Positions 1 to 64,000 of a stretch of 64,000 bases of DNA are shown here, in pieces. The notes under the pieces are model-generated. The model was given only the letters and a program-made list of their open reading frames with translations. It was not told where the DNA came from and did not search any database. The stretch spans positions 124,001 to 188,000 of the forward strand of contig NZ_JABMCJ010000077.1 in NCBI RefSeq assembly GCF_013359755.1, in the 5' to 3' direction. The translations under genes and the position numbers were made by a program. The first letter of the stretch is position 1, and each line of letters opens with the position of its first letter. Source of the DNA: Tardiphaga robiniae. GTDB taxonomy: Bacteria; Pseudomonadota; Alphaproteobacteria; Rhizobiales; Xanthobacteraceae.

Positions 1-423
1 CATGACGTCGAGCAGGTGAAAGCGCGCGAGGTTTTCCGCGATCGCGTCATTGACGTCACTGCGGGTGCCCATGCGACGCCACCAGTCGCTGCCATGGCCG
101 AGATGTTCGGACGCAGCGAGACCGACCGTCTCCAGCGGAGTCATGTCGGGATAGAGCTGATTGATCTGGAAGGTGCGCGACAGCCCGCGCAAGACGCGTT
201 TGTGCACCGGCAGTCCGGTGATGTCGTTGCCCTCGAGCAAGATGCGGCCGGAATTGGGCTTGAGCACACCGGTCAGAAGATTGATCACGGTTGTCTTGCC
301 GGCACCGTTCGGGCCGATCAGCGCGTGACGCGCGCCGGCCTCGATCTTCAGCGACAGATCGCGCGTGACGCGGAGGCCACCGAAGGACTTTTCGAGATTG
401 ACGGTTTCCAGCGCGATGGTCAT
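1..423 (-). CDS. livG: Liv-type ABC transporter ATP-binding protein (LivG), 3' end outside window
   Basis: The reading frame runs from an ATG at 423 to the window edge without a stop, so 141 N-terminal residues are visible and the C-terminus is missing. The N-terminus reads MTIALETVNLEKSFGG, followed by a Walker A of the form GPNGAGKT near residue 40 and the Q-loop region with TFQINQLYPDMT. This is the cytoplasmic ATPase of a branched-chain amino acid type (HAAT) importer. Its start overlaps the stop of the LivM gene by four bases (ATGA, 420-423), which implies translational coupling. The signature motif and Walker B lie outside the window. The substrate cannot be read from the ATPase. Confidence 0.93.
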   Translation of the reverse strand, partial: MTIALETVNLEKSFGGLRVTRDLSLKIEAGARHALIGPNGAGKTTVINLLTGVLKPNSGRILLEGNDITGLPVHKRVLRGLSRTFQINQLYPDMTPLETVGLAASEHLGHGSDWWRRMGTRSDVNDAIAENLARFHLLDVM

Positions 424-1463
424 GGCGCCTCACTTTCCGGCGCAACGACCGGCGTCTTGGCGCGGCTGAACTTGCTTGCGATCAGGCGCGGCAGGAACAT
501 CGCCCAGCGATGCATGCGGTCGCGGCCGATCAGCACGATGACCACCAGCACGGCGCCGATCCAGAACTGCCAGTATTGCGGCGTCAACGTCGAGAACAGC
601 TCCTGCAGCAGTTTGAAGATCACCGCACCGATCAAGCCGCCATAGAGATAGCCGGTGCCGCCGATGATCAGGACCAGCATCAGGTCAGCCGAGCGATCGA
701 AGGCAAAACCGTCGAGCGAGGCGAGCGCCGTCGTCTGCGTCGAGAGTGCACCGGCAACGCCTGCGTAGAAGGCGGCGATGGTGTAGATCGCGATCAGCCG
801 GCGATTGACGGGAATGCCAATCGCCGAGGCGCGCAGCGGATTGTTGCGGATCGCTCGCAGCGACAGGCCGAACGGCGAATGCACGATGCGTCGCGCCAGC
901 AGGAACAAGACGAACAGCACGCAGAGACAATAGATGAAGCCGACCTTGCCGAAGATATCGAACGAGAACTGGCCGAGGATCGGCGCCATCTCGATGCCCT
1001 GAAGGCCATCGGATCCGCCGGTGATATTTGAAAAGCGGTTGGCGAGTTCGCGCAGCAACAGCGCAATACCGAGCGTCACCATCAGCCGCGTCAGATCTGA
1101 CCCGCGCATGACGAGAAAGCTCGTCACGAAGCCGAGCGCCATCGCGGCAAGACCGGCAACTACCAATGCGATCACAGGTTCGGTGACGATGCCGTGCAAT
1201 GCGAGCAGTCCCGCCGCATAGCCGCCGAAGCCGAAGAATGCGGCATGGCCGAGCGAAACGATGCCGGCATAGCCGAGGATGAGATCGAGCGAGAGCGCGA
1301 ACAGCGCGAGCCAGGCGATCTCGGTCAGGATCAGGTAACGGTTCGGGAACAGCAGGATGCAGCCCGCGGCGGTGAGCCAGAACACGACTTCAGGCCAGCG
1401 CCATTGCGCGCGCGCCATGGCGAAGGTGCCGACTTCCGGATGGGTGGTGCTGTTGGCTGTCAT
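420..1463 (-). CDS. livM: Liv-type ABC transporter permease LivM
   Basis: This polytopic inner-membrane permease of the LivM family has about 347 residues. Recognisable family segments are LILGYAGIVSLGHAAFFGFGGYAAG near the N-terminus and a glycine-rich C-terminal part (VLIIGGTGYLYGGLIGA). The ATG at 1463 (MTANSTTHPEV) was preferred over an in-frame ATG at 1493, because it lies 7 bases after the LivH stop and has a GGTGAG sequence just upstream. It pairs with LivH to form the channel and is coupled to LivG by a 4-base overlap. The substrate is unknown. Confidence 0.93.
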   Translation of the reverse strand: MTANSTTHPEVGTFAMARAQWRWPEVVFWLTAAGCILLFPNRYLILTEIAWLALFALSLDLILGYAGIVSLGHAAFFGFGGYAAGLLALHGIVTEPVIALVVAGLAAMALGFVTSFLVMRGSDLTRLMVTLGIALLLRELANRFSNITGGSDGLQGIEMAPILGQFSFDIFGKVGFIYCLCVLFVLFLLARRIVHSPFGLSLRAIRNNPLRASAIGIPVNRRLIAIYTIAAFYAGVAGALSTQTTALASLDGFAFDRSADLMLVLIIGGTGYLYGGLIGAVIFKLLQELFSTLTPQYWQFWIGAVLVVIVLIGRDRMHRWAMFLPRLIASKFSRAKTPVVAPESEAP

Positions 1464-1470
1464 GACGCCC

Positions 1471-2337
1471 TCACCGCGCTGCGGTGCGGCCAAACAGGCC
1501 GTTCGGGCGCCAGATCAGGATCACGATCATCATGGTGTAGATCACGAAGGCGCCGAGCTTCGGCACGTAATATTTGCCGGCGACATCGCCGATGCCCAGC
1601 AGCAGCGAAGCCAGGAATGGCCCAGTGATGCTGGACGAACCGCCGACGGTCACCACGATCAGGAAGTAGATCATGAACTTCAGCGGGAAGTACGGATCGA
1701 GGCCGAGGATTTCTGCGCCAAGTGCGCCGCCCATGCCAGCCAATCCGCAGCCGAACGCAAAGGTCAGCGCGAACACCTGCGGCACGTTGATGCCCAGACC
1801 CGACGCGGCGCGCGGATCATCGACCGCGGCGCGCAACCGGCTACCGAAGCGGGTCTTGGACAGGATCATCTGAAGCGCCACCGTGAGCAGTCCGCAGATG
1901 ACGATGATCATCAAACGATAGCGTCCGACGCCGAGGCCGAAGAGATTGATCTGGCCCTGCAGGTAATCCGGCAGATGGATGAAGGTCTGCGACGACCCCA
2001 TAAAGTAGTCTACCGCGGTCACCGACATGAAGACGAGGCCGATGGTGAACAGCACCTGATCAAGATGACTGCGCGTATAGAGGTGCCGATAGAGTGAACG
2101 CTCCAGCACGGCGCCGATCGCAGCGCTCACCACGAAAGCAATCGGCAAAGCCGCAAAGAATGGCAGGCCGGCGCGATTGACCAGGATCGCGCAGGCATAA
2201 CCGCCCGCCATGGCGAAGGCGCCGTGCGCGAGGTTGACGAAGTTCATCAGCCCAAGCGTCACCGCCAGCCCGCACGCCAGCACGAACAGCAACATGCCGT
2301 AGGCGATGCCGTCGAACAGAATGGTGAGAAGGGTCAT
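1471..2337 (-). CDS. livH: Liv-type ABC transporter permease LivH
   Basis: This is a 288-residue polytopic permease of the LivH family. The segment GLMNFVNLAHGAFAMAGGYA near residue 35 is the family's NxAHG region, and a C-terminal segment VGGSSSITGPFLASLLLG matches the conserved loop. The ATG at 2337 (MTLLTILFDGIAYG) is the natural LivH start. The open frame extends upstream to 2427, but that stretch encodes basic, non-membrane sequence running into an intergenic repeat. The gene lies between the substrate-binding protein gene upstream and livM downstream. The repeat at 2364-2516 separates it from the binding-protein gene. Confidence 0.92.
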   Translation of the reverse strand: MTLLTILFDGIAYGMLLFVLACGLAVTLGLMNFVNLAHGAFAMAGGYACAILVNRAGLPFFAALPIAFVVSAAIGAVLERSLYRHLYTRSHLDQVLFTIGLVFMSVTAVDYFMGSSQTFIHLPDYLQGQINLFGLGVGRYRLMIIVICGLLTVALQMILSKTRFGSRLRAAVDDPRAASGLGINVPQVFALTFAFGCGLAGMGGALGAEILGLDPYFPLKFMIYFLIVVTVGGSSSITGPFLASLLLGIGDVAGKYYVPKLGAFVIYTMMIVILIWRPNGLFGRTAAR

Positions 2338-2363
2338 GAAACGACAGGTGCTTTCTTTCTTGG

Positions 2364-2516
2364 CCCTCCCCCGCGCTTGCGTGGGGTCTAGCGGGCGACC
2401 TCGCCCGCTATGGGTGGCCGGCCGCAAGGCCGGTCGGGTGGGGGTGGTGCCGCATAAAGAGCGGCGCGTGTTGCACCCCCACCCTACCCCTCCACACGCA
2501 AGCGCGGGGGGGGGGG
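2364..2516. repeat. Inverted-pair palindromic intergenic repeat (type II)
   Basis: Two palindromic halves face each other. The left half has CCCTCCCCCGCGCTTGCG, a GC-rich stem (GCGGGCG/CGCCCGC) and GGGTGGGGGTG. The right half has CACCCCCACCC and then CACGCAAGCGCGGGGG. It sits between the binding-protein gene and livH of the first Liv operon, so it may act as an mRNA stabiliser or attenuator of the distal genes. It has the same design as the unit at 30953-31067. Confidence 0.8.
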
Positions 2517-2560
2517 AATTGCCGATGGCGGAGCTTACTACACTTCGGAAAAAGTGTCGC

Positions 2561-3730
2561 TTACTTCTTCGTCTTGCCGGGATCCTTCACCGCCTCGAAC
2601 GTCGCGAATTCGATGTTGTAGAGTTCGCCGTCCACCTTCTCGACCTTGCGGATATAGATGTTCTGCACGATATCACGGGTCTCCGGATCGATGGAGATCG
2701 GGCCGCGCGGGCTCTCCCACTTCATGCCCTTCATCGCAGCGATCAGGCTGTCGCCATCGGCCTTGCCACCGGTCTTCTTCAGTGCCTCGTAGACGAGATG
2801 AATGCCATCCCAGCCGCCAACGGCCATGAAGCCCGGGCGCGTATTGTACGCCTTCTTGTAGGCCGCAACGAACTCCTTGTTCATCGCCGAGGGATGCGCT
2901 GCCGAATACAGATGCGCGGTCACGGCGCCAAGCGCTGCGTCGCCCATGTTGTTCAGCAGGTCGTCGTCCATCACGTCGCCGGGTCCGATCACCTTGATGC
3001 CGGACTTGTCGAGGCCACGCTCGGCATACTGCTTCATGAAGTTGCCGCCCTGCCCGGCGGGCACGAACACGAACACCGCGTCGGGCTTACTGTCCTTCAT
3101 GCGCTGCAGGAACGGCGCGAAATCGGGATTGGCGAGCGGCACCTTGACCTCTTCGACAATCTCGCCGCCACCGGCGGTGAAGTGCTCCTTGAAGAATTGC
3201 AGCGCGTCGTTGCCCGGTGCGTAGTCGGAGGTCAGCGTAGCGACCTTCTTGATGCCGTTCTTTGCAGCCCAGTCACCGATGATGGTGGAGGACTGTGCCA
3301 GCGTGAACGAGGTGCGCACGATATAGGGCGAACGCTCGGTGATGATCGAGGTGCCGGCAGCCATCACGATTTCCGGCACCTTCGCCTGGGTCGCGAGCGG
3401 CGCAGCGGCCAACGCAGCCGGTGTCACGCCGAAGCCGGCGATGATGTTGACCTTCTCGTTGACGATCAGTTCCTGCGCGAGGCGCTTGGTGTTGTCAGGC
3501 AGCGCCGCGTCATCCTTGAGGATGATTTCGACCTTCTTGCCGGCAACAGTGTCGCCGTTTTTCTGCTGATAGAGCTTGATGGCATTGTTGATCTGCTGGC
3601 CGGTCGAAGCCTGGCCGCCAGTCATGGGCACGATCAGGCCGATCTTGACGGTCTCCTGCGCCTGCGCGAGCCCGCCGATGGACAGCACGCTGACAGCGGT
3701 CACGGTCGCGGAAATCAAATTCCTCAGCAT
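2561..3730 (-). CDS. Liv-type ABC transporter periplasmic substrate-binding protein
   Basis: This 389-residue protein has a signal peptide (MLRNLISATVTAVSVLSIGG, cleavage likely after AQA near residue 24). It is followed by the type I periplasmic-binding fold of the Leu/Ile/Val-binding (Peripla_BP_6) family, starting VKIGLIVPMTGGQASTG. The start is certain: an AGGAGG lies five bases before the ATG (3736-3741). It is first in the operon with livH, livM and livG and divergent from marR. The ligand pocket cannot be assigned from sequence alone; related proteins in this bacterial group bind aromatic or aliphatic acids as well as amino acids. Confidence 0.93.
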   Translation of the reverse strand: MLRNLISATVTAVSVLSIGGLAQAQETVKIGLIVPMTGGQASTGQQINNAIKLYQQKNGDTVAGKKVEIILKDDAALPDNTKRLAQELIVNEKVNIIAGFGVTPAALAAAPLATQAKVPEIVMAAGTSIITERSPYIVRTSFTLAQSSTIIGDWAAKNGIKKVATLTSDYAPGNDALQFFKEHFTAGGGEIVEEVKVPLANPDFAPFLQRMKDSKPDAVFVFVPAGQGGNFMKQYAERGLDKSGIKVIGPGDVMDDDLLNNMGDAALGAVTAHLYSAAHPSAMNKEFVAAYKKAYNTRPGFMAVGGWDGIHLVYEALKKTGGKADGDSLIAAMKGMKWESPRGPISIDPETRDIVQNIYIRKVEKVDGELYNIEFATFEAVKDPGKTKK

Positions 3731-3832
3731 TAATTCCTCCTCTGTAGGTGATGCCGGCTCTTCAAGGCCGTGAAGTCATAGTCCCCATACGCTGTCGCCC
3801 GCGATGATGATCGCCCGCGATAACGGAGCCAT

Positions 3833-3880
3833 GTTGACCTGTCAACGGCTGGGTTGACAACACAACGCGGTCTGTTGAAC
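3833..3880. promoter_or_regulatory. Candidate MarR operator: three phased GTTGA boxes
   Basis: In the divergent gap between the binding-protein gene and marR there is a perfect inverted repeat GTTGAC-CT-GTCAAC (3833-3846), a second one GTTG-A-CAAC (3853-3861) and a third box GTTGAAC (3874-3880). The boxes start 20 and 21 bases apart, about two helical turns, so bound dimers would sit on one face. MarR proteins usually bind such short inverted repeats in their own divergent promoters. Assignment to the neighbouring MarR is inference. Confidence 0.55.
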
Positions 3881-3977
3881 TGCGTAATGCCGACGCATCG
3901 TGGCATGCTGCTAAAGTCTAGCCAAGCATTCACGGGCCGCTCGATTTCCGTTCATTCAGATTGCAGATCGTATCCAG

Positions 3978-4469
3978 ATGACAAAGCCGGTGATCAACCA
4001 TGGACGATATGTACCGGCGCTCATCAATTTCCTGGGCAACAAGCTCGCTGCGGGTGCCTCAAGTGCCTATCGGCGCGAATTCGGCGTCGGCGTCACCGAA
4101 TGGCGGATCCTCTCGAAACTCGCCAGCGAAGACGCGTGCACCGCACAACAGATTTGCCAGTATTTCGATCTCGACAAGGGGCTGGTCAGCCGCACCCTTA
4201 AATCACTGGTGGACAACGGCAGCGTAACGGTCAGTGACCTGGCCGGCGACAACAGGCGCGTCGTCATCCTGACCAAATCCGGCCGCGCGCTGCATGACCG
4301 GATCATCGAGCTGGCGCTGGATCGCGAACGGGTCCTGCTGGATTGCCTCGATGAGAAGGAAGTCGAAAAGCTGATCGACATGCTGGGCCGCCTGCTGGCA
4401 CAGGCACCGGCGGTCAACGCGGTACAGGTTCGCAAACCCGCTGCATCGAAGCGCAAGACCACGGCGTGA
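3978..4469 (+). CDS. MarR-family winged-helix transcriptional regulator
   Basis: This 163-residue protein has the MarR layout: an N-terminal dimerisation helix, then a winged helix at about residues 35-105 (VTEWRILSKLA, DLDKGLVSRTLKSLVDNGSV, and the wing DNRRVVILTKSGRAL), then a C-terminal helix with a basic tail. It is transcribed away from the first Liv operon across a 247-base gap that holds repeated GTTGA boxes. It is therefore probably an autorepressor and ligand-responsive repressor of that transporter. MarR proteins often sense phenolic or aromatic acids, but the ligand here is not visible. Confidence 0.9.
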   Translation: MTKPVINHGRYVPALINFLGNKLAAGASSAYRREFGVGVTEWRILSKLASEDACTAQQICQYFDLDKGLVSRTLKSLVDNGSVTVSDLAGDNRRVVILTKSGRALHDRIIELALDRERVLLDCLDEKEVEKLIDMLGRLLAQAPAVNAVQVRKPAASKRKTTA

Positions 4470-4488
4470 GACGACATGGCTGAGTACG

Positions 4489-4918
4489 GTCACGCGCCGT
4501 CCTTGCCCGCGCCTGAGCGCGTGCGTGGCGGTCCCGGGGGTCTCCCTCGAAAATGAGGGAGATGAAGCGCCGAAAGGCGCGACTTGGGTACAGTGCCGCA
4601 GCGTGCTGTCCGGATCGCCGGACCACAGAGGCCGCGGAAACGCCTTTCGACGCTCCACCGTGGCGATTTCTGTCCCCGGGACCGTTCTTCCGGGCAAAGG
4701 CGCAGACCTCCGCAGTCCGCTTATCCCGACGGTTTCCCGCCGTTCACCAATGCCACGTCCAGCCAGCATGAGTGGCAGACCCCCGTAGTGGGGCCGGACG
4801 GTGACCCAAGGCCTCCCGAGTGCGTGAGGAAACGTCTTCCTCCCGCCCGCAGGCGCCACATCCCGCCCCGCGCTAACAAGCGTCCCTGGCAACGCCCCTC
4901 AAAGTGGGACGGGATGCA
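4489..4918. other. Highly structured non-coding element
   Basis: No convincing gene lies in the 534 bases between marR and the autotransporter. The stretch contains many perfect hairpins: CTCCCTC/GAGGGAG (4542-4561), GCGCC-GAAA-GGCGC with a GNRA loop on the plus strand (4567-4580), GTCCGG-ATCG-CCGGAC (4608-4623), TGCCAC/GTGGCA (4751-4777) and GAGGAA/TTCCTC (4826-4842). GGTCCCGGGG at 4530-4539 is fully complementary to 4674-4683 and would close a domain. It is either a structured RNA or a repeated intergenic element. A 229-codon minus-strand frame through it is judged spurious. Confidence 0.55.
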
Positions 4919-5003
4919 AGAGAATATAATCTACATTGGAATGGCGTCAAGGATTATTTTCAGGTTTCTGCCGAACGAATGCGCACCGCACCCTCGGCAC
5001 CTG

Positions 5004-8000
5004 CTACCACGTATAACGCGCAACGCCCTTTCCGGCATAGCTGCGCGTGACGTCCGAGAACTCGCCCTCGAACGTCGCCGCAAGCGACAAGCCGTTGCTC
5101 CATGCCAGTTCGGCCGAGGCCGTGGTCAGCGCCGCATCGCGTGCCGGCGCTGCGCCGGACACCGTGAACGATGCGCCGGGCAGCGACTGGAACGTGGCGG
5201 CCACGCTGCGATCGCTGTTGAAGTCATGCGCCCACGCCGCGCGGCCACGCAGCGTCAGGATCGCATCGTTGACGGCGAAGGACTTGTCGGTGCGCAGGCC
5301 GAGTTCGCTGCGGGTCGATGTCACTGTCTTGCCCGCGTAGTTCAGCGCAAAGGTGCTGGCGCCGCCATTGACGGTTTCCGCATAGGACGGCAGGTCGAAT
5401 GCGATCACCTGCGCGGCGACATAGGGCGTCACGCCGACGCCGCCGAGCCATGAACTCACAGTGCGGTTACCGCCTTCGACCCGCGCCGAATAGGAATTCG
5501 CATTGAATTGCGCATGCAGGCGATCGAGGCCGGCGACGGTGACGATGCGATCGGTCGTGATGTCCTGCCAGCCATAGGCTGCCGCGGCGGTGATATAGGC
5601 AGACGACACGCTGTGACGCACGAAGGCGCCCATCTGAAACATGTCCGAATGACCGCTGCCGCCATTGGCCACGGAGAAATTCGTGCCGGCGCCCGCGAGC
5701 GAGAAGCCGGCGATGGTGGTCGGCGACAACAGCACATCGGCGCCGACAGCGGTGCCGCCGATGCTGCTGCGCGCGGTGTTCGATCCCGTCGCCGCATTGC
5801 CGTCGGTGGTCTGCGATCCGCCGAAGCTCGACGCCCACACGCTCCAGCGCGTCTCGAAGGACGGCGCGCGCGGCGGCGCCTTGGTCAACATCGCGAAGGC
5901 ATCACGCGGCTTGCGCGCATCCGCATATCCCATCGCGCCCGGCGCATCGAATCCCCTGCCCGCGCTGAACGGATCGGTCATCATGCCCATGAACTGCGTC
6001 ATGGCGTTGAAGGTCGTCTGCTGCGATCCCGTCGCGGTTTCGCCCGAGGTCTGCGTCAGCGCATTGCGCAGCGCGTCGCCGGTGAGCGCAAACAGCGCGT
6101 TGAACTGGCTCGGCATCGTGCCGCCGCTCACCAGCGCATTGTCGATGGCAGTTGCGACGGCCTTCTGATTGCGGCTGGCACTGTCCGGCAGGTTCGGGCT
6201 GAGCAGGCCGGGATCGACGGTCAGCAACACGTCGTTGCCCACATAGCTCAGCCGCGCATTGCGCGCGAAGTTGTTGAGCAGGGTTGTCGTGTCGAAGCTG
6301 CCGCTGATCGTGCCGGCAGTGAGGATCGTATAGGTCGTCGTCGTGGCGATGCGCGCCAGCGGATCGACCGTGACCTTGCCAGCCAGCGTCGCGGTGCCGG
6401 TGACGATGGTCTTGTCGGATGATGCTCCGGAGATCTGCACCAGATAGGTCGATGCCGCCGTCATCGTCAGGCTGCCAGTGACATTGAGCGTGCCGATCGA
6501 GTTGCCCGGCGCCAGCACGCCGCCATTGATCAGCGTGTCGCCGACAAAGCCGTTGCCGCCGAGCGTGCCGCCTGAATTCACCGTAGTCAGCGACGACGAT
6601 GCGATCGAACCGTTGACGCTGAGCGTGCCGGCGTCGACCGTCGTCGTCCCGGTATAGGTGTTGATCCCGCTCAGCACGGTGTTGCCCGCACCGGTCTTCA
6701 CCAGTTTGCCCTGGTCGGCGCCGCTGTCGGAAATGACTCCGTCGAAGCTGTAGAAGTTCGAGCGATTGAAGATCAGCGTGCCGCCGTTGGCGACATCGCC
6801 GACAATCGAACCGGTGGTGCCGCCATTGCCGATCTGCAGCGTCGAGCAGAAGCAGATCGCGGTGCCGCCGGTATAGGTGTTGGCGCCGGTCAGTGTCGTG
6901 ACGCCGGTGCCGTCGATCCACAGCGACATCTTCGCCGCCGCGCCATCTCTGATCACGCCGGCAAAGGTCGTGCTGCTGTTGTTGAGGCCGACGACCAGAA
7001 CCGCATCGGCGGCGTTGGCATTGGTCACGTTGCCGGCGCCGGCCAGCGAGCCGATGAACTGGAACGGGCTGTCGAGGGCCAGCGTGGCGCCGGCCGCGAT
7101 CGCATAGGCGCTGTCCGGGCTGAGCGAGCCGCTCGCGAGCAGCGTGCCGGCAAGAATATTGGTGGCGCCCGTATAAATGCTGTTGCCGGTGAGCGACAGT
7201 GTACCGGCGCCGGTCTTGGTCAATGCGCCAGGCGTCCCGCCGCTGTCCGCGATATTGCCGGACAGTTCGAGAGTGCCGGTATCGACCTGCAGGGTGCCGC
7301 CGCCAGTGCCCAAAGCAATGCTGCGCGCCGATGAAAAGCCGGCAGTCGTCTGCAGCGTGCCGCCGGTGAAGGTCAGCGCCCCCGCTGCGCCGCCGAGATT
7401 GGCATCCTGCGCGACGCTAATCGTGCCGCCGGCAAAGGTCGTGCCGCCGGTGTAGGTGTTGATCCCGGACAGGATCATCGTGCCGGCGCCGGTCTTCACC
7501 AGCGAGCCGCCGGTGCCGCCGTCGGCGATGACGCCGGTGACGTTGGTGGAGAAGTTGTTGCCACCGACCGTCAACTCGTTTTGGCCCAGTCTGAAAGTGC
7601 CGCCGCCGTTGATCGAGCCGGCGCTGAGCTTGTTGTCGCCAAGGGGGCCGGTCGATCCGCCGAAATCCGTGGTACCCGCCGCGCCATTGGTGATAGCCGC
7701 GTTGCCGGCCGTGCTGGTGTTAATGAATTGCAGTTGGAAGTTGTTGGCGATGGTGGCACTGCCGGCCGTGCTGGAGTTGGCGAAAGTCATGACGCTGTTG
7801 TTGGTGATGTCGACTGAGCCGCCGTTGACGACGATGCCGGCGCCGACGAAAAAGAGACTGCTGCCGACGGTGAAGCTGTAAGCCGAAGCACCGGCATTGA
7901 AGGTCCAGCCGCCGAGGGTCGTAGAGGCCGAAAATGACAGCGCGGCGACGCCGGACGTGCCGAAGAACGCGGTGCCGGTCGGCACCGCGGCCGGACCCCA

Positions 8001-8192
8001 GTTCGCTGCCGTGTTGAAGTCGCCGCTGCCGGGCGTGTTCAGCCAGGTGGCGTCCTGCGCCGCCGCCGGCAGCGCCGCCAAAAAGGGCGCGATGCACAGC
8101 GCCGACGAGGCCAGCAAAATGGCCCGTAACCGGCGCGCCGCGCCGAAACGATCGTTGAGAACCCGTATCGCCACCCGCTCACCCCGTTGCAT
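5004..8192 (-). CDS. Autotransporter with beta-strand-repeat passenger (downstream paralog)
   Basis: This protein of about 1062 residues has three parts. First comes a long basic signal sequence (RRLRAILLASSALCIAPF, cleavage near AAA-QD at residue 45). The passenger carries autotransporter-associated beta-strand repeats of the form LVKTGAGTMILSGINTYTGG, several copies of which are visible. The last ~290 residues form the beta-barrel, ending YAGKGVARYTW with a terminal aromatic residue as expected for outer-membrane insertion. The passenger also has two copies of a 19-residue FxNxSTAGxAxITN unit. The ATG at 8192 was chosen over 8345 because the longer N-terminus is arginine-rich and precedes the signal oddly. 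It is a tandem paralog of the next gene. Adhesin or surface role inferred. Confidence 0.88.
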   Translation of the reverse strand: MQRGERVAIRVLNDRFGAARRLRAILLASSALCIAPFLAALPAAAQDATWLNTPGSGDFNTAANWGPAAVPTGTAFFGTSGVAALSFSASTTLGGWTFNAGASAYSFTVGSSLFFVGAGIVVNGGSVDITNNSVMTFANSSTAGSATIANNFQLQFINTSTAGNAAITNGAAGTTDFGGSTGPLGDNKLSAGSINGGGTFRLGQNELTVGGNNFSTNVTGVIADGGTGGSLVKTGAGTMILSGINTYTGGTTFAGGTISVAQDANLGGAAGALTFTGGTLQTTAGFSSARSIALGTGGGTLQVDTGTLELSGNIADSGGTPGALTKTGAGTLSLTGNSIYTGATNILAGTLLASGSLSPDSAYAIAAGATLALDSPFQFIGSLAGAGNVTNANAADAVLVVGLNNSSTTFAGVIRDGAAAKMSLWIDGTGVTTLTGANTYTGGTAICFCSTLQIGNGGTTGSIVGDVANGGTLIFNRSNFYSFDGVISDSGADQGKLVKTGAGNTVLSGINTYTGTTTVDAGTLSVNGSIASSSLTTVNSGGTLGGNGFVGDTLINGGVLAPGNSIGTLNVTGSLTMTAASTYLVQISGASSDKTIVTGTATLAGKVTVDPLARIATTTTYTILTAGTISGSFDTTTLLNNFARNARLSYVGNDVLLTVDPGLLSPNLPDSASRNQKAVATAIDNALVSGGTMPSQFNALFALTGDALRNALTQTSGETATGSQQTTFNAMTQFMGMMTDPFSAGRGFDAPGAMGYADARKPRDAFAMLTKAPPRAPSFETRWSVWASSFGGSQTTDGNAATGSNTARSSIGGTAVGADVLLSPTTIAGFSLAGAGTNFSVANGGSGHSDMFQMGAFVRHSVSSAYITAAAAYGWQDITTDRIVTVAGLDRLHAQFNANSYSARVEGGNRTVSSWLGGVGVTPYVAAQVIAFDLPSYAETVNGGASTFALNYAGKTVTSTRSELGLRTDKSFAVNDAILTLRGRAAWAHDFNSDRSVAATFQSLPGASFTVSGAAPARDAALTTASAELAWSNGLSLAATFEGEFSDVTRSYAGKGVARYTW

Positions 8193-8405
8193 TTCGACGC
8201 TCAAGGGCGCGGCGAAGCCGTGTATCGGAGCGGACCCTGCCACAATGGAACCGCGCCGTCGTCGCATTTTGCGCAAAGCGACGCGCGGTACCCCAAAATG
8301 GTCGGTTCGGCAGGTGATTTCCCGGCAATGTCGCCGGAAAGTCACAGCCCGTTGGCGCGTCCTTGCACGACGACCAAGCCGACGTCACCCATCAGACAGG
8401 CGCGA

Positions 8406-11237
8406 TCACCATGTGTAGCGCGCAACGCCCTTTCCGGCGTAGCTGCGCGTGACATCCGAGAACTCACCCTCGAATGTCGCCGCCACCGAGAGGCCGCTGG
8501 TGAAGCTCATCTCGGCCGAGGCCGTGGTCAGCGCGGCGTCATGCGCCGCCGCTGCGCCGTTGACGACGAAGCTCGCGCCGGGCAGCGACATGAACGTCGC
8601 CGATGCGGCGCGGTCGGTGTTGAAATCATGCGCCCAAGCCGCGCGGCCGCGCAGCGTCAGGATCGCATCGTTGACAGCGAAGGACTTGTCGGTGCGCAGG
8701 CCAAGTTCGCTGCGGGTGTCGTTCACGGTCTTGGATGTGTAGCTGAGCGCGAAGGCGTTGCTGCCGGCGACAGCGGTTTCCGCATAGGCCGGCAACATGA
8801 CGGCGGTGAACTGGACGGCGGCGTAAGGCGTGAGACCGAGGCCGCCCTGCCATGACGTGACGGTGCGATTGCCGACTTCAAAACGTCCCGAAAACGTATT
8901 GGGGCTGAAACGCGCCTGCAACTGATCCGTCATCACAGCGCGGTTGGTGGTGACGTCCTGCCAGCCATAGGCCAGTGCGCCGGACAGATAGGTCGAGCCG
9001 ATCGCGTGGCGCACGAAGCCGCCGATCTGGAACAGGTCGGAGCGACCGGAGCCGCCGCCTGTCACGCTGAAGCTGGTGCCGCCGCCGGCCATCGCAAAAC
9101 CGGCGACGGTGTTGGGCGAGATCAGATAGTCGGCGCCGACGGCGACGCCGCCGATGCGGCTGCTCGATGTATTCGAACCGGCGGCCGCATTGCCATCGGT
9201 GGTCTGCGTACCGCCGAAGCCCGACGCCCACACGCTCCAGCGCGGATCATAGGCTTGCGCCAGTGGTGCTTTCGTGAACATCGCATAGGCATCGCGCGCC
9301 GCACGGCTCTTCGCTGTCGATGTGTCAGCGTTGGTGTCGGCGAATCCCATCGCGCCCGGCGCCGTGCCGCCGCGACCTGCTGCAAAGACGTCGGTCATCG
9401 ATCCCATGAACTGCGTCGTCGCCCCCATGGCGATCTGCTGCGATCCCGTTGCAGTCTCGCCGGAGGCCTGCGTCAGCCCGGTGGCGGTCAGTCCGCCATA
9501 GACCAGCGGAATGCCGCCATTGCGGTTGAAGTAATTGACCAGCGCGCTACCGACGCCGGACTGATTGCCGCTGAGGCCCGTGTTCGGCGGCGCGATGAAG
9601 GCAAGCGCCAGATCCAGATAGGCATTGTTGGCGTCGTAGCTCAGGCTGGTCCTGAAGCCTGACGGCAGATTGCTGTTAACGAGCGCGTTGAAGGTGGTGC
9701 CACCAAGACCGCCGGTAGCGTTGAGGATGGCGTATTGCCTGACAACGTAAGAGCCCGCCGCGAAGCTGGCATTGACAGTGCCGCCGTTCAGCGTAGCGCT
9801 GCCGGTGACATTGGTGCGGTCGGATGAATACGGCGAGACCTCGACATTGTAGTTCGACCCGGCGCCGAAGGTCAGGTTGCCATTGACGGTGATGGTGCCG
9901 ATCGAGTTGCCCGGCGCCAGTGTGCCGCCCGATGCAATCGTCGTGTTGCCGAGCGTGCCGGTGCCACCGAGCATGGCGCCATTGTTGACGGTGAGCATCA
10001 ATGACGAGGCAATCGAGCCATTGACGATCAGCGCGCCGCCATTGACCGTGGTCGCACCGGTATAGGTGTTGGCGCCGGACAATGTCAGCGTGCCGGTGCC
10101 GGCTTTGACAAGCGACCCGCCGATGCCGCCGGCGCCATGGCCACCATCAGCAATGATTCCGGTGACATTGGTCGACAGATCATTGCCGCCGACGGTCAGT
10201 TGGTTGGCGCCGAGGGTGAACGAGCCGCCGCCGGCAATCGAACCGACGCCAAGCGCGCCGACATGAGCGCTGAAATCCGTGACGCCTGCCGCGCCATTGG
10301 TAATCGCAGCGGTGCCACCCGTACTCGTACTTATAAAGTTTAGCAAACCGCCGTTGGTTATCGCCGCACTGCCGGCCGTGGAGGCGTTGTAGAAATACAT
10401 CAAGTTGACATTGAGAATGGACGCGTTTCCGGCGCTGCTTGTGTCAAGAAAACGCAGCAAGTTTGAATTGGTGATCGTGGCGCCGCCAGCCGTCGCACTA
10501 TTACTGAAAAACAGGTCATTGGTACTGGTAATGGTCGCGCTGCCGGCTGTGCTGCTCGCGTTGAAAGCGAGATTGCCGGTATTCGTGATCCTCGCATTGC
10601 CCGCTGTCGTCGTTCCGTTGAACGACATCGAATTGCTGCTGTTGATGGTAGCGTTTGCGGCCGTGCTGTTATTATAAAACCCCAAAACGTAGGTGTTGAC
10701 GATATTGGCGCTGCCGGCCGTGCTGGTTTGATTAAAAGACAAAATACCCGGGTTCGTCAGCGTGGCGCTGCCAGCGGTGCTGGCATTGTTGAAATTCAGC
10801 AGTCCGCCATTGATAAAATTGACGCTGCCGCCAAGGACGGAAATGCCGCCGCCGCTGAACTCAAGCGTTCTGAGATTGTCGCTTGAGAACGTGTAGGCCG
10901 GCGCCCCGGCGGAAAAAATCCAGCTGTCGAACACAATATCGGCAGTGATAACCACAGAGGCGGCGTTCGTGACTCCGAATGTCGCGGTGCCGGTCGGCAC
11001 CCCCGCGCTCCAGTTACCAGCCAGGTTGTAGTTGTTAGAGCCGGGATTGAGCAGCCAGGTCGAATCCTGCGCCGCCGCCGGCAGCGCCGCCAAAACGGGC
11101 GCCAGGCCCAGTGCCGACGACGCCAGCAAAATGGCCCGCAGCCGGCGCGCCGGCCCAAGTCTCTGGTTGGCGAGTCTCTGGTTGAAAAGCCCTAGCGCCA
11201 CCCGCCACCCCATTCCAGTTCGCCGTCGCTCGGGCAT
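8406..11237 (-). CDS. Autotransporter with expanded 19-residue repeats (upstream paralog)
   Basis: This 943-residue protein has the same plan as its downstream paralog. The signal sequence is ARRLRAILLASSALGLAPV with cleavage near AAA-QD at about residue 57. The passenger has nine tandem 19-residue units (residues ~149-319), one KAGTGTLTLSGANTYTGAT beta-strand repeat, and a C-terminal barrel of about 285 residues ending VARYTW. The barrel regions of the two genes are nearly identical in DNA in places. Start at ATG 11237; ATG 11213 is an alternative. It is divergent from a CadC-like regulator with a 177-base gap and probably heads a two-gene transcription unit. A surface adhesin or biofilm role is inferred. 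Confidence 0.88.
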   Translation of the reverse strand: MPERRRTGMGWRVALGLFNQRLANQRLGPARRLRAILLASSALGLAPVLAALPAAAQDSTWLLNPGSNNYNLAGNWSAGVPTGTATFGVTNAASVVITADIVFDSWIFSAGAPAYTFSSDNLRTLEFSGGGISVLGGSVNFINGGLLNFNNASTAGSATLTNPGILSFNQTSTAGSANIVNTYVLGFYNNSTAANATINSSNSMSFNGTTTAGNARITNTGNLAFNASSTAGSATITSTNDLFFSNSATAGGATITNSNLLRFLDTSSAGNASILNVNLMYFYNASTAGSAAITNGGLLNFISTSTGGTAAITNGAAGVTDFSAHVGALGVGSIAGGGSFTLGANQLTVGGNDLSTNVTGIIADGGHGAGGIGGSLVKAGTGTLTLSGANTYTGATTVNGGALIVNGSIASSLMLTVNNGAMLGGTGTLGNTTIASGGTLAPGNSIGTITVNGNLTFGAGSNYNVEVSPYSSDRTNVTGSATLNGGTVNASFAAGSYVVRQYAILNATGGLGGTTFNALVNSNLPSGFRTSLSYDANNAYLDLALAFIAPPNTGLSGNQSGVGSALVNYFNRNGGIPLVYGGLTATGLTQASGETATGSQQIAMGATTQFMGSMTDVFAAGRGGTAPGAMGFADTNADTSTAKSRAARDAYAMFTKAPLAQAYDPRWSVWASGFGGTQTTDGNAAAGSNTSSSRIGGVAVGADYLISPNTVAGFAMAGGGTSFSVTGGGSGRSDLFQIGGFVRHAIGSTYLSGALAYGWQDVTTNRAVMTDQLQARFSPNTFSGRFEVGNRTVTSWQGGLGLTPYAAVQFTAVMLPAYAETAVAGSNAFALSYTSKTVNDTRSELGLRTDKSFAVNDAILTLRGRAAWAHDFNTDRAASATFMSLPGASFVVNGAAAAHDAALTTASAEMSFTSGLSVAATFEGEFSDVTRSYAGKGVARYTW
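10281..10793 (-). repeat. Nine tandem 57-bp units encoding a 19-residue passenger repeat
   Basis: Translated units begin FNNASTAGSATLTNPGILS, FNQTSTAGSANIVNTYVLG, FYNNSTAANATINSSNSMS and continue without a break at exactly 19-residue spacing to FISTSTGGTAAITN. Conserved positions are F1, S/T5-T6-A7-G8, A10, I/L12-T/N13-N14 and a hydrophobic residue at 18. The period and the small-polar and hydrophobic alternation suggest one turn of a beta-solenoid per unit. DNA copies have diverged, so expansion is not very recent. Confidence 0.85.
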
Positions 11238-11414
11238 TTCGGCAACCGAAGGCCCGAGACGGCAGAATCAACGTCGCACGGGTGGCGCGCGGGCGTCCTG
11301 AAGCAGCGCGCGTATTTTCTGAAGTTTTTCTGATATCTTGCGATCAGACGCCCGCACGGCGCGTTTTCTGGTAATTGCTGGCCCCGGACGGTTTCGGGAA
11401 ACCGCGGAGGCACG

Positions 11415-13139
11415 GTGTACCGTTTTGCTGGCTTTGAATTTGATCGGCTGCGCGCCGAGCTGCGCGGGCCAGACGGCAAAGCCATCAAGCTTCGGCCGAA
11501 AACCTTCGATATGCTGGCGCTGTTCGCAGCCAACGCCGGCCGCATCATCAGCAAACAGGAGCTGATGGAGGCGGTCTGGCCGAACGTCCATGTCGGCGAA
11601 GACAGCCTGTTTCAGTGCATCCGGGAGCTTCGTACCGCGCTGGGCGACGATCAGCGGCAGGTGATCAAGCTCGTGTCCGGCCGCGGCTATATGTTCGATG
11701 TCGAGATGTTGGCCGAACCGGCCGCCGTGGAGACGCCAGCCGCGTTGCCGCTGGCCGCCTTGAGCGGGGAGCCTGCCCGCGCCGTGGCCGCCGCTGAACC
11801 CGTCGAACGGCGGCGGTTGTTCGGCTTGCGCGGACCCGCGGCGCTCGCCGCAATGGCGGGGCTCGGCGCGATCGTTGGACTGGCCGTTGCCGCCCCGATC
11901 TTCGGTCCGGATGTCATCTTCGGGCGAGCGCCGCCGACCATCGCCGTGATGCCGATCGCCGGTGTGGGCAGCGACAGTCAGGTCGCCGAGACGGCAGCGA
12001 ACGTGACCACGCGTCTCGTCGATGGCCTGGCGAAGATCGACAATATTCGCGTGATGACGCAAACCGCGCCGCAGCCGGCATCGCCACTTGCGACACAACC
12101 GGACTTCGTCGTGAATGGCGAACTGGCGAAAGGCGAGCGGTCGTGGGAGCTGCGTGCGCGCATGACTAGGACGGCGACCGGCGAAGTGGTGTGGACTGTG
12201 CCGGTGGCCGTCAGCTTCAAGGATTCAGACCTGGAAGAGCCAGACCTCGGGATGCAACGGTCCCGGCTGGCGGCGGGACTTGGACATCCGCTCGCGCTTC
12301 GCATCAACGCGCTTCTTGAGCCGGGTGCACGAACCGCTGCAACCGTCGGCCGTTCGCCCGGCAATGCCAGGGTTGCGATCGAGCAGGCCATCGCCTCAAT
12401 CAACCAGACCACACGCGAGCGTTTCGCCACGGCGCAGGCGATGCTGGAAAAAGCGCTCGCCGAAGAGCCCAACAATGCCGACCTGCAAGTCGCGCTCGCG
12501 GCGCTGCAAATGCGCGGCATCCAGATGGTCTGGTACGGCCCGGACGACGCCGCCGCAGCGGAGAAAAATGCCAAGGCCATGCTGGAGCGCGCGGTGCGGA
12601 CCAGACCCAGTTCTATTCCGGTGCTCGAAGCCTATTGCCGCTTTCTCAACGCGACCAATGAATTTGTCGAAAGCCTGGTGGTTTGCGCCAGAACATTGGC
12701 GTTCGATCCCTGGAACGGAATGGCGTTGTACCACATAGGCCTCGGGCAACTTCCGCTTGGCCGGTTCGAGGACGCGCTGGCAACGTTCAAGCAAGCCAAC
12801 CGGTTTGATACGCCGCCGGTGTCGCGCTGGACCTGGCTGCTTGGCGCGGGAGTGAGCTACCTGATGATGGGCCGCGACGAAGAAGCATTGCCCTGGCTGC
12901 AACGGTCCATCGCCATCACGCCGGCCTCCGGGCGTCCGCTTGTGCTGCTGGCCGCGGCCTACCAGCGGTTGGGCCGCACGGACGAAGCACAGGCGGCTTT
13001 GACGCAAGGCTTGAAGCTGCGGCCCGGTTCGACAGTGAGCAACATCGGGATCCCGACCAAGAATGTCAGCGCCGCATATATGGAAGCGCGCGGCCGGATC
13101 GAACAGGCGCTCATCGCGGCCGGATTGCCGGAGCGCTGA
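11415..13139 (+). CDS. CadC/ToxR-like membrane regulator with TPR periplasmic domain
   Basis: This 574-residue protein has an OmpR-type winged helix at residues ~5-98 (KLRPKTFDMLALFAANAGRI, QELMEAVWPN, RELRTALGDD, VSGRGYMF). There follow an Ala/Pro linker and one membrane segment at ~140-163 (PAALAAMAGLGAIVGLAVAA). A C-terminal region with TPR-like helical pairs covers ~330-570. Translation starts at GTG 11415, with GGAGG just before it (11406-11410). This architecture places the DNA-binding domain in the cytoplasm and the TPR domain in the periplasm, without a phosphoacceptor receiver domain. Its promoter faces that of the autotransporter pair, the most likely target (inference). Confidence 0.88.
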   Translation: MYRFAGFEFDRLRAELRGPDGKAIKLRPKTFDMLALFAANAGRIISKQELMEAVWPNVHVGEDSLFQCIRELRTALGDDQRQVIKLVSGRGYMFDVEMLAEPAAVETPAALPLAALSGEPARAVAAAEPVERRRLFGLRGPAALAAMAGLGAIVGLAVAAPIFGPDVIFGRAPPTIAVMPIAGVGSDSQVAETAANVTTRLVDGLAKIDNIRVMTQTAPQPASPLATQPDFVVNGELAKGERSWELRARMTRTATGEVVWTVPVAVSFKDSDLEEPDLGMQRSRLAAGLGHPLALRINALLEPGARTAATVGRSPGNARVAIEQAIASINQTTRERFATAQAMLEKALAEEPNNADLQVALAALQMRGIQMVWYGPDDAAAAEKNAKAMLERAVRTRPSSIPVLEAYCRFLNATNEFVESLVVCARTLAFDPWNGMALYHIGLGQLPLGRFEDALATFKQANRFDTPPVSRWTWLLGAGVSYLMMGRDEEALPWLQRSIAITPASGRPLVLLAAAYQRLGRTDEAQAALTQGLKLRPGSTVSNIGIPTKNVSAAYMEARGRIEQALIAAGLPER

Positions 13140-13251
13140 GGCCGTCCAGCCACGCTCGGTAATATTTGACCATTGATTTGCCGTGAATTCTCGGCAAAAC
13201 CCGTCGCAGATCTGCTATATTCCGCAGACCGCCTCAAACAACGTTGCCATC

Positions 13252-13518
13252 ATGCCAGTAGTCCGCCGCGTCCCCGCTTTTGTCTGTCTTGTACTGCTGT
13301 CCTGCAGCCTTGGCGGTTGTGGCTCGATCAGTTCATTCATGGCCGGCGGCATGGCCGACCTGATCCCGGCATGGGCTGGCGGCCTGCCAGCGGACGCGCC
13401 GCCGCGTCCGGGCTCTCCCGAATACGAAGCCTATGCGAAGCGGCACGAGCAGCAGCAATCCGGCGCCATGACGGGGCCGGACCCCGCCACATCGCCCTCT
13501 GCAGAGGCTGTTCGCTGA
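13252..13518 (+). CDS. Small secreted lipoprotein
   Basis: This 88-residue product has a basic N-terminus, a hydrophobic stretch (FVCLVLLSCSLGG) and a lipobox LGGC, so Cys would be lipidated at about residue 23. The mature part is short, proline- and alanine-rich, with DLIPAWAGGLPADAPPRPGS and a charged C-terminus. The ATG at 13252 places the signal correctly; an in-frame ATG at 13183 would put 23 unrelated residues before it. It has no recognised domain. It is convergent with purU, separated by a perfect hairpin. Confidence 0.75.
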   Translation: MPVVRRVPAFVCLVLLSCSLGGCGSISSFMAGGMADLIPAWAGGLPADAPPRPGSPEYEAYAKRHEQQQSGAMTGPDPATSPSAEAVR

Positions 13519-13532
13519 TCGCGCTATCGTCC

Positions 13533-13549
13533 GACGCCGCGACGGCGTC
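13533..13549. terminator. Perfect hairpin between convergent genes
   Basis: GACGCCG-CGA-CGGCGTC forms a seven-pair stem with a three-base loop. It lies exactly between the lipoprotein stop (13518) and the purU stop (13552). There is no clear U-run on either strand, so it is a weak or factor-assisted bidirectional terminator candidate. Confidence 0.5.
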
Positions 13550-13551
13550 GC

Positions 13552-14412
13552 TCAGTTCATGAAAACGACGGTCTTCTTGCCGTTGAGGATCACGCGATCC
13601 TCGAGGTGATACCGCACGGCGCGCGCCAGCACGCGGCGCTCGATGTCGCGGCCCTTGGCCACGAGTTCTTCCGGCGTGTCGCGATGGCTGATGCGCTCGA
13701 CATCCTGATCGATGATCGGACCTTCATCGAGATCGCTGGTCACGTAATGCGCGGTGGCGCCGATCAGCTTGACGCCGCGCGCGTGCGCCTGGTGATAGGG
13801 CCGCGCGCCCTTGAAGCCCGGCAGGAACGAGTGATGGATGTTGATGCACTTGCCGGACAGCTTGGCCGACATCTCGTCGGACAGGATCTGCATGTAACGC
13901 GCCAGCACCACGAGCTCGGTCTCGGTCGTGCCGACCAGATCCCAGATCGCCTGCTCCTGCTCGCGCTTGGTCTCCTTGGTGATCGGCATGTGGTGGAACG
14001 GGATGTCGCCGAAATCGAGATCCTTGAAGGCTTCGCGCGGATGGTTCGAGACGATCGCGGTCGGGATCATGTCGAGATCGCCGGTGCGCCAGCGATACAG
14101 GATATCGACGAGGCAGTGATCGGACTTCGACACCAGCAGCATGACCCGGCGACGGGTCGCTCGGTCCCGCATCTGCCAGTCCATCTTGAAGCGCTCTGCA
14201 ATGGCCCCGAAGCCGGTCTTCAGCGCCGCCAGCTCGACGTTCACATCCGCGGCGTTGAATACCACGCGCATGAAGAAGTGGCCGGTCTCGACATCGTTGA
14301 ATTGCTGGGCATCGAGAATGTTCTGGCCATTTTGGGCTAGGAAGGTCGATACCGCGGAAACGATGCCAGGGCGGTCTGGGCAGGACAGGGTCAGGACGAA
14401 TTGATGGGACAT
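13552..14412 (-). CDS. purU: Formyltetrahydrofolate deformylase PurU
   Basis: This 286-residue enzyme hydrolyses 10-formyl-THF to THF and formate, balancing one-carbon pools and feeding formate to PurT. An N-terminal ACT domain (residues ~5-85, [24 protein letters not shown]) is followed by a formyltransferase-fold hydrolase domain with the family signature [20 protein letters not shown] and [17 protein letters not shown]. These contain the expected Asn, His and Asp catalytic residues. Length and domain order are standard for PurU. It is divergent from the HemD-like gene and stands alone. Confidence 0.96.
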
Positions 14413-14571
14413 GGCTTATAAGAACCTGGGGCGAGCTGATCTGCTTCAAGTGAAGCGGAAATTGGAGCCCTGCTCTATCATCCGCGACGGCCTTGCGCCA
14501 ATCCAATTGCGCGCTGCAATATGGACGTCATTGCCAGCGAATTAACGTGCGAAAACAGGCAGAAAACAGAG

Positions 14572-15408
14572 ATGGCTGACAAGCTCAACGGTTACCGCAT
14601 CCTGATCCTGGAGACCCGCGAGGAAGCGCAGTTCTCCCGCCTGCTGACCGAACAGGGCGCCAATGTGCTGCAATGTCCGATGTTCACCATCGAGGACGCG
14701 CCGGATCCTGCCCCGGTCGAGGCCTGGATCGGCCGGTTCATCGCTAACCCGTTCGACGACCTCGTTTTAATGACCGGCGAAGGGCTTCGCCGGATGATGA
14801 AAATCGTGCGTTACCGCGGCATCGAAAAAGAGTTCGTCGCCGCGGTCGGCAAATCACGCAAATTCGCACGCGGACCGAAACCCGGTCGCGCCTTGCGCGA
14901 AATCGGACTCGAGGCTGACGTCACGACCGAGAAGCCGACCTCCGAAGGCGTCGCCGAGATGCTGTCGCGGCTCGATCTCAAAGGCCATCGCCTCGGCCTG
15001 CAGCTCTATCCCGAGAAGGATCACAGCGTTCTGGTATCAGCGATCACCGCCTGCGGCGCCGAGGTCGATACGGTGCTGCCTTACGTCTACGACTCCAAGG
15101 CTGCTGAAACGAACATCCTCTCGGCCATCGACGAAATGGAAGCCGGCCGCGTCGATGCCATCGCGTTGACGAGTTCAGGTCAGGTGCGTCGTCTCGTCGA
15201 TGCTGCGAAGGCGCATGACCGCGAGGATCAATTGCGCAGTGCACTTGCGAAAACACCGATCGCATCGGTTGGTCCCGTCGTGTCTGATGAATTGAAATCA
15301 TACGGCCTCGAGGCCGACATCTATCCAGCCAATGATGCGTTCTTCATGAAGCCCCTGATCTCGGCGATGTCGATTGCGCTCGACAAGGCTGCAGCGCGCG
15401 CCGAATGA
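14572..15408 (+). CDS. hemD: Uroporphyrinogen-III synthase family protein (HemD-like)
   Basis: The 278-residue product fits the two-lobed HEM4 fold: lobe 1 starts YRILILETREEAQFSRLLTEQGANV, and the second lobe has the family-like segments AIALTSSGQVRRLVDAAK and IASVGPVVSDELKSYGLEADIYP. HEM4 enzymes cyclise hydroxymethylbilane to uroporphyrinogen III. The gene is not next to hemC or other haem genes, so it may be a paralog with a different role. The ATG at 14572 (MADKLNGYRI) was chosen over 14521 because the extra 17 residues do not fit the fold. Confidence 0.75.
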   Translation: MADKLNGYRILILETREEAQFSRLLTEQGANVLQCPMFTIEDAPDPAPVEAWIGRFIANPFDDLVLMTGEGLRRMMKIVRYRGIEKEFVAAVGKSRKFARGPKPGRALREIGLEADVTTEKPTSEGVAEMLSRLDLKGHRLGLQLYPEKDHSVLVSAITACGAEVDTVLPYVYDSKAAETNILSAIDEMEAGRVDAIALTSSGQVRRLVDAAKAHDREDQLRSALAKTPIASVGPVVSDELKSYGLEADIYPANDAFFMKPLISAMSIALDKAAARAE

Positions 15409-15470
15409 CTTGACGCCCGCACACATCTCGACATGATGCCCCGACACATAAAAAAAATGATCGGGCGGAA

Positions 15471-17915
15471 ATGCCAAACTTGCCACTATCGGATTTGCGT
15501 GTCGCGGAAATCGGATCCGGCGACACGCTGGATTACTGCGGCAAACTGTTTTCCGATTTCGGCGCCGAGGTCATCAAGATCGAACCGCCTGGCGGCGATC
15601 CTGCGCGGCAATATCCGCCGCTCGTCGATGCCGGCGATGGCCGCCGCGAGAGCGGATATTTCGCCTGGCTGAATACCAACAAGCGCAGCGTCATCGCCGA
15701 TCTCGACAAGTCCGACGATGTCGCGCGTGTCCGCGCGTTGCTTGCGACATGCGACCTGCTGATCGACGCGCGCACGCCGTCGGAGATTCCCAACTCACTC
15801 CTGACGCATGATGATCTGCGCAAGGAGCAACCGGGCCTCGCGATCACCGCGATCTCGTGGTTCGGCGAACACGGCCTCTACAGCAATTATCAGACGACGG
15901 ACTCCGTCTGCCGCAGTCTCTCGGGCAGCGTGAAGCTGGTCGGTGCGCAGGCAGGCCCGCCGGTGCTGCCGCGCGACGGACAGATCGCCGTCATGGCCGG
16001 CCTCACCGCGTTCATTCCGACACTGGCCGGCATGTATGGTCGCAACACCGGCGCGCGGCGCTTTGCCGTCAGCGCGCATGAGGCGATGTTGCAGATCAGC
16101 GAATTCGACACAGGACTCGCGCTGGAAGTCGGCTTCACGCGGCCACGCATGGCCATCAACCGGTTCGGCCGCGGCTATCCCGTCGGCAATTTCCCAACCA
16201 AGGACGGCTGGCTCGGCATCACGGTCGTGACACCGGCGCAATGGGCTGCGTTCTGCGTGATGCTCGGCCTTCCCGAACTGGAGACAGAGCCGCAGTTCAA
16301 CGACGGTCTCGCGCGCACCAATAATTCCAAAGCGCTGTTCGATATCTTCCAGCCCATCCTGATGCACAAGAGCGCAAACGAATGGTTCGAGATGGGCATC
16401 GAGCTGCGTCTTCCGCTCGCTGTCGTGCCGGACATGGAGACGCTGCTGAAGCAGCAATACTACCGCGACCGCGGCGCCTTCGCGAAGGTCGACATCGGGA
16501 CGGCATCATTCGATGCGCCGGTGCTGCCGCAAACGCTAACCGGCTCGCGGCCGAAGCCCAATGGCCGCGCGCCATTTGCCGGCGATGACACCATCGACGC
16601 CCTGCTTGCGCATCAGCGCGTGGCGACGAGGCAGGCAACACCTGACGATCCGCAGCCGCTGAAAGGCCTGCGCATTATCGATCTCACCATGGGCTGGGCC
16701 GGTCCATCGGCAACGCGGCAGATGGGCGATCTCGGCGCCGACGTCATCAAGGTCGAGTCCTGCCAATATCCGGACTGGTTTCGCGGCACCGATCCGCGCG
16801 GCCCGTATTTTCCGGAACGCACCTACGAGAAGATCTACTGGTTTCAGCAGATGAACCGCAACAAACGCGGCATCACGCTGGATCTCACCAATTCGCGCGG
16901 CAAGGAGCTGCTGAAACAACTGCTCGCCGGCGCCGATGCTGTGATCGACAACTATGCCGCCGACGTGCTGCCGCGCATGGGCCTCGATGCCGCAGCCATG
17001 CACAAGATCAATCCGCGTCTCGTCGTGGTGACGATGCCCGCCTTCGGCATGACCGGTCCATGGAGCGGCGTGCGCGCCTATGGCTCGACGCTAGAACAGG
17101 CCTCAGGCCTGCCATCTGTCACCGGCCGCGAAGGCGATCCGCCGACCATGCTGCATGCCGCGCTCGGCGATCCCTTCGGCGGCGTCAGTGCCGCGGCAGC
17201 ATTGATGCTCGGCTTCATGCATCAGAAGAATACCGGCCTCGGCCAACACATCGATCTCAGTGCGACGGAAGCCCTGCTGCCTCTTGTCGCACCCTCGGTC
17301 ATCGAGCAATCAGCCACCGGCAAATCCGGCCCGCGCATCGGCAACCGGCATCCGCGCTTCGTGCCGAATGGTTGCTTTCCCTGTCTTGGCGAAGATCAGT
17401 GGATCACCATTGCCGTGCGCAGCGACGAGGAATGGCAAGCGCTGTGCAAGGTCATGCATCGCAACGACCTGGCTGAAGATGCTGCACTTGCCACCACCGA
17501 GGGACGCCGCGCCGAAGAGGACCGTATCGAGGTCGCGGTCCGGCACTGGACGACGACCGTGCGACCGGATCTGGCCATGGTGACGCTGCAGGACGCCGGC
17601 GTGCCCGCGGGTACCGCGCGACTGCCGCTGGACCTGGCCGGCGATCCGCACCTGCTCGCAGTCGGACATTGGCAGCCTGTGACCAAGGTATTTATGGGCC
17701 CGCATCTGCTGCCTTCCGTTGCCTATCGCGAAGGCAGTGCCAAATTGCCCTACCCGATCACCCGTCTCGCGCCCACGCTCGGCCAGCACAATGAGGAAGT
17801 CCTGCGCGATCTCCTGGGCCTCAGCGCAGCGGACATCGACGAATTGCGCGCCGCGGAAATCATTGGCGACGCTGCAATATCCAAGAAAGCGAAGGCCACG
17901 CCTACGACCAAGTGA
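15471..17915 (+). CDS. Tandem-fused CaiB/BaiF family (class III) CoA-transferase
   Basis: The 814-residue protein is two CoA-transferase family III units in one chain, residues ~5-370 and ~398-800. Each starts with the family's CoA-binding motif (KLFSDFGAEVIKIEPPGGD near 25-43; RQMGDLGADVIKVES near 416-430). Class III enzymes move CoA between carboxylic acids through an aspartyl-CoA thioester. The first half has an Asp at 144 in the expected place (TTDSVCRSLSG), while the second half has Gly at the same position (YGSTLEQASG, residue 538). The ATG at 15471 is preceded by GGGCGGA. A Liv-type operon starts about 130 bases downstream, suggesting that the imported acid is its substrate (inference). 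Confidence 0.88.
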   Translation: MPNLPLSDLRVAEIGSGDTLDYCGKLFSDFGAEVIKIEPPGGDPARQYPPLVDAGDGRRESGYFAWLNTNKRSVIADLDKSDDVARVRALLATCDLLIDARTPSEIPNSLLTHDDLRKEQPGLAITAISWFGEHGLYSNYQTTDSVCRSLSGSVKLVGAQAGPPVLPRDGQIAVMAGLTAFIPTLAGMYGRNTGARRFAVSAHEAMLQISEFDTGLALEVGFTRPRMAINRFGRGYPVGNFPTKDGWLGITVVTPAQWAAFCVMLGLPELETEPQFNDGLARTNNSKALFDIFQPILMHKSANEWFEMGIELRLPLAVVPDMETLLKQQYYRDRGAFAKVDIGTASFDAPVLPQTLTGSRPKPNGRAPFAGDDTIDALLAHQRVATRQATPDDPQPLKGLRIIDLTMGWAGPSATRQMGDLGADVIKVESCQYPDWFRGTDPRGPYFPERTYEKIYWFQQMNRNKRGITLDLTNSRGKELLKQLLAGADAVIDNYAADVLPRMGLDAAAMHKINPRLVVVTMPAFGMTGPWSGVRAYGSTLEQASGLPSVTGREGDPPTMLHAALGDPFGGVSAAAALMLGFMHQKNTGLGQHIDLSATEALLPLVAPSVIEQSATGKSGPRIGNRHPRFVPNGCFPCLGEDQWITIAVRSDEEWQALCKVMHRNDLAEDAALATTEGRRAEEDRIEVAVRHWTTTVRPDLAMVTLQDAGVPAGTARLPLDLAGDPHLLAVGHWQPVTKVFMGPHLLPSVAYREGSAKLPYPITRLAPTLGQHNEEVLRDLLGLSAADIDELRAAEIIGDAAISKKAKATPTTK

Positions 17916-18043
17916 GGCTGCAAGTGAGGCTTGCAGCTTCTACCGCCATGGCTCACACTCCCGGCATAAGGCCAGCGACGGATGGATCAAAAGATTCGGC
18001 GTCGCGACAACGGCCAGCACAAATGCTTCCAGGGAGAAACACC

Positions 18044-19276
18044 ATGCGCAAACTAGCCCTCATTGCGTCCATTGCGCTGCCGATGCTCGGCGGCACGGCG
18101 ATGGCGCAGGAGACCGTGAAGATCGGTTATATCGATCCACTGTCCGGCGGCGGCGCCAGCGTCGGCGAAGTCGGCCTCAAGACCTTCCAGTTTCTCGCCG
18201 ATGAGTTGAACGCCAAGGGCGGCATTCTCGGCAAGAAGGTCGAGATCGTCCCACTCGACAACAAGACCAATCCGCAAGAGAGCCTGATCCAGGCGCAGAA
18301 GGCGATCGATGGCGGCATTCGCTACATCACCCAGGGCAACGGCTCGTCGGTCGCCGGTGCGCTGTCTGATTTCGTCACCAAGTTCAACGACCGCAATCCT
18401 GGCAAGGAAGTCCTGTACTTCAACTATGCGGCGGTCGATCCGGTTCTGACCAACGAGAAATGCAGCTTCTGGCATTTCCGCTGGGATGCCAATTCAGACA
18501 TCAAGATGGAAGCGCTCACCAACTACATCAAGACCGTGCCTGCGGTGAAGAACGTCTACCTGATCAATCAGGACTACTCGTTCGGTCAGTCGGTGCGCAG
18601 CCAGGCGCGCGCCATGCTCGGCGCCAAGCGGCCCGACGTGAAGATCGTCGGCGACGAACTGCATCCGCTGCTGAAGATCACCGACTTCGCGCCCTACATT
18701 GCGAAGATCAAGGCCTCCGGCGCCGATAGCGTCATCACCGGCAACTGGGGTCAGGATTTTGCCCTCTTGCTGAAGGCTGCGGCTGACGCAGGCCTGAAGG
18801 TGAGCTGGTTCACTTATTACGCCGGCGGCACCGGTGGCCCGACCGCCATCAAGCAGGCCGGCCTGAACCATCAGGTGTTCCAGATCGCCGAAGGCATCCC
18901 GAATCTCGGCCACGCCTCGGCCGACGTGTTCGAAAAGGCACTGCGCGCCAAGTATGACTTCAGCCTGTTCTATCCGCGCGCCGTGAACGAGATGCGCATG
19001 TTCGCCGCCGCGGCGGAGAAGGCCAAGTCGCTCGATCCGGTGAAGGTGGCTGCTGCGCTCGAAGGCATGGAGTTCGAGGTGTTCGACGGCGGCAAGGGCA
19101 ATATGCGCAAGGACGACCATCAGTTCTTCCAGCCGATGTATATCGCCTCGTTCGGCGAGCGCACCGACAAGGAGCCGTTCGACGAGGAAAAGACCGGCTG
19201 GGGCTGGAAGCTGGCCGCGAAGATCGACACGCCGCAGACGGTGCTGCCGACAACCTGCAAGATGGAACGGCCGTAA
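18044..19276 (+). CDS. Liv-type ABC transporter periplasmic substrate-binding protein
   Basis: This 410-residue protein has a signal peptide (MRKLALIASIALPMLGGTAM, cleavage near AMA-QE). It is followed by a type I periplasmic-binding fold of the branched-chain amino acid family (VKIGYIDPLSGGGASVGEVGL). Translation starts at ATG 18044, eight bases after AGGGAG; an open frame back to 17912 carries no signal sequence. It is first of five genes of the second Liv system and lies downstream of the CoA-transferase. The ligand is not determined; the context suggests an organic acid that is later activated with CoA (inference). Confidence 0.93.
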   Translation: MRKLALIASIALPMLGGTAMAQETVKIGYIDPLSGGGASVGEVGLKTFQFLADELNAKGGILGKKVEIVPLDNKTNPQESLIQAQKAIDGGIRYITQGNGSSVAGALSDFVTKFNDRNPGKEVLYFNYAAVDPVLTNEKCSFWHFRWDANSDIKMEALTNYIKTVPAVKNVYLINQDYSFGQSVRSQARAMLGAKRPDVKIVGDELHPLLKITDFAPYIAKIKASGADSVITGNWGQDFALLLKAAADAGLKVSWFTYYAGGTGGPTAIKQAGLNHQVFQIAEGIPNLGHASADVFEKALRAKYDFSLFYPRAVNEMRMFAAAAEKAKSLDPVKVAAALEGMEFEVFDGGKGNMRKDDHQFFQPMYIASFGERTDKEPFDEEKTGWGWKLAAKIDTPQTVLPTTCKMERP

Positions 19277-19283
19277 GCCCTGC

Positions 19284-19431
19284 CTTCTCCCCGCCTGCGG
19301 GGAGAAGGTGGACCGAACTTGCAGAGCAAGTTCGGGACGGATGAGGGGGACTCTCAGTTTCACTCACTGCCTCCCCCTCACCCGGATTGCTGCGCAATCC
19401 GACCTCTCCCCGCAAGCGGGGAGAGGTTAAG
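19284..19431. repeat. Inverted-pair palindromic intergenic repeat (type I)
   Basis: Left half: TTCTCCCCGCCTGCGGGGAG, a stem GAACTTGC/GCAAGTTC and GATGAGGGGGA. Right half, inverted after a ~20-base spacer: CCCCCTCACCC, a stem GGATTGC/GCAATCC and CTCCCCGCAAGCGGGGAG. It lies between the binding-protein gene and livH of the second Liv operon. Such a pair can fold into a long hairpin in the mRNA and could set the usual excess of binding protein over permease. Confidence 0.85.
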
Positions 19432-19478
19432 ACGCCGCCGCACTCCGGCACACTCCTCACCCGAGAGGCAGATACTTC

Positions 19479-20426
19479 GTGCTTGAACTGATCGTCATCT
19501 CCACGCTCAACGGCGTTCTGTACGGCATGCTGCTGTTCCTGATGGCCTCAGGCCTGACGGTGATCTTCAGCATGCTCGGCGTGCTGAACTTCGCCCATGC
19601 CAGTTTCTACATGCTCGGCGCTTTCTTCGGCTTTCAGATCAGCCGTTGGTTCGGCTTCTGGCCGGCGCTGATCCTTGCGCCGCTGCTGGCCGGCGCGCTC
19701 GGCGCCGCCGTCGAACGCTACGGCCTGCGTCACGTTCACAAGAACGGCCACGTCGCCGAGCTGCTGTTCACCTTCGGGCTTGCTTTCGCCATCGAGGAGA
19801 TCGTGCAGATTATCTGGGGCAAGAGCCCGGTCGATTTCCGCGTACCACCGCTGCTCGACTTCCCGGCCTTCACGCTGTTCTCCACCAACTACCCGGCCTT
19901 CAAGATCTTCATGCTGGTCGTCTCCATCGTGATCTTCATCGGATTGCTGGTGGTGCTGAAGCGCACGCGCATTGGCCTGATCGTGCAGGCGGCGCTGACC
20001 CATCCGCATATGGTCGGCCATCTCGGGCACAATGTCGGGCGTATCTTCATGCTGGTGTTCGGCGTCGGGACTGCGCTCGCCGCCGTCGCCGGCGTGATCG
20101 CAGGCCCGGCGCTGGTGACGCAATCCAACATGGCCGGTCTGCTTGGTCCGATCCTGTTCGTCGTCGTGGTGGTCGGCGGCCTCGGCTCGCTGCCCGGTGC
20201 CTTCATTGCCTCATTGCTGATCGGCCTCGTGCAGACTTTTGCTGTGTCGATGAACGGCTCGCTGGCCGGCGCCTTCGGCCCGCTCAGCCCCGACTATGCC
20301 GCCACCTGGCTCTCCGATATCTGGAACGTCACCGTCGCCCAGATCGCACCGATCATGCCCTATCTGCTGCTGGTGCTGATCCTGATCTTCCGCCCGATGG
20401 GCCTGCTGGGAACACGCGACACATGA
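19479..20426 (+). CDS. livH: Liv-type ABC transporter permease LivH
   Basis: This 315-residue polytopic permease is of the LivH family. GVLNFAHASFYMLGAFFG near residue 35 is the conserved NxAH region, and VVVVGGLGSLPGAFIASLLIG near 225-245 is the conserved cytoplasmic loop contacting the ATPases. Translation begins at GTG 19479 with GAGAGGCAG upstream. The stop overlaps the livM start by four bases (ATGA, 20423-20426), so the two permeases are translationally coupled. Confidence 0.93.
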   Translation: MLELIVISTLNGVLYGMLLFLMASGLTVIFSMLGVLNFAHASFYMLGAFFGFQISRWFGFWPALILAPLLAGALGAAVERYGLRHVHKNGHVAELLFTFGLAFAIEEIVQIIWGKSPVDFRVPPLLDFPAFTLFSTNYPAFKIFMLVVSIVIFIGLLVVLKRTRIGLIVQAALTHPHMVGHLGHNVGRIFMLVFGVGTALAAVAGVIAGPALVTQSNMAGLLGPILFVVVVVGGLGSLPGAFIASLLIGLVQTFAVSMNGSLAGAFGPLSPDYAATWLSDIWNVTVAQIAPIMPYLLLVLILIFRPMGLLGTRDT

Positions 20427-21736
20427 GCGACGCCTTAGCCAAGATTCCGGCAACCATCGCGCCGCCCCGCCCCGCCGCCTCCGACCGGCTGAAGTTCTAC
20501 GGCATCTGGATCGGCGCCGCGCTGGCGCTGCTGGTGCTGCCAAAACTGTTTTCGTCGGGCGGATCGCTGACCACTTTCAGCCTGATCGGCATTTCGATCA
20601 TCTTCTCGTTGTCCTACAATATCCTGCTCGGCCAGACCGGCATGCTGTCGTTCGGCCACGCGGTCTATTACGGCCTCGGCGGCTTCCTCGCGATCCACGC
20701 CATCAACATCATCGCCAGGAACAAGTTCGCGATCCCGCTGCCGCTCGTGCCGCTGGTCGGCGGCGCGGCTGGCCTCGTCTTCGCCATGCTGCTCGGCTGG
20801 GTGTCGACGCGGCGCTCCGGTACGGCCTTTGCGATGATCTCCCTTGGCGTCGCAGAACTCGTCGCATCCTCGGCACTGATCCTGCGCACCTTCTTCGGCG
20901 GCGAAGCCGGCGTCTCCGCCAACCGCACCAAGGTGCTTCGTCTGTTCGACTGGAGCTTCGGCCCGCAGATCCAGATCTATTATCTGGTCGCGGCCTGGAC
21001 GTTGATCGCCGTCATCGCGATGTATGCCCTCACCCGCACGCCGCTGGGGCGCATGTGCAACGCAGTGCGCGACAATCCCGAGCGTGTGCAGTTCGTCGGC
21101 TACGATCCGCACATCATCCGCTATATCGCCTTCTGCTTCTCCGGTCTGTTCGCCGGCATAGCGGGCGCGCTAGCCGCGATCAATTTCGAGATCGCCAATT
21201 CGGCCTATCTCGGCGCCGTACAATCCGGCACCGTGTTGTTCGCCACCTATATCGGCGGCGTCGGCTTCTTCATCGGTCCAATCGTCGGCGCGATCTTCGT
21301 CACGCTGCTGTCGCTCGGCCTCTCCGATCTCACGCAGGTCTGGCAGCTCTATTTCGGCCTGATCTTCATCGCCGTGGTGATGTTCGCGCCCGGCGGCATC
21401 ACCGGCCTTCTGATGATGCACCGACCGCTGCTGAAAGGCGGCACGCTCAGCCGTGTGCTACCGAGCTATCTCGTCGCCTTCGTACCGACGCTGGCGATGA
21501 TCACCGGCCTGATGCTGGCGATCGAGACGACCGTCCACTTCACCGTCAATCCCGGCGAGGACTCGCATATCAAAGCCTTCGGGATTCCATTCGATGCAGC
21601 GAACCCTGCGATCTGGGCCGTTGCCGCCGTGCTGCTGATCGGCGGCTTCATCATCGCGCGCAAGACCTGGGCGCGCGTCGCCGGCAGTTGGGACGATGCC
21701 CTAACCGCCGCGCGCGAGAAGGGAGTGGCCGCATGA
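20423..21736 (+). CDS. livM: Liv-type ABC transporter permease LivM with C-terminal extension
   Basis: This 437-residue LivM permease has the core segments YNILLGQTGMLSFGHAVYYGLGG and a C-terminal conserved loop TYIGGVGFFIGPIVGAIFVTL. It is longer than the ~347-residue LivM of the first operon. After the core it continues with two further hydrophobic segments (LPSYLVAFVPTLAMITGLML and IWAVAAVLLIGGFII). The ATG at 20423 is inside the end of livH; an open frame running back to 19646 is only a shadow of livH. The 3' end overlaps livG by four bases (21733-21736). Confidence 0.92.
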   Translation: MSDALAKIPATIAPPRPAASDRLKFYGIWIGAALALLVLPKLFSSGGSLTTFSLIGISIIFSLSYNILLGQTGMLSFGHAVYYGLGGFLAIHAINIIARNKFAIPLPLVPLVGGAAGLVFAMLLGWVSTRRSGTAFAMISLGVAELVASSALILRTFFGGEAGVSANRTKVLRLFDWSFGPQIQIYYLVAAWTLIAVIAMYALTRTPLGRMCNAVRDNPERVQFVGYDPHIIRYIAFCFSGLFAGIAGALAAINFEIANSAYLGAVQSGTVLFATYIGGVGFFIGPIVGAIFVTLLSLGLSDLTQVWQLYFGLIFIAVVMFAPGGITGLLMMHRPLLKGGTLSRVLPSYLVAFVPTLAMITGLMLAIETTVHFTVNPGEDSHIKAFGIPFDAANPAIWAVAAVLLIGGFIIARKTWARVAGSWDDALTAAREKGVAA

Positions 21737-22482
21737 GCACCGCCATCGAGCTGCGCGGCGTCGAGAAGACCTTCGGCATCACCTCCGTGATCCGCAACGT
21801 CAACCTCACGGTCGCCCAGGGCGAACGCCATGCGCTGATCGGTCCCAACGGCGCCGGCAAGTCGACGCTGTTCAATCTCATCAGCGGCTATATGAAGCCA
21901 TCAGTCGGCAGCATCCTGCTGCGCGATCAGGTGATCTCCGGCCTGCCGCCGTTCCAGATCAACCGGCGCGGATTGTCGCGCAGCTTCCAGGTTACCAACG
22001 TGTTCGCCAAGATGAGCGTGTGGGAGAACCTGCGCTGCGCCGTACTCTGGGCCACCGGCCATCGTTACGCGTTCTGGAAGAATGTCGACAACCTGCCCGA
22101 GGTGCGCGACCGCACCGCGCAAATCCTGCAGGATATCAACCTCGTATCGCGCCGCGACGTACCCGCGGGTCTTTTGACCTATGCCGAACAGCGCGCGCTT
22201 GAAATCGGCATCACCATTGCCGGCGGCGCCGATGTCATCCTGCTGGACGAGCCCACGGCCGGCATGAGCCATGCCGAGACCGAACGCGCCGTGGCACTGA
22301 TCCGGCGGCTGACGGAGGGCCGCACGCTGCTGATCGTCGAGCACGACATGAGCGTGGTGTTTGGCCTCGCCGACCGCATCTCGGTTCTGGTCTATGGCCA
22401 GATCATCGCGTCGGGGGCGCCGGAGGAAATCCGCGGCAATCCCAAGGTCAAGGAAGCCTATCTCGGCGAGGAAGTGGCGTGA
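21733..22482 (+). CDS. livG: Liv-type ABC transporter ATP-binding protein LivG
   Basis: This 249-residue ABC ATPase has Walker A GPNGAGKST near residue 38, a Q-loop (RSFQVTNVFAKMSV), a family-typical altered signature (LTYAEQRALEIGITIA instead of LSGGQ), Walker B DVILLDEPTAGM and an H-loop (LIVEHDMSVV). The C-terminal motif VKEAYLGEE is diagnostic of LivG. It starts with ATG 21733 within a four-base overlap with livM. It forms a heterodimer with the downstream LivF-type ATPase, whose Walker A is altered, so this subunit may carry most ATP turnover. Confidence 0.94.
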   Translation: MSTAIELRGVEKTFGITSVIRNVNLTVAQGERHALIGPNGAGKSTLFNLISGYMKPSVGSILLRDQVISGLPPFQINRRGLSRSFQVTNVFAKMSVWENLRCAVLWATGHRYAFWKNVDNLPEVRDRTAQILQDINLVSRRDVPAGLLTYAEQRALEIGITIAGGADVILLDEPTAGMSHAETERAVALIRRLTEGRTLLIVEHDMSVVFGLADRISVLVYGQIIASGAPEEIRGNPKVKEAYLGEEVA

Positions 22483-23177
22483 TGCTCCAAGTTCAGGACC
22501 TGCACGCCTATTACGGCAAGAGCCACATCCTGCAGGGCGTCGATCTGCATATCGATGCCGGCGAGGTCGTCAGCCTGCTCGGCCGCAACGGCGTCGGGCG
22601 CTCCACCACCGTGAAGGCCATCATGGGCGAAGTGCCGCCACACGGCACCATCACCTTCAAGGGCGCCAATATCGCCGGCCTGCCGAGCTTCAGGATCGCG
22701 CATCTCGGCCTCGGCTATGTACCGGAGCATCGCGACATCTTTCCGGGCCTCACGGTACGGCAGAACCTGATGCTGGGGATCAAGGATCCGCGTCATCCCG
22801 GCAAGTGGAAACTCGACGACATGCTCGGCATGTTTCCGAACCTCGCCGCGCGCGCCGACACTGCGGCCGGCGTGCTGTCCGGCGGCGAGAAGCAGATGCT
22901 GACGATCTGCCGGACGCTGATGGGCGATCCTGAACTCGTGATGATCGACGAGCCCACCGAGGGCCTTGCACCGATCATCGTGCAGCAGGTCGGCGACCTC
23001 ATCGCCGAGATCGCACGCCGCGGCGTGGCGATCCTGCTTGTCGAACAGAAGCTGTCGATCGCGCTGCGCATCTCGCACCGGGTCTATGTGATGGGCCACG
23101 GCCGTATCGTGTTCGAAGGCACGCCCGCCGAACTCAAGGCCAATGACGCCGTGCGCAGGGAATGGCTGGAAGTCTGA
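22479..23177 (+). CDS. livF: Liv-type ABC transporter ATP-binding protein LivF with Walker A Lys-to-Arg change
   Basis: This 232-residue ABC ATPase of the LivF type has signature VLSGGEKQMLTICRTLM, Walker B ELVMIDEPTEGLAP and an H-loop-position LVEQKLS. The Walker A reads GRNGVGRST (residues ~35-43), with Arg at position 41 where lysine is expected; the codon CGC is clear in the sequence. Starts at GTG 22479 (GTGA overlap with livG) or ATG 22482. It is last gene of the second Liv operon, followed by a palindromic repeat. The change may weaken ATP hydrolysis at one of the two composite sites, or may be a subfamily feature. Confidence 0.92.
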   Translation: MMLQVQDLHAYYGKSHILQGVDLHIDAGEVVSLLGRNGVGRSTTVKAIMGEVPPHGTITFKGANIAGLPSFRIAHLGLGYVPEHRDIFPGLTVRQNLMLGIKDPRHPGKWKLDDMLGMFPNLAARADTAAGVLSGGEKQMLTICRTLMGDPELVMIDEPTEGLAPIIVQQVGDLIAEIARRGVAILLVEQKLSIALRISHRVYVMGHGRIVFEGTPAELKANDAVRREWLEV

Positions 23178-23189
23178 ACGCTCTTCCTT

Positions 23190-23343
23190 ACCTCTCCCCG
23201 CTTGCGGGGAGAGGTCGATGTCCGCATGCGAAGCCTGCGGGCGTCGGGTGAGGGGGAATCTCCACATGCTTCGAGCCCGCTGAGAGTCCCCCTCACCCGA
23301 CCGCGCTTCGCGCGGCCACCCTCTCCCCGCAAGCGGGGAGAGG
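23190..23343. repeat. Inverted-pair palindromic intergenic repeat (type I)
   Basis: Left half: CTCCCCGCTTGCGGGGAG, a variable stem around GCATGCGAAGCCTGC, then GGGTGAGGGGGA. Right half, inverted: CCCCCTCACCC, stem CCGCGCttcgcGCGG, then CTCCCCGCAAGCGGGGAG. It fills the convergent gap between livF and the Crp-type regulator gene and could serve as a bidirectional terminator. Confidence 0.85.
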
Positions 23344-23374
23344 AAACGCGCCACCGCTGCGTCCTAGCCACGGC

Positions 23375-24049
23375 CTAGTCGCCGTAGCTACCCAACTTTT
23401 CGAGATCGACCACTGTCACGCCGCCATATTCGAGCCGCAGCAGACCCTCCTTCTCCAGCGTCTGCAGGCACTGGTTCGCCCTCTGCCGCGAAATGCCGCT
23501 GATGGCACCGAGCTCTTCCTGGGTGATGTCCAGATGCCTGGTCGCGTCGCGATAGAGGATCGGGTTGAACAGCGAGGCAATGCAGCGCGCGAGGCGTCCT
23601 GTGGCGTCGAGCCTGCGGCCATATTCAGTCAGTGCGATGAATTGACCGAGCCGTTCGTTCAACAGCGAAACCAGGAAGCGGTTGAAGCCGACACTGTTCT
23701 CGAACAGCCACATAAATGCCGGGCGCTCCATGAATGCGAGCTTGGAGTCGCGTAGCGGGACAATGTCGTAGCGGCGCGGCTCGTTCTTCAGCACGCTGCC
23801 CTCGCCGAACCACGCACCGGCCGTCAGGCCGGTGATACTGACCTCCTTGCCGCTGCGCGAGATGGTACCGATCTTCGCCAGACCGCTCACCACGCCGGTC
23901 CAGTATTCGAACTGGTCACCGCGCATGCAGACGAATTCATTCGCCTTGAACGACTTCTCGACGATGCCGGCGCGCGCGACCTCGATCTCCTTCTCGTTCA
24001 GGTCCCGCGCCCAGGCCGCGATGCGCTTGAGATGATCTGCAGCAATCAT
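23375..24049 (-). CDS. Crp/Fnr-family transcriptional regulator
   Basis: This 224-residue protein has an N-terminal cyclic-nucleotide-binding-type beta-barrel (residues ~20-120, FVCMRGDQFEYWTGVVSGLAKIG) and a C-terminal winged helix (~150-220) with recognition region LDITQEELGAISGISRQRANQCLQTL. The N-terminal cysteine cluster of an oxygen-sensing FNR is absent. The ATG at 24049 was preferred to 24082, whose extra 11 residues look non-homologous. It lies between two Liv operons, convergent with the second and divergent from the third, so it may regulate the third. The effector is unknown. Confidence 0.87.
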   Translation of the reverse strand: MIAADHLKRIAAWARDLNEKEIEVARAGIVEKSFKANEFVCMRGDQFEYWTGVVSGLAKIGTISRSGKEVSITGLTAGAWFGEGSVLKNEPRRYDIVPLRDSKLAFMERPAFMWLFENSVGFNRFLVSLLNERLGQFIALTEYGRRLDATGRLARCIASLFNPILYRDATRHLDITQEELGAISGISRQRANQCLQTLEKEGLLRLEYGGVTVVDLEKLGSYGD

Positions 24050-24096
24050 AGGGTCCGCTTCACTTCGAATGTTGCAGCGCAAAAGAACGCTCGCGC

Positions 24097-24119
24097 GACA
24101 AATTGGCAGGCAGATTGTC
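24097..24119. promoter_or_regulatory. Inverted repeat in the Crp-regulator / third Liv operon divergent gap
   Basis: GACAA-N13-TTGTC lies between the regulator start (24049) and the operon start (24277). It could be an operator for the neighbouring Crp-type protein, but the spacing is wider than a standard CRP or FNR site. The rest of the 227-base gap shows no clear promoter consensus. Confidence 0.25.
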
Positions 24120-24276
24120 CGCCGCGAGACATTTCAGGATACCGATTTGACGTAGGGAAGACCACCGCGAAAGGTCATTAGTAGAATGGCTTAGCGTGAC
24201 CGGGCGATATAGGCTCGGGACCATCCGAGGAACGTGGATAAAGAGCGCGACAAGCGCCGTATCTGGGAGGATTTGA

Positions 24277-25098
24277 GTGGCGGTTGCTCTGGACGTGCGC
24301 GGGGTGTCACTGCGCTTTGGTGGCGTTCGCGCGCTCACCGATGTGAGTTTCGCTGTCAATGACGGCGAGCTGTTCTCGATCATCGGGCCGAACGGCGCGG
24401 GCAAGACCTCCATCGTCAACTGCATCTCCGGCCGCTATCGCCCAACCGAAGGCCAGCTGTTCTATCACGGCAAGGATATCACCGGACTCAACCCGAATGC
24501 CCGCCCCGGTCTCGGCATCGGCCGCACCTTTCAGAACCTCGCGCTGTTTCATCATATGAGCGTGCTCGACAACATCATGGTCGGCCGCCATCACCTCCTG
24601 AAGAACAACTTCCTCACCGGCTCGCTGTACTGGCTGACCGGCGCACGCAAGGAAGAGCTCGAGCATCGCCGCAAGGTCGAGGAGATCATCGACTTCCTCG
24701 ATCTGCAGAGCGTGCGCAAGGCCACCGCCGGCACCCTTCCCTATGGTCTGCGCAAACGCGTCGAACTCGCCCGCGCGATGGCGCTGGAGCCCAACCTCAT
24801 CCTCCTCGACGAGCCTATGGCCGGCATGAACTTCGAGGAGAAGGAGGACATGGCGCGTTATATCGTCGATCTCAATGAAGAATACGGGATGACGGTGATG
24901 ATGATCGAACACGACATGGGCGTCGTGATGGATATCTCCCATCGCGTGATGGTGCTGGATTTCGGCCGCAAGATCGCCGAGGGCGATCCGGCTGCCGTGC
25001 TCGCCGATCCGCACGTCAAGCGCGCCTATCTCGGTGAAGAAGACGAAGCCCTCGTCGATCCCGACCATGCGCCTATCGCTGCGGAGAGTGCCGCATGA
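24277..25098 (+). CDS. livG: Liv-type ABC transporter ATP-binding protein LivG
   Basis: This 273-residue ABC ATPase has Walker A GPNGAGKTS near residue 38, Q-loop GRTFQNLALFHHM, an altered signature of the LivG type (LPYGLRKRVELARAMA), Walker B NLILLDEPMAGM and H-loop MIEHDMGVVM. C-terminal VKRAYLGEE is a LivG hallmark; about 20 acidic residues follow. Translation starts at GTG 24277, six bases after GGGAGG. It is first gene of the third Liv operon and overlaps the acyl-CoA synthetase gene by four bases, tying transport and activation together. Confidence 0.94.
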   Translation: MAVALDVRGVSLRFGGVRALTDVSFAVNDGELFSIIGPNGAGKTSIVNCISGRYRPTEGQLFYHGKDITGLNPNARPGLGIGRTFQNLALFHHMSVLDNIMVGRHHLLKNNFLTGSLYWLTGARKEELEHRRKVEEIIDFLDLQSVRKATAGTLPYGLRKRVELARAMALEPNLILLDEPMAGMNFEEKEDMARYIVDLNEEYGMTVMMIEHDMGVVMDISHRVMVLDFGRKIAEGDPAAVLADPHVKRAYLGEEDEALVDPDHAPIAAESAA

Positions 25099-27026
25099 TC
25101 GACTATGCCGGACGCGTCAAACAGGCAGATACCTATCCGAAGCTGCTGCGCCTCAACGCCAAAGAACATGGCCAAGAGATCGCGCTGCGCGAGAAGGATT
25201 TCGGCCTGTGGCGGGAGTTCACCTGGAACGATTACCATGCCCGGGTGAAGGATTTCACGCTCGGCATGGTCGCGCTCGGCATCGCGCGTGGTGATGTCAT
25301 CGGCATTATCGGCGATAACCGGCCGGACTGGGTCGCTGCCGAGATCGCCGCGCATGCCATCGGTGGTATGAGCCTCGGTCTCTATCGCGACGTACTGGAT
25401 GAGGAAGCCGCCTATCTCCTCAACTACGGCGAAGCCAAGATCGTGTTCGCCGAGGATGAAGAACAGGTCGACAAGCTGCTCACCCTCGCCGAGCGAGTCC
25501 CTGCGCTGAAGCACATCGTCTACAGCGATCCGCGCGGCATGCGAAAATATGACGACCCGCGCCTGTTGGAGGCCGACAGGCTCGCCCAGATGGGCCGCGA
25601 CCGTGCGGCGCGCGAGCCGGGCCTCTACGATCAACTGGTCGATGCGACGCAGGGCGAGGATGTCGCGATCCTCTGCACCACGTCGGGCACCACGTCGAAT
25701 CCCAAGCTGGCGATGCTCGCGGCGGGCCGCGTGCTCGGCCACTGCGCGGTGTATCTGTCGTTCGATCCGAAGGGACCGGATGATGAATATGTTTCGGTGC
25801 TGCCGCTGCCCTGGATCATGGAACAGGTCTATGCGCTCGGCAAAGGTCTCCTGAGCCGGATGAAGGTCAACTTCGTCGAGCAAGCCGACACCATGATGAA
25901 CGATTTTCGTGAGATCGCGCCTACTTTCGTGCTGTTCGCCCCGCGGGTCTGGGAAGGTATCGCAGCTGACGTGCGCGCACGGGTGATGGATTCGTCGCCG
26001 CTGAAGCAAAGCCTGTATGAGCTCGGCATGAAGTCGGGCCTGTCCGCACTTGCGCAAGGCAAGCGCTCGGCCGTCGCCGATACGCTGCTGTTTCGTGCCC
26101 TGCGTGATCGTCTCGGCTTCACACGGCTGCGCTCGGCCGCCACCGGCGGCGCCGCACTGGGCCCCGATACATTCAAATTCTTCCGCGCCATGGGCGTACC
26201 GCTGCGCACACTCTATGGCCAGACCGAAACACTCGGCGCCTTCACGCTGCATCCGCCAGACGCTGTCGATCCCGACACCACCGGCATCGCCATGGGCAGC
26301 GGCATCGAAATCGAAGTCCGCGATCCCGACGTGCAAGGCGTCGGCGAGATCGTGGTCAGGCATCCCAATATGTTTCTTGGCTATTACAAATCGCCCGAGG
26401 CTTCCGCCGCCGATCTGCGCGATGGCTGGATGCACTCCGGCGATGCCGGCTATTTCAACGACAACAAGCAGCTCGTCGTCATCGACCGCATCAAGGATCT
26501 GGCACAGACCGCGCGCGGCGAGCGCTTCTCCCCGCAATATATCGAGAACAAACTGAAATTCTCGCCCTATATCGCCGAGACCGTGGTGCTGGGCGACAAC
26601 CGCGATGCACTCGCGGCGATGATCTGCATCCGCTTCTCGATCATCTCGAAATGGGCCGAGAAGAACCGCATCTCGTTTACGACCTATACGGACCTGTCGT
26701 CTCGCCCGGAGGTCTATGAGATGATCCGCAAGGAAGTCGCGACGGTGAATGCCACGCTGCCGCCTGCGCAGCGGATCGCCAAATTCCTGCTGCTGTACAA
26801 GGAGCTCGACGCCGACGACGGCGAGCTGACCCGCACCCGAAAAGTCCGCCGCAGCGTCATCAACGAGAAATACGCCGATATCATCGACGGCATCTATGGC
26901 GGCGCCCGGGATATCCCCGTCGACACCACCATCCGCTTCCAGGACGGCACCTCCCAGCGCATCCGCACGCGATTGGTCGTGGTGGACATGGCGCGGGATG
27001 GCGCGCGCATGGAGGCGGCGGAATGA
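25095..27026 (+). CDS. Long-chain-type acyl-CoA synthetase (AMP-forming)
   Basis: This 643-residue ANL-superfamily enzyme has phosphate-binding motif TSGTTSNPK (~residues 198-206; the usual Gly after TT is Ser), an adenine-region motif YGQTET and the hinge motif (IDRIKDLAQTARGERFSPQYIENKL) close to that of eukaryote-like long-chain synthetases. It converts a carboxylic acid, ATP and CoA to acyl-CoA. It lies inside a Liv operon, with a four-base overlap (25095-25098) with livG. It probably activates the imported acid on entry (inference). Chain-length preference cannot be read. Confidence 0.92.
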   Translation: MIDYAGRVKQADTYPKLLRLNAKEHGQEIALREKDFGLWREFTWNDYHARVKDFTLGMVALGIARGDVIGIIGDNRPDWVAAEIAAHAIGGMSLGLYRDVLDEEAAYLLNYGEAKIVFAEDEEQVDKLLTLAERVPALKHIVYSDPRGMRKYDDPRLLEADRLAQMGRDRAAREPGLYDQLVDATQGEDVAILCTTSGTTSNPKLAMLAAGRVLGHCAVYLSFDPKGPDDEYVSVLPLPWIMEQVYALGKGLLSRMKVNFVEQADTMMNDFREIAPTFVLFAPRVWEGIAADVRARVMDSSPLKQSLYELGMKSGLSALAQGKRSAVADTLLFRALRDRLGFTRLRSAATGGAALGPDTFKFFRAMGVPLRTLYGQTETLGAFTLHPPDAVDPDTTGIAMGSGIEIEVRDPDVQGVGEIVVRHPNMFLGYYKSPEASAADLRDGWMHSGDAGYFNDNKQLVVIDRIKDLAQTARGERFSPQYIENKLKFSPYIAETVVLGDNRDALAAMICIRFSIISKWAEKNRISFTTYTDLSSRPEVYEMIRKEVATVNATLPPAQRIAKFLLLYKELDADDGELTRTRKVRRSVINEKYADIIDGIYGGARDIPVDTTIRFQDGTSQRIRTRLVVVDMARDGARMEAAE

Positions 27027-27046
27027 AGAACCTGAGCTTTACCGAT

Positions 27047-27117
27047 AGCCCCCCTCACCCGGCACGCGCGCTAACGCGCGCCTGCCGACCTCTCCCCGCA
27101 AGCGGGGGGAGGTTAAG
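27047..27117. repeat. Single palindromic repeat half (type I, right-handed)
   Basis: CCCCCTCACCCGG, stem CACGCGCGCTAACGCGCG, then CTCCCCGCAAGCGGGGGG and AGGTTAAG. It has the same order and orientation as the right inverted repeat of the DUF559 unit that begins 24 bases later. It lies immediately after the acyl-CoA synthetase stop. Confidence 0.8.
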
Positions 27118-27136
27118 AAACTGCGGCGTCTCGGTT

Positions 27137-27544
27137 CTAGCTAACCTCTCCCCGCTTGCGGGGAGAGGTCGGATCGCTCTTGCGATCCGGGTGAGGGGGA
27201 GCTTCCGCAAGCGCCGTCGCAATGACTTCGACAACACCCTCGATATTGTCCAAGACATCATGGTTCCAGAATCTGAGCACCCGGTAATGATGCTCGACCA
27301 GCCACTGGTCACGGGCAACATCGCGCACATTGTCAGCGTGTTGCCCACCATCCACCTCAACGATCAGACGCCGCTCCCGGCAGATCATATCGACGATGTA
27401 GTTGCCGATCGACTCTTGTCGCACAAACTTGTGCCCGTCCAAGGAACGTGCGCGAAGGCGATACCAAAGCGCATTCTCGGCATCGGTCGAATCTCGCCGC
27501 AGCCTTCTGGCACGTGTGGTTCTGACCGCATTGGCCTTGCGCAT
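27137..27544 (-). CDS. DUF559 (Vsr-like) endonuclease-fold protein
   Basis: This 135-residue protein of the DUF559 family has a PD-(D/E)xK-type core: basic N-terminus, ENALWYRLRARSLDGHKFVRQ, then the acidic active-site-like residues Asp52 (YIVDMICRERR) and Glu63/Asp65 (LIVEVDGGQH). The last ~23 residues (from PHPDRKSDPTSPRKRGEVS) are encoded by an inverted repeat, and the ATG abuts the inner edge of the opposite repeat. It is on the strand opposite to the liv operon that surrounds it. No biochemical role is established for this group; the fold is that of very short patch repair nucleases and some transposition nucleases. Confidence 0.85.
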   Translation of the reverse strand: MRKANAVRTTRARRLRRDSTDAENALWYRLRARSLDGHKFVRQESIGNYIVDMICRERRLIVEVDGGQHADNVRDVARDQWLVEHHYRVLRFWNHDVLDNIEGVVEVIATALAEAPPHPDRKSDPTSPRKRGEVS

Positions 27545-27606
27545 GTGGAAGCTCCCCTCACCCGGCGCTGCGCGCCGACCTCTCCCCGCAAGCGGGGAGA
27601 GGTTAG
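27141..27606 (-). mobile_element. Candidate DUF559 mobile unit bounded by ~65-bp inverted repeats
   Basis: The left end (27141-27209) begins CTAACCTCTCCCCGCTTGCG and ends GTGAGGGGGAGCTTCC. The reverse complement of the right end (27541-27606) begins with the same bases and ends GTGAGGGGAGCTTCC. Only the small central stem (ATCGC..GCGAT versus CGCGC..GCGCC) and one G differ. Each end contains the perfect palindrome CTCCCCGCTTGCGGGGAG. The DUF559 ORF fills the interior. The unit sits between the acyl-CoA synthetase gene and livH, splitting an otherwise tight operon. No target duplication is obvious. Mobility is inference. Confidence 0.6.
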
Positions 27607-27621
27607 CACTCCGGCCATCGC

Positions 27622-28515
27622 ATGAACACGCAGTTCCTCCTCCAGCTTCTGGTCAACGGCCTCGTGGTGGGCACGCTTTATGGCGTGGTCGCGATGTCGT
27701 TCGTGCTGATCTACAAGGCGACGCAGGTCGTGAATTTCGCGCAGGGCGAATTGCTGCTGATCGGGGCCTGGGTGTGCTGGACGTTGCTGACCAAATACCA
27801 GGTGCCGTTCTGGCTGGGCATGCCGATGACGCTGGTGTTCATGTTCGCCTTCGGCATCCTGATCCAGGTCGTGATCCTGCGGCCGCTGGTCGGCGAGCCG
27901 GTCATCTCGGTGATCATGGTGACCATCGCGCTGTCCGCCGTGTTTCAGGCGGCACTGAAATGGATCTATGGCGTCAACCCGCAGCCATTCCCGCGTGTCT
28001 TCACCAGCCAGTCGGTGACGATCGGTAGCCTACAGATCCAGACCGTCTACGTGATGAGCCTGGTTGTCTCCGTCGCGATGATGATCGGCATGGCGTGGTT
28101 CTTCAAGGTCTCAAAATGGGGCCTCGCGATGCGCGCCACCGCGTTCAACCAGCAGGTCGCGCAATCGCTGGGCATTTCCGTCAAAACCGTATTCGCGATG
28201 GCCTGGGCGATCTCGGCCATGGTCTCCGCGGTCGCCGGCGTCGTCGTCGCCGTCGTCAACGGCGTGTCATCCGGCCTGTCGATCTACGGCATCAAGGTGT
28301 TTCCGGCGGTTATTCTCGGCGGCCTCGACTCCATCGGCGGCGCCGTGGTTGGCGGCATCATCATCGGGCTGCTGGAGAACTTCGCGCAATTCATCGACAG
28401 CGAATATCTGCACTGGGGCAATCTCTATGAGGTCGCGCCGTTCTACGTGCTCATCATCATCCTGATGATCAAGCCTTACGGCCTGTTCGGCACCAAAGAC
28501 ATCGAGCGGGTGTAA
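27622..28515 (+). CDS. livH: Liv-type ABC transporter permease LivH
   Basis: This 297-residue polytopic permease is of the LivH family, with YKATQVVNFAQGELLLIGAW near residue 35 (NxAQGE variant) and VFPAVILGGLDSIGGAVVGGIIIG near 228-250. The ATG at 27622 follows the right inverted repeat of the DUF559 unit by 15 bases, so its native leader has been replaced by repeat DNA, and the ribosome-binding site is not obvious. The stop is five bases before livM. It belongs to the third Liv system. Confidence 0.93.
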   Translation: MNTQFLLQLLVNGLVVGTLYGVVAMSFVLIYKATQVVNFAQGELLLIGAWVCWTLLTKYQVPFWLGMPMTLVFMFAFGILIQVVILRPLVGEPVISVIMVTIALSAVFQAALKWIYGVNPQPFPRVFTSQSVTIGSLQIQTVYVMSLVVSVAMMIGMAWFFKVSKWGLAMRATAFNQQVAQSLGISVKTVFAMAWAISAMVSAVAGVVVAVVNGVSSGLSIYGIKVFPAVILGGLDSIGGAVVGGIIIGLLENFAQFIDSEYLHWGNLYEVAPFYVLIIILMIKPYGLFGTKDIERV

Positions 28516-28520
28516 GCATC

Positions 28521-29594
28521 ATGGCCAGTCCCTCCCTCATCCCGGCCGGCGATTTCCGCAGTTCCTATGCGGTCGACACCACCATCTTCCCGACCAAGAC
28601 CAGCCGCAACGCGGCGATCCTCGGCGTGGTGCTGATCTGTTTCGCGCCGCAACTGCTCAGCGAATACTGGCTCAGCCAGCTGATCATGATCGGCATCTAC
28701 GGCATCGCGGCGCTGGGGCTCAACATCCTGGTCGGCTTTACCGGCCAGATTTCCATCGGCCACGCCGCGTTCTTCCTGTTCGGCGCTTTCACCTCGGCCT
28801 ATATCTCCAACAACTATCCGATCCCGGTGTTTTTCTCGATTCCCATCGCCGGCGTGGTAACGGCCATCGTGGGACTCATTTTCGGCCTGCCGGCGGCGCG
28901 GTTGAAGGGGCTATACCTCGTGATCGCCACGCTGGCCGCGCAATACATTCTGCTCGACTTCTTCTCCCGCGCCGACTGGTTCAGCGGCGGCTCGGTGCCG
29001 GCGACGGCCAAAGCGTTCTCGATCTTCGACCATACGCTGCGCGGCGACCGGCAGTATTTCTATGTGGTGCTGGCCTATGTGGTGGCGAGCTATCTGCTGG
29101 TTACCAACCTGATGCGCTCGCGCGACGGCCGCGCGCTGGTGGCTGTGCGTGATCACTATCTCTCGGCCGAGATCATGGGCATCAATCTCACCAAATATCG
29201 CACGCTGTCCTTCGGGCTCGCCGCGTTCTTCGCCGGCATCGCCGGCGCGCTGTACGCGCATAACCAGCTCGTGGTCTCCAACGAGGGTTTCGGCATCGAG
29301 CGCTCGATCCTGTTCCTGGCAATGGTCATCATCGGCGGTACCGGCTCCATCATGGGAACGCTGATGGGCACGGCCTTCGTGGTGCTGGTGCCGGAAGCGA
29401 TGGAATGGATCAGCATGGAGCTGAAGGGCGGCGTCATCGACAAAGCGCTGGCGCTCAACAACAATCTGACCTTTCTGCGCGAGATCGCCATCGGCCTCAT
29501 CATCATCGCCTTCCTGGTGTTCGAACCCGACGGGCTCGCGCATCGCTGGCGGCAGATCAAGACCTACTGGAAACTCTACCCGTTCTCGCATTGA
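28521..29594 (+). CDS. livM: Liv-type ABC transporter permease LivM
   Basis: This 357-residue polytopic permease is of the LivM family, with LNILVGFTGQISIGHAAFFLFGAF near residues 73-96, RSRDGRALVAVRDHYLSAEIMGI near 195-217 and MVIIGGTGSIMGTLMGTAF near 270. Length is normal, and the C-terminal extension seen in the second operon is absent. The ATG at 28521 is five bases after livH. Together they form the channel of the third Liv system. Confidence 0.93.
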   Translation: MASPSLIPAGDFRSSYAVDTTIFPTKTSRNAAILGVVLICFAPQLLSEYWLSQLIMIGIYGIAALGLNILVGFTGQISIGHAAFFLFGAFTSAYISNNYPIPVFFSIPIAGVVTAIVGLIFGLPAARLKGLYLVIATLAAQYILLDFFSRADWFSGGSVPATAKAFSIFDHTLRGDRQYFYVVLAYVVASYLLVTNLMRSRDGRALVAVRDHYLSAEIMGINLTKYRTLSFGLAAFFAGIAGALYAHNQLVVSNEGFGIERSILFLAMVIIGGTGSIMGTLMGTAFVVLVPEAMEWISMELKGGVIDKALALNNNLTFLREIAIGLIIIAFLVFEPDGLAHRWRQIKTYWKLYPFSH

Positions 29595-29649
29595 GAACGG
29601 GACGGACTGGACGAAACGACAAAATATAAAATCCAACGGGAGAATGCTC

Positions 29650-30930
29650 ATGACGATGAAATCATTTCTAACGTCCGCGTCCATTGCCCTTCTGATCGCG
29701 GGTGCGTCCGCCAGTGCGCAGGCGCAGATCGCCGTCGGCCACCTCGCCGATTATTCCGGCGGCACCTCCGACGTCGGTACGCCCTACGGCCAGGGCGTGG
29801 TCGATACCTATGCCTGGATCAACAAGAATGGCGGCGTCGGCGGCAAGCAGGTCAATCTCGATAGCAACGACTATGGCTATCAGGTGCCGCGCGCCATAGC
29901 CCTGTACAAGAAGTGGTCGGGCGCCGACAAGGTCGCGGCGATCATGGGCTGGGGCACGGCAGATACCGAGGCGCTCACCGGCTTCCTCGCACAGGACAAG
30001 ATCCCGGATATCTCGGGCTCCTACTCGGCCGCGCTGACCGACCCGACCGGTGCCGGCGGCAAGGCGAAGCCCGCGCCGTATAATTTCTTCTACGGCCCGT
30101 CCTATTCGGACGCACTACGCGCCGAACTGACCTGGGCAGCGGAGGACTGGAAGTCCAAGGGCAAGTCGGGCAAGCCGAAATATGTCCATATGGGCGCCAA
30201 TCATCCCTACCCCAACGCGCCTAAAGCGGCTGGTGAAGCGCTCGCCGCCGAACTCGGCTTTGACGTGTTGCCGCCACTGGTCTTCGCACTCGCGCCCGGT
30301 GACTACAGCGCACAGTGCCTGAGCCTGAAGAGCGCCGGCGCGAACTATGCTTATCTCGGCAACACCGCAGCTTCCAACATCTCGGTGATGAAGGCCTGCA
30401 AGGCTGCCGGCGTCGACGTACAGTTCATGAGCAATGTGTGGGGCATGGACGAGAACGCGGCAAAGGCCGCAGGCGATGCTGCCGATGGCGTGATCTTCCC
30501 GCTGCGCACGGCGGTGAGCTGGGGCGGCAACGCGCCGGGCATGAAGACGGTGCAGGAGATTTCCAAGATCTCCGATCCTTCGGGCAAGATCTATCGCCCG
30601 GTGCACTACATCGCCGCGGTCTGCACCTCGCTCTACATGAAGGAAGCGCTCGACTGGGCCGCGAAGAACGGCGGCGCTACCGGCGAGAACGTCGCCAAGG
30701 GCTTCTACCAGAAGAAGGACTGGGTACCGGCCGGCATGGAAGGCGTCTGCAATCCCTCGACCTGGACCCACAAGGATCACCGCCCGACCACCAAGGTCGA
30801 CCTGTATCGCTCGAAGGTCTCCGGCGCGACCGATGGCGATCTGAACGATCTGATGGCCAAGGGCACGATCAAGCTGGAGAAGGTGAAGACCGTGGAGCTG
30901 CCGCGCAAGCCGGAATGGCATGGGTGGTAG
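29650..30930 (+). CDS. Liv-type ABC transporter periplasmic substrate-binding protein
   Basis: This protein of ~426 residues has a signal peptide (MKSFLTSASIALLIAGASAS, cleavage near AQA) and a type I periplasmic-binding fold starting IAVGHLADYSGGTSDVGTPY. It is visibly different from the other two binding proteins (VPRAIALYKKW; TTKVDLYRSK near the C-terminus). ATG 29650 has a well-spaced GGGAGA; ATG 29644 would place it only one base away. It is downstream of livM and upstream of livF in the operon that also carries the acyl-CoA synthetase. A ligand that becomes a CoA thioester is inferred. Confidence 0.92.
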   Translation: MTMKSFLTSASIALLIAGASASAQAQIAVGHLADYSGGTSDVGTPYGQGVVDTYAWINKNGGVGGKQVNLDSNDYGYQVPRAIALYKKWSGADKVAAIMGWGTADTEALTGFLAQDKIPDISGSYSAALTDPTGAGGKAKPAPYNFFYGPSYSDALRAELTWAAEDWKSKGKSGKPKYVHMGANHPYPNAPKAAGEALAAELGFDVLPPLVFALAPGDYSAQCLSLKSAGANYAYLGNTAASNISVMKACKAAGVDVQFMSNVWGMDENAAKAAGDAADGVIFPLRTAVSWGGNAPGMKTVQEISKISDPSGKIYRPVHYIAAVCTSLYMKEALDWAAKNGGATGENVAKGFYQKKDWVPAGMEGVCNPSTWTHKDHRPTTKVDLYRSKVSGATDGDLNDLMAKGTIKLEKVKTVELPRKPEWHGW

Positions 30931-30952
30931 TTTGAACTAAGACGCCGATGTT

Positions 30953-31067
30953 CCCCTCCCCCTTGCGGGGAGGGGTCAGGGGTGGGGGTGCCACGAGCGA
31001 CGGCGCTTGTGGCACCCCCACCCGACCGGCCCAAGTGGGCCGGCCACCCTCCCCGCAAGGGGGAGGG
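30953..31067. repeat. Inverted-pair palindromic intergenic repeat (type II)
   Basis: Left half: CCCTCCCCCTTGCGGGGAGG then GGGTGGGGGTGCC. Right half inverted: GGCACCCCCACCC, a stem CCGGCCcaagtGGGCCGG, then CCTCCCCGCAAGGGGGAGGG. It separates the binding-protein gene from livF in the third Liv operon and has the same design as the unit at 2364-2516. Confidence 0.85.
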
Positions 31068-31094
31068 AAAAGAACAGCGACCGGAGTGACAACT

Positions 31095-31934
31095 GTGCAA
31101 ACTACACTTCAGCCCGAGACGAAGATTGCAGTGGCCCCCGCCACCTCCCCGCTCCTCGACATCCGCAACATCGAGGTCGTCTATGACGACGTGATCCTGG
31201 TGCTGCGCGGGTTGAGCATGGAGGTGCCGAAGGGCGCGATCGTCGCGCTGCTCGGCGCCAATGGTGCCGGCAAGTCGACCACATTGAAGGCGATCTCCGG
31301 TCTGTTGAAAACGGAAGACGGCGAAGTCACGCGCGGCGAAATCCTGTTCGACAATGAACGCATCGACGGCATCGATCCCGACAAGATCGTCCGCCGCGGC
31401 ATCTTCCAGGTGATGGAAGGCCGCCGCATCGTGTCCGACATGACCTCACTGGAAAACCTCCGCCTCGGCGCCTTCACCCGGCGCGACAACGAGATCGCCT
31501 CCGATATCGACATGGTGTTCGATTATTTCCCGCGCCTGAAGGAGCGCACCGGCCTCGCCGGCTATCTCTCCGGCGGCGAGCAGCAGATGCTGGCGATCGG
31601 GCGAGCGCTGATGGCGCGGCCGAAGATGATCCTGATGGACGAACCCTCCATGGGCCTGTCGCCACTGCTAGTGAAAGAGGTGTTCGCGATCATCAAGAAG
31701 ATCAACCGCGATCTCGGCGTCACCATTCTACTCGTGGAACAAAATGCCCGTGCAGCGCTCTCCGTCGCCAGCCATGGCTACATCATGGAACAGGGCAAGG
31801 TCGTGCTCGACGGCACCGCCGACGAACTCCGCGACAATGAGGACGTGAAGGAGTTCTATCTCGGTGGCGCCGGCGACCAGCGCAAGAGCTTCAAGAATCT
31901 GAAGAGCTTCAAGCGACGCAAGCGATGGCTTTAG
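31095..31934 (+). CDS. livF: Liv-type ABC transporter ATP-binding protein LivF
   Basis: This ~279-residue ABC ATPase has Walker A GANGAGKST, Q-loop region IFQVMEGRRIVSDMT, signature LSGGEQQMLAIGRALM, Walker B KMILMDEPSMGLSP and H-loop-position LVEQNARAA; FYLG near the C-terminus is typical. The GTG at 31095 has GGAG about eight bases before it; another GTG lies at 31086, and the frame is open back into the repeat. About 20 basic residues at the C-terminus (KSFKNLKSFKRRKRW) are unusual and may come from read-through into what was intergenic DNA. Its 3' end overlaps the convergent VTT-protein gene by four bases. Confidence 0.92.
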   Translation: MQTTLQPETKIAVAPATSPLLDIRNIEVVYDDVILVLRGLSMEVPKGAIVALLGANGAGKSTTLKAISGLLKTEDGEVTRGEILFDNERIDGIDPDKIVRRGIFQVMEGRRIVSDMTSLENLRLGAFTRRDNEIASDIDMVFDYFPRLKERTGLAGYLSGGEQQMLAIGRALMARPKMILMDEPSMGLSPLLVKEVFAIIKKINRDLGVTILLVEQNARAALSVASHGYIMEQGKVVLDGTADELRDNEDVKEFYLGGAGDQRKSFKNLKSFKRRKRWL

Positions 31935-32557
31935 CTGCTGGCAGCCTCTGCCGTCATGACGCCGGTCTTGCACGCAAGGATCGCGCGAATGCGGCGCGAC
32001 ACCAGCAACAGGATGACGAGCACAATGACCAAGGCCATGGCAATCAGCACACGGTTGAGCGGCACTGGTCCATCATCGAGCAACAACGCCCGTCCGGACG
32101 CACCGAGATACACGTAAAGCACGATCTGCGGCAGCGTGAACACGAAAGTGACCAGGGCGAACGGGAGCAGTCCGATATTTGTCAAACCGAACAGATAATT
32201 TTGCACCGAATTGGGCAATGGTCCGCCGAACCGCATCAGTGCGACGATGCGCCAGCCCTCGTCATCGACGGCCTGGGCAATGAGGCGCCAGGCCACGCGT
32301 TTCTCGGTCTGCCGTTCCACCCAACCGCGCAGAACGGAGCGCGCCAGCATGAAGGCCAGAACGGATGCAGCCGCGGCGACTGGAACAATGACAACGAGAG
32401 AGCGCAAGCCGAATGCAGCACCGGCACCGAGCACGATGAAGGTTCGCGGGACCGGCAAAAACGAAGAGGCAACCACCAATGCGGCCAGCACAACGGCAGC
32501 AGGAAGATCGAGTTGGCCGAAGCTTTCGAGCCATTGGACGATACGTTCTGACGACAT
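31931..32557 (-). CDS. VTT-domain (TVP38/TMEM64, DedA-like) membrane protein
   Basis: This 208-residue polytopic protein fits the SNARE-associated/VTT family: an amphipathic re-entrant segment LVVASSFLPVPRTFIVLGAGAAFG, then RIVALMRFGGPLPNSVQNYLFGL, which carries the conserved [F/Y]-xxR-xG-G/P-x-N motif region, then three hydrophobic C-terminal segments. Members are believed to act in lipid scrambling or undecaprenyl-phosphate recycling. It is convergent with livF, overlapping by four bases, and not part of that operon. A link to the nearby glycan locus is possible but unproven. Confidence 0.82.
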   Translation of the reverse strand: MSSERIVQWLESFGQLDLPAAVVLAALVVASSFLPVPRTFIVLGAGAAFGLRSLVVIVPVAAAASVLAFMLARSVLRGWVERQTEKRVAWRLIAQAVDDEGWRIVALMRFGGPLPNSVQNYLFGLTNIGLLPFALVTFVFTLPQIVLYVYLGASGRALLLDDGPVPLNRVLIAMALVIVLVILLLVSRRIRAILACKTGVMTAEAASS

Positions 32558-32630
32558 GATTTCCCACTAGCACGGCGCGACAGGCTACCGGAATAATCGC
32601 GACGACGCCAAACCACCAGGATTCATCCAG

Positions 32631-33860
32631 ATGCGCCACTTCGACACACTCGAGAATTGCGATCCGTCGCAGCGCCAGGCCAATCTGTTTTCGCGCCTGC
32701 CGGATGTGCTGCGCCACGCGATGCAGGCACCCGCCTATGCGGAGCATCTCAAGGGCATCGATCCCGCTGCGATCGTCAGCCGCGCGGCACTGGCGCACCT
32801 GCCGGTGCTGCGCAAATCCGACCTGCCGGCCCTGCACAAGGCCAGCCCACCGTTCGGCGGCTTCGTGTCAGGCGCGACCGGCTCGTTCGGCCGGTTGTTC
32901 ACCTCGCCGGGGCCCATTTTCGAGCCGGAGTCAAAACAGGCTGATCCCTGGCGCGGCGCGCGGGCGCTCTATGCCGCAGGTTTCCGCGCGGGCGACGTGG
33001 TGCTGAATACTTTTAGCTATCACCTGACCCCCGGCGGCTTCATCTTCGACGGCGCTGCGCGGGCGCTCGGCTGCGCCGTGATCCCTGCGGGTCCCGGCAA
33101 TGTCGAGCAGCAGCTGGAATTGATCGAGGCTTATCGCCCATCAGCCTATAGCGGCACGCCGGATTTCCTGAAGATTCTGCTCGATGCCGGCAAGGCTACC
33201 CAGCGCGACATGTCATCCATCAAGCGCGCCATGGTGTCCGGCGCGGCCTTCCCACCCTCGCTGCAGGCCGAGATCGCATCGCGCGGTGTCGAGGCCTATC
33301 AGGCCTTCGCCACAGCTGATCTTGGTTTCATCGCCTATGAGAGCACCGCCCGGGACGGCCTGATCGTCAATGAGGACCTGATCCTGGAAATCGTGACCCC
33401 CGGGACCGGTGAACCCGTGGCCGAGGGCGATGTCGGCGAGATCGTGGTCACATCACTGGATCCACACCACCCGTGGATCCGGCTGGCACTCGGCGACCTG
33501 ACGGCCGCCCTGCCCGGCCCCAGCACCTGCGGTCGCAGCAATATGCGCATCCGGGGCTGGATGGGCCGGGCCGACCAGGCCACCAAGGTCAAGGGCATGT
33601 TCGTGCGGCCCGAACAGGTCGCCGAAATCGGCAAGCGTCACCCGGAACTCGGCCGGCTACGGCTGGTGGTGTCCAGAGACGGTGAAAATGACGCCATGGT
33701 GCTGAAAGCCGAAGCGGCGGCGCCGGACAGCCCCGGGCTGCAGGAAGCCGTCACGGCCACGCTCCGGGCCGTCAGCAAGCTCGGTGGGGCCGTGGAGCTG
33801 GTGGCGCCGGCCTCGCTGCCCAATGACGGCAAGATCATCGCGGACGAGCGCGGGAACTGA
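32631..33860 (+). CDS. PaaK-like AMP-dependent CoA ligase
   Basis: This 409-residue protein of the phenylacetate-CoA ligase type has the PaaK-style layout: an N-terminal domain, SAYSGTPDFLKILLDAG, GAAFPPSLQAEIASRG, the Y/F-xATADLGFIAYE region and a C-terminal MRIRGWMGRADQATKVKGMFV with the hinge Asp and the G-K-F/V motif. The phosphate-binding loop is degenerate (SGATGSFGRLFTSPG rather than SSGTTGxPT). It presumably activates an aromatic or related acid as a CoA thioester, in line with the Liv systems nearby (inference). The ATG at 32631 is the only good start. Confidence 0.8.
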   Translation: MRHFDTLENCDPSQRQANLFSRLPDVLRHAMQAPAYAEHLKGIDPAAIVSRAALAHLPVLRKSDLPALHKASPPFGGFVSGATGSFGRLFTSPGPIFEPESKQADPWRGARALYAAGFRAGDVVLNTFSYHLTPGGFIFDGAARALGCAVIPAGPGNVEQQLELIEAYRPSAYSGTPDFLKILLDAGKATQRDMSSIKRAMVSGAAFPPSLQAEIASRGVEAYQAFATADLGFIAYESTARDGLIVNEDLILEIVTPGTGEPVAEGDVGEIVVTSLDPHHPWIRLALGDLTAALPGPSTCGRSNMRIRGWMGRADQATKVKGMFVRPEQVAEIGKRHPELGRLRLVVSRDGENDAMVLKAEAAAPDSPGLQEAVTATLRAVSKLGGAVELVAPASLPNDGKIIADERGN

Positions 33861-33918
33861 CCGCGCAGGACTGCCGCGGCGCATCATAAAAAGCCGGACT
33901 TCCCCGGGCGATCCTGCT

Positions 33919-34404
33919 ATGCAGCCGCCCAGATCGAGGATGCCTGCTGCCGTGAGACTGATTTTACCACAAATTGTCGAGACCTGGCTGTCGCGCCCCA
34001 CGGTGTCGAAGATCATCAGCTTCGGCGTGATTGGCCTCGGCAACACCCTCATCGATCTCGCCATCTTCACCCTCGCCTATCAGGTGCTGAAGCTGCCGCT
34101 GGTGCCCGCCAATGTCATAGCGTGGCTGGTGGCCGTATCGTGTTCCTACGTGATGAACACCATGATCACGTTCCGCGCCGAATCCGGCCGCGTGCTGCGC
34201 CGGAAAGATTATCTCAGCTTCGTCGCCTCCGGTGTATTGGGCGTGATCGCGACCACCACCACACTGGTGGTGCTGTCGCACTTCATGCCGGTCTATGCCG
34301 CCAAGCTTCTGGCCATTTTGGTCAGCTTCATCGTGAATTTCACGATGTCGCATTTCGTGGTGTTCCGGACCAAGCCGACGGATCCGAACGAAGCCATCCG
34401 CTAG
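33919..34404 (+). CDS. GtrA-family membrane protein
   Basis: A GtrA-domain protein of ~161 residues with four hydrophobic segments (FGVIGLGNTLIDLAIFTLAY, VIAWLVAVSCSYVMNTMITF, LSFVASGVLGVIATTTTLVV, KLLAILVSFIVNFTMSHFVVF). The [N/S]Y-x-N-T-x-x-T-F signature after TM2 and the F-x-x-S/M-H-F-V-V-F ending match the family. GtrA proteins are proposed flippases for lipid-linked sugars. The start is uncertain: ATG 33919, ATG 33940 or GTG 33952 (best GAGG spacing). It lies between the PaaK-like ligase and the sugar isomerase; a second GtrA gene occurs at 39842. Confidence 0.82.
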   Translation: MQPPRSRMPAAVRLILPQIVETWLSRPTVSKIISFGVIGLGNTLIDLAIFTLAYQVLKLPLVPANVIAWLVAVSCSYVMNTMITFRAESGRVLRRKDYLSFVASGVLGVIATTTTLVVLSHFMPVYAAKLLAILVSFIVNFTMSHFVVFRTKPTDPNEAIR

Positions 34405-34417
34405 ATCGCACAGGCAG

Positions 34418-35575
34418 TCAGGCGCCGAGCACCCGTTCAGCTTCAGCAACCGCACATAGAATATGATAGAAGGATGACGCCGGGATCGTATCGACCAGCG
34501 AGCGTCCCTCACCGTCGAATTGATCGTACCAGCCGCCTTTGACGGAATGCTGCAGATAATATTTGTCGAGCCGCATCAGCGCCGCCCGTGCCTCGTCGGC
34601 CGCGCCCTCGACGCCTGACTCCGCCTGCGCGACGAAGGCCTTGATGATCTCGGTCTGCGGCCAGCAGCGCCGTGTCGCCTTGACGATATTGCCCTGGGCG
34701 TCGCCTTCGTCCACCAAACAGCCGGTGGCATCGCGATAGCGCAGCGCGGATTCGAGCAACGCGGCACGCTGTTTGCCGGTCGGACAGCCGGTGATGCGCT
34801 CAAAGCCCTTGAGCAGCCAGACCCATTCGGCCTGATGGCCGGGCTCGACGCTGACCGGTTCGATCCGCGACCAGTCCTGTTCGAAATACTCGCCGAGCAC
34901 GCCCTTTTTCGCATCGAACAGGTTCGACGTGAACAGACCGAAGAGATCGCCGGCCCGCGCCTGAAACGCCTGATCATGGGTCGCGTCGAAGGCCGCGATG
35001 AAGGCTTCCAGAAGATGCATCTGCGGATTCTGCCGACGCGGCATCGAAGCCGGCACGCCCTCGAGATAACCGCCGTCTGGCGAGCGCAGTTGCGTATCGA
35101 TGAACTGCATCAATTCGTCGATCTCGGCGCGCACCTTTGCATCGCGATCCAGCTGATAGACCGTCGCCATCGCCAGCAGGACGAAAGCGTGATCATAAGT
35201 GTCACGCAGCGGGTTCAGCACCGAACCATCGGGCGCGAGAATATGCACGAAGCCCGGCTTGCCATCCGGCGCCTTAGCTTTGGCCAGCATGTAATCGAGA
35301 CCCTTACGCGCAATCTCGGCGCCGTCAGGATACCAGCCAAGTTGTGCGGCCTTCGCGAAGCAATAGATCTGGCGGGCTTGCACGCGGACACGGCGGGGCG
35401 CCGCAAGATCCGGGGCGCCTGCCGAACTCAATCTCTCGACGAACCCACCCGATCGCGGGTCGCAGCCTTCTGCTGCCCAAAGAGAAAGCGCGTCCTCGAT
35501 CATATGTAATTTTAGCGCCCGGACTATGTCGGTGAGGCCGGTTACCGGATTTGCTGCGTTGCCAGACTCGGCCAT
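34418..35575 (-). CDS. AGE-family sugar epimerase/isomerase (mannose-6-phosphate isomerase-like)
   Basis: This 385-residue protein is of the N-acylglucosamine-2-epimerase / (alpha/alpha)6-barrel family. Recognisable segments are RVQARQIYCFAKAAQLGW (~65-82), RDTYDHAFVLLAMA, PRRQNPQMHLLEAFIA and VEPGHQAEWVWLL with the catalytic His residues, and RRCWPQTEIIKAF. Members interconvert mannose or fructose forms or act as phosphomannose isomerase. Supply of mannose phosphate for the GDP-mannose/GDP-fucose route of this locus is a likely role (inference). The ATG at 35575 follows AAGGA by five bases, which decides the start against 35641. Confidence 0.85.
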   Translation of the reverse strand: MAESGNAANPVTGLTDIVRALKLHMIEDALSLWAAEGCDPRSGGFVERLSSAGAPDLAAPRRVRVQARQIYCFAKAAQLGWYPDGAEIARKGLDYMLAKAKAPDGKPGFVHILAPDGSVLNPLRDTYDHAFVLLAMATVYQLDRDAKVRAEIDELMQFIDTQLRSPDGGYLEGVPASMPRRQNPQMHLLEAFIAAFDATHDQAFQARAGDLFGLFTSNLFDAKKGVLGEYFEQDWSRIEPVSVEPGHQAEWVWLLKGFERITGCPTGKQRAALLESALRYRDATGCLVDEGDAQGNIVKATRRCWPQTEIIKAFVAQAESGVEGAADEARAALMRLDKYYLQHSVKGGWYDQFDGEGRSLVDTIPASSFYHILCAVAEAERVLGA

Positions 35576-35991
35576 TTCAGTCCTTGAGAATGATGCGGTG
35601 CCTGCAAGGCTCGGGGATCGTTCGCATGACCTCGCGGTCAAGCATTAACTAGCTGATTTATGGTTTAAGCATAGACCGTCCGCCAGCAGAGGCGAAGGCG
35701 GACCTTCAACGGGACGCTTACTCCCCTGATCGAGCAAGACGGAACCATCTATCTCAAAGACCGCCTTTGAATCTATCTGCGTGAAATGCTTTTATGTTGT
35801 AGGCGACGGTCGCGCCCGGCCTGCACCGCCTTTAGATGCAAATACAACAAATAACAACTCCAGGTTGACAAATAACTCTAACCGCAGATGGCTCAAAAAT
35901 GCGGTTTAGGTGTTTCCAGATAGTATCGTGTTTCAAAAAAGACTAATTGGAGGCAGCTAACCCGATTGCCAACTTTGGATACCAGTTTTTC
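35576..35991. other. AT-richer intergenic region with two hairpins before the glycan locus
   Basis: No gene is seen. GTCCGCC/GGCGGAC (35679-35704) forms a hairpin downstream of nothing obvious and upstream of the next operon. TTGACA at 35865-35870 is a perfect -35-like hexamer but lacks a good -10 at 17 bases. CTAACCGCA/TGCGGTTTAG (35878-35909) is a near-perfect inverted repeat just after it, which could be an operator or attenuator. Base composition here is clearly more AT-rich than the flanks. Confidence 0.4.
35878..35909. promoter_or_regulatory. Inverted repeat in the leader of the glycan-decoration operon
   Basis: Arms CTAACCGCA and TGCGGTTTAG pair with one bulged base across a 13-base A-rich loop. 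It begins eight bases after a TTGACA hexamer and ends ~80 bases before the ATG of the first gene, so it could be a protein-binding site overlapping the promoter, or an RNA hairpin. Confidence 0.35.
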
Positions 35992-37443
35992 ATGAACGAG
36001 CGTGCACCTGAGTCCTCTCTTTCCCCCATGGAGGTTTATACTGCGGAGAGAAAAAGGCATTGGGGTTCAAGAACCACCATTGAATGTGGAAATAACGCCG
36101 CGCCTCGCGCCTATCGACGGACACTCGCCCATCTGTACCGCTTTCTGGTTCCTCAGGGAGCCCGTGTTCTGGAAGTCGGATGCGGCTCAGGAGATTTGCT
36201 TGCGGCCGTACAACCGTCACGCGGTTATGGAATCGATTTTTCGGAAGAGAGACTTGAGCGTGTCAATGCGACCACCCTTCCGAGCGTGACCTTTCATAAC
36301 CAGGACGCCCATTCCTTCAGAGTCGACGAGGCTATCGACTACGTCATCCTGTCTGATCTGGTTGACGATCTCTGGGATGTCGAAGCCGCCCTTCGTAACC
36401 TTGCCGGACAGATCTCGCCGGATACCCGAGTCATCATCAATTCCTACAGCAAGATCTGGGAATGGCCGCTTTGGCTTGCCCGCAAGTTTCGGCTGGCGAC
36501 ACCCCTGTTGCGACAGAACTGGCTCTCGCCGCACGACATTCAAAACATCGCAAGACTTGCGGGTTTTGAATGCGTCAGCACGTCGCCGGAAATTCTGTTG
36601 CCACTGGACATCCCGATCCTGTCGACGCTGTTCAACAGATATTTGGTTCGTCTGTGGCCGTTTCGGCTGTTTGCATTGACCAATTTTTACGTGCTGCGCA
36701 AACGGACGCTCCGCCCCGAGGCGGAACTCACGGTCAGCGTGATCGTGCCAGCCAGAAACGAGGCCGGACATATCGCCGATCTGCTTCGGCGAATCCCAAA
36801 AATGGGCCGCGAGACGGAAGTCATTTTTGTCGAAGGTAATTCGACGGACGATACGTTCGAGGTCATTCAGCGCGAACTCTCCTCGCGCACCGACATCACC
36901 TCTGCACTTTACAAGCAGGACAAGAAGGGCAAGCGCAACGCTGTCGAACTCGGCTTCGCCAAAGCCAGCGGCGACATCCTGATGATCTTGGACGCGGACA
37001 TTTCTGTCCTGCCAGAAGATCTCCCCAAATTTCTGCGAGCATGGTCCAGCGGCGCCGGCGAATTCATAAACGGTGTGCGTCTTGTGTATCCGATGGAAGG
37101 CAATGCCATGCGCCCGCTCAATTTGCTGGGCAATCGCGCGTTCAGCCTCGCGATTTCCTGGGTGCTGGGGCAGAAATTGCAGGACACTCTTTGCGGCACG
37201 AAAGTTCTGCATCGGGATCAGTATGCGAAGATTGTTGCCAGCAGATCGTATTTCGGCGACTTCGACCCGTTCGGCGACTTCGACCTGATTTTCGGTGCAG
37301 CCAAGCAGAATTTGCAAATCATTGATTTGCCGATTCGCTATCACGAGCGTGTTTACGGCGAGACCAATATTGCGAGATGGCGGCACGGCGTGATCCTTCT
37401 GAAGATGGTTCTGCTCGCGGCGCGCAAATTCAAATTCCGATAG
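35992..37443 (+). CDS. Fusion: SAM methyltransferase and GtrB/DPM1-like glycosyltransferase
   Basis: The protein has ~483 residues. An N-terminal class I methyltransferase domain (~35-215) has the SAM motif VLEVGCGSGDLLAAV and VIINSYSKIWEW. After WPFRLFALTNFYVLRKR comes a GT2 domain (~250-483): VSVIVPARNEAGHIADLL, VIFVEGNSTDDT, LMILDADISVLPEDL and YGETNI, in the manner of dolichyl- or polyprenyl-phosphate hexose synthases (DPM1/GtrB). These make the lipid-phosphate sugar used by GT-C enzymes. The usual C-terminal membrane pair of GtrB is absent. The ATG at 35992 is preferred; a TTG at 35947 is open upstream, and GGAGG lies at 35949-35953. It is first of a plus-strand block with GT-C, GtrA and methyltransferase genes. 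Confidence 0.83.
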   Translation: MNERAPESSLSPMEVYTAERKRHWGSRTTIECGNNAAPRAYRRTLAHLYRFLVPQGARVLEVGCGSGDLLAAVQPSRGYGIDFSEERLERVNATTLPSVTFHNQDAHSFRVDEAIDYVILSDLVDDLWDVEAALRNLAGQISPDTRVIINSYSKIWEWPLWLARKFRLATPLLRQNWLSPHDIQNIARLAGFECVSTSPEILLPLDIPILSTLFNRYLVRLWPFRLFALTNFYVLRKRTLRPEAELTVSVIVPARNEAGHIADLLRRIPKMGRETEVIFVEGNSTDDTFEVIQRELSSRTDITSALYKQDKKGKRNAVELGFAKASGDILMILDADISVLPEDLPKFLRAWSSGAGEFINGVRLVYPMEGNAMRPLNLLGNRAFSLAISWVLGQKLQDTLCGTKVLHRDQYAKIVASRSYFGDFDPFGDFDLIFGAAKQNLQIIDLPIRYHERVYGETNIARWRHGVILLKMVLLAARKFKFR

Positions 37444-37454
37444 AGGGTGAAAAT

Positions 37455-38192
37455 GTGAAGACCGCCGATCTCGACGATCCCGCAGTCACCAATCAACGCA
37501 TCGAAACCCTGCAGAAAAAGAAGTTTCTGAATAGGATATATCGGGAATGGTACGCGACGATTGAAGCCGAACTTCCCGCGATCTCGGGACCGGTGCTCGA
37601 GATTGGTTCGGGCGCCGGATTTCTCAACGAGTATATTCCGGACCTGATCACGTCGGATGTCATGCCCGTGCGCGGCGTGCAGCGCGTGTTCGATGCGTGC
37701 GAGAGTTTACCGGAGGATTGCAAGGCGTTGCGCGCGGTCGTCATGGTGAACGCATTTCACCACCTGCCACGCTCGCAACGTTTCCTTGCAAACGTTTCCA
37801 CGTCACTAAAATCGGGCGGCCGCTTGATCATGATCGAGCCATGGAAAACGCCGTGGTCAACCCTCATCTACCGCAAACTCCATCACGAACCTTTTGAGGA
37901 TACGAGGACCGACTGGGATTTCGAATCGTCCGGTCCGCTTTCGGACGCCAACGGAGCGCTGCCCTGGATTGTGTTCGAGCGCGACAGGCAACGCTTTGAC
38001 CGCCTGTTTCCAGATCTTGTTTTGAGAAAGACCTCGCCCCTGATGCCGGCCAGCTATCTCATTTCGGGCGGGTATACCGGACCATCTTTGTTGCCAGCAC
38101 CGCTTTACCCGGCGTGCCGGACGATCGAGAAATGGACCGGCCTCGACAGGCTGCTTGGCCTGTTTGCTCTGATCTCGATCGAGAAACGATGA
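37455..38192 (+). CDS. SAM-dependent methyltransferase
   Basis: This 245-residue class I methyltransferase has SAM motif VLEIGSGAGFLNEYIPDLITSD and motif II/III region AVVMVNAFHHLP followed by KSGGRLIMIEPWKTP. Translation starts at GTG 37455, with GAGGGTG shortly before it; no in-frame ATG fits. It begins 11 bases after the methyltransferase-GT fusion and ends 7 bases before the membrane glycosyltransferase gene, so it is in the same operon. The acceptor is unknown; a sugar or lipid-linked sugar is likely from context. Confidence 0.83.
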   Translation: MKTADLDDPAVTNQRIETLQKKKFLNRIYREWYATIEAELPAISGPVLEIGSGAGFLNEYIPDLITSDVMPVRGVQRVFDACESLPEDCKALRAVVMVNAFHHLPRSQRFLANVSTSLKSGGRLIMIEPWKTPWSTLIYRKLHHEPFEDTRTDWDFESSGPLSDANGALPWIVFERDRQRFDRLFPDLVLRKTSPLMPASYLISGGYTGPSLLPAPLYPACRTIEKWTGLDRLLGLFALISIEKR

Positions 38193-38199
38193 TCTGCAA

Positions 38200-39861
38200 A
38201 TGGACGATGTGAAGGCATTTGAGATGAACCGTTCTATCTCCACCGGTCTGCTCCTGATCGTTCCCGTATTCTGCTTCGTGGTCGGCCACATCCTGCTCCG
38301 ATCGTATGAGCCAATCTATTTCGGTTTTACGAACCTCGCCTTTGGCTATGACTACGACCCAAGCTACGCGTACCTGTTCAATGGGGCCGCCGTCGCCGAT
38401 CTGCATTCGCCAGGCATCGTCGTTCATCCCGGCACGACGTCATTTATCCTGATCGCCTGCTATCTTCGCCTGTATCAGGCGTGGAATTGGATATCGACGG
38501 CAGGCCAGCAAAACCTTCTTACCATCATCCTGAGCGATCCTGAAGCGGCTCTCAGGTTCGTATCTCGCGCGAATATGGTACTTTTCGCTTTTTGCGTGTT
38601 ATGGCTCGGGTTTGTGGCAAAGCAAGCGCTCCGGAACACGGAGGCAGCGCTCCTCATCCAAACACTCCCTATTCTATATGCCGAGTTCGTTCGCCCAGGC
38701 ATGATTGGAGCCGAAGCAACGCTCATGGTTTTTGGCGTCCTGCTGCTGTCGCTATTCTTGCTCGAGTGGACGGTCTATCGAGACGACACGCTTGACAAAA
38801 AACGCTGGCTTCCATTCGCAATCGGCTTGTGTATCGCCGCCATGCTGGTCGCAAAGATAACGAGCGCTCCGCTTCTTTTGCTGCTTGGAGCGATAGAAAG
38901 TCGACGAAGGCTATTGCTCGGCGTCGCCGGGGCCGTCGCGGGAATTGTGCTGCTGCTGCTTCCGATATTGCCCGGCCTCCTCGCAATGGCCAACTGGTAT
39001 GTGGAACTCGCGACCCACACGGGGCAATATGGCAGTGGCTCGACGGGTGTCCTGGAGTGGGTGACGGTCAAAGGCAATGCATCGCGCTTGCTGAAGAATT
39101 ATTGGCTCACTGGGCTGCTGCTCGTCGCTGCATCCGTCATCGTCGCTTCATCTGTCAGAGCCAGCCACAACTCCTTCAAAGAAAGGATGTCCGACTGGCG
39201 CAGCCGCTTTGTCATCGCAGCGCTAGCCGCATCGCTGCTGTTGACCGCCCTGGTTCTGAAGCATTTCGGTTTCCGCTACTTCGTGCCGTGTGTCATCGTA
39301 TCATCCCTGCTTCTGGGCCTCTGCATCTTCCTGCATTTCAGCGAGTTGCTGCCACGGTCGTCGCGCCGCGCGATCCTGGCTGGCTCCCTGGCGTGCTATG
39401 CCGTATGGTTTGCCGCCTTTCGGGCGCCGGAACTGCCGACGAGCCTGTCACAGCGGGATGAAATTCAGCGTCGATCCAAATTCATGCAATCGATGGCCAG
39501 CCTGAAGGCGGAACTTCCGAATTCGATCTGGATCGGAGCCTACGATGTTCACGATGTCAATTATGCCGTGGCGTTCGGAATCGGGTACGCGGGCGAACGA
39601 ATTGCGCGCCAGATGGCTGGGCGCAGCCCGCTCGTCGCCTCATACAATCGCTGGAATAACAAATTCTGGCTGAACGGCGAATGGGTGCCCGGACAGGTCA
39701 TCACGGAGCTTGTACGTCGGGGGAAATCCGTTTTTATGCTGTTGCCGAACGACTTGAGCCCGCAGAGCCTCGACGTGCAGGTGCAGTTGGAACGCGAGCT
39801 GTTTGATGGGACACATGTGTATCGTGTTATGGATCATCTAGATGGCAAGGGCAGCAATTAG
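38200..39861 (+). CDS. Polytopic membrane protein, GT-C glycosyltransferase-like
   Basis: This 553-residue protein has about nine to eleven hydrophobic segments and a soluble C-terminal domain of ~140 residues. After TM1, the first periplasmic loop contains the acidic stretch FGYDYDPSYAYLFNGAAVADL, matching the Asp-containing loop of GT-C enzymes that use polyprenyl-phosphate sugars. No close family can be named. It lies between a GtrB-like gene and a GtrA gene, so it is the likely transferase (GtrC-equivalent) of a three-part glycan-decorating system. It overlaps the next gene by 20 bases. Confidence 0.72.
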   Translation: MDDVKAFEMNRSISTGLLLIVPVFCFVVGHILLRSYEPIYFGFTNLAFGYDYDPSYAYLFNGAAVADLHSPGIVVHPGTTSFILIACYLRLYQAWNWISTAGQQNLLTIILSDPEAALRFVSRANMVLFAFCVLWLGFVAKQALRNTEAALLIQTLPILYAEFVRPGMIGAEATLMVFGVLLLSLFLLEWTVYRDDTLDKKRWLPFAIGLCIAAMLVAKITSAPLLLLLGAIESRRRLLLGVAGAVAGIVLLLLPILPGLLAMANWYVELATHTGQYGSGSTGVLEWVTVKGNASRLLKNYWLTGLLLVAASVIVASSVRASHNSFKERMSDWRSRFVIAALAASLLLTALVLKHFGFRYFVPCVIVSSLLLGLCIFLHFSELLPRSSRRAILAGSLACYAVWFAAFRAPELPTSLSQRDEIQRRSKFMQSMASLKAELPNSIWIGAYDVHDVNYAVAFGIGYAGERIARQMAGRSPLVASYNRWNNKFWLNGEWVPGQVITELVRRGKSVFMLLPNDLSPQSLDVQVQLERELFDGTHVYRVMDHLDGKGSN

Positions 39862-40330
39862 AGGCGCAGGTTCAGGCATGCATCAGTTGTGGCGAACAAT
39901 GCGGTTCAGTCAGCGTGGTAGCTTCCTGCTGCTTCGCTACATTTTTATCGGATTAGCTTCCAATCTGATTTTTTTGGTGATTTCCAACCTCGTTTACAAT
40001 CAGACTGGAAACGGATGGCAGAGTTCTCTGGTCGGCGGCATCGGATCAGTTTTCGTGTCGTTTATGGGCCACGGCTTAGTGACCTACAGATCCGTCATTC
40101 GACCCATTACGGTCGTCAAGTTCTTCTGCCTGGTCGGCTGGAATCTGATGATGATCCAGCTCATCACCTACGGCACCCATTCGATTCTTCGCCTCCCCTA
40201 TCTCGTCACCACGTTCATCGTCATCACCATCATTCCATTTACGTCGTTTCTCTTCAGCCGATATTACGTGTTTAGTCCGGGATCGCGAGATCGCTACGAT
40301 GTGTCCGAACCTGCGCGTCCCGAGCGGTAA
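39842..40330 (+). CDS. GtrA-family putative lipid-linked sugar flippase
   Basis: This protein of 162 residues (150 if ATG 39878 is used) has four hydrophobic segments: LLLRYIFIGLASNLIFLVIS, SLVGGIGSVFVSFMGHGLVTY, VVKFFCLVGWNLMMIQLIT and TTFIVITIIPFTSFLFSRYYVF. The last ends in the family's R-[Y/F]-[Y/F]-V-F motif. It is a second, diverged GtrA next to GtrB-like and GT-C genes, matching the gtrA-gtrB-gtrC arrangement of O-antigen-modifying systems. Translation probably re-initiates after the overlapping upstream gene. Confidence 0.8.
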   Translation: MARAAIRGAGSGMHQLWRTMRFSQRGSFLLLRYIFIGLASNLIFLVISNLVYNQTGNGWQSSLVGGIGSVFVSFMGHGLVTYRSVIRPITVVKFFCLVGWNLMMIQLITYGTHSILRLPYLVTTFIVITIIPFTSFLFSRYYVFSPGSRDRYDVSEPARPER

Positions 40331-40383
40331 GAGACTTTCAGCGAAGCATTGACGACGGACGTCTCGGAGTAGCCAGAACTGAA

Positions 40384-41232
40384 ATGAAGACGCGAACCAA
40401 AATAGCCATCGCCGGCTTCATGGCGAAGCCGCTGATCGCACTGCGCGGAGGCCTTGGAGTCGGCCCTATCGTCCGAACGCGGCGGAGCGACTTCAATTGG
40501 GAGCTTGATCTGCGCGAGGGAATCGATTTTTCGCTATACGTCGCGCAATACGAGCGTCGGACCACGCGCTTTCTCACCACGCATTTGAAGCGCGGCGACA
40601 TCGCGCTGGACCTCGGGGCAAATATCGGAGCACAGACGCTCCCGATGGCCCAGGCGGTTGGCGACACCGGGCGTGTTATCGCCGTTGAAGCGACCGACTA
40701 CGCCATGAGCAAGCTTCAGCGAAACCTGTCGCTCAATCCGGGCCTGACGAGCCGCGTGACCTGCGTTCAGGCAATCCTCAGCGATTCCGACGGCAGCGAA
40801 AACAACAGCATCTATTCGAGCTGGCCGATCACCAGCACGGCGGAGGATCTTGACCGGCATGGCGTGCACGGCGGCGTCCTGAAATCGACCAACGGAGCGT
40901 TTCGCTCCCTGGACGCACTTGTAGCCGAACTCGGATTGCCCAATGTCCATTTCATCAAGTTGGATGTTGATGGCAATGAATTGAGCGTTCTCAGATCTGG
41001 CGCTGAGACAATTCGCCGTTACCGACCCAAGATGGTGGTCGAATTTGCGCCGTATCTGCATCGCAGTGTCCCGGGAGGCTTCGAAGCTCTACTGCAATTC
41101 ATCGGGGATGCAAGATATGCGCTCTACAAGACAGATGGCGAGACGCCAGTAATGGCCACGACCGATGCCTTCGATCAGATCGTGGATGACGGGGCCAGCA
41201 TTGATCTCGAATTGCGTCCGCTACCGCTCTAA
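40384..41232 (+). CDS. FkbM-family methyltransferase
   Basis: This 282-residue protein is of the FkbM family: SAM-binding DIALDLGANIGAQTLPMA (~75-92), VIAVEATDYAMSKLQRNL and the family's C-terminal motif VHFIKLDVDGNELSVLRSGAETI with FAPYL. FkbM enzymes O-methylate hydroxyls of sugars and polyketides. It is 53 bases after the GtrA gene and is the third methyltransferase domain of this block, suggesting a heavily methylated sugar decoration. Confidence 0.9.
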   Translation: MKTRTKIAIAGFMAKPLIALRGGLGVGPIVRTRRSDFNWELDLREGIDFSLYVAQYERRTTRFLTTHLKRGDIALDLGANIGAQTLPMAQAVGDTGRVIAVEATDYAMSKLQRNLSLNPGLTSRVTCVQAILSDSDGSENNSIYSSWPITSTAEDLDRHGVHGGVLKSTNGAFRSLDALVAELGLPNVHFIKLDVDGNELSVLRSGAETIRRYRPKMVVEFAPYLHRSVPGGFEALLQFIGDARYALYKTDGETPVMATTDAFDQIVDDGASIDLELRPLPL

Positions 41233-41332
41233 AACATGGTATGCGGCGTACCGATGACACGACGGGTTCTCTTCGCTACAGGTCAGAAGATCATCGAGCA
41301 TCGAGTGATCTGCGCTAAAACGGGTTAATTCC

Positions 41333-42109
41333 ATGAAGACGATCTGGTCCGCGGCGCTGGTTGCCGCTCTTGGCGCACTCTCCGGGTCGGTCTATGTCGG
41401 CGGCCGGGCCATCTCCGACAAGATCAGCGCTCAGACAGCGCAAATTTCTGCGCTCTCAAGCAAGACCGAGCTCCTGCTGGAAAACCTTCGCGGAAACGCC
41501 AGGCCGGAGGCAGGACACCTGCACACCGATGTTCGCGTGAGTGCGATTCACAGTCAGATGGACCAGGTGACGGATCCCGTCGTCGTGGTCGGCGACAGCA
41601 TCACTGAACTTGCGCTATTACCGGCCGCGATCTGCGGCAGGCCCGTGATTAATGCAGGCATCGGCGGGCTGGCGATCTCCAATTACTTGCCACTCGTCGA
41701 CGCGATCTTCGGAAACAAACGGGTGCCGCTGATCGTCGTCGCACTGGGCACGAATGATTCCCAGAAGGCATATCGCGACGCTGCGCCAATTGCCAAACGA
41801 TACACTGCGTTGACAGCGGCGCTGACGGCCAAAACCGATTCATTCGTTTATGCCGGGATCCCCCCGATCGAAAAAGCACCGCTTTCCGACATGTACTTTT
41901 CCACAGCGTTGGCGGATCAAAACGATAGCGACATACGAAAGCTGGCCGATGCGCGCTCTATCGCCTTCATTGACTTCAGAGCAAAGATGTCGGGCGAAAA
42001 GCTGACGACCGATGGCGTCCACCTGACTGCGGATTCATACAAGCCATGGCTGACGGCCATGGTCGGCACGATCCAACAAAAGCTCGGATGCAACGTCGGA
42101 AGCAAATAG
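41333..42109 (+). CDS. Exported SGNH/GDSL-family hydrolase
   Basis: This 258-residue protein has an N-terminal hydrophobic signal or anchor (WSAALVAALGALSGSVYVGG) and a coiled-coil-like spacer (~28-55). It is followed by an SGNH fold: block I VVVVGDSITEL with Ser89, block II Gly in NAGIGGLA (~107-113), block III ALGTND with Asn141, and block V TDGVHLT with Asp227/His230. All four catalytic positions are present. Such enzymes hydrolyse or transfer acyl groups, often on glycans. It is last gene of the plus-strand block; glycan deacetylation in the periplasm is a reasonable guess. Confidence 0.85.
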   Translation: MKTIWSAALVAALGALSGSVYVGGRAISDKISAQTAQISALSSKTELLLENLRGNARPEAGHLHTDVRVSAIHSQMDQVTDPVVVVGDSITELALLPAAICGRPVINAGIGGLAISNYLPLVDAIFGNKRVPLIVVALGTNDSQKAYRDAAPIAKRYTALTAALTAKTDSFVYAGIPPIEKAPLSDMYFSTALADQNDSDIRKLADARSIAFIDFRAKMSGEKLTTDGVHLTADSYKPWLTAMVGTIQQKLGCNVGSK

Positions 42110-42215
42110 ACGCGGCGCTAAACGGCATCTACCGTTTTCAAGGCAAGCACTCTCAACGCCGCAGCGACACGTCTGCCGCCCGAACGACAATTTGCGCGGT
42201 GCGTCTCGTCTGCCG

Positions 42216-43169
42216 TCACTGTCCTGAAGAACAGCCTGCACGTCGGCGCGTTCTGTAAAAGGCGCCAACCGCCCTCAGGCCCTCCTCGGTCAAAACCAAG
42301 GGCCGAAAACCGGCGTTCTGGAGCTTTGTGGAATCAACGACGAATTCCTGTCCAATACGCCCCCAAATATCCGGGCGCCCGACGATACGGAGCAGACGCT
42401 CGAAAAACGCCGGCGGTACCGGAACGAGGCAGGGTTGCCTGCCGAGGCCGCGACGAAGCTCCAAGAACATTGCGGAGACCGTGATCGCTTCGGGATCGGC
42501 CACGAGAAACGTCTGATTGAGAGTCGCCTCGCCGTCGAGACAAAAGATGACGGCCGCGATCAGGTTGTCGATCGCGAGAAGCGACCGACGAATCTCAAGC
42601 GCGCCAAAGGGAAGCGGCAGTGACAAACGGGCAAGTCGGACAGCGAGCGCGAAATTCGCCTTGGCAGCTGCGCCATAGACGACGACGGGACGGAGAATAG
42701 TGTAAGGCGCGCCGCTGTCTTCCACAGCACGTTCCGCTGCGATTTTGGCACGGTCATATGCGGTCACCGGATCCGGCGCGTGACTTTCTATTACAGCAGC
42801 TTTCGAGGTGGACCCGGCATGCACACCGGCCGACGACATGAAGATCAGCCGCCTGACGTCGTGCCGCTGACAAGCCGCCGCAAGAGCCGCAACGGCACCT
42901 CGATTGACCCTATCGATCGCGTCGCCGTGTACGCCATTGCGATGGGCAATTCCGGCCAGATGAACGACAACGTCCACATTGGCCAGCAGCGAAGACCATT
43001 CAACCGCGCCCCGCAGATCCGGCAATTGAACCCATTCGACCCGTCCTGATGGAAAGTTCGCGCGCTGCCGCGAAGCGGCGCGCACCCGATGGCCGGACGC
43101 GACCAGAGCCGTAACAAGAGCCTCTCCGATGAAGCCGGAAGCGCCGGTCACTAACACGCGCAACGCCAT
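42216..43169 (-). CDS. NAD-dependent sugar epimerase/dehydratase (extended SDR)
   Basis: This 317-residue extended SDR has N-terminal dinucleotide motif VTGASGFIGEAL, DVVVHLAGIAHR, catalytic Ser in IFMSSAGVHA, and catalytic Tyr/Lys in AYDRAKIAAE (YxxxK). It resembles UDP-hexose 4-epimerases found in O-antigen loci. It is on the minus strand and convergent with the SGNH gene. The substrate cannot be set from the sequence. The 282 bases upstream (43170-43451) hold no gene that I can support. Confidence 0.87.
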   Translation of the reverse strand: MALRVLVTGASGFIGEALVTALVASGHRVRAASRQRANFPSGRVEWVQLPDLRGAVEWSSLLANVDVVVHLAGIAHRNGVHGDAIDRVNRGAVAALAAACQRHDVRRLIFMSSAGVHAGSTSKAAVIESHAPDPVTAYDRAKIAAERAVEDSGAPYTILRPVVVYGAAAKANFALAVRLARLSLPLPFGALEIRRSLLAIDNLIAAVIFCLDGEATLNQTFLVADPEAITVSAMFLELRRGLGRQPCLVPVPPAFFERLLRIVGRPDIWGRIGQEFVVDSTKLQNAGFRPLVLTEEGLRAVGAFYRTRRRAGCSSGQ

Positions 43170-43451
43170 TAAATCCCCTATTGAAAGCGCAGCCGACCAT
43201 GGCGGACCGTGCAGCGGAGCAACGTCAGTTCAAAGAATCTGGGGAACATGAGAACCGCAACGACGCCAATCACGCCTGCACATGGCTGACATCCATTGCG
43301 TGCGTGCATCGATCTGCTATGCGATATATGTCTGTCACAGCCAATACAACCCATCCGAGCATACGCCGCTCGTCCCAATATCCATTGGCTGGTGACCATT
43401 ATCTCCATACGCATTCGCTATCACAACGCCCATGCCCTGGTTGAGATCTTG

Positions 43452-44303
43452 ATGTGCACAGACCAACGGGCTGCTAAAGCGGCCAAGATCAGCACCACAC
43501 TCGTTTATACCGACGATCAGGGTCGGCTCGCCAATCAACTCTTCAGCCATGCTCATCTCCTGGCATTCTGCCTGGAGCACTCACCTCGCTTCTCGCTGTT
43601 CAATCAATCACTCGCGCCTTTTCGCCAGCACCTTGGTCGTGGCACCGAAGTGTTCGGAGTCCCTGCTCGACCGTTCACGCTGGTAGCACGCCTGCTATTT
43701 GCCAGATGGAGCATCAGGCGATTCACGAAATTGATTCCCCCAAGCACAAACAGTCTTGCCCGCCCGGATTGGCTCGCGCGACATCGGCACGTTGTTCTTC
43801 ACGGCCTGCGAGACTGCGATGCCTCTCTCCTTCACCGGCATCGGGAAGGGGTTCTCGAACGTATTGCGCTGCGATACCATCAAGAGCTCGTCGATGAGAT
43901 CGCCGCAAGGGCCCGGTCTGACTGCGACTATTTGATCGGAGTGCACATCCGGCACGGCGATTTCCGAACATTCGCGGGCGGCGCTCTATTCGTGCCGACG
44001 TCCGATTATGCCCGCGCAATGCTGGAGGTCAAGAAGTCGACGCCGCACAGGATTTCGTTCTTGGTCTGCTCCGATGAACGGCGTAATGAAGCCGAGTTTC
44101 CCGGTCTCGATGTGACGATTGCAACCGGCACATCACCGGCCGACGACCTTACCCTGCTGTCGAGATGCAACGGCGTCATAGGCTGCCACTCCACCTTCGC
44201 CGCGTGGGCATGTTTCGCAGGAAATATCCCGCTGCTTCCGATCGAAAGCGGAATGCCAGCGGCGACCATTCGCGAGGCTGCCAAAGAATTTTGGACCAGG
44301 TAG
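43452..44303 (+). CDS. GT11-like (fucosyltransferase-type) protein
   Basis: This 283-residue protein starts with a GRLANQLFSHAHLLAFCL segment equivalent to the GRxGNQLF opening of alpha-1,2-fucosyltransferases. It contains YLIGVHIRHGDFRTFAGG, a variant of the HxRRGD motif of GT11/O-fucosyl-type enzymes, and ends with CNGVIGCHSTFAAWACFAGN, similar to the SxSTFSWW block. The GDP-fucose genes gmd and fcl lie 2-5 kb away, which supports fucosyl transfer. The ATG at 43452 is used; the frame is open back to 43296, but that part is AT-rich and non-homologous in look. It is the only plus-strand gene in this block. Confidence 0.68.
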   Translation: MCTDQRAAKAAKISTTLVYTDDQGRLANQLFSHAHLLAFCLEHSPRFSLFNQSLAPFRQHLGRGTEVFGVPARPFTLVARLLFARWSIRRFTKLIPPSTNSLARPDWLARHRHVVLHGLRDCDASLLHRHREGVLERIALRYHQELVDEIAARARSDCDYLIGVHIRHGDFRTFAGGALFVPTSDYARAMLEVKKSTPHRISFLVCSDERRNEAEFPGLDVTIATGTSPADDLTLLSRCNGVIGCHSTFAAWACFAGNIPLLPIESGMPAATIREAAKEFWTR

Positions 44304-44323
44304 TCGTCGCCTAGAACGCCTTT

Positions 44324-45475
44324 TTATCCGGGGGCCTTTGCAACCCGCCTGTAGATCGACGCATAGGCCCCTGCCATCCTCTCTGCCCGGAACAGCGCCT
44401 CGAAGCGCTCGCGCGCAGCACGTCCCATTGCTGCAGCCAGCTCCGCGTTATCCCATATCCGCGTCATCGCAGACGCCAGAGCAGGCGGATCTGCAGGAGG
44501 CACGGTGATCCCTGTCTCGCCGTCGATATTGACGTAGTCCGTTCCCGTGCCCATGGCGCAAGAGATCATCGGGCGGCCGGCACGTGCCGCCTCCAAAAGA
44601 GCAACACCGAATGCTTCGGAGCGAAGATGCGAGGGAAAAATGAACCCGCAACACAAGTCGAGCAGAACCGTTTTTTCGGCGTCGCCGACTGCGCCAACCA
44701 TATGCAAATTTGGCAAACCTGCACGCTCGATCGCAGCGCGCTCTTCACCATCGCCAACGAGCACGATTGGCAGGCCACTTTGCCGCGCGGCTTCGATGAG
44801 GAAGCTTACGCCCTTGTAGTAACGCAACACACCGACGAAAAGGAAGAAGCGCGGCGGCAGACGCACGGCAAATGATGTCCGCAGCGCGGCATCGATGCTG
44901 CCCGGATCTGCGTCAATGCCGATAGGCACAACCTCAGTCACCAGCGGAAATTGCCGCAACACCGGACTGGTCTCGATGTAGTTCGGCGAGGTCGCGACAA
45001 TTGCGCTCTGCAAAGCGAGGAAACGCATCATCAACGGCCGATACAGCGCGAGCAGCCCCGACTGACGCACGATGTCAGAATGATAGGTGACGATTGCAGG
45101 CCGCCCGCGCCCGTGAGCCAGATGCAACAGATCCATGAATGGCCACGGGAAGTGGTAGTGAATGACGTCGGCCTGGCTTACGCGGTCGCGAAACCGGCGA
45201 AAGGCGGACAGCGACAGGCCCGTGGATGCGACGAACGCATCCTGGCGCGCGCGAAACACGCGCACGCTATCAAAATCGATTTCGGCAGGTTCGGGCGACG
45301 GACTGACGGTAAAGACCTCACCGTCGATGCCAAACGCTCGGCCGAAGCGTATGATGCCATGTATTACGCGTTCAATGCCGCCGAACGTATCTGGCGGATA
45401 AGTCTTGAAGACGTGCAGTACCTTCAACCGGCGACCGGCGTGATCGTCCCGTACAATTTCTGCTTGTGTTGTCAT
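44324..45475 (-). CDS. GT4-family glycosyltransferase
   Basis: This 383-residue GT-B enzyme has N-terminal VLHVFKTYPPDTFGGIERVI, acceptor-domain HYHFPWPFMDLL and YHSDIVRQ, and a C-terminal donor domain with FLFVGVLRYYKGVSFLIEA and the EX7E-like FPSHLRSEAFGVALLEAARAGRP. It is similar in style to the WbpY/WbdB mannosyltransferases that use GDP-sugars. The ATG at 45475 (MTTQAEIV) is chosen; the 38 extra residues from 45589 are Cys/Arg-rich and overlap the next gene. It is the last gene of the minus-strand block. Confidence 0.88.
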   Translation of the reverse strand: MTTQAEIVRDDHAGRRLKVLHVFKTYPPDTFGGIERVIHGIIRFGRAFGIDGEVFTVSPSPEPAEIDFDSVRVFRARQDAFVASTGLSLSAFRRFRDRVSQADVIHYHFPWPFMDLLHLAHGRGRPAIVTYHSDIVRQSGLLALYRPLMMRFLALQSAIVATSPNYIETSPVLRQFPLVTEVVPIGIDADPGSIDAALRTSFAVRLPPRFFLFVGVLRYYKGVSFLIEAARQSGLPIVLVGDGEERAAIERAGLPNLHMVGAVGDAEKTVLLDLCCGFIFPSHLRSEAFGVALLEAARAGRPMISCAMGTGTDYVNIDGETGITVPPADPPALASAMTRIWDNAELAAAMGRAARERFEALFRAERMAGAYASIYRRVAKAPG

Positions 45476-45491
45476 GACCTGCACTGTGCGC

Positions 45492-46241
45492 TCAACGCAT
45501 CCCACGCAGTACTTTGTACCAGACCGCATAGGGTTGCAGCAGCCACCACTTGAGCGGAACGCGGCCCGCATGCCGGCGCACCACGGCAATCGCCTCGCGA
45601 TAATGCTGGCTGCGATACGTGTTGGTCTTGGTACCGGGATGATCGCGATTCACGGCGACGTAGTCGGGAACAAAGGCAAGGGGGCCGCTTGCGTGATAAA
45701 GCCGCCACCACAAGTCATAGTCCATCGCCATTCGCAGTGAGATATCGAGTCCACCGACCCGCTGCCATGCCGATCGGCGGATCAAGGTCGCAGGCTGGGA
45801 GACGATGCAGCGTTGAGCCAGACGTCGCAGTTCGAACGGCTCGACCCAAACCGGCGTGCGCCGGCCATTGGCCTCGTTATGGTTCCAGGCGCGACCATAC
45901 GCAGCCGGGGCGGATGGGGCAGCCTCAAGCGCATCGATCAGCCTGTGCAGCCCCCCGGGGAGCAACAAATCATCGCTGTTGAGCCACGTTACGAAGGGGG
46001 CACTTCCAAGCGCAATGCCTTCGTTGATAGCCGCTGATTGTCCGTCGTCTTTGTGGCTGCGCCAGCTCGCCAGATGCGGAGCGTAGCGCTGCAGAATTCC
46101 CACCGATCCGTCAGTCGATCCACCATCCATGACGAAGATCTCAAGCGGCACGTCCTGATCCGTCAAGGACTTCAAGGCCTGTTCAAGATACTGCGCCTGG
46201 TTGAAGGACGGCACCACCACAGTGACGAGCGGATTGGTCAT
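45492..46241 (-). CDS. GT2-family glycosyltransferase
   Basis: This 249-residue GT-A enzyme has VTVVVPSFNQAQYLEQALKSL, VMDGGSTDGSVGIL, the DxD-type motif WLNSDDLLLPGGL and a C-terminal acidic MAMDYDLWWRL. The ATG at 46241 gives a typical GT2 N-terminus (MTNPLVTVVVPS); the frame open to 46424 overlaps fcl. It lies between fcl and the GT4 gene in one transcription direction, with 10 bases to fcl and 16 to the GT4 start. Donor and acceptor are unknown. Confidence 0.88.
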   Translation of the reverse strand: MTNPLVTVVVPSFNQAQYLEQALKSLTDQDVPLEIFVMDGGSTDGSVGILQRYAPHLASWRSHKDDGQSAAINEGIALGSAPFVTWLNSDDLLLPGGLHRLIDALEAAPSAPAAYGRAWNHNEANGRRTPVWVEPFELRRLAQRCIVSQPATLIRRSAWQRVGGLDISLRMAMDYDLWWRLYHASGPLAFVPDYVAVNRDHPGTKTNTYRSQHYREAIAVVRRHAGRVPLKWWLLQPYAVWYKVLRGMR

Positions 46242-46251
46242 GCCTGATCGT

Positions 46252-47190
46252 TTACATCGCATCCTGATGTCGAGCAAGGAAGTCGGCATAAGCCTCGCGA
46301 ATACCGTCTTCCAGCGAGATGCGCGGCGACCAGCCGAGTTCGCGCAGACGGTCAATATTGAGCAGTTTGCGGGGCGTGCCGTCCGGCTTGGAAGCATCGA
46401 ATACGATCCGGCCGCTGAAGCCAACGATCTCCATGATCGTCCTGGCGAGCTCGCTGATGGTCACATCGGTGCCGCGGCCCATATTGTAGAGCCCTCCCTC
46501 GATGCCTCTTTCCATCATGAACACGCAGGCGTCGGCAAGATCGTCCACATCGAGAAACTCGCGGCGTGGCGTGCCGGATCCCCACACGACGAGTTCGCTC
46601 GCGCCCGCGACCTTGGCTTCATGGGTCTTGCGGATCAGCGCCGGAAGCACGTGGCTGTTCTGCAGATCATAATTGTCGTTGCGCCCGAACAGATTGGTCG
46701 GCATCGCAGAGACGTAATGCGTGCCGTACTGGCGATTATAGCTCTCACACAGCTTGACGCCGGCGATCTTGGCAATCGCATAAGCCTCGTTGGTCTGCTC
46801 GAGCGGACCAGTCAGCAGGTAGTCTTCACGGATAGGCTGCGGACAATCGCGCGGATAGATACAGCTCGACCCCAGGAATAGCATCCGGTTGATGCCAGCT
46901 TGCCAGGCGCCGTGGACCATGTTCGCCTCAATCATCAGGTTCTGATGGAGGAACTCGGCGCGATAAGTATCATTCGCATGAATGCCACCGACTTTGGCGG
47001 CAGCCATGAAGATGTAGCCAGGTCGGGTGTCTGCCAGGAACTTTGAGACGGCGACGGAATCGGTCAGGTCGAGTTCAGACCTCGCCTGAGTCACGATATC
47101 CGCATAGCCTGCAGCAAGCAGCCGGCGGACGATCGCGGAGCCGACCATGCCGCGATGACCGGCGACAAAGATCCGAGTATTCTTGTCCAT
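46252..47190 (-). CDS. fcl: GDP-L-fucose synthase
   Basis: This 312-residue bifunctional epimerase-reductase converts GDP-4-keto-6-deoxy-mannose to GDP-L-fucose. Cofactor motif [13 protein letters not shown] (~8-20), catalytic Ser/Cys in [17 protein letters not shown], YxxxK in [15 protein letters not shown], and [23 protein letters not shown] are diagnostic. The ATG at 47190 ([11 protein letters not shown]) is preferred to 47226. It acts after Gmd, whose gene lies 279 bases upstream in the same direction. Confidence 0.96.
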
Positions 47191-47469
47191 CTGCAGTTTC
47201 CAACTCTCACCGACCAACACCGGCACGGACAGTCATTAGAAGCGAGCACATTACGTGCGTGCAACGTCGCAAGATCTAGAGAAGTCTGCCGATACGGCAT
47301 CTACTGAAGCACCCTATCCGGCCGGAAGGCCTGATCGGATCATGGAATGCCGAAGTGCGCTGTGAGCTCACTCTCCAGATATCAGTCCTCATGCTCCGAT
47401 CGTAATCGGACGCATGCCCCTTCACACGTCCAGGCCCAACACGTTTACCTTCGCGGGCCAGCCGGACGC

Positions 47470-48576
47470 TCATTCATGATAGTTCATCGACTTGAAGCCG
47501 TGGCGCTTGACCAGTTCATCACGCTCGGCCGACCGAAGATCTTCGCGAACCATTTCCGAGACCAGCTCTGCAAACGTCGTCTTCGGCACCCAGCCAAGCT
47601 GCTTGCGCGCCTTGCTGGCATCGCCCAACAGTGTTTCCACCTCGGCAGGCCGGAAATAGCGTGGATCAACGCGAACGATCGGTTGAGAGGGATCTGCGCC
47701 CACACGATTCTCCCAATAACCGCGTTCCTGGACGCCTTTGCCTTCCCAGCGAATTGAGATGCCCAATTCCTTCGCCGCGGCATCGACGAACTGGCGTACC
47801 GAATATTGAACGCCGGTCGCGATCACGTAATCTTCTGGGTGTTCCTGCTGAAGCATCAGCCACTGCATCTCGACATAGTCACGCGCATGCCCCCAATCGC
47901 GGAGCGCATCGAGATTGCCGAGATACAAACACTCCTGCAGACCCAGCTTGATGCGCGCGAGCGCACGCGTGATCTTGCGCGTTACGAAGGTCTCGCCGCG
48001 AACAGGGCTTTCGTGATTGAACAAGATGCCGTTGCAAGCAAAAATCCCGTAGGCGTCGCGGTAGTTCACGGTAATCCAGTAAGCATACAGCTTGGCCACC
48101 GCGTAGGGCGAGCGCGGATAAAACGGCGTAGTTTCGGTCTGCGGCGTTTCCTGAACCAGCCCGTAAAGCTCCGACGTCGACGCTTGATAAAATCGGGTCT
48201 TCTTTTCGAGGCCAAGAATACGAATGGCCTCTAGGATACGCAGCGCACCCAGCGCGTCGGAGTTGGCCGTGTATTCCGGCTCCTCAAACGACACGGCAAC
48301 GTGGGACTGAGCTGCCAGATTGTAGATTTCCTCCGGCTGCACCTGTTGAATGATGCGCACAAGACTTGATGAGTCGGTGAGATCACCATAGTGCAGGATC
48401 AGTCGACGATCCTCTTCATGGGGGTCCTGATAAAGATGATCGATACGATCCGTATTGAAAAGCGAAGCGCGGCGCTTCACGCCATGCACCTCGTAGCCCT
48501 TCTGGAGGAGCAACTCGGCCAGATAGGATCCATCCTGTCCGGTGACGCCAGTGATCAGAGCTTTCTTCATCGTCAT
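47470..48576 (-). CDS. gmd: GDP-mannose 4,6-dehydratase
   Basis: This 368-residue enzyme makes GDP-4-keto-6-deoxy-D-mannose from GDP-D-mannose. It has cofactor motif [18 protein letters not shown], the NADP-binding [17 protein letters not shown], catalytic Thr/Ser-Glu in [10 protein letters not shown] and YxxxK in [11 protein letters not shown], followed by [19 protein letters not shown]. Length and motifs are standard. Its start overlaps the stop of the upstream GT2 gene by four bases (48573-48576), which favours ATG 48576 over 48570. With fcl it supplies GDP-L-fucose. Confidence 0.97.
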
Positions 48577-49505
48577 CTTGTCAACTTATCTCGCAATTCA
48601 CGAGCGAACTGCTTGTCCGCTTGCTGGTGGGCAAAGAGAAAAAAGCCATGCGATGCCAAGCGCTGGAAGTAGTTCCCACTTTGTGCACGGTTTTGCAATC
48701 GCAAAAGTCGCATCTCGCCTGCCCCGTCAGCGACGAAACTTGCCTGGGTTTTTTGCCCGGCATGGGCGCGGAACAACGCAAACAGCCATGGCAAATGACG
48801 AAAGACAGCCTGTTGCTGGAGAAATCGCAGCAATAAGTCCCAGTCCAGCGCAAAGGTTGCGTTCTCGTCAAAACGGGCGCCGCAACGCTCCCAGATCCTG
48901 CGGCGCCAGAACATCGTTTCCTGTGGAACATAGTCGATTTGTGGCAGTACCTGCGCATCATGCCGCGGCAGGATCCAGCGGCCGACCTCGCGCGAATGGT
49001 CGTCGATCACCAATCGATTGCCGTAGACCACATCCACGGAAGGATTGTCCCGGAAAAAGCGACCAATCCGATGCAGTGTTCCCGGTACATACATGTCGTC
49101 GGAGTTCAAATAGGCCAGAACCTCGGCGGAAGTGCGCGCGAAACCGCGATTGAGCGCATCCGACTGTCCGCGGTCGGGCTCGACCACGACGGTTACGCCA
49201 CGGCCGGCAAAACCCGCGAGCACATCCAGCGAGCCGTCCGTCGAGCCTGCGTCCTGGACGATGTATTCCAGGTGCGGGTAGCCCTGCGACAGCACGCTTT
49301 CCATGGTCGCTCTGACATACGCGGCCTGGTTGAAGGAGGGCGTCACGATTGCAATGGAGGGCAGATTTTGGTCCAACCCAGGGGCTGCAATCGAGGGCAC
49401 CGATAGGGCTCTTGGCGGGTACTGAAACAACCGGCCCAGCCGAATGCCGAATGCCCGGCGCAAGGCCGTCCCGAGGCCAAGGGCGGAGAGCCATGCGCGG
49501 ATCAC
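48573..49505 (-). CDS. GT2-family glycosyltransferase
   Basis: This 310-residue GT-A enzyme has [37 protein letters not shown], DxD-type [13 protein letters not shown] and downstream [15 protein letters not shown] with DWDLLLRFL, typical of the GT2 group that includes rhamnosyl- and other O-antigen transferases. It starts at ATG 49505, overlapping the upstream epimerase gene by four bases, and itself overlaps gmd by four. About 35 N-terminal residues precede the GT-A domain. Confidence 0.88.
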
Positions 49506-50428
49506 CGCGCGCGCTCCTCAAGATACCAGGCAACGTAGCGGCGCAAGCCCTCACGCCAACTGGTGGACGGCGCCCATCCCGATTGCAACGCACGCGTCAT
49601 GTCGGCTTGATAATCCCGAGGATCGCCGGCGCGCGTGGCACCTACAAAACGCGGCTTTTCATCGACGCCGAGCAAAATCGCGAGCTCGTTCAGGATCGCT
49701 GCGACCGTAACGGCCTCACCTGTACCACCATTCATGGTCGGGCATTCGGGCGATGCCACCTCGCCTGCGCGGATCAGCAGAGCAGCAGCATCGTCGGCAT
49801 GCAGCCAGTCGCGTGTCTCGTCACCGGTGCCAAAGAACTCCCGCTCGCCGGCGAGAATCTTGCCGCAAGCGTCCCATAGGAGCTGCTTGCGAAAGCCCTC
49901 TCCATAAATCGAGAACAGGCGCACGATGGAGACCCGAAGGCCGAACATCACGCCATGGGCGCGGATCAATTCCTCGGCTATCTTTTTGTGGAAGCCGTAG
50001 GGCGAGACCGGGCATAGCGGCCCGTCTTCCTTCGTCGGCAGCCGCTCGGCATGACCATAAACCGCCGCACTCGACGGGTAGACCAGCGCCGCTGCCGGGC
50101 AATCGGCACGCATATATTCGAGCAGCGCGGCCGTCGACCCGACCGTACGCTGAAAATCGGCTAACGGGTCGACGAGTGACGCGCCAACGGATCCACTGCC
50201 GGCACAGTGCACAATCAGGTCTGGCTTTAGCGCAAGCCTGCGCAACGCTGGCAGATCCACGGTGCCGGCGTGCCAGCGGCGCAGGCCGGCGCTGACGGCG
50301 CCTTCTGCCCACTCGCCATGGCCAAGGCCATGCACCTGCCAGCCGAAGGACGACAGCGCCTGCGCCACATGCCGACCTATGGAGCCCCGCGCTCCGGTCA
50401 CGAGCGCCACCTGATTGCTGTTGGTCAC
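49502..50428 (-). CDS. NAD-dependent epimerase/dehydratase (extended SDR)
   Basis: This 308-residue extended SDR has VALVTGARGSIGRHVAQAL, LIVHCAGSGSVGAS, a catalytic serine in LVYPSSAAVYG and YxxxK in SPYGFHKKIAEEL, then RLFSIYGEGFRKQL. It acts on a nucleotide sugar in the glycan pathway; the group includes GDP-4-keto-6-deoxy-mannose reductases (Rmd) and UDP-hexose epimerases. An Rmd-like role next to gmd would yield GDP-D-rhamnose, but this cannot be decided here. It overlaps the GT2 gene by four bases. Confidence 0.86.
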   Translation of the reverse strand: MTNSNQVALVTGARGSIGRHVAQALSSFGWQVHGLGHGEWAEGAVSAGLRRWHAGTVDLPALRRLALKPDLIVHCAGSGSVGASLVDPLADFQRTVGSTAALLEYMRADCPAAALVYPSSAAVYGHAERLPTKEDGPLCPVSPYGFHKKIAEELIRAHGVMFGLRVSIVRLFSIYGEGFRKQLLWDACGKILAGEREFFGTGDETRDWLHADDAAALLIRAGEVASPECPTMNGGTGEAVTVAAILNELAILLGVDEKPRFVGATRAGDPRDYQADMTRALQSGWAPSTSWREGLRRYVAWYLEERAR

Positions 50429-50474
50429 GATTGCCTTTCACAATGAAGAGTCGGCGGGCCGAGGCTGCCCTGAA

Positions 50475-52334
50475 TTACACGCGTACGTGTTCACGCTTCG
50501 ACGGCGCACCGACGGTCAGCTCTTCACCTTCGATGTGCTGGCGGGACCAGCACTCAAGCAGTACCAGCTTATAGAGGAAGAACTGGTCATAGCCGCCCAG
50601 TCCGCCGTCTGCCACCTCTGGCCGGATCAACCCCTGGCGAACCAACGACCCGTCGGCGAGAAGCGGCAGATAGCGCTGCACAATCCCACTCATCCATTTG
50701 CCGATCGGCGGCGTAAATCCTTGCTTCTTGCGCGACAGAACATCCGCAGGCAGCGCGTCCCGCAGTGCCTCGACGAGCAGATGCTTGTGCGGTTGGTGCC
50801 AGTCGGTAAGGCCGGAATTGCGCATGCCGGTCACACGTTCAACGAGTTGGACGTCGAGCAGTGGCAATCGCCCCTCGACGGAATGTGCCATTGTCATGCG
50901 ATCGATCAGCGCCAGGCAGTTTGAGCGCAACCACGTCCTGTTCAACAATTCCGCCGTGGCGAGATGCAGCGGTAGCGACGTGTCGAGCGGCGTTTCGCTA
51001 AGCCACAAGTCGTGCGGCAGGGCTTGGCGCGCGGCTTCGGGCATAATGCGCCGTGAGTTCGCGTCGCCATTGCGGAGATCGGGATGCACCCCGAAGAACT
51101 CCAATGTCGTCGGCGCTTCACGGCCAAGCAGGCGATCCCACCAGGACTGCCGGACAGGCTTCCCAGCCTGCAGCGTCTCATTGCGCGTCATGGCCTCTCG
51201 GACCCACTCATAACCCCAGAAGAACTCGTCGCCGCCGAGGCCGGACAAAAGCACCGGATAGCCGGCGGCGCGCGCGGCTTCCGCCACGGAGTAATAACCG
51301 AAGGCCGCGATATCGCCGATGGGCGTGTCCATGGCGCTGATCAGTTGCGGGAAGCGGTCGACGACGTCGGCCGAGCGTAGTTCCACCTCGGTGAAGCCGA
51401 TGCCCAGCTCATGGGCCAGCGTCTGGGCAAAATTGCGCTCGTCGCTCTCGGGCCTGCCTTCATAGCCAATTGTAAAAGCGTGGATCTGACCGGGGAAATG
51501 TTTCGCGGTCAGTGCAGCAACCAGACTGGAATCGATACCGCCTGACAATGCGACGGCCACCGGCACGTCCGCCGTGCCCATGAGCCGGCAAGCGTCGTCG
51601 AGAATTTCCTCGGTGGTGCGCACCGGCTCTGATGGATCCTCACGGATGTCCAAAAGATTCCAGTAGGAAACCGGGCGGGCGTCGAGCGCGGCAGGCGTCA
51701 GTTCCAGATAGTGGCCTGCTGGGAGCTGTTCCAAACCGATCAGCGGTGTGACTGGCTCGGGCACATATTGGAACGTCAGGAAAAGATTGAAGGCCTCGGG
51801 CGACAAGCGCAGCGGCCGCGGCATGACGTGAGAGACGGCGGCGAGTTCGCTGGCGAACCAGAGATGGCTGCCATCGGGTGAGCGGTGCAGGAACAGCGGC
51901 TTTTCGCCGAGACGATCACGAGCGAGCAGCAACTTGTTGGAGCGGCCATCCCAAAGCGCGAAGGCGAACATGCCGCGCAGGCGTGCAAGGCAGTCGTTGC
52001 CCCATTCCTCATACGCATGCACGATGGTTTCGACATCGCTCATGGACGAAAATCGATGGCCAAGCGACTTCAGTTCGTCGCGCAACACGTCATGGTTGTA
52101 TATCTCGCCATTGCAAACGATTGCAATATCGCCATCTTCGTTGAACAGCGGCTGCCGTCCACCGGCAAGATCGATGATCGACAGGCGCCGCATTGCCAGC
52201 ATGGCATGATCGGTCTGGTAGTCACCGTCGGAATCGGGTCCGCGGTGCAACAGGCGCGCATTGATTGCACGCACCGCAGCGATATCGTTCGCCGACAATA
52301 TATCCGACGAAATGAGGCCGCTAATGCCGCACAT
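50475..52334 (-). CDS. asnB: Asparagine synthase (glutamine-hydrolysing) family amidotransferase
   Basis: This 619-residue protein has two domains. The N-terminal class II glutaminase needs Cys2, which fixes the start at ATG 52334 (MCGISGLISS); residues RRLSIIDLAGGRQP and NGEIYNH match. The C-terminal synthetase has the ATP-pyrophosphatase loop ALSGGIDSSLVAAL. In glycan loci AsnB paralogs amidate sugar carboxylates (for example uronic acids) rather than aspartate. That role is inferred here from the surroundings of glycosyltransferase genes on both sides. Confidence 0.9.
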   Translation of the reverse strand: MCGISGLISSDILSANDIAAVRAINARLLHRGPDSDGDYQTDHAMLAMRRLSIIDLAGGRQPLFNEDGDIAIVCNGEIYNHDVLRDELKSLGHRFSSMSDVETIVHAYEEWGNDCLARLRGMFAFALWDGRSNKLLLARDRLGEKPLFLHRSPDGSHLWFASELAAVSHVMPRPLRLSPEAFNLFLTFQYVPEPVTPLIGLEQLPAGHYLELTPAALDARPVSYWNLLDIREDPSEPVRTTEEILDDACRLMGTADVPVAVALSGGIDSSLVAALTAKHFPGQIHAFTIGYEGRPESDERNFAQTLAHELGIGFTEVELRSADVVDRFPQLISAMDTPIGDIAAFGYYSVAEAARAAGYPVLLSGLGGDEFFWGYEWVREAMTRNETLQAGKPVRQSWWDRLLGREAPTTLEFFGVHPDLRNGDANSRRIMPEAARQALPHDLWLSETPLDTSLPLHLATAELLNRTWLRSNCLALIDRMTMAHSVEGRLPLLDVQLVERVTGMRNSGLTDWHQPHKHLLVEALRDALPADVLSRKKQGFTPPIGKWMSGIVQRYLPLLADGSLVRQGLIRPEVADGGLGGYDQFFLYKLVLLECWSRQHIEGEELTVGAPSKREHVRV

Positions 52335-52366
52335 GGTTGCGCTCTCCGTTGCCTGCAACTAGCCGA

Positions 52367-53527
52367 TCAGGCCACCGACTGCACCAGCGCAACGAAGGCG
52401 CGTGCCCGTTCCAGCCGCCGGTCAACAAGGCGCGCGGCGGCTTGCTCTTCCTGCACGAGGTCAGGTCCCGATGCAAGCTTCGGCCATACATCCGCGAGGG
52501 CCGAGGCCAGTCCAGCGGGATCGGAAACCGGGAAGATGCAGCTGCTCGGATAATCCGCAAGCTGCTCAACATGCACGGGAATATCAGACGCGATTACCGG
52601 TCTCCCAAGTGCCCTCGCATCCTCGATCACCGTGCTCCAGCCCTCGAAACGAGACGGCTGTACAACCGCTGCCGCCATCCGAAACAGTTCGACCTGCTCG
52701 GCGCGTGACACCAGCCCTAGGAAACAGATTTGCTCGTCCAGTTCCCACTGTTCGACCAGCCGCCGCAGCGCCGGCACGTGGTCGGGCGCGCGCCGGTCCT
52801 CCATCAATCCCGTGCAGACCACGGGAATCACGAGACCTCGCTGACGAAGCAGGTGGAGCGCCTCAAACAACGTCGCATGGTCCTTGTGCCGCCAGAAATG
52901 GTTCGCGACATAAAGGAATTTTTCCGAAAGCTGGTGCCGCGCGCGCGCCAGTTGGCCCTGTTCTGCCGAGCCTGCCACCAGGGTACTGCAGAAGGTCCAG
53001 ACAACGGGCCGGACGGTGGCGTCCGGAAAATATGTCCGGAAGTCGTCCAAAGCAGCGTGGCTGGACAGCAGCAGAGTTCCGCGCGTGCGGGCGATGGCAG
53101 CCATAGCTTCCTTGCGCACCCGGCGCTCATCTGCGTCGAACAGATCCGGCAGCCGCAACGGCTGGAAATCCGGAATCCAATATAGGTTGCGGCGGCTCGG
53201 CAGAGACGCATCGAATACGGGAAAAAATACCTCGTCGCGATCGCCCGGGCACAGCCTGGTCAGCGCCGGCGCACGGCGCAAAACCGCGCGCTGGAGCCTC
53301 CGCGCACGAGCCAAAAGACGCGAGGAGCCTTTGATTGTCTGCGCGACGGGAAAGGCCCGCAGGCGCTGCGCCAGTGGTGTCGTCGGGTCGGACAAGAAGC
53401 GCATTGCAACTTCGGGCCTCTCGTCTTGGGGCAAGGCCGAAAGCGCGGAGAGTAGGTTCTCGATATAGATCGAGCCACCCAGCCAGCGGGCGTCCTCGAA
53501 CATTTCGATCGCGATACGAATGGACAC
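52367..53527 (-). CDS. GT4-family glycosyltransferase (first of a tandem pair)
   Basis: This 386-residue GT-B enzyme has NLYWIPDFQPLRLPDLFD (the WVPDFQ motif of mannosyltransferase-like GT4s), LLLSSHAALDDF, KFLYVANHFWRHKDHATLFEAL, and a donor site FLGLVSRAEQVELFRMAAAVVQPSRFEGWSTVIEDARALGRPVI. The GTG at 53527 matches the start of its neighbour by homology (RIAIEMFEDARWLGG versus IALELIDDPAWMGG); an in-frame ATG at 53647 would add 40 unmatched residues. Its neighbour at 53663 is a clear paralog. Confidence 0.87.
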   Translation of the reverse strand: MSIRIAIEMFEDARWLGGSIYIENLLSALSALPQDERPEVAMRFLSDPTTPLAQRLRAFPVAQTIKGSSRLLARARRLQRAVLRRAPALTRLCPGDRDEVFFPVFDASLPSRRNLYWIPDFQPLRLPDLFDADERRVRKEAMAAIARTRGTLLLSSHAALDDFRTYFPDATVRPVVWTFCSTLVAGSAEQGQLARARHQLSEKFLYVANHFWRHKDHATLFEALHLLRQRGLVIPVVCTGLMEDRRAPDHVPALRRLVEQWELDEQICFLGLVSRAEQVELFRMAAAVVQPSRFEGWSTVIEDARALGRPVIASDIPVHVEQLADYPSSCIFPVSDPAGLASALADVWPKLASGPDLVQEEQAAARLVDRRLERARAFVALVQSVA

Positions 53528-53662
53528 TGGAAAGACCGCGCGGAAGATTGAACGATGCTGCACAGGAGCCGGGCCCTGCAGGCCATCAGCTACGCGCGTG
53601 GGGCCACAGCATAGCTCCTGGGGATTTTTTATTCCACCAGCACGCAACGGCGCCGTGGCACG

Positions 53663-54808
53663 TCACGGGCTACCACGACTGTCCTTCATATCGATCATTT
53701 CCGTGGCGATCGACATGAAAGTGCGACCGGCCTCCAGAACCAGTTCGTCCAGTCGTTCGGCGGCTCGGCGCTCGGCGGTGTGATCGGGACCTGAAGTAAG
53801 CCCATCCCACGCATCACCGAGCAGGCGTGCGAGTGCGGCATCATCGGCGGGGTCGAAATAGGTACAGCGGGGCGGAGCCTGTTCGCGGTGCACCGGGATA
53901 CCTGAGAGAAAGATTGGGCGCCCGATTCCGCGTACATCCTCGACGACAGTGCTCCAGCCCTCGAACAGCGACGGCTGAATGACAGCCGCGGCATGGCGGA
54001 GCACGTCCAGCTGCTCGCTACGGTCGATGAGACCTAGCAAATGGAGCTGCGGCACAATCCCGCTCTCCCGGGCGAGCGTCTCAAGCAGGCCGAAATGCGC
54101 CTCATTGCGCCGATCCGCGGTCGCACCGGTACATACCAACGGGATCTCCGGGCCGCCCTCGGCGCGCAGCCTCGCAAGCGCGCGGAATACCATCACGTGA
54201 TTCTTGTGCACCCAGAACTGATTGGGCAGGTACAGAAATTTTTCCGGCACCCCATATTTGCGCAACGTCGCAGGATTGGCCGGCGCTGTCGTGTCAACTA
54301 GCGACCGGAACCGCCAGACACGCGGACGCGCATGGTGGCCCGGGAAAAATCGCGCAAAGTCCTGCGCTGCGGTCTCGCTGCTCAGCACGAACGGACCGGG
54401 CCGCGCCGCGATGGCACCTATGGCCTCGTCGCGGGCGGCGATCTCGGCCTCCCCGAACAGATGCGGGAGATGGCGGTGCTGAAAGTCCGGAACCCAGCGC
54501 AGCGTGACGGCTCCAGGAACGGTCGCGCCGAAACCGGGATAGACGAGATCAACAGGCTGTTCACCGCGCGCCTGCGGCATCAAGCGTGACAGGATACGGC
54601 CCAGCATCCCGCCCGCGGCGGGGACGCTGGCGCCGATCTCAGCGGCGACGCGATCAACGGCGCTGGAAGGCCCAAGCAGGCGCAATTCGGGCCGCTCACC
54701 GGCGGGAAGCCGCGACAGACAGATTGCGAGATTGCGCAGATAAAGGACACCGCCCATCCAGGCAGGATCGTCGATCAGTTCGAGCGCGATGACGGGGGAA
54801 CCAATCAC
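53663..54808 (-). CDS. GT4-family glycosyltransferase (second of a tandem pair)
   Basis: This 381-residue GT-B enzyme is paralogous to the downstream gene, sharing TLRWVPDFQHRHLPHLFG, FVLSSETAAQDFARFFPG, KFLYLPNQFWVHKNHVMVFRAL and VIQPSLFEGWSTVVEDVRGIGRPIF. Translation starts at GTG 54808, inside a four-base overlap (GTGA) with the large fusion gene upstream. This supports coupled translation and excludes the longer frame from 54844. It probably adds sugars to the O-chain or its primer. Confidence 0.88.
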   Translation of the reverse strand: MIGSPVIALELIDDPAWMGGVLYLRNLAICLSRLPAGERPELRLLGPSSAVDRVAAEIGASVPAAGGMLGRILSRLMPQARGEQPVDLVYPGFGATVPGAVTLRWVPDFQHRHLPHLFGEAEIAARDEAIGAIAARPGPFVLSSETAAQDFARFFPGHHARPRVWRFRSLVDTTAPANPATLRKYGVPEKFLYLPNQFWVHKNHVMVFRALARLRAEGGPEIPLVCTGATADRRNEAHFGLLETLARESGIVPQLHLLGLIDRSEQLDVLRHAAAVIQPSLFEGWSTVVEDVRGIGRPIFLSGIPVHREQAPPRCTYFDPADDAALARLLGDAWDGLTSGPDHTAERRAAERLDELVLEAGRTFMSIATEMIDMKDSRGSP

Positions 54809-57579
54809 GATGGCCCTCCAATCGACGCGCGCGCACGTCGCCATGCAAGCGTGTTGGAGATCTTGCGGAAAGGATTCCAGGCCATCCGCCGAAGGCGCGC
54901 AAGCTTCCTCGCCTGTGGGTGATTGCCGAACATCACCTTCTGGAACGCGAACCAGTCACCGCACTGGAGCCGGCGGAGCGTTCCATCCGACACCAGTTTT
55001 CCGGAATCGAGCCCGGCAAGCAGCACCATCTCCTCGCTGATCGGTCCAGGGGCAAGGAGCAGGTAGGAGGGCCCCCGGAGGAATGCCGGGAACTCGCCGG
55101 GAAAGCACAGCACATCCCAACCATGGCGATCGATTGCACTCTGCAGACCGCGAAGTTTGTACCATTGGCCTCGAGCTATCATCATGATCCGGCCAGGCAA
55201 CCGTACGATCCAGAGCAAGGGTAGAAATATCGGCCGCAACTGGCTCCGCAACGCGAAATCGAAAAACACACGACGTGCCAGCCTTCGCTTAATCCAACCA
55301 CGCAACTTATCGGGCGCGTGACGGTTCACGAAGCGCCAGTGGTCGCGGACGTTGTTCATCGATCGGCGCGAGAAAGCCTCCCGCCACAACTGCCGAAGGC
55401 TGGAACGGCCGCCCGAGGGCATGATGCCGGTCTCTTCGACATGCGCAAGAATCTTCGTCTCACAACACACCCCGAGCCTGAAGCCCGCGCGTTTCAGGCG
55501 GGTAAAGAATTCGTAGTCCGCGAGATAATGCGGCAGCAGCTCCGCGTCCACGTTGCCGGCGGCACGGATCATATGCAGCGGCACTAGGCTGCCGCGGCCC
55601 GGCAACACGTCGACGTCGCCGACGAAACGGTCGCCGGCATCGATGGAATTTTTTACGGGAAACGCATAGTTCTGCCAGTCGACATATTCGCCCGCGTCCA
55701 GAATTCGATCGGGGTCGCGGCTATCGACGATCAATCCACAGACGGCCGCATCGAACTCGCGCGAGGCCATCACAAGTTGTTCGACATAGTCGCCAACAAG
55801 CTCGGTGTCGTTGTTGAGCATCAGCACATAGCCATCAGTGCCGGTGTTGCTTTCGAGGACATACGCGATCCCCATCTGCATGGAGCCGGTCCACCAGAGC
55901 TCGGTGTCGGTCGTCAGGACCGTGACGTCCGGAAAATCCGTGCGGATCGCCGCCACAGTCCCGTCAGTCGAGCCGCCGTCGGCGACAATGATGTGGAGCG
56001 GCGCGTAGGTCTGCGACTTGAGATCGGTGATACAGGAGCGTGTGAAGTGCAGTCGGTTAAAAACCGGAATGACCACGTGGACGGGCGCATGCGGGGCCTT
56101 GGATGGTCCCTCCCCGAGATTCCAGACGCGGCGTCGACGGACCTCGAAGGATGCACCGAGCAGGCTCCGATCGTCGCCGGTCTGTTCGATCTCGACGCAG
56201 AACGTATGGCCAGGCGCGATCGAGTACAGATCGACCGACACCTCCGCCCAGCCAACCGGAGGGACAGCCTCGCTCTGCACCGGCACGCCGTTGAGCAAGA
56301 TACGGATGGTTTCGACGGCGGAGCCTTGAGGCCGCGCGACTTCGAAGGTGAGCTTGCCCGGAATGGTCGGGGCTGTGAGAAACCATCGCCCGCGATGATA
56401 GGCCGATCGTGCGTGACGGTGCGCCTGCGGTCGACGCCAGCCGTTCAGGAGCTCGAACTTGCTTGCCCGCTTGCCCGGAAACGGAAGATCGACGAGGTCG
56501 GGCGACAACAATGGCGTAAGCCGGCTAAGCGCGGTAGCTGCCGAGTCCATCCAGGATATGTAATCCCGGGCCGAGACGATGCCCGCCGTCTGCAGGCGCG
56601 GAGCTCCGGACCACTCCTTCTTCAGGAAAGCTTTTATCGCGATGGAGCCACCCCTGGCACCGAGGCGAGCCACATCGCGGGGGTAGTCCCATCGCGTTAA
56701 TTCAGTCGACGTGCCACCATCGAGACCGCCGTAGAGCACATGCGTGTGAAGCTCGACATCGACCTCATCGAGATGCGCAGCAAACGACGAAACAAAATCC
56801 GAAAAACGCGGCACGCATTCGTTCACGCCAAGCAGGACCGCGGTGTCAGCGTCGAAAATGTCGAGCTCTGCCTCAGGTGGCGAGTTCGAGGGGCGAAACG
56901 AGTCGCAGGTGGTGATGAGGACACCGCCCCGCCGCAACACCCGCAAGGCCTCGGAGATCGCAGCGGGAATATCCCGCATGTGATGCAGCGCCGCGTTGCA
57001 AAAGACGAAGTCAAAGCTACGCTCTTTGAAGGGCAAACAATGCGAGAACCCGCCGATCCACCTGATGTGGGGAAAATTCTTCCGGCCGGATTCCGCAAGC
57101 AGCGGCGAGAATTCGAGCGCGGTGACATGCGCCCCACGAAGCGCGAGCCGATGACTGTCAAAGCCAAGACCCGCGCCAAGGTCGAGAACAGCCTTGCCTG
57201 CAAGATCGAGTTTCTCCGCCAGCATTTCTATCTCCAGCCACTCGCCGTAACGATTCTGGAAATATGGCGCGTGGCCTTCCGGCACTTCGTCGAGAAAACG
57301 CTCTTTGTCGACGGCCGCATGATAGCGTGAAAGACGGTCGTTCCATTCTTCGACCACGCTAGGCGTGACCCCGAAGTTGCCGCGATTCACTGCATTCGCA
57401 GCAATCTCGATTAGGCCCAGGACATCGTCCGCTTCAAAGTCGCCGAAGAACGGAACACCCAAGGCATCATGATACTGCGCGTGGCACATGCCGCATGCAT
57501 ATGCGTCCGCTGTAGACGGCGATATCGGACCGCCTGAACACTTAACGCATCTTAGATCGCTGGTGCGCAAGCCGTCCAT
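54805..57579 (-). CDS. Large fusion: zinc-ribbon, SAM methyltransferase and GT2 glycosyltransferase
   Basis: This 924-residue protein begins with a short CxxC-N14-CxxC zinc-ribbon (Cys11/14/29/32). A class I methyltransferase follows (~120-270: VLDLGAGLGFDSHRLAL, FCNAALHHMRDIPAAI, LRRGGVLITTCD). After a middle region with beta-rich character (~380-470) comes a GT2 domain (~478-720: VHVVIPVFNRLHFTRSC, IVADGGSTDGTVAAI, MLNNDTELVGDYVEQL, and HYLADYEFFTRLKRAG). The basic C-terminal ~200 residues have a hydrophobic patch IFLPLLWIVRL. ATG 57579 sits one base past the upstream stop; ATG 57612 is possible. It probably both methylates and extends the glycan. Confidence 0.85.
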   Translation of the reverse strand: MDGLRTSDLRCVKCSGGPISPSTADAYACGMCHAQYHDALGVPFFGDFEADDVLGLIEIAANAVNRGNFGVTPSVVEEWNDRLSRYHAAVDKERFLDEVPEGHAPYFQNRYGEWLEIEMLAEKLDLAGKAVLDLGAGLGFDSHRLALRGAHVTALEFSPLLAESGRKNFPHIRWIGGFSHCLPFKERSFDFVFCNAALHHMRDIPAAISEALRVLRRGGVLITTCDSFRPSNSPPEAELDIFDADTAVLLGVNECVPRFSDFVSSFAAHLDEVDVELHTHVLYGGLDGGTSTELTRWDYPRDVARLGARGGSIAIKAFLKKEWSGAPRLQTAGIVSARDYISWMDSAATALSRLTPLLSPDLVDLPFPGKRASKFELLNGWRRPQAHRHARSAYHRGRWFLTAPTIPGKLTFEVARPQGSAVETIRILLNGVPVQSEAVPPVGWAEVSVDLYSIAPGHTFCVEIEQTGDDRSLLGASFEVRRRRVWNLGEGPSKAPHAPVHVVIPVFNRLHFTRSCITDLKSQTYAPLHIIVADGGSTDGTVAAIRTDFPDVTVLTTDTELWWTGSMQMGIAYVLESNTGTDGYVLMLNNDTELVGDYVEQLVMASREFDAAVCGLIVDSRDPDRILDAGEYVDWQNYAFPVKNSIDAGDRFVGDVDVLPGRGSLVPLHMIRAAGNVDAELLPHYLADYEFFTRLKRAGFRLGVCCETKILAHVEETGIMPSGGRSSLRQLWREAFSRRSMNNVRDHWRFVNRHAPDKLRGWIKRRLARRVFFDFALRSQLRPIFLPLLWIVRLPGRIMMIARGQWYKLRGLQSAIDRHGWDVLCFPGEFPAFLRGPSYLLLAPGPISEEMVLLAGLDSGKLVSDGTLRRLQCGDWFAFQKVMFGNHPQARKLARLRRMAWNPFRKISNTLAWRRARASIGGPS

Positions 57580-57580
57580 G

Positions 57581-58576
57581 TTACCGCTCTGAACTGTCGT
57601 AGATGCCGCCATCCTTATCGATGACCATGAACTCTATGCGATCGGTCCAATGATAAGACGTGAAAAAGAGGTCGCGGTTGCGCTCGAAGAAACTCTGAAA
57701 CTGGTTCGAATACTCGCTGTGAAGCGCGTTGAAGAACTCGTTGCCGAGTTCGCGGCGCTCCCGCTCGTTCCATTCGGTCAACAGCAGCGTCGGCCCCTGC
57801 CTGACGCTATGCCAGCGATGGTGGTCCTTGATACGGGTGAAATTGAACATGACGTCAGAGAGGCGTGTCGGTACTTCGAGGTAACCTCGTTTGGATATGC
57901 GCATCAGTTCGCGCATCGCCTTTCCGGGATTGTCGAGGTGCTCGATGACGTGCGAGCAAAATACGAAATCGTATTCCTTGTCCTTGAATGGCAGGTTCTC
58001 AATATCGACTTCGAAGAAGGTCCGGCCGTCGCGCACCATCGTCTCCACACGATGCGTGGTGTGATCGGGAAATTTGTCGGCAAGGTGGTTGGCGCGGCGA
58101 AACGGCCAGCCGCCCGAGCCGACATCCAGTACGAGGTCACCTTCACGGATGTCGAACTCCATCACCTCGTTCTGATAGGTCCAGGTGCTCATGACTGGCG
58201 CCGTGCGACGCTCCAGCACCGGTACAAGCTCCCAGCTATCGCGAGGCAACTGGTCGATCAGCAACTGCCGGGCAGCAAGCCGTAGCGCGTCGTTGCTCTC
58301 CGGAGATTGATCCGGGGTGGCAAGGCGCTGCCATGACGGCAGTAGTTGCTGCACGCGTGCAGCGCCATTGCCTTCAGTAGCGATCCGTTCGATCAGCGCG
58401 CTTGCCAGCCTGACCTCGACGTCGCCGCTTTCGGCGCCGCCAAGCAGGATGCGCGTAAAATCTGCGACCATTGCACGGCGACCGCGGATTTCTCCACTGT
58501 CCGCAACAGCACCATCCTGCAGCCAAGCCGCCGCTCTGATGCGAATCCGCCCTAGTTTCTCTGCGAGCCGTCCCAT
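57581..58576 (-). CDS. SAM-dependent methyltransferase
   Basis: This 331-residue protein has about 120 N-terminal helical residues, followed by a class I methyltransferase domain with DLVLDVGSGGWPFRRANHLADKF and FDFVFCSHVIEHLDNPGKAMREL-like motif (DFVFCSHVIEHL) and RGYLEVPTRLSD. The CSHVIEH and VPTR pattern occurs in methyltransferases of O-antigen loci. The ATG at 58576, two bases after the previous stop and after GGGAGGG, is preferred to 58693, whose extra 39 residues overlap the upstream gene. The stop lies one base before the large fusion gene. Confidence 0.84.
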   Translation of the reverse strand: MGRLAEKLGRIRIRAAAWLQDGAVADSGEIRGRRAMVADFTRILLGGAESGDVEVRLASALIERIATEGNGAARVQQLLPSWQRLATPDQSPESNDALRLAARQLLIDQLPRDSWELVPVLERRTAPVMSTWTYQNEVMEFDIREGDLVLDVGSGGWPFRRANHLADKFPDHTTHRVETMVRDGRTFFEVDIENLPFKDKEYDFVFCSHVIEHLDNPGKAMRELMRISKRGYLEVPTRLSDVMFNFTRIKDHHRWHSVRQGPTLLLTEWNERERRELGNEFFNALHSEYSNQFQSFFERNRDLFFTSYHWTDRIEFMVIDKDGGIYDSSER

Positions 58577-58578
58577 AA

Positions 58579-59427
58579 CTAGACGCCCTCCCCTGGAACC
58601 TCGATTGTCGCCATCAATTCTCCGGTGACCGGCAGCGGTGCGACCTGCGGCGCCCATTCGGCGAGAAGGGCGGCAAATGTCTCGACGTTCCAAAACCAGT
58701 TATGTCCCAGGAACTGGTCGAGCGTTCCGTCCGGCACCACAATCGCGACAAGCCCTCCAGGCTTGCAGATGCGCACCAGTTCCGCCACCACGCTTTGCGG
58801 ATACTCCAGGTGCTCCAGCACATCCGTGCACGAGACGACATCAAACGAGGCCGTCTGATAAGGCAGCGTGCGGTCAATAACGAACTGCTGGAACGCCCCG
58901 TCCGGATAAGTGCGCTGTGCGTTCTCGACAGCCTTGCCGGAAAAGTCTAGACCGGACACACGGACGCCCGGTCGACGCCGTCGAATCTCTCCCAGCAGAT
59001 CCCCGACCCCGCAACCGATATCGACGATATTGGCGTCAGCAGCGATGCGATGTTCGATACGGTCAACGATTTCGACCTTCAGCTTCTCCCGCACACTGTC
59101 GGCTTCGATCCGATATTCATGCAGGTTGTCGGCCTCTCCCCACAGCAGATCATAACCTTCCGAACTGTTATCTTCGGTGATCCATCCAACGCCAAGCTCC
59201 GTCCGCCGTTCCTGGCCCGGTAGCAGCACTGCACGATATCGATTTTTGGGCACCAGCAAGAATCGGTCAGCAGGACCGAACACGTGAGTTCCTTTCGGCA
59301 CGTAGTCGTATTCCCCTTTTGGGATGTGATCCCAGCCGTTTTCCGAATAGGGAATGCGAGGACGCTCCGGCTGCGGTCCGCTTATCAATCCCGACAATCT
59401 CTTTGCTAATCGACGGATCAATGCCAC
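58579..59427 (-). CDS. SAM-dependent methyltransferase
   Basis: This 282-residue protein has an N-terminal ~110-residue segment (IPKGEYDYVPKGTHVFGP) and a class I methyltransferase domain with NIVDIGCGVGDLLGEIRRR, VSGLDFSGKAVENAQ, FDVVSCTDVLEHLEYPQSV and KPGGLVAIVVPDG. It is directly upstream of the next methyltransferase with two bases between them, suggesting one unit. The 98-base gap on its 5' side separates it from wzt. The acceptor is unknown; terminal sugar methylation of the exported chain is a plausible role. Confidence 0.84.
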   Translation of the reverse strand: MALIRRLAKRLSGLISGPQPERPRIPYSENGWDHIPKGEYDYVPKGTHVFGPADRFLLVPKNRYRAVLLPGQERRTELGVGWITEDNSSEGYDLLWGEADNLHEYRIEADSVREKLKVEIVDRIEHRIAADANIVDIGCGVGDLLGEIRRRRPGVRVSGLDFSGKAVENAQRTYPDGAFQQFVIDRTLPYQTASFDVVSCTDVLEHLEYPQSVVAELVRICKPGGLVAIVVPDGTLDQFLGHNWFWNVETFAALLAEWAPQVAPLPVTGELMATIEVPGEGV

Positions 59428-59525
59428 CGAAGCTGCTCCTTGTCACACATAGAGGCAAAGGCCACGGTCACCCTCGGCGTTTGTTGCTGCGCGTCCCCGC
59501 GCTGATTGGGTTGCAGTAAACATTG

Positions 59526-60896
59526 TTAGGCAACCGGTGCCCCAACGATACTCCCGGACGCCACGGCCTCCAGCGCAAAATCGCTGTTGATGAACATGAT
59601 TGCATTGTTGTCCGAATACAGGAACTTGTCGGACGGATGCAGCACCACCATACGGGCTGCACCGAACCAATAGAAGAGATGAACGCCCACCGTCTTGCGG
59701 GATATTCCCATATTGAACGTGTAGGCCCCAGGCCGGAAGTTGGGATCCTTCATGACGACCCTGAGCGAATATCGTCCGGCCTCGACACGCTTCCATTCCA
59801 GCCCCTGCTCATAATTGTCGACTGTTACGATGAAACGGTAATGAACCGCATCGACCGTGAATCTGATCAGCAGGTCTTCTTGCGTCTCCTTCAGTTCTAC
59901 GTCCGCAGTAATAAGGATCGGTTCGCCGAAACCGAATTCCTCCTTCGGCTGTTCCGTGCCGACATCGCGCAACACCACATTGGTGCATATGGCGTCGCCG
60001 GTGCCGCCCTTGTTGTGGCCATAGGAATTTGGAATGACTTCCTCGGCGCTCGTGCCGGCCTCATTGTCCGACTCGATTTTCCCGGCGTGCGTACCGGCCG
60101 CGATTTCGAACTGCGCGGCCGACGTTTTGGCATTTCGCGAATTCTGATCGTCATAGGCGCGGATGACGTCCTCGACAGGCCCCTCGACGAGCACCTTGCC
60201 CTTGTCCATGAAGAGGCCGCGGTCGCAAACGGACCAGATCGCGCCCGGGGAATGCGAGACCAGAATGATCGCTGCACCGTCGCGTTTCAGACGCAGAATA
60301 TGGTCGTAGCACTTCTTCTGGAAATTCATGTCGCCGACGGCGAGCACCTCGTCCATCAGCAGCACATCGGGACGGCTGAGCGCAGCAATCGCGAAGCCAA
60401 GGCGTACATACATGCCACTCGAATAGTTCTTCACCGGCAAATCGATGAATTGGCCGAGCTCCGCAAAAGCAACGATCTCGTCCATCAAGCCATCGATTTC
60501 GCGGGTCGACAGGCCGAGCAACGCACCATTAACGTAAACGTTCTCCCGGCCGGTCAGCATCGGGGCAAAACCGGCCCCGGCGGCGATCAGCGCGCCGACC
60601 CGCCCCTTCATCTGGACCATGCCACGATCAGGCGCATATACACCGTTGAGAATTCTCAGCAGAGTCGTCTTGCCGCTGCCGTTCACACCCATGATCCCGA
60701 GCGCCTGCCCGCCGCGCACCTCGAAGCTGGCGTCGTTCACGGCCCAGAATTCGCCTTCGCGCAGCGTTTCGCTATTGGAGCGGCCGAGCAGCCGCGCGCC
60801 GATGTCGCGCAGGCCATAATTCATCGACTGACGAAGTGTCAGGCCAAACTTTTTCGACACCCCTTCGGCGCGGATAGCCCAATCTTTGCTTGTCAC
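59526..60896 (-). CDS. wzt: O-antigen ABC exporter ATPase (Wzt) with C-terminal glycan-binding-type domain
   Basis: This 456-residue ABC-2 type ATPase has Walker A GVNGSGKTT (~residue 60), the family-specific ENVYVNGALLGLS, signature KNYSSGMYVRLGFAIA, Walker B DVLLMDEVLAVGD and H-loop ILVSHSPGAI. After ~residue 255 comes a ~190-residue C-terminal domain (TNVVLRDVGTEQPKEEF, GAYTFNMGISRK) like the beta-sandwich of Wzt proteins that recognises the capped chain end. Translation starts at GTG 60896, overlapping wzm by four bases; the open frame to 61451 is a wzm shadow. Confidence 0.93.
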   Translation of the reverse strand: MTSKDWAIRAEGVSKKFGLTLRQSMNYGLRDIGARLLGRSNSETLREGEFWAVNDASFEVRGGQALGIMGVNGSGKTTLLRILNGVYAPDRGMVQMKGRVGALIAAGAGFAPMLTGRENVYVNGALLGLSTREIDGLMDEIVAFAELGQFIDLPVKNYSSGMYVRLGFAIAALSRPDVLLMDEVLAVGDMNFQKKCYDHILRLKRDGAAIILVSHSPGAIWSVCDRGLFMDKGKVLVEGPVEDVIRAYDDQNSRNAKTSAAQFEIAAGTHAGKIESDNEAGTSAEEVIPNSYGHNKGGTGDAICTNVVLRDVGTEQPKEEFGFGEPILITADVELKETQEDLLIRFTVDAVHYRFIVTVDNYEQGLEWKRVEAGRYSLRVVMKDPNFRPGAYTFNMGISRKTVGVHLFYWFGAARMVVLHPSDKFLYSDNNAIMFINSDFALEAVASGSIVGAPVA

Positions 60897-61771
60897 AGGC
60901 GCTCCGAAACCTTGTCCTTGATGATATAGAAGGCGTGGATGCCCACGCAGAACACCACCAGGGCAAATATCGTCGAGAGTGTGAAGCCAAGTGGATTTGG
61001 CACCCGACCGAGCACAAATAGCGAGCGCGGCGTGTCTACTAAATAGGTCAGCGGATTCCAGAGAACGATGAATTGCAGCACCGGGTGCTCGAACTTGGTC
61101 TCGTAGATGACCGGGGTGACATACATCACGAGGTTGATCACGGTCGTGGCCATCCCGGTGACGTCGCGCGCGACGGCGCCGACAACGGATAAAATCAGAC
61201 CCATACCAACGCCCAACAAGATAATCGGGAGTATCGCGAACGGATAAAGAACTGCCCAAGCCGACGGCAGCATACGAACCGTCATCATGACGATCGCCAG
61301 CACGACGAAACCCACGAGCACCGAGTACGACAGCGGCGCCAGTCCAGTGACGGCTAGGCCGATTTTTGGGATGTTCGTACGCATGACAAGATCGGTGTTG
61401 CCGATCAGGCCATTTGCCACATTGCCCATGGCAGTCATGAAAATCGCCCACAACGTCGTGCCAATGAAAACAAAAACCGGATACGGGTAGCCGATGTCGC
61501 CCGGATTCAGAATGCCGGTCGACTGCATGAAGACAAAACTGGCAATGCCAATTAGGGGAACAAGCACGATCCAGAGATAGCCAAGCAGCTTCTGCCGGAA
61601 TCCTACAACGAAATCGCGTCTAAACAGATGCCATACGACATGACGTGACCAGTACAGCTCGCCGAAAGCCATGCGCAAAGACGTTAGCGGACTGAGTGAC
61701 GGACCCATCGCGGTATAAGTGCGCACTACTGTCCGCGACCGAAGGTCGCCTTGGAAATCGGTCGCCATCAT
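60893..61771 (-). CDS. wzm: O-antigen ABC exporter permease (Wzm)
   Basis: This 292-residue ABC-2 permease has an amphipathic N-terminus (SRHVVWHLFRRDFVVGFRQKLLGY), then about six hydrophobic segments including LWIVLVPLIGIASFVFM, PYPVFVFIGTTLWAIFM, GFVVLAIVMMTVRML and ILLGVGMGLILSVVGA. The RDVTGMATTVINLVMYVTPVIY and WNPLTYLVDTPRSL motifs are conserved in polysaccharide exporters. The ATG at 61771 overlaps the upstream methyltransferase stop (ATGA, 61768-61771). With Wzt it exports undecaprenyl-diphosphate-linked chains across the inner membrane. Confidence 0.94.
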   Translation of the reverse strand: MMATDFQGDLRSRTVVRTYTAMGPSLSPLTSLRMAFGELYWSRHVVWHLFRRDFVVGFRQKLLGYLWIVLVPLIGIASFVFMQSTGILNPGDIGYPYPVFVFIGTTLWAIFMTAMGNVANGLIGNTDLVMRTNIPKIGLAVTGLAPLSYSVLVGFVVLAIVMMTVRMLPSAWAVLYPFAILPIILLGVGMGLILSVVGAVARDVTGMATTVINLVMYVTPVIYETKFEHPVLQFIVLWNPLTYLVDTPRSLFVLGRVPNPLGFTLSTIFALVVFCVGIHAFYIIKDKVSERL

Positions 61772-62661
61772 ATGTTCCCGTCTGTCGGCCGCACCGCCAG
61801 GAAGGAATAAAGACGCCCAGGCGTATTGTCGCGTGCATTGATTGCCGCAACGAGACGGCTGAACAAAAATCTGCCGAGCGGGTGGCGACGATCGAACAGC
61901 GCATTCGTCACGGGCCGGCCGATCTTGTCTGCGACGGGACGCGTGCAATAGAGGAAGTGTTGATCGATCGTCATCGGGAAATAGTTGATCGGGGAATCAA
62001 GCGGCGCCATCACGTTGTCGACCCGCAGCCCGGCGCTTCGCATGGCATCGAGATATTCAGAGAGAAGAAACGCGTTCTCGCCGCCATAGAATTTATGAAG
62101 CGCATGCTGTTGTAGAAACGTGTTTAAATCGGCGCGACGTGTCAGCACATGCTCGCGCGTGGCGACCATCACGCCGCCGGGCTTGAGCACGCGGAATATC
62201 TCACGACATGTTTGCTGGAGATCGCGGGCGTGATGCAGAACCTGTCGGCAATTGACGACGTCGAAAGTCGCATCGGCGAATGGCAACCTCTCCGAGTATT
62301 CTGCGACTACTTCGATGGGGTAACTGGTCGCCTGGGATAGCATCCTAATTGCGCCTGCACCCACCAGGTCGCTTGGATCCGGCTCAAGCGCGGTCACCTG
62401 CCAGCCATCCCGGGCTAAGGCATAGCTGCTGATGCCTCGCCCCGCCCCCATATCAAGCGCGCGCCCAGACGCCGGCGGCAGCAATGAAGCAATCGCCTTC
62501 CACTCTTCACTGTTCCAGAAGCGCTCGGCGGCTTCGGCGAGTGGGTCGTCGAAATAACAGGCGCGGACCAAAACCTGCTGTTCGGGCTGATCGCGGAGCC
62601 ACTCGACAGCTTCTTCCCAGGTCATCTGACTCACCATTACCGAAGTGTCCCATGTCGACAT
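61768..62661 (-). CDS. SAM-dependent methyltransferase
   Basis: A class I methyltransferase of 285-297 residues with GRALDMGAGRGISSYALARDG, VTALEPDPSDLVGAGAI, FDVVNCRQVLHHARDLQQ and KPGGVMVATREHV. Three starts are possible: ATG 62661, 62637 or 62625; the last has GGTGAG four bases before it. It is translationally coupled to wzm. A tail rich in aromatic residues (YFPMTIDQHFLYCTRP) may bind the sugar. It is probably part of chain modification rather than export itself. The 176 bases upstream (62662-62837) show no gene. Confidence 0.83.
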   Translation of the reverse strand: MSTWDTSVMVSQMTWEEAVEWLRDQPEQQVLVRACYFDDPLAEAAERFWNSEEWKAIASLLPPASGRALDMGAGRGISSYALARDGWQVTALEPDPSDLVGAGAIRMLSQATSYPIEVVAEYSERLPFADATFDVVNCRQVLHHARDLQQTCREIFRVLKPGGVMVATREHVLTRRADLNTFLQQHALHKFYGGENAFLLSEYLDAMRSAGLRVDNVMAPLDSPINYFPMTIDQHFLYCTRPVADKIGRPVTNALFDRRHPLGRFLFSRLVAAINARDNTPGRLYSFLAVRPTDGNI

Positions 62662-62837
62662 CGCCGACGATCGTCGTCACACCGCCAGCACGACGGAGCA
62701 TCCAAGCTTTGCCGCAGGCGACTTCTACCGAGCGCCCCAGTTAACTCAACGTCGCGCAGGCCACAATCGCGATGCGACCTCGAAACATATCAAGAACCCA
62801 CGCGATGAGAACGACGTCCCGAGGGGGGGCCAACTTC

Positions 62838-63464
62838 TTACCGGAGTTCCTTGATCGGACGGGCTGGATTTCCCGCAACAAGGGTCCACGGCGCAACATC
62901 TTTCGTGACGACAGATCCCGCTGCGACAACTGCCCCCTCACCGATGGTGACGCCCTTTAACACAGTTGCGTTCATGCCGATCCAGGACTTTGACCCGATC
63001 GAGATCGAAGCCATCTCAACGACGCTCCAATCCTTTGAGCGGCTAGCATCGGCCAGTCCGCCCGACAAGAGGCCGGCGCGCCAATCCGCCACGTCCTGAC
63101 TGCGGCGACGCCAATCCAGCGAATGAGAATCATGATCTACGATCGTGCACCCCCAAGACACCAGAACATCGTCGCCGATGCTGACGCCTATCGCACAGAT
63201 AATCGTCGAGGAACCGAGATAGCTTCGCTCGCCAATGGAAACGTTGCCGACGTCCCTCTCGAGCACGATCCGGCAGCCGATCACCGATTGCTTGCCGAAG
63301 GAAACCCGCTCTTTGGCATTGCCGGAGCGGCAGTCGATGACCGCACCTTCCAGTAACGGAGCATCCGAGTCGGCCGAGATCATTGAAGCGGTCGCCACGC
63401 GAGCAATCGCATCGCGCCGGCGTAGAACGGCATCCCTGCCGCGAATGAGAAAGCGCCTGATCAT
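62838..63464 (-). CDS. Left-handed beta-helix acyltransferase
   Basis: A 208-residue hexapeptide-repeat transferase: repeated [LIV]-G-x-x-x-x units such as [38 protein letters not shown] and [37 protein letters not shown], closing with [15 protein letters not shown], typical of xenobiotic/maltose O-acetyltransferase-like enzymes. The catalytic His is in VDHDSHSL. Its first codons overlap the next acyltransferase gene by four bases. It probably O-acetylates a sugar of the glycan. Confidence 0.88.
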
Positions 63465-64000
63465 TTCAGTGGGACAATCTGAGGTGTGATGTTACAGCGA
63501 TAAACGACACCCGGCGGCACATCGTCAACGACCGTTGCGCCCGCAGCAATGATGCTTCCAGCGCCAATTCTCACGCCGCGCAGGATTGTCACGCCGAAGC
63601 TGATCCAGACGTCATCCTCGATAATCACCGGTGCCGAGTGGACGCCAGGCAACTCATCCGCGGATTTCGGATGACCGCGTGTGATCATCGTGTGGAAGTG
63701 CTCATGCCGCTCCACCGCATTAGCCGAATGCGCCGTCCCGTCATGGATGTTCACATTGTGCGATATCAGTACACGATTGCCGATTTCAATGGAATCCATC
63801 GACCAGATTTCCGACCTCACCCCAATGTAGCACCACTCTCCGATGCGGATTCTGCCGCCATGTGCATAGGTCAGCAGACGCCCGCGTACATAGCTGCTGC
63901 GTCCAATTTCGATGTTGGCTCGATCTTCCGTCAGGTTTTCAACACTGCCCTCGGGCAGCACTGTCGCTCCCGGATGAAGGATGAAATTCGTGACGAGCGA
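63461..64000 (-). CDS. Left-handed beta-helix acyltransferase, 5' end outside window
   Basis: The frame is open to the window edge (visible N-terminal part [18 protein letters not shown]), so only the C-terminal ~179 residues are present. Hexapeptide repeats are clear ([92 protein letters not shown]), with a catalytic-type His in [13 protein letters not shown] and an ending [14 protein letters not shown]. This resembles colanic-acid-type acetyltransferases. A GTG at 63961 is in frame, but the sequence before it is homologous-looking, so the real start is probably further upstream. Confidence 0.85.

Follow-up and report, generated by a model that had tools for sequence, protein, structure and literature searches.

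The DUF559 element in the window

The window analysed here, a 64-kb stretch of a Tardiphaga robiniae genome (G000; 6.3 Mb, 94 contigs), raises the question of whether a small DUF559 gene bracketed by two inverted repeats can be a mobile unit in its own right. The original prediction described two near-identical inverted ends, a perfect palindrome in each, and a 135-codon frame running from the inner edge of one repeat across the other, on the strand opposite to the liv genes; all of these were recovered (Table 1). The outer arms (27140-27177 and 27570-27607) are 95% complementary over 38 nt, the inner arms (27187-27198 and 27554-27565) match at 100%, and each repeat holds one perfect palindrome. 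The minus-strand ORF begins some 10 bp inward of the right repeat, reads through the left palindrome and stops shortly after it, with its last ~20 codons encoded by the repeat (predicted as ~23), and both neighbouring host genes lie on the plus strand. The 135-residue protein matched PF04480 with an E value of 2.8e-37, and its best named DUF559 matches were Bradyrhizobium and Afipia records. A Pfam scan of two ORFs of the unit identified one as DUF559 and gave no match for the other, so that neither of these two is a transposase by Pfam.

Table 1. Positions of the DUF559 element, related repeats and neighbouring genes in the window.
Feature	Position	Strand	Remarks
DUF559 (PF04480) single-domain nuclease gene	27137..27544	-	135 aa; Pfam match, AlphaFold2 model
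Left triplex-motif repeat	27140..27198	+	Palindrome 27144-27169, small stem, third G-rich block 27189-27198 gene-facing
Right triplex-motif repeat	27554..27607	-	Palindrome 27578-27603, third block 27554-27563 gene-facing
Further degenerate repeat of this kind, single and outside the DUF559 element	27050..27115	-	
Host gene left of site: long-chain acyl-CoA synthetase-like, 643 aa	25095..27026	+	Name from sequence reading
Host gene right of site: livH-like branched-chain amino acid permease	27622..28515	+	Name from sequence reading
Gene-free inverted triplex-motif pair	19283..19427	.	Proposed non-autonomous copy
Gene-free inverted triplex-motif pair	23190..23343	.	Proposed non-autonomous copy
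Gene-free inverted pair, third motif sub-family	30953..31067	.	Overlaps predicted start of next ORF

We scanned the window for mirror-matching G-rich blocks preceded by a pyrimidine-rich hairpin, a query of which DUF559 was not part. Four inverted motif pairs were found (19283-19427, 23190-23343, 27144-27603 and 30953-31067), with palindromes outside and G-rich blocks inside in 4/4, and 20 shuffled windows (mononucleotide, + strand only) contained no such motif. Only the 27144-27603 pair encloses a gene of its own; the other three are gene-free. Genome-wide, the pattern ACCTCTCCCCGCN{2,8}GCGGGGAGAGGT occurred at 47 places versus 0 for a reversed-pattern control. By reading of these places, only two palindrome pairs in this genome were spaced 400-600 bp apart, and each held a DUF559 gene. 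The nuclease gene is framed by the same palindromes as those dispersed in the genome, an arrangement shared with REPtrons. All four window pairs lie within 12 kb (19283-31067), around the liv genes.

Triplex-motif layout of the repeats

Each window repeat consists of CCTCTCCCC(loop)GGGGAGAGG, a short spacer or small stem, and GGGTGAGGGG, with variants of both sequence parts; in the two repeats of the DUF559 element this third G-rich block, GGGTGAGGGG, faces the gene. Judged from its letters, the repeat is laid out like the intrastrand triplex motif (TM or TM_ECO, earlier PIT). The defining features of that motif, a pyrimidine arm with its purine counterpart and, mirroring the latter, a third purine-rich strand, were all present, with a triad match of 0.82-1.0 in eight window repeats (the ninth row, at 0.75, is the 19283 palindrome read backwards). 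We also compared mirror and direct fits in the flanks of DUF559 loci with a flank score (defined below) of 18 or more. Arms were asymmetric in 136 of 157 hairpin flank repeats; among these the mirror fitted better in 75, the direct repeat in 5, and the rest tied. The third block therefore mirrors the purine arm as expected for a purine-motif intrastrand triplex, across sub-families with different arms.

The TM_ECO consensus is CCCTCNCCC N3-6 GGGNGAGGG N3 GGGNGAGGG, with 23 copies in MG1655 (PMC4666352). According to that paper, G/C-rich triplex motifs occur in >260 prokaryotes in unusually variable surroundings, and TM_ECO forms a stable triplex in vitro, with in vivo support absent. Its authors never found mobility genes around TM_ECO sites, and a link to DUF559 is absent from the sections consulted. 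The window repeats share with TM/PIT a hairpin (CCCTCTCCC-loop-GGGAGAGGG), a short loop and a third strand (GGGTGAGGG), as well as intergenic placement in inverted pairs; they differ from TM_ECO by a small stem in the second loop and extra GC in the arm. The assignment of the palindromes to an alphaproteobacterial family in the original prediction was too narrow, as the triplex-motif layout is found across phyla, E. coli included.

Inverted flanks of DUF559 genes

We scored the DUF559 hits of three sets of loci by the similarity of the upstream flank to the reverse-complemented downstream flank, a measure to which any inverted repeat contributes. The sets were the genus (18 genomes, 45 of at least 60 matches), the best 80 named loci of 574 relatives found in GTDB species, and a phylum sample of 29 new loci from 150 genomes. 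The 160 domain hits were reduced to 157 by removing L037 (flank too short), L083 (a stretch of N) and L056 (fetched twice, as L003 before). The original prediction depended on flanking palindromes being usual among DUF559 homologs, and matched inverted flanks, at a threshold of 22 that was set after the scores had been seen, were found for 97/157 hits (99/159 before removal of L083 and L056), with 28/44 in the genus, 53/84 among the named loci and 16/29 in the phylum sample. Among control neighbouring genes only 1/292 reached this score, in a region fetched for its repeat pair, and mismatched flank pairs did so in 72/1586 cases. At a threshold of 18 the counts were 106/159 for DUF559 vs 7/292 for controls, and at 14 they were 125/159 vs 8/292. 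The remaining 60/157 hits had no matched flanks.

The motif itself was searched with regular expressions written after the repeats had been seen, so that this test was not blind. Allowing up to two mismatches, a TM-like pattern occurred in both flanks of 63 of the 97 positive loci, in one flank of 21 and in neither flank of 13, some of the last being sub-families outside the range of the pattern (e.g., L085 and L163). The corresponding numbers for the other 60 hits were 17, 25 and 18. Only 3/196 flanks of 98 control genes matched. The third strand faced the gene in 136 one-way flanks and pointed away in 16; 54 flanks matched both ways and 108 neither.

Long DUF559 frames of about 400-470 residues, counted among the matches listed in 15/18 genus genomes, provided an internal control: the six that were scored (L004, L035 and L064-L067) had flank scores of at most 9.5. 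In these six, the DUF559 domain lies at the C-terminal end of a ~406-residue frame.

Positive loci came from Alpha-, Beta-, Gamma- and Deltaproteobacteria, Chloroflexi and Nitrospirae and, on plasmids, from Deinococcus and Cyanobacteria. The cyanobacterial plasmid locus L312 has an inverted repeat of another sequence. In the plasmid collection 39 records matched DUF559, and of 28 fetched, 12 reached at least 18 and 10 at least 22. Seven of eight Azospirillum copies scored below 18. Phage records gave one DUF559 match (39% identity, E 2e-10). In Legionella anisa (L136), DUF559 sits between near-identical ~147-bp inverted repeats; these far exceed the usual motif in length and may be recent. On three cyanobacterial plasmids (L305, L310 and L313) the gene lies near DUF1156, DUF499 or BREX-type pglX genes, which suggests that some DUF559 genes sit in defence islands.

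Nuclease groups and repeat sub-families

Within the genus, DUF559s of at least 60% identity at different sites in different genomes had a median repeat similarity of 25.4 (37 pairs), compared with 11.6 for less similar DUF559s (533 pairs) and 11.6 for different DUF559s of one genome (29 pairs); the test was run without L025 and L037, and 31 genus pairs share a site, so that related loci are not independent. Nuclease and repeat sub-family, as far as their sequences tell, tend to keep company while changing address. Different repeats at each copy would have counted against the original prediction; the repeats agree among similar DUF559s at different sites and differ between DUF559 groups. None of the 29 same-genome pairs was at least 60% identical (0/29), and recent copying was therefore not seen.

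In a sample of 150 genomes, at least 5 motifs were present in 21/36 DUF559-positive vs 7/114 negative genomes (p 1e-10), where positive means a best E ≤1.2e-14 (36 genomes), 13 genomes with weaker matches (6.8e-8 and above) were counted negative, and the motif was counted in one exact form that misses other sub-families. The same held within the class of the window genome (13/24 with DUF559 vs 1/17 without; p 0.002). Two observations speak against a simple dependence. Within the genus, clade-B repeats, the sub-family to which those of the window belong, were not significantly more numerous where clade-B DUF559 is present (6 genomes) than where it is absent (12 genomes; p 0.45). Genome G071 carried 57 motif copies and no DUF559 match, and among the places listed for it no motif pair had the spacing of a DUF559 element. 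Repeats could outlive their enzyme or be moved by other DUF559s. At one place in G071 (G071:C29:102018-102629), five motif copies form a regular 147-bp tandem array.

Empty sites among sister species

The gap between the acyl-CoA synthetase and livH genes is 595 bp in the window genome and 540 bp in G009, both with a DUF559 element. In G015, G017 and G007 the same gap is 10 bp, and in G002, G004, G005 and G014 the two genes meet in overlapping ATGA codons, so that the empty sites that the original prediction had proposed to look for at this junction are present in seven sister genomes. Four others (G003, G006, G008 and G013) carry gene-free inverted motif pairs of 244-262 bp there, and these pairs look like another sub-family than the window repeats. 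G003 is about as close a relative as the empty sisters, and its gene-free pair at this junction would also suit a homing route. A different short repeat fills the gap in G012 and G016, the G001 match breaks off, leaving 42 bp, and G010 and G011 gave no match across the site.

Five further sites were searched for in six genomes, and two of them (those of L003 and L031) were aligned; sisters differ at both, with whole intergenic stretches exchanged. No clear target duplication, which would be the cleanest mark of transposition, was found at any empty site, and the DNA beside the repeats differs too. Seven of eight Azospirillum plasmid copies lie at one place, and therefore no target duplication was obtained there either. 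To judge from the alignments, the pattern is in keeping with intergenic hot spots that gain and lose such sequences repeatedly, and it does not show a transposition event base by base. Of the gene-free pairs of the window, pair 19283-19427 is also present in G017, and G015, G003 and G007 carry different repeats in its position; pair 23190-23343 is absent from all four of these sisters, which have 7-11 bp instead.

Other repeat types were seen in the same gaps. In sister genomes, at the sites matching window positions 27027-27621 and 19278-19476, another short repeat with GGCCATCCACG-like palindromes occupies the gap (L189, L192, L280, L281 and L283), as if unrelated repeats compete for the same intergenic hot spots. 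At the site of L031, where G015 has a DUF559 element, L244, L241 and L247 show a third repeat type (CCTCATGGTGAGGAGGCGCC...).

The DUF559 protein

An AlphaFold2 model of the window protein (67 sequences, mean pLDDT 84.2) matched 3hrl best (E 3.8e-8, TMt 0.90), followed among nucleases by the homing endonuclease I-Bth0305I (E 1.1e-3, 0.72) and, weakly, E. coli Vsr (E 0.16); the second-ranked match overall was a mitochondrial ribosomal protein with a low target score. A profile search likewise gave 3hrl and 3r3p, its other hits being weak and taken as chance. Residues D52, E63, D65 and H69 are among those invariant in the 67 sequences, and we take them to be candidate catalytic residues. Together with the PF04480 match, they place the protein among the DUF559 / Vsr-like PD-(D/E)xK nucleases. 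On the model, the fold would be common to I-Bth0305I (3r3p) and Vsr (1vsr); the window gene differs in being framed by repeats, and no intron or intein was seen.

NGO0050 (3hrl), E. coli YcjD and, according to its paper, Caulobacter VsrA are DUF559 proteins. YcjD has been tied to Vsr through profile comparison (PMC1189080). VsrA is reported to lie behind a DNA-damage response in Caulobacter cells without a solitary cytosine methyltransferase, and was proposed to act in very-short-patch repair (PMC12907096). Because of this response, an active nuclease is plausible for DUF559 by analogy.

A proposed minimal mobile unit and its alternatives

The window unit resembles REP/BIME/REPIN systems with RAYT (TnpA_REP, 'REPtrons') in having a single small nuclease gene framed by short palindromes, in the dispersal of the same palindromes between genes as gene-free inverted pairs, and in a nuclease family tied to repeat presence. 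It differs in its nuclease, which is Vsr-like PD-(D/E)xK (PF04480) instead of HUH/Y1 (PF01797), and in the triplex-motif layout of its repeats. The DUF559–TM unit would work like a REP/RAYT system but lacks one of the features that define it, an HUH nuclease. No GTAG/CGTC tag was seen by eye at the window palindromes, although tag variants such as CCTC exist (PMC3733652). As candidates for the window repeat, Bradyrhizobium Br-REP1 and Br-REP2 were rejected as other sequences on passages of PMC5082802, and the CGTC families were compared through their text description only (PMC3733652). The titles and abstracts listed in searches of the open-licence literature contained no link between DUF559, COG2852, PF04480, YcjD or NGO0050 and triplex or palindromic repeats. 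Both parts are known separately; what we regard as new is the DUF559–TM pairing and the role proposed for it.

We lean, by a little more than even chances, towards the view that the DUF559 gene and its two inverted TM/PIT repeats form a minimal mobile unit, in which the motif is recognised and cut or nicked and pairs are carried elsewhere. We base this on physical linkage, the motif layout, the partial match of nuclease group and repeat sub-family, the presence or absence of the element in sisters, and the nuclease fold with its invariant acidic and histidine residues, and from these we infer recognition and cutting of the motif by DUF559 and movement driven by that cutting. The Vsr-like nuclease would recognise the motif in its folded form, a hairpin with the third G-rich strand, which it would probably meet extruded or single-stranded at replication forks, and would nick or cut there. 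Repair or replication would then carry whatever lies between a pair of inverted motifs into another intergenic position, by single-strand excision, copy-out or break repair. Gene-free inverted pairs would be non-autonomous copies moved in trans and single motifs remnants. Against this view count the empty sites without a clear target duplication, the clade-B repeat numbers in the genus, the 7/114 DUF559-negative genomes with at least 5 motifs, the 60/157 hits without matched flanks, the gene-free pair of G003, the outside third strand in two Deinococcus loci and the lack of similar same-genome DUF559 pairs (0/29). The original prediction, which cast DUF559 as a REP/RAYT-like counterpart and the ORF-less pairs as possible derivatives, is in keeping with the matched flanks (97/157), the empty sites and the cognate repeats.

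The main rival, which we judge unlikely, is that DUF559 is a homing-type selfish gene that cuts gene-free TM pairs and is copied in by homologous repair, the repeats serving as homology arms and spreading by another route. The fold and profile similarity to I-Bth0305I, the homology that the repeats would supply, and the gene-free pairs at the same intergenic place in four sisters, near relative G003 included, all suit such a gene. By reading, however, those four pairs seem to belong to a sub-family other than that of the window's repeats; G015, G017 and G007, which are near relatives too, have a 10-bp spacer at the site; and homing leaves the spread of the repeats unexplained, though motifs are rare in DUF559-negative genomes. 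Less probable again is a resident host repair nuclease for hairpin/triplex or mismatch lesions, with adjoining motifs acting on its expression and spreading by slippage and recombination. The VsrA damage response and very-short-patch proposal (PMC12907096) would accord with a repair function, as would the reported instability of TM_ECO loci between E. coli strains (PMC4666352) and the presence of most of the ycjD-holding region in 3333/5375 matching E. coli genomes. Yet both-sided inverted placement, a sub-family match and empty sites are unexpected for a regulatory motif, and an earlier study cited in PMC4666352 saw no promoter or terminator activity for it.

Two further readings were considered. 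In one, a RAYT/IS200-type Y1 transposase moves them and DUF559 is cargo; RAYT genes are indeed flanked by REPs or TIRs in many genomes, some TIRs with GGGGWSAS (PMC3733652). But the window genome has no Y1_Tnp (RAYT-family) match, and across the 150 genomes the presence of at least 5 motifs was unrelated to Y1_Tnp (17/88 with vs 11/62 without; p 0.84). In addition, 30 Y1_Tnp loci were fetched; among the 22 with enough sequence for scoring, a single one showed inverted flanks, and these differed in sequence. We therefore rejected RAYT as the mover in this genome and, on the counts, across the sample, and consider hitch-hiking very improbable. In the other, abundant independent repeats happen to bracket a small gene; some genomes do hold many motif copies (up to 322), but the scarcity of inverted flanks around control genes (1/292, against 97/157) and in mismatched pairs (72/1586) and the consistent orientation (136 vs 16) leave chance bracketing a negligible probability, and it was rejected.

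DUF559 and triplex motifs in other bacteria

The same DUF559–repeat pairing in very different bacteria makes DUF559 a candidate for the missing mover of triplex repeats. We regard as evenly balanced the question whether, throughout bacteria, DUF559s serve intrastrand-triplex repeats as their dedicated mobility enzymes, in minimal elements that together form one class and take in ycjD and TM_ECO. On the same reading, and with the odds equally poised, such elements would be unrelated to REP/RAYT in both protein and DNA, would recognise triple-stranded or hairpin DNA and would fill intergenic DNA with gene-free inverted pairs. A tie of the triplex repeats to any protein is absent from the literature surveyed despite their spread (>260 prokaryotes; PMC4666352), and the physical link to a small nuclease family makes that spread testable in E. 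coli. If true, mobility would explain the scatter of the DUF559 family and its insertion inside gene clusters, and the joining of a nuclease to palindromes, familiar from REP/RAYT, would have been invented twice independently.

Deinococcus and Sphingomonas. Three Deinococcus species carry DUF559 in the same hpa gene cluster, each at a different junction and on the opposite strand, with flank scores of 8, 18.5 and 38.5; gene content differs too, and the hpa locus L300 has no matched flanks. The Deinococcus loci L300, L304, L306 and L307 are on plasmids, and in L306 and L307 the third strand, by reading, is outside (reversed orientation). In Sphingomonas, sufB and sufC have a DUF559 gene between them (score 21), and a transhydrogenase gene set contains another (score 9).

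N. gonorrhoeae and E. coli. NGO0050 and ycjD adjoin triplex-like motifs without a clean inverted pair. The N. gonorrhoeae locus L298 encodes the 3hrl protein (NGO0050, by residue comparison) and is bordered on each side by a motif-like sequence, the two being directly oriented. The E. coli DUF559 gene ycjD ends on a degenerate motif and has a full one downstream only: ~170 bp beyond it lies a 36-base sequence identical letter for letter to TM_ECO no. 9, whose letters nos. 16, 19 and 22 share. TM_ECO no. 9 is listed at 1,351,204-1,351,239 on the minus strand of MG1655 (PMC4666352), and the ycjD-side stretch maps to 1,351,080-1,351,260, minus, in a record of K-12 size (4,641,498 bp). Because position and strand coincide, the copy beside ycjD is almost surely no. 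9. The ycjD site varies among E. coli genomes; in STEC299, the one differing genome looked at, an efflux operon occupies it instead (PMC12817139), so no simple insertion is shown there. The 3' end of ycjD is duplicated downstream (L275 2240-2420; L316), and in E. coli strain 2024CK-00616 the segment between the two copies has been lost, leaving ycjD truncated.
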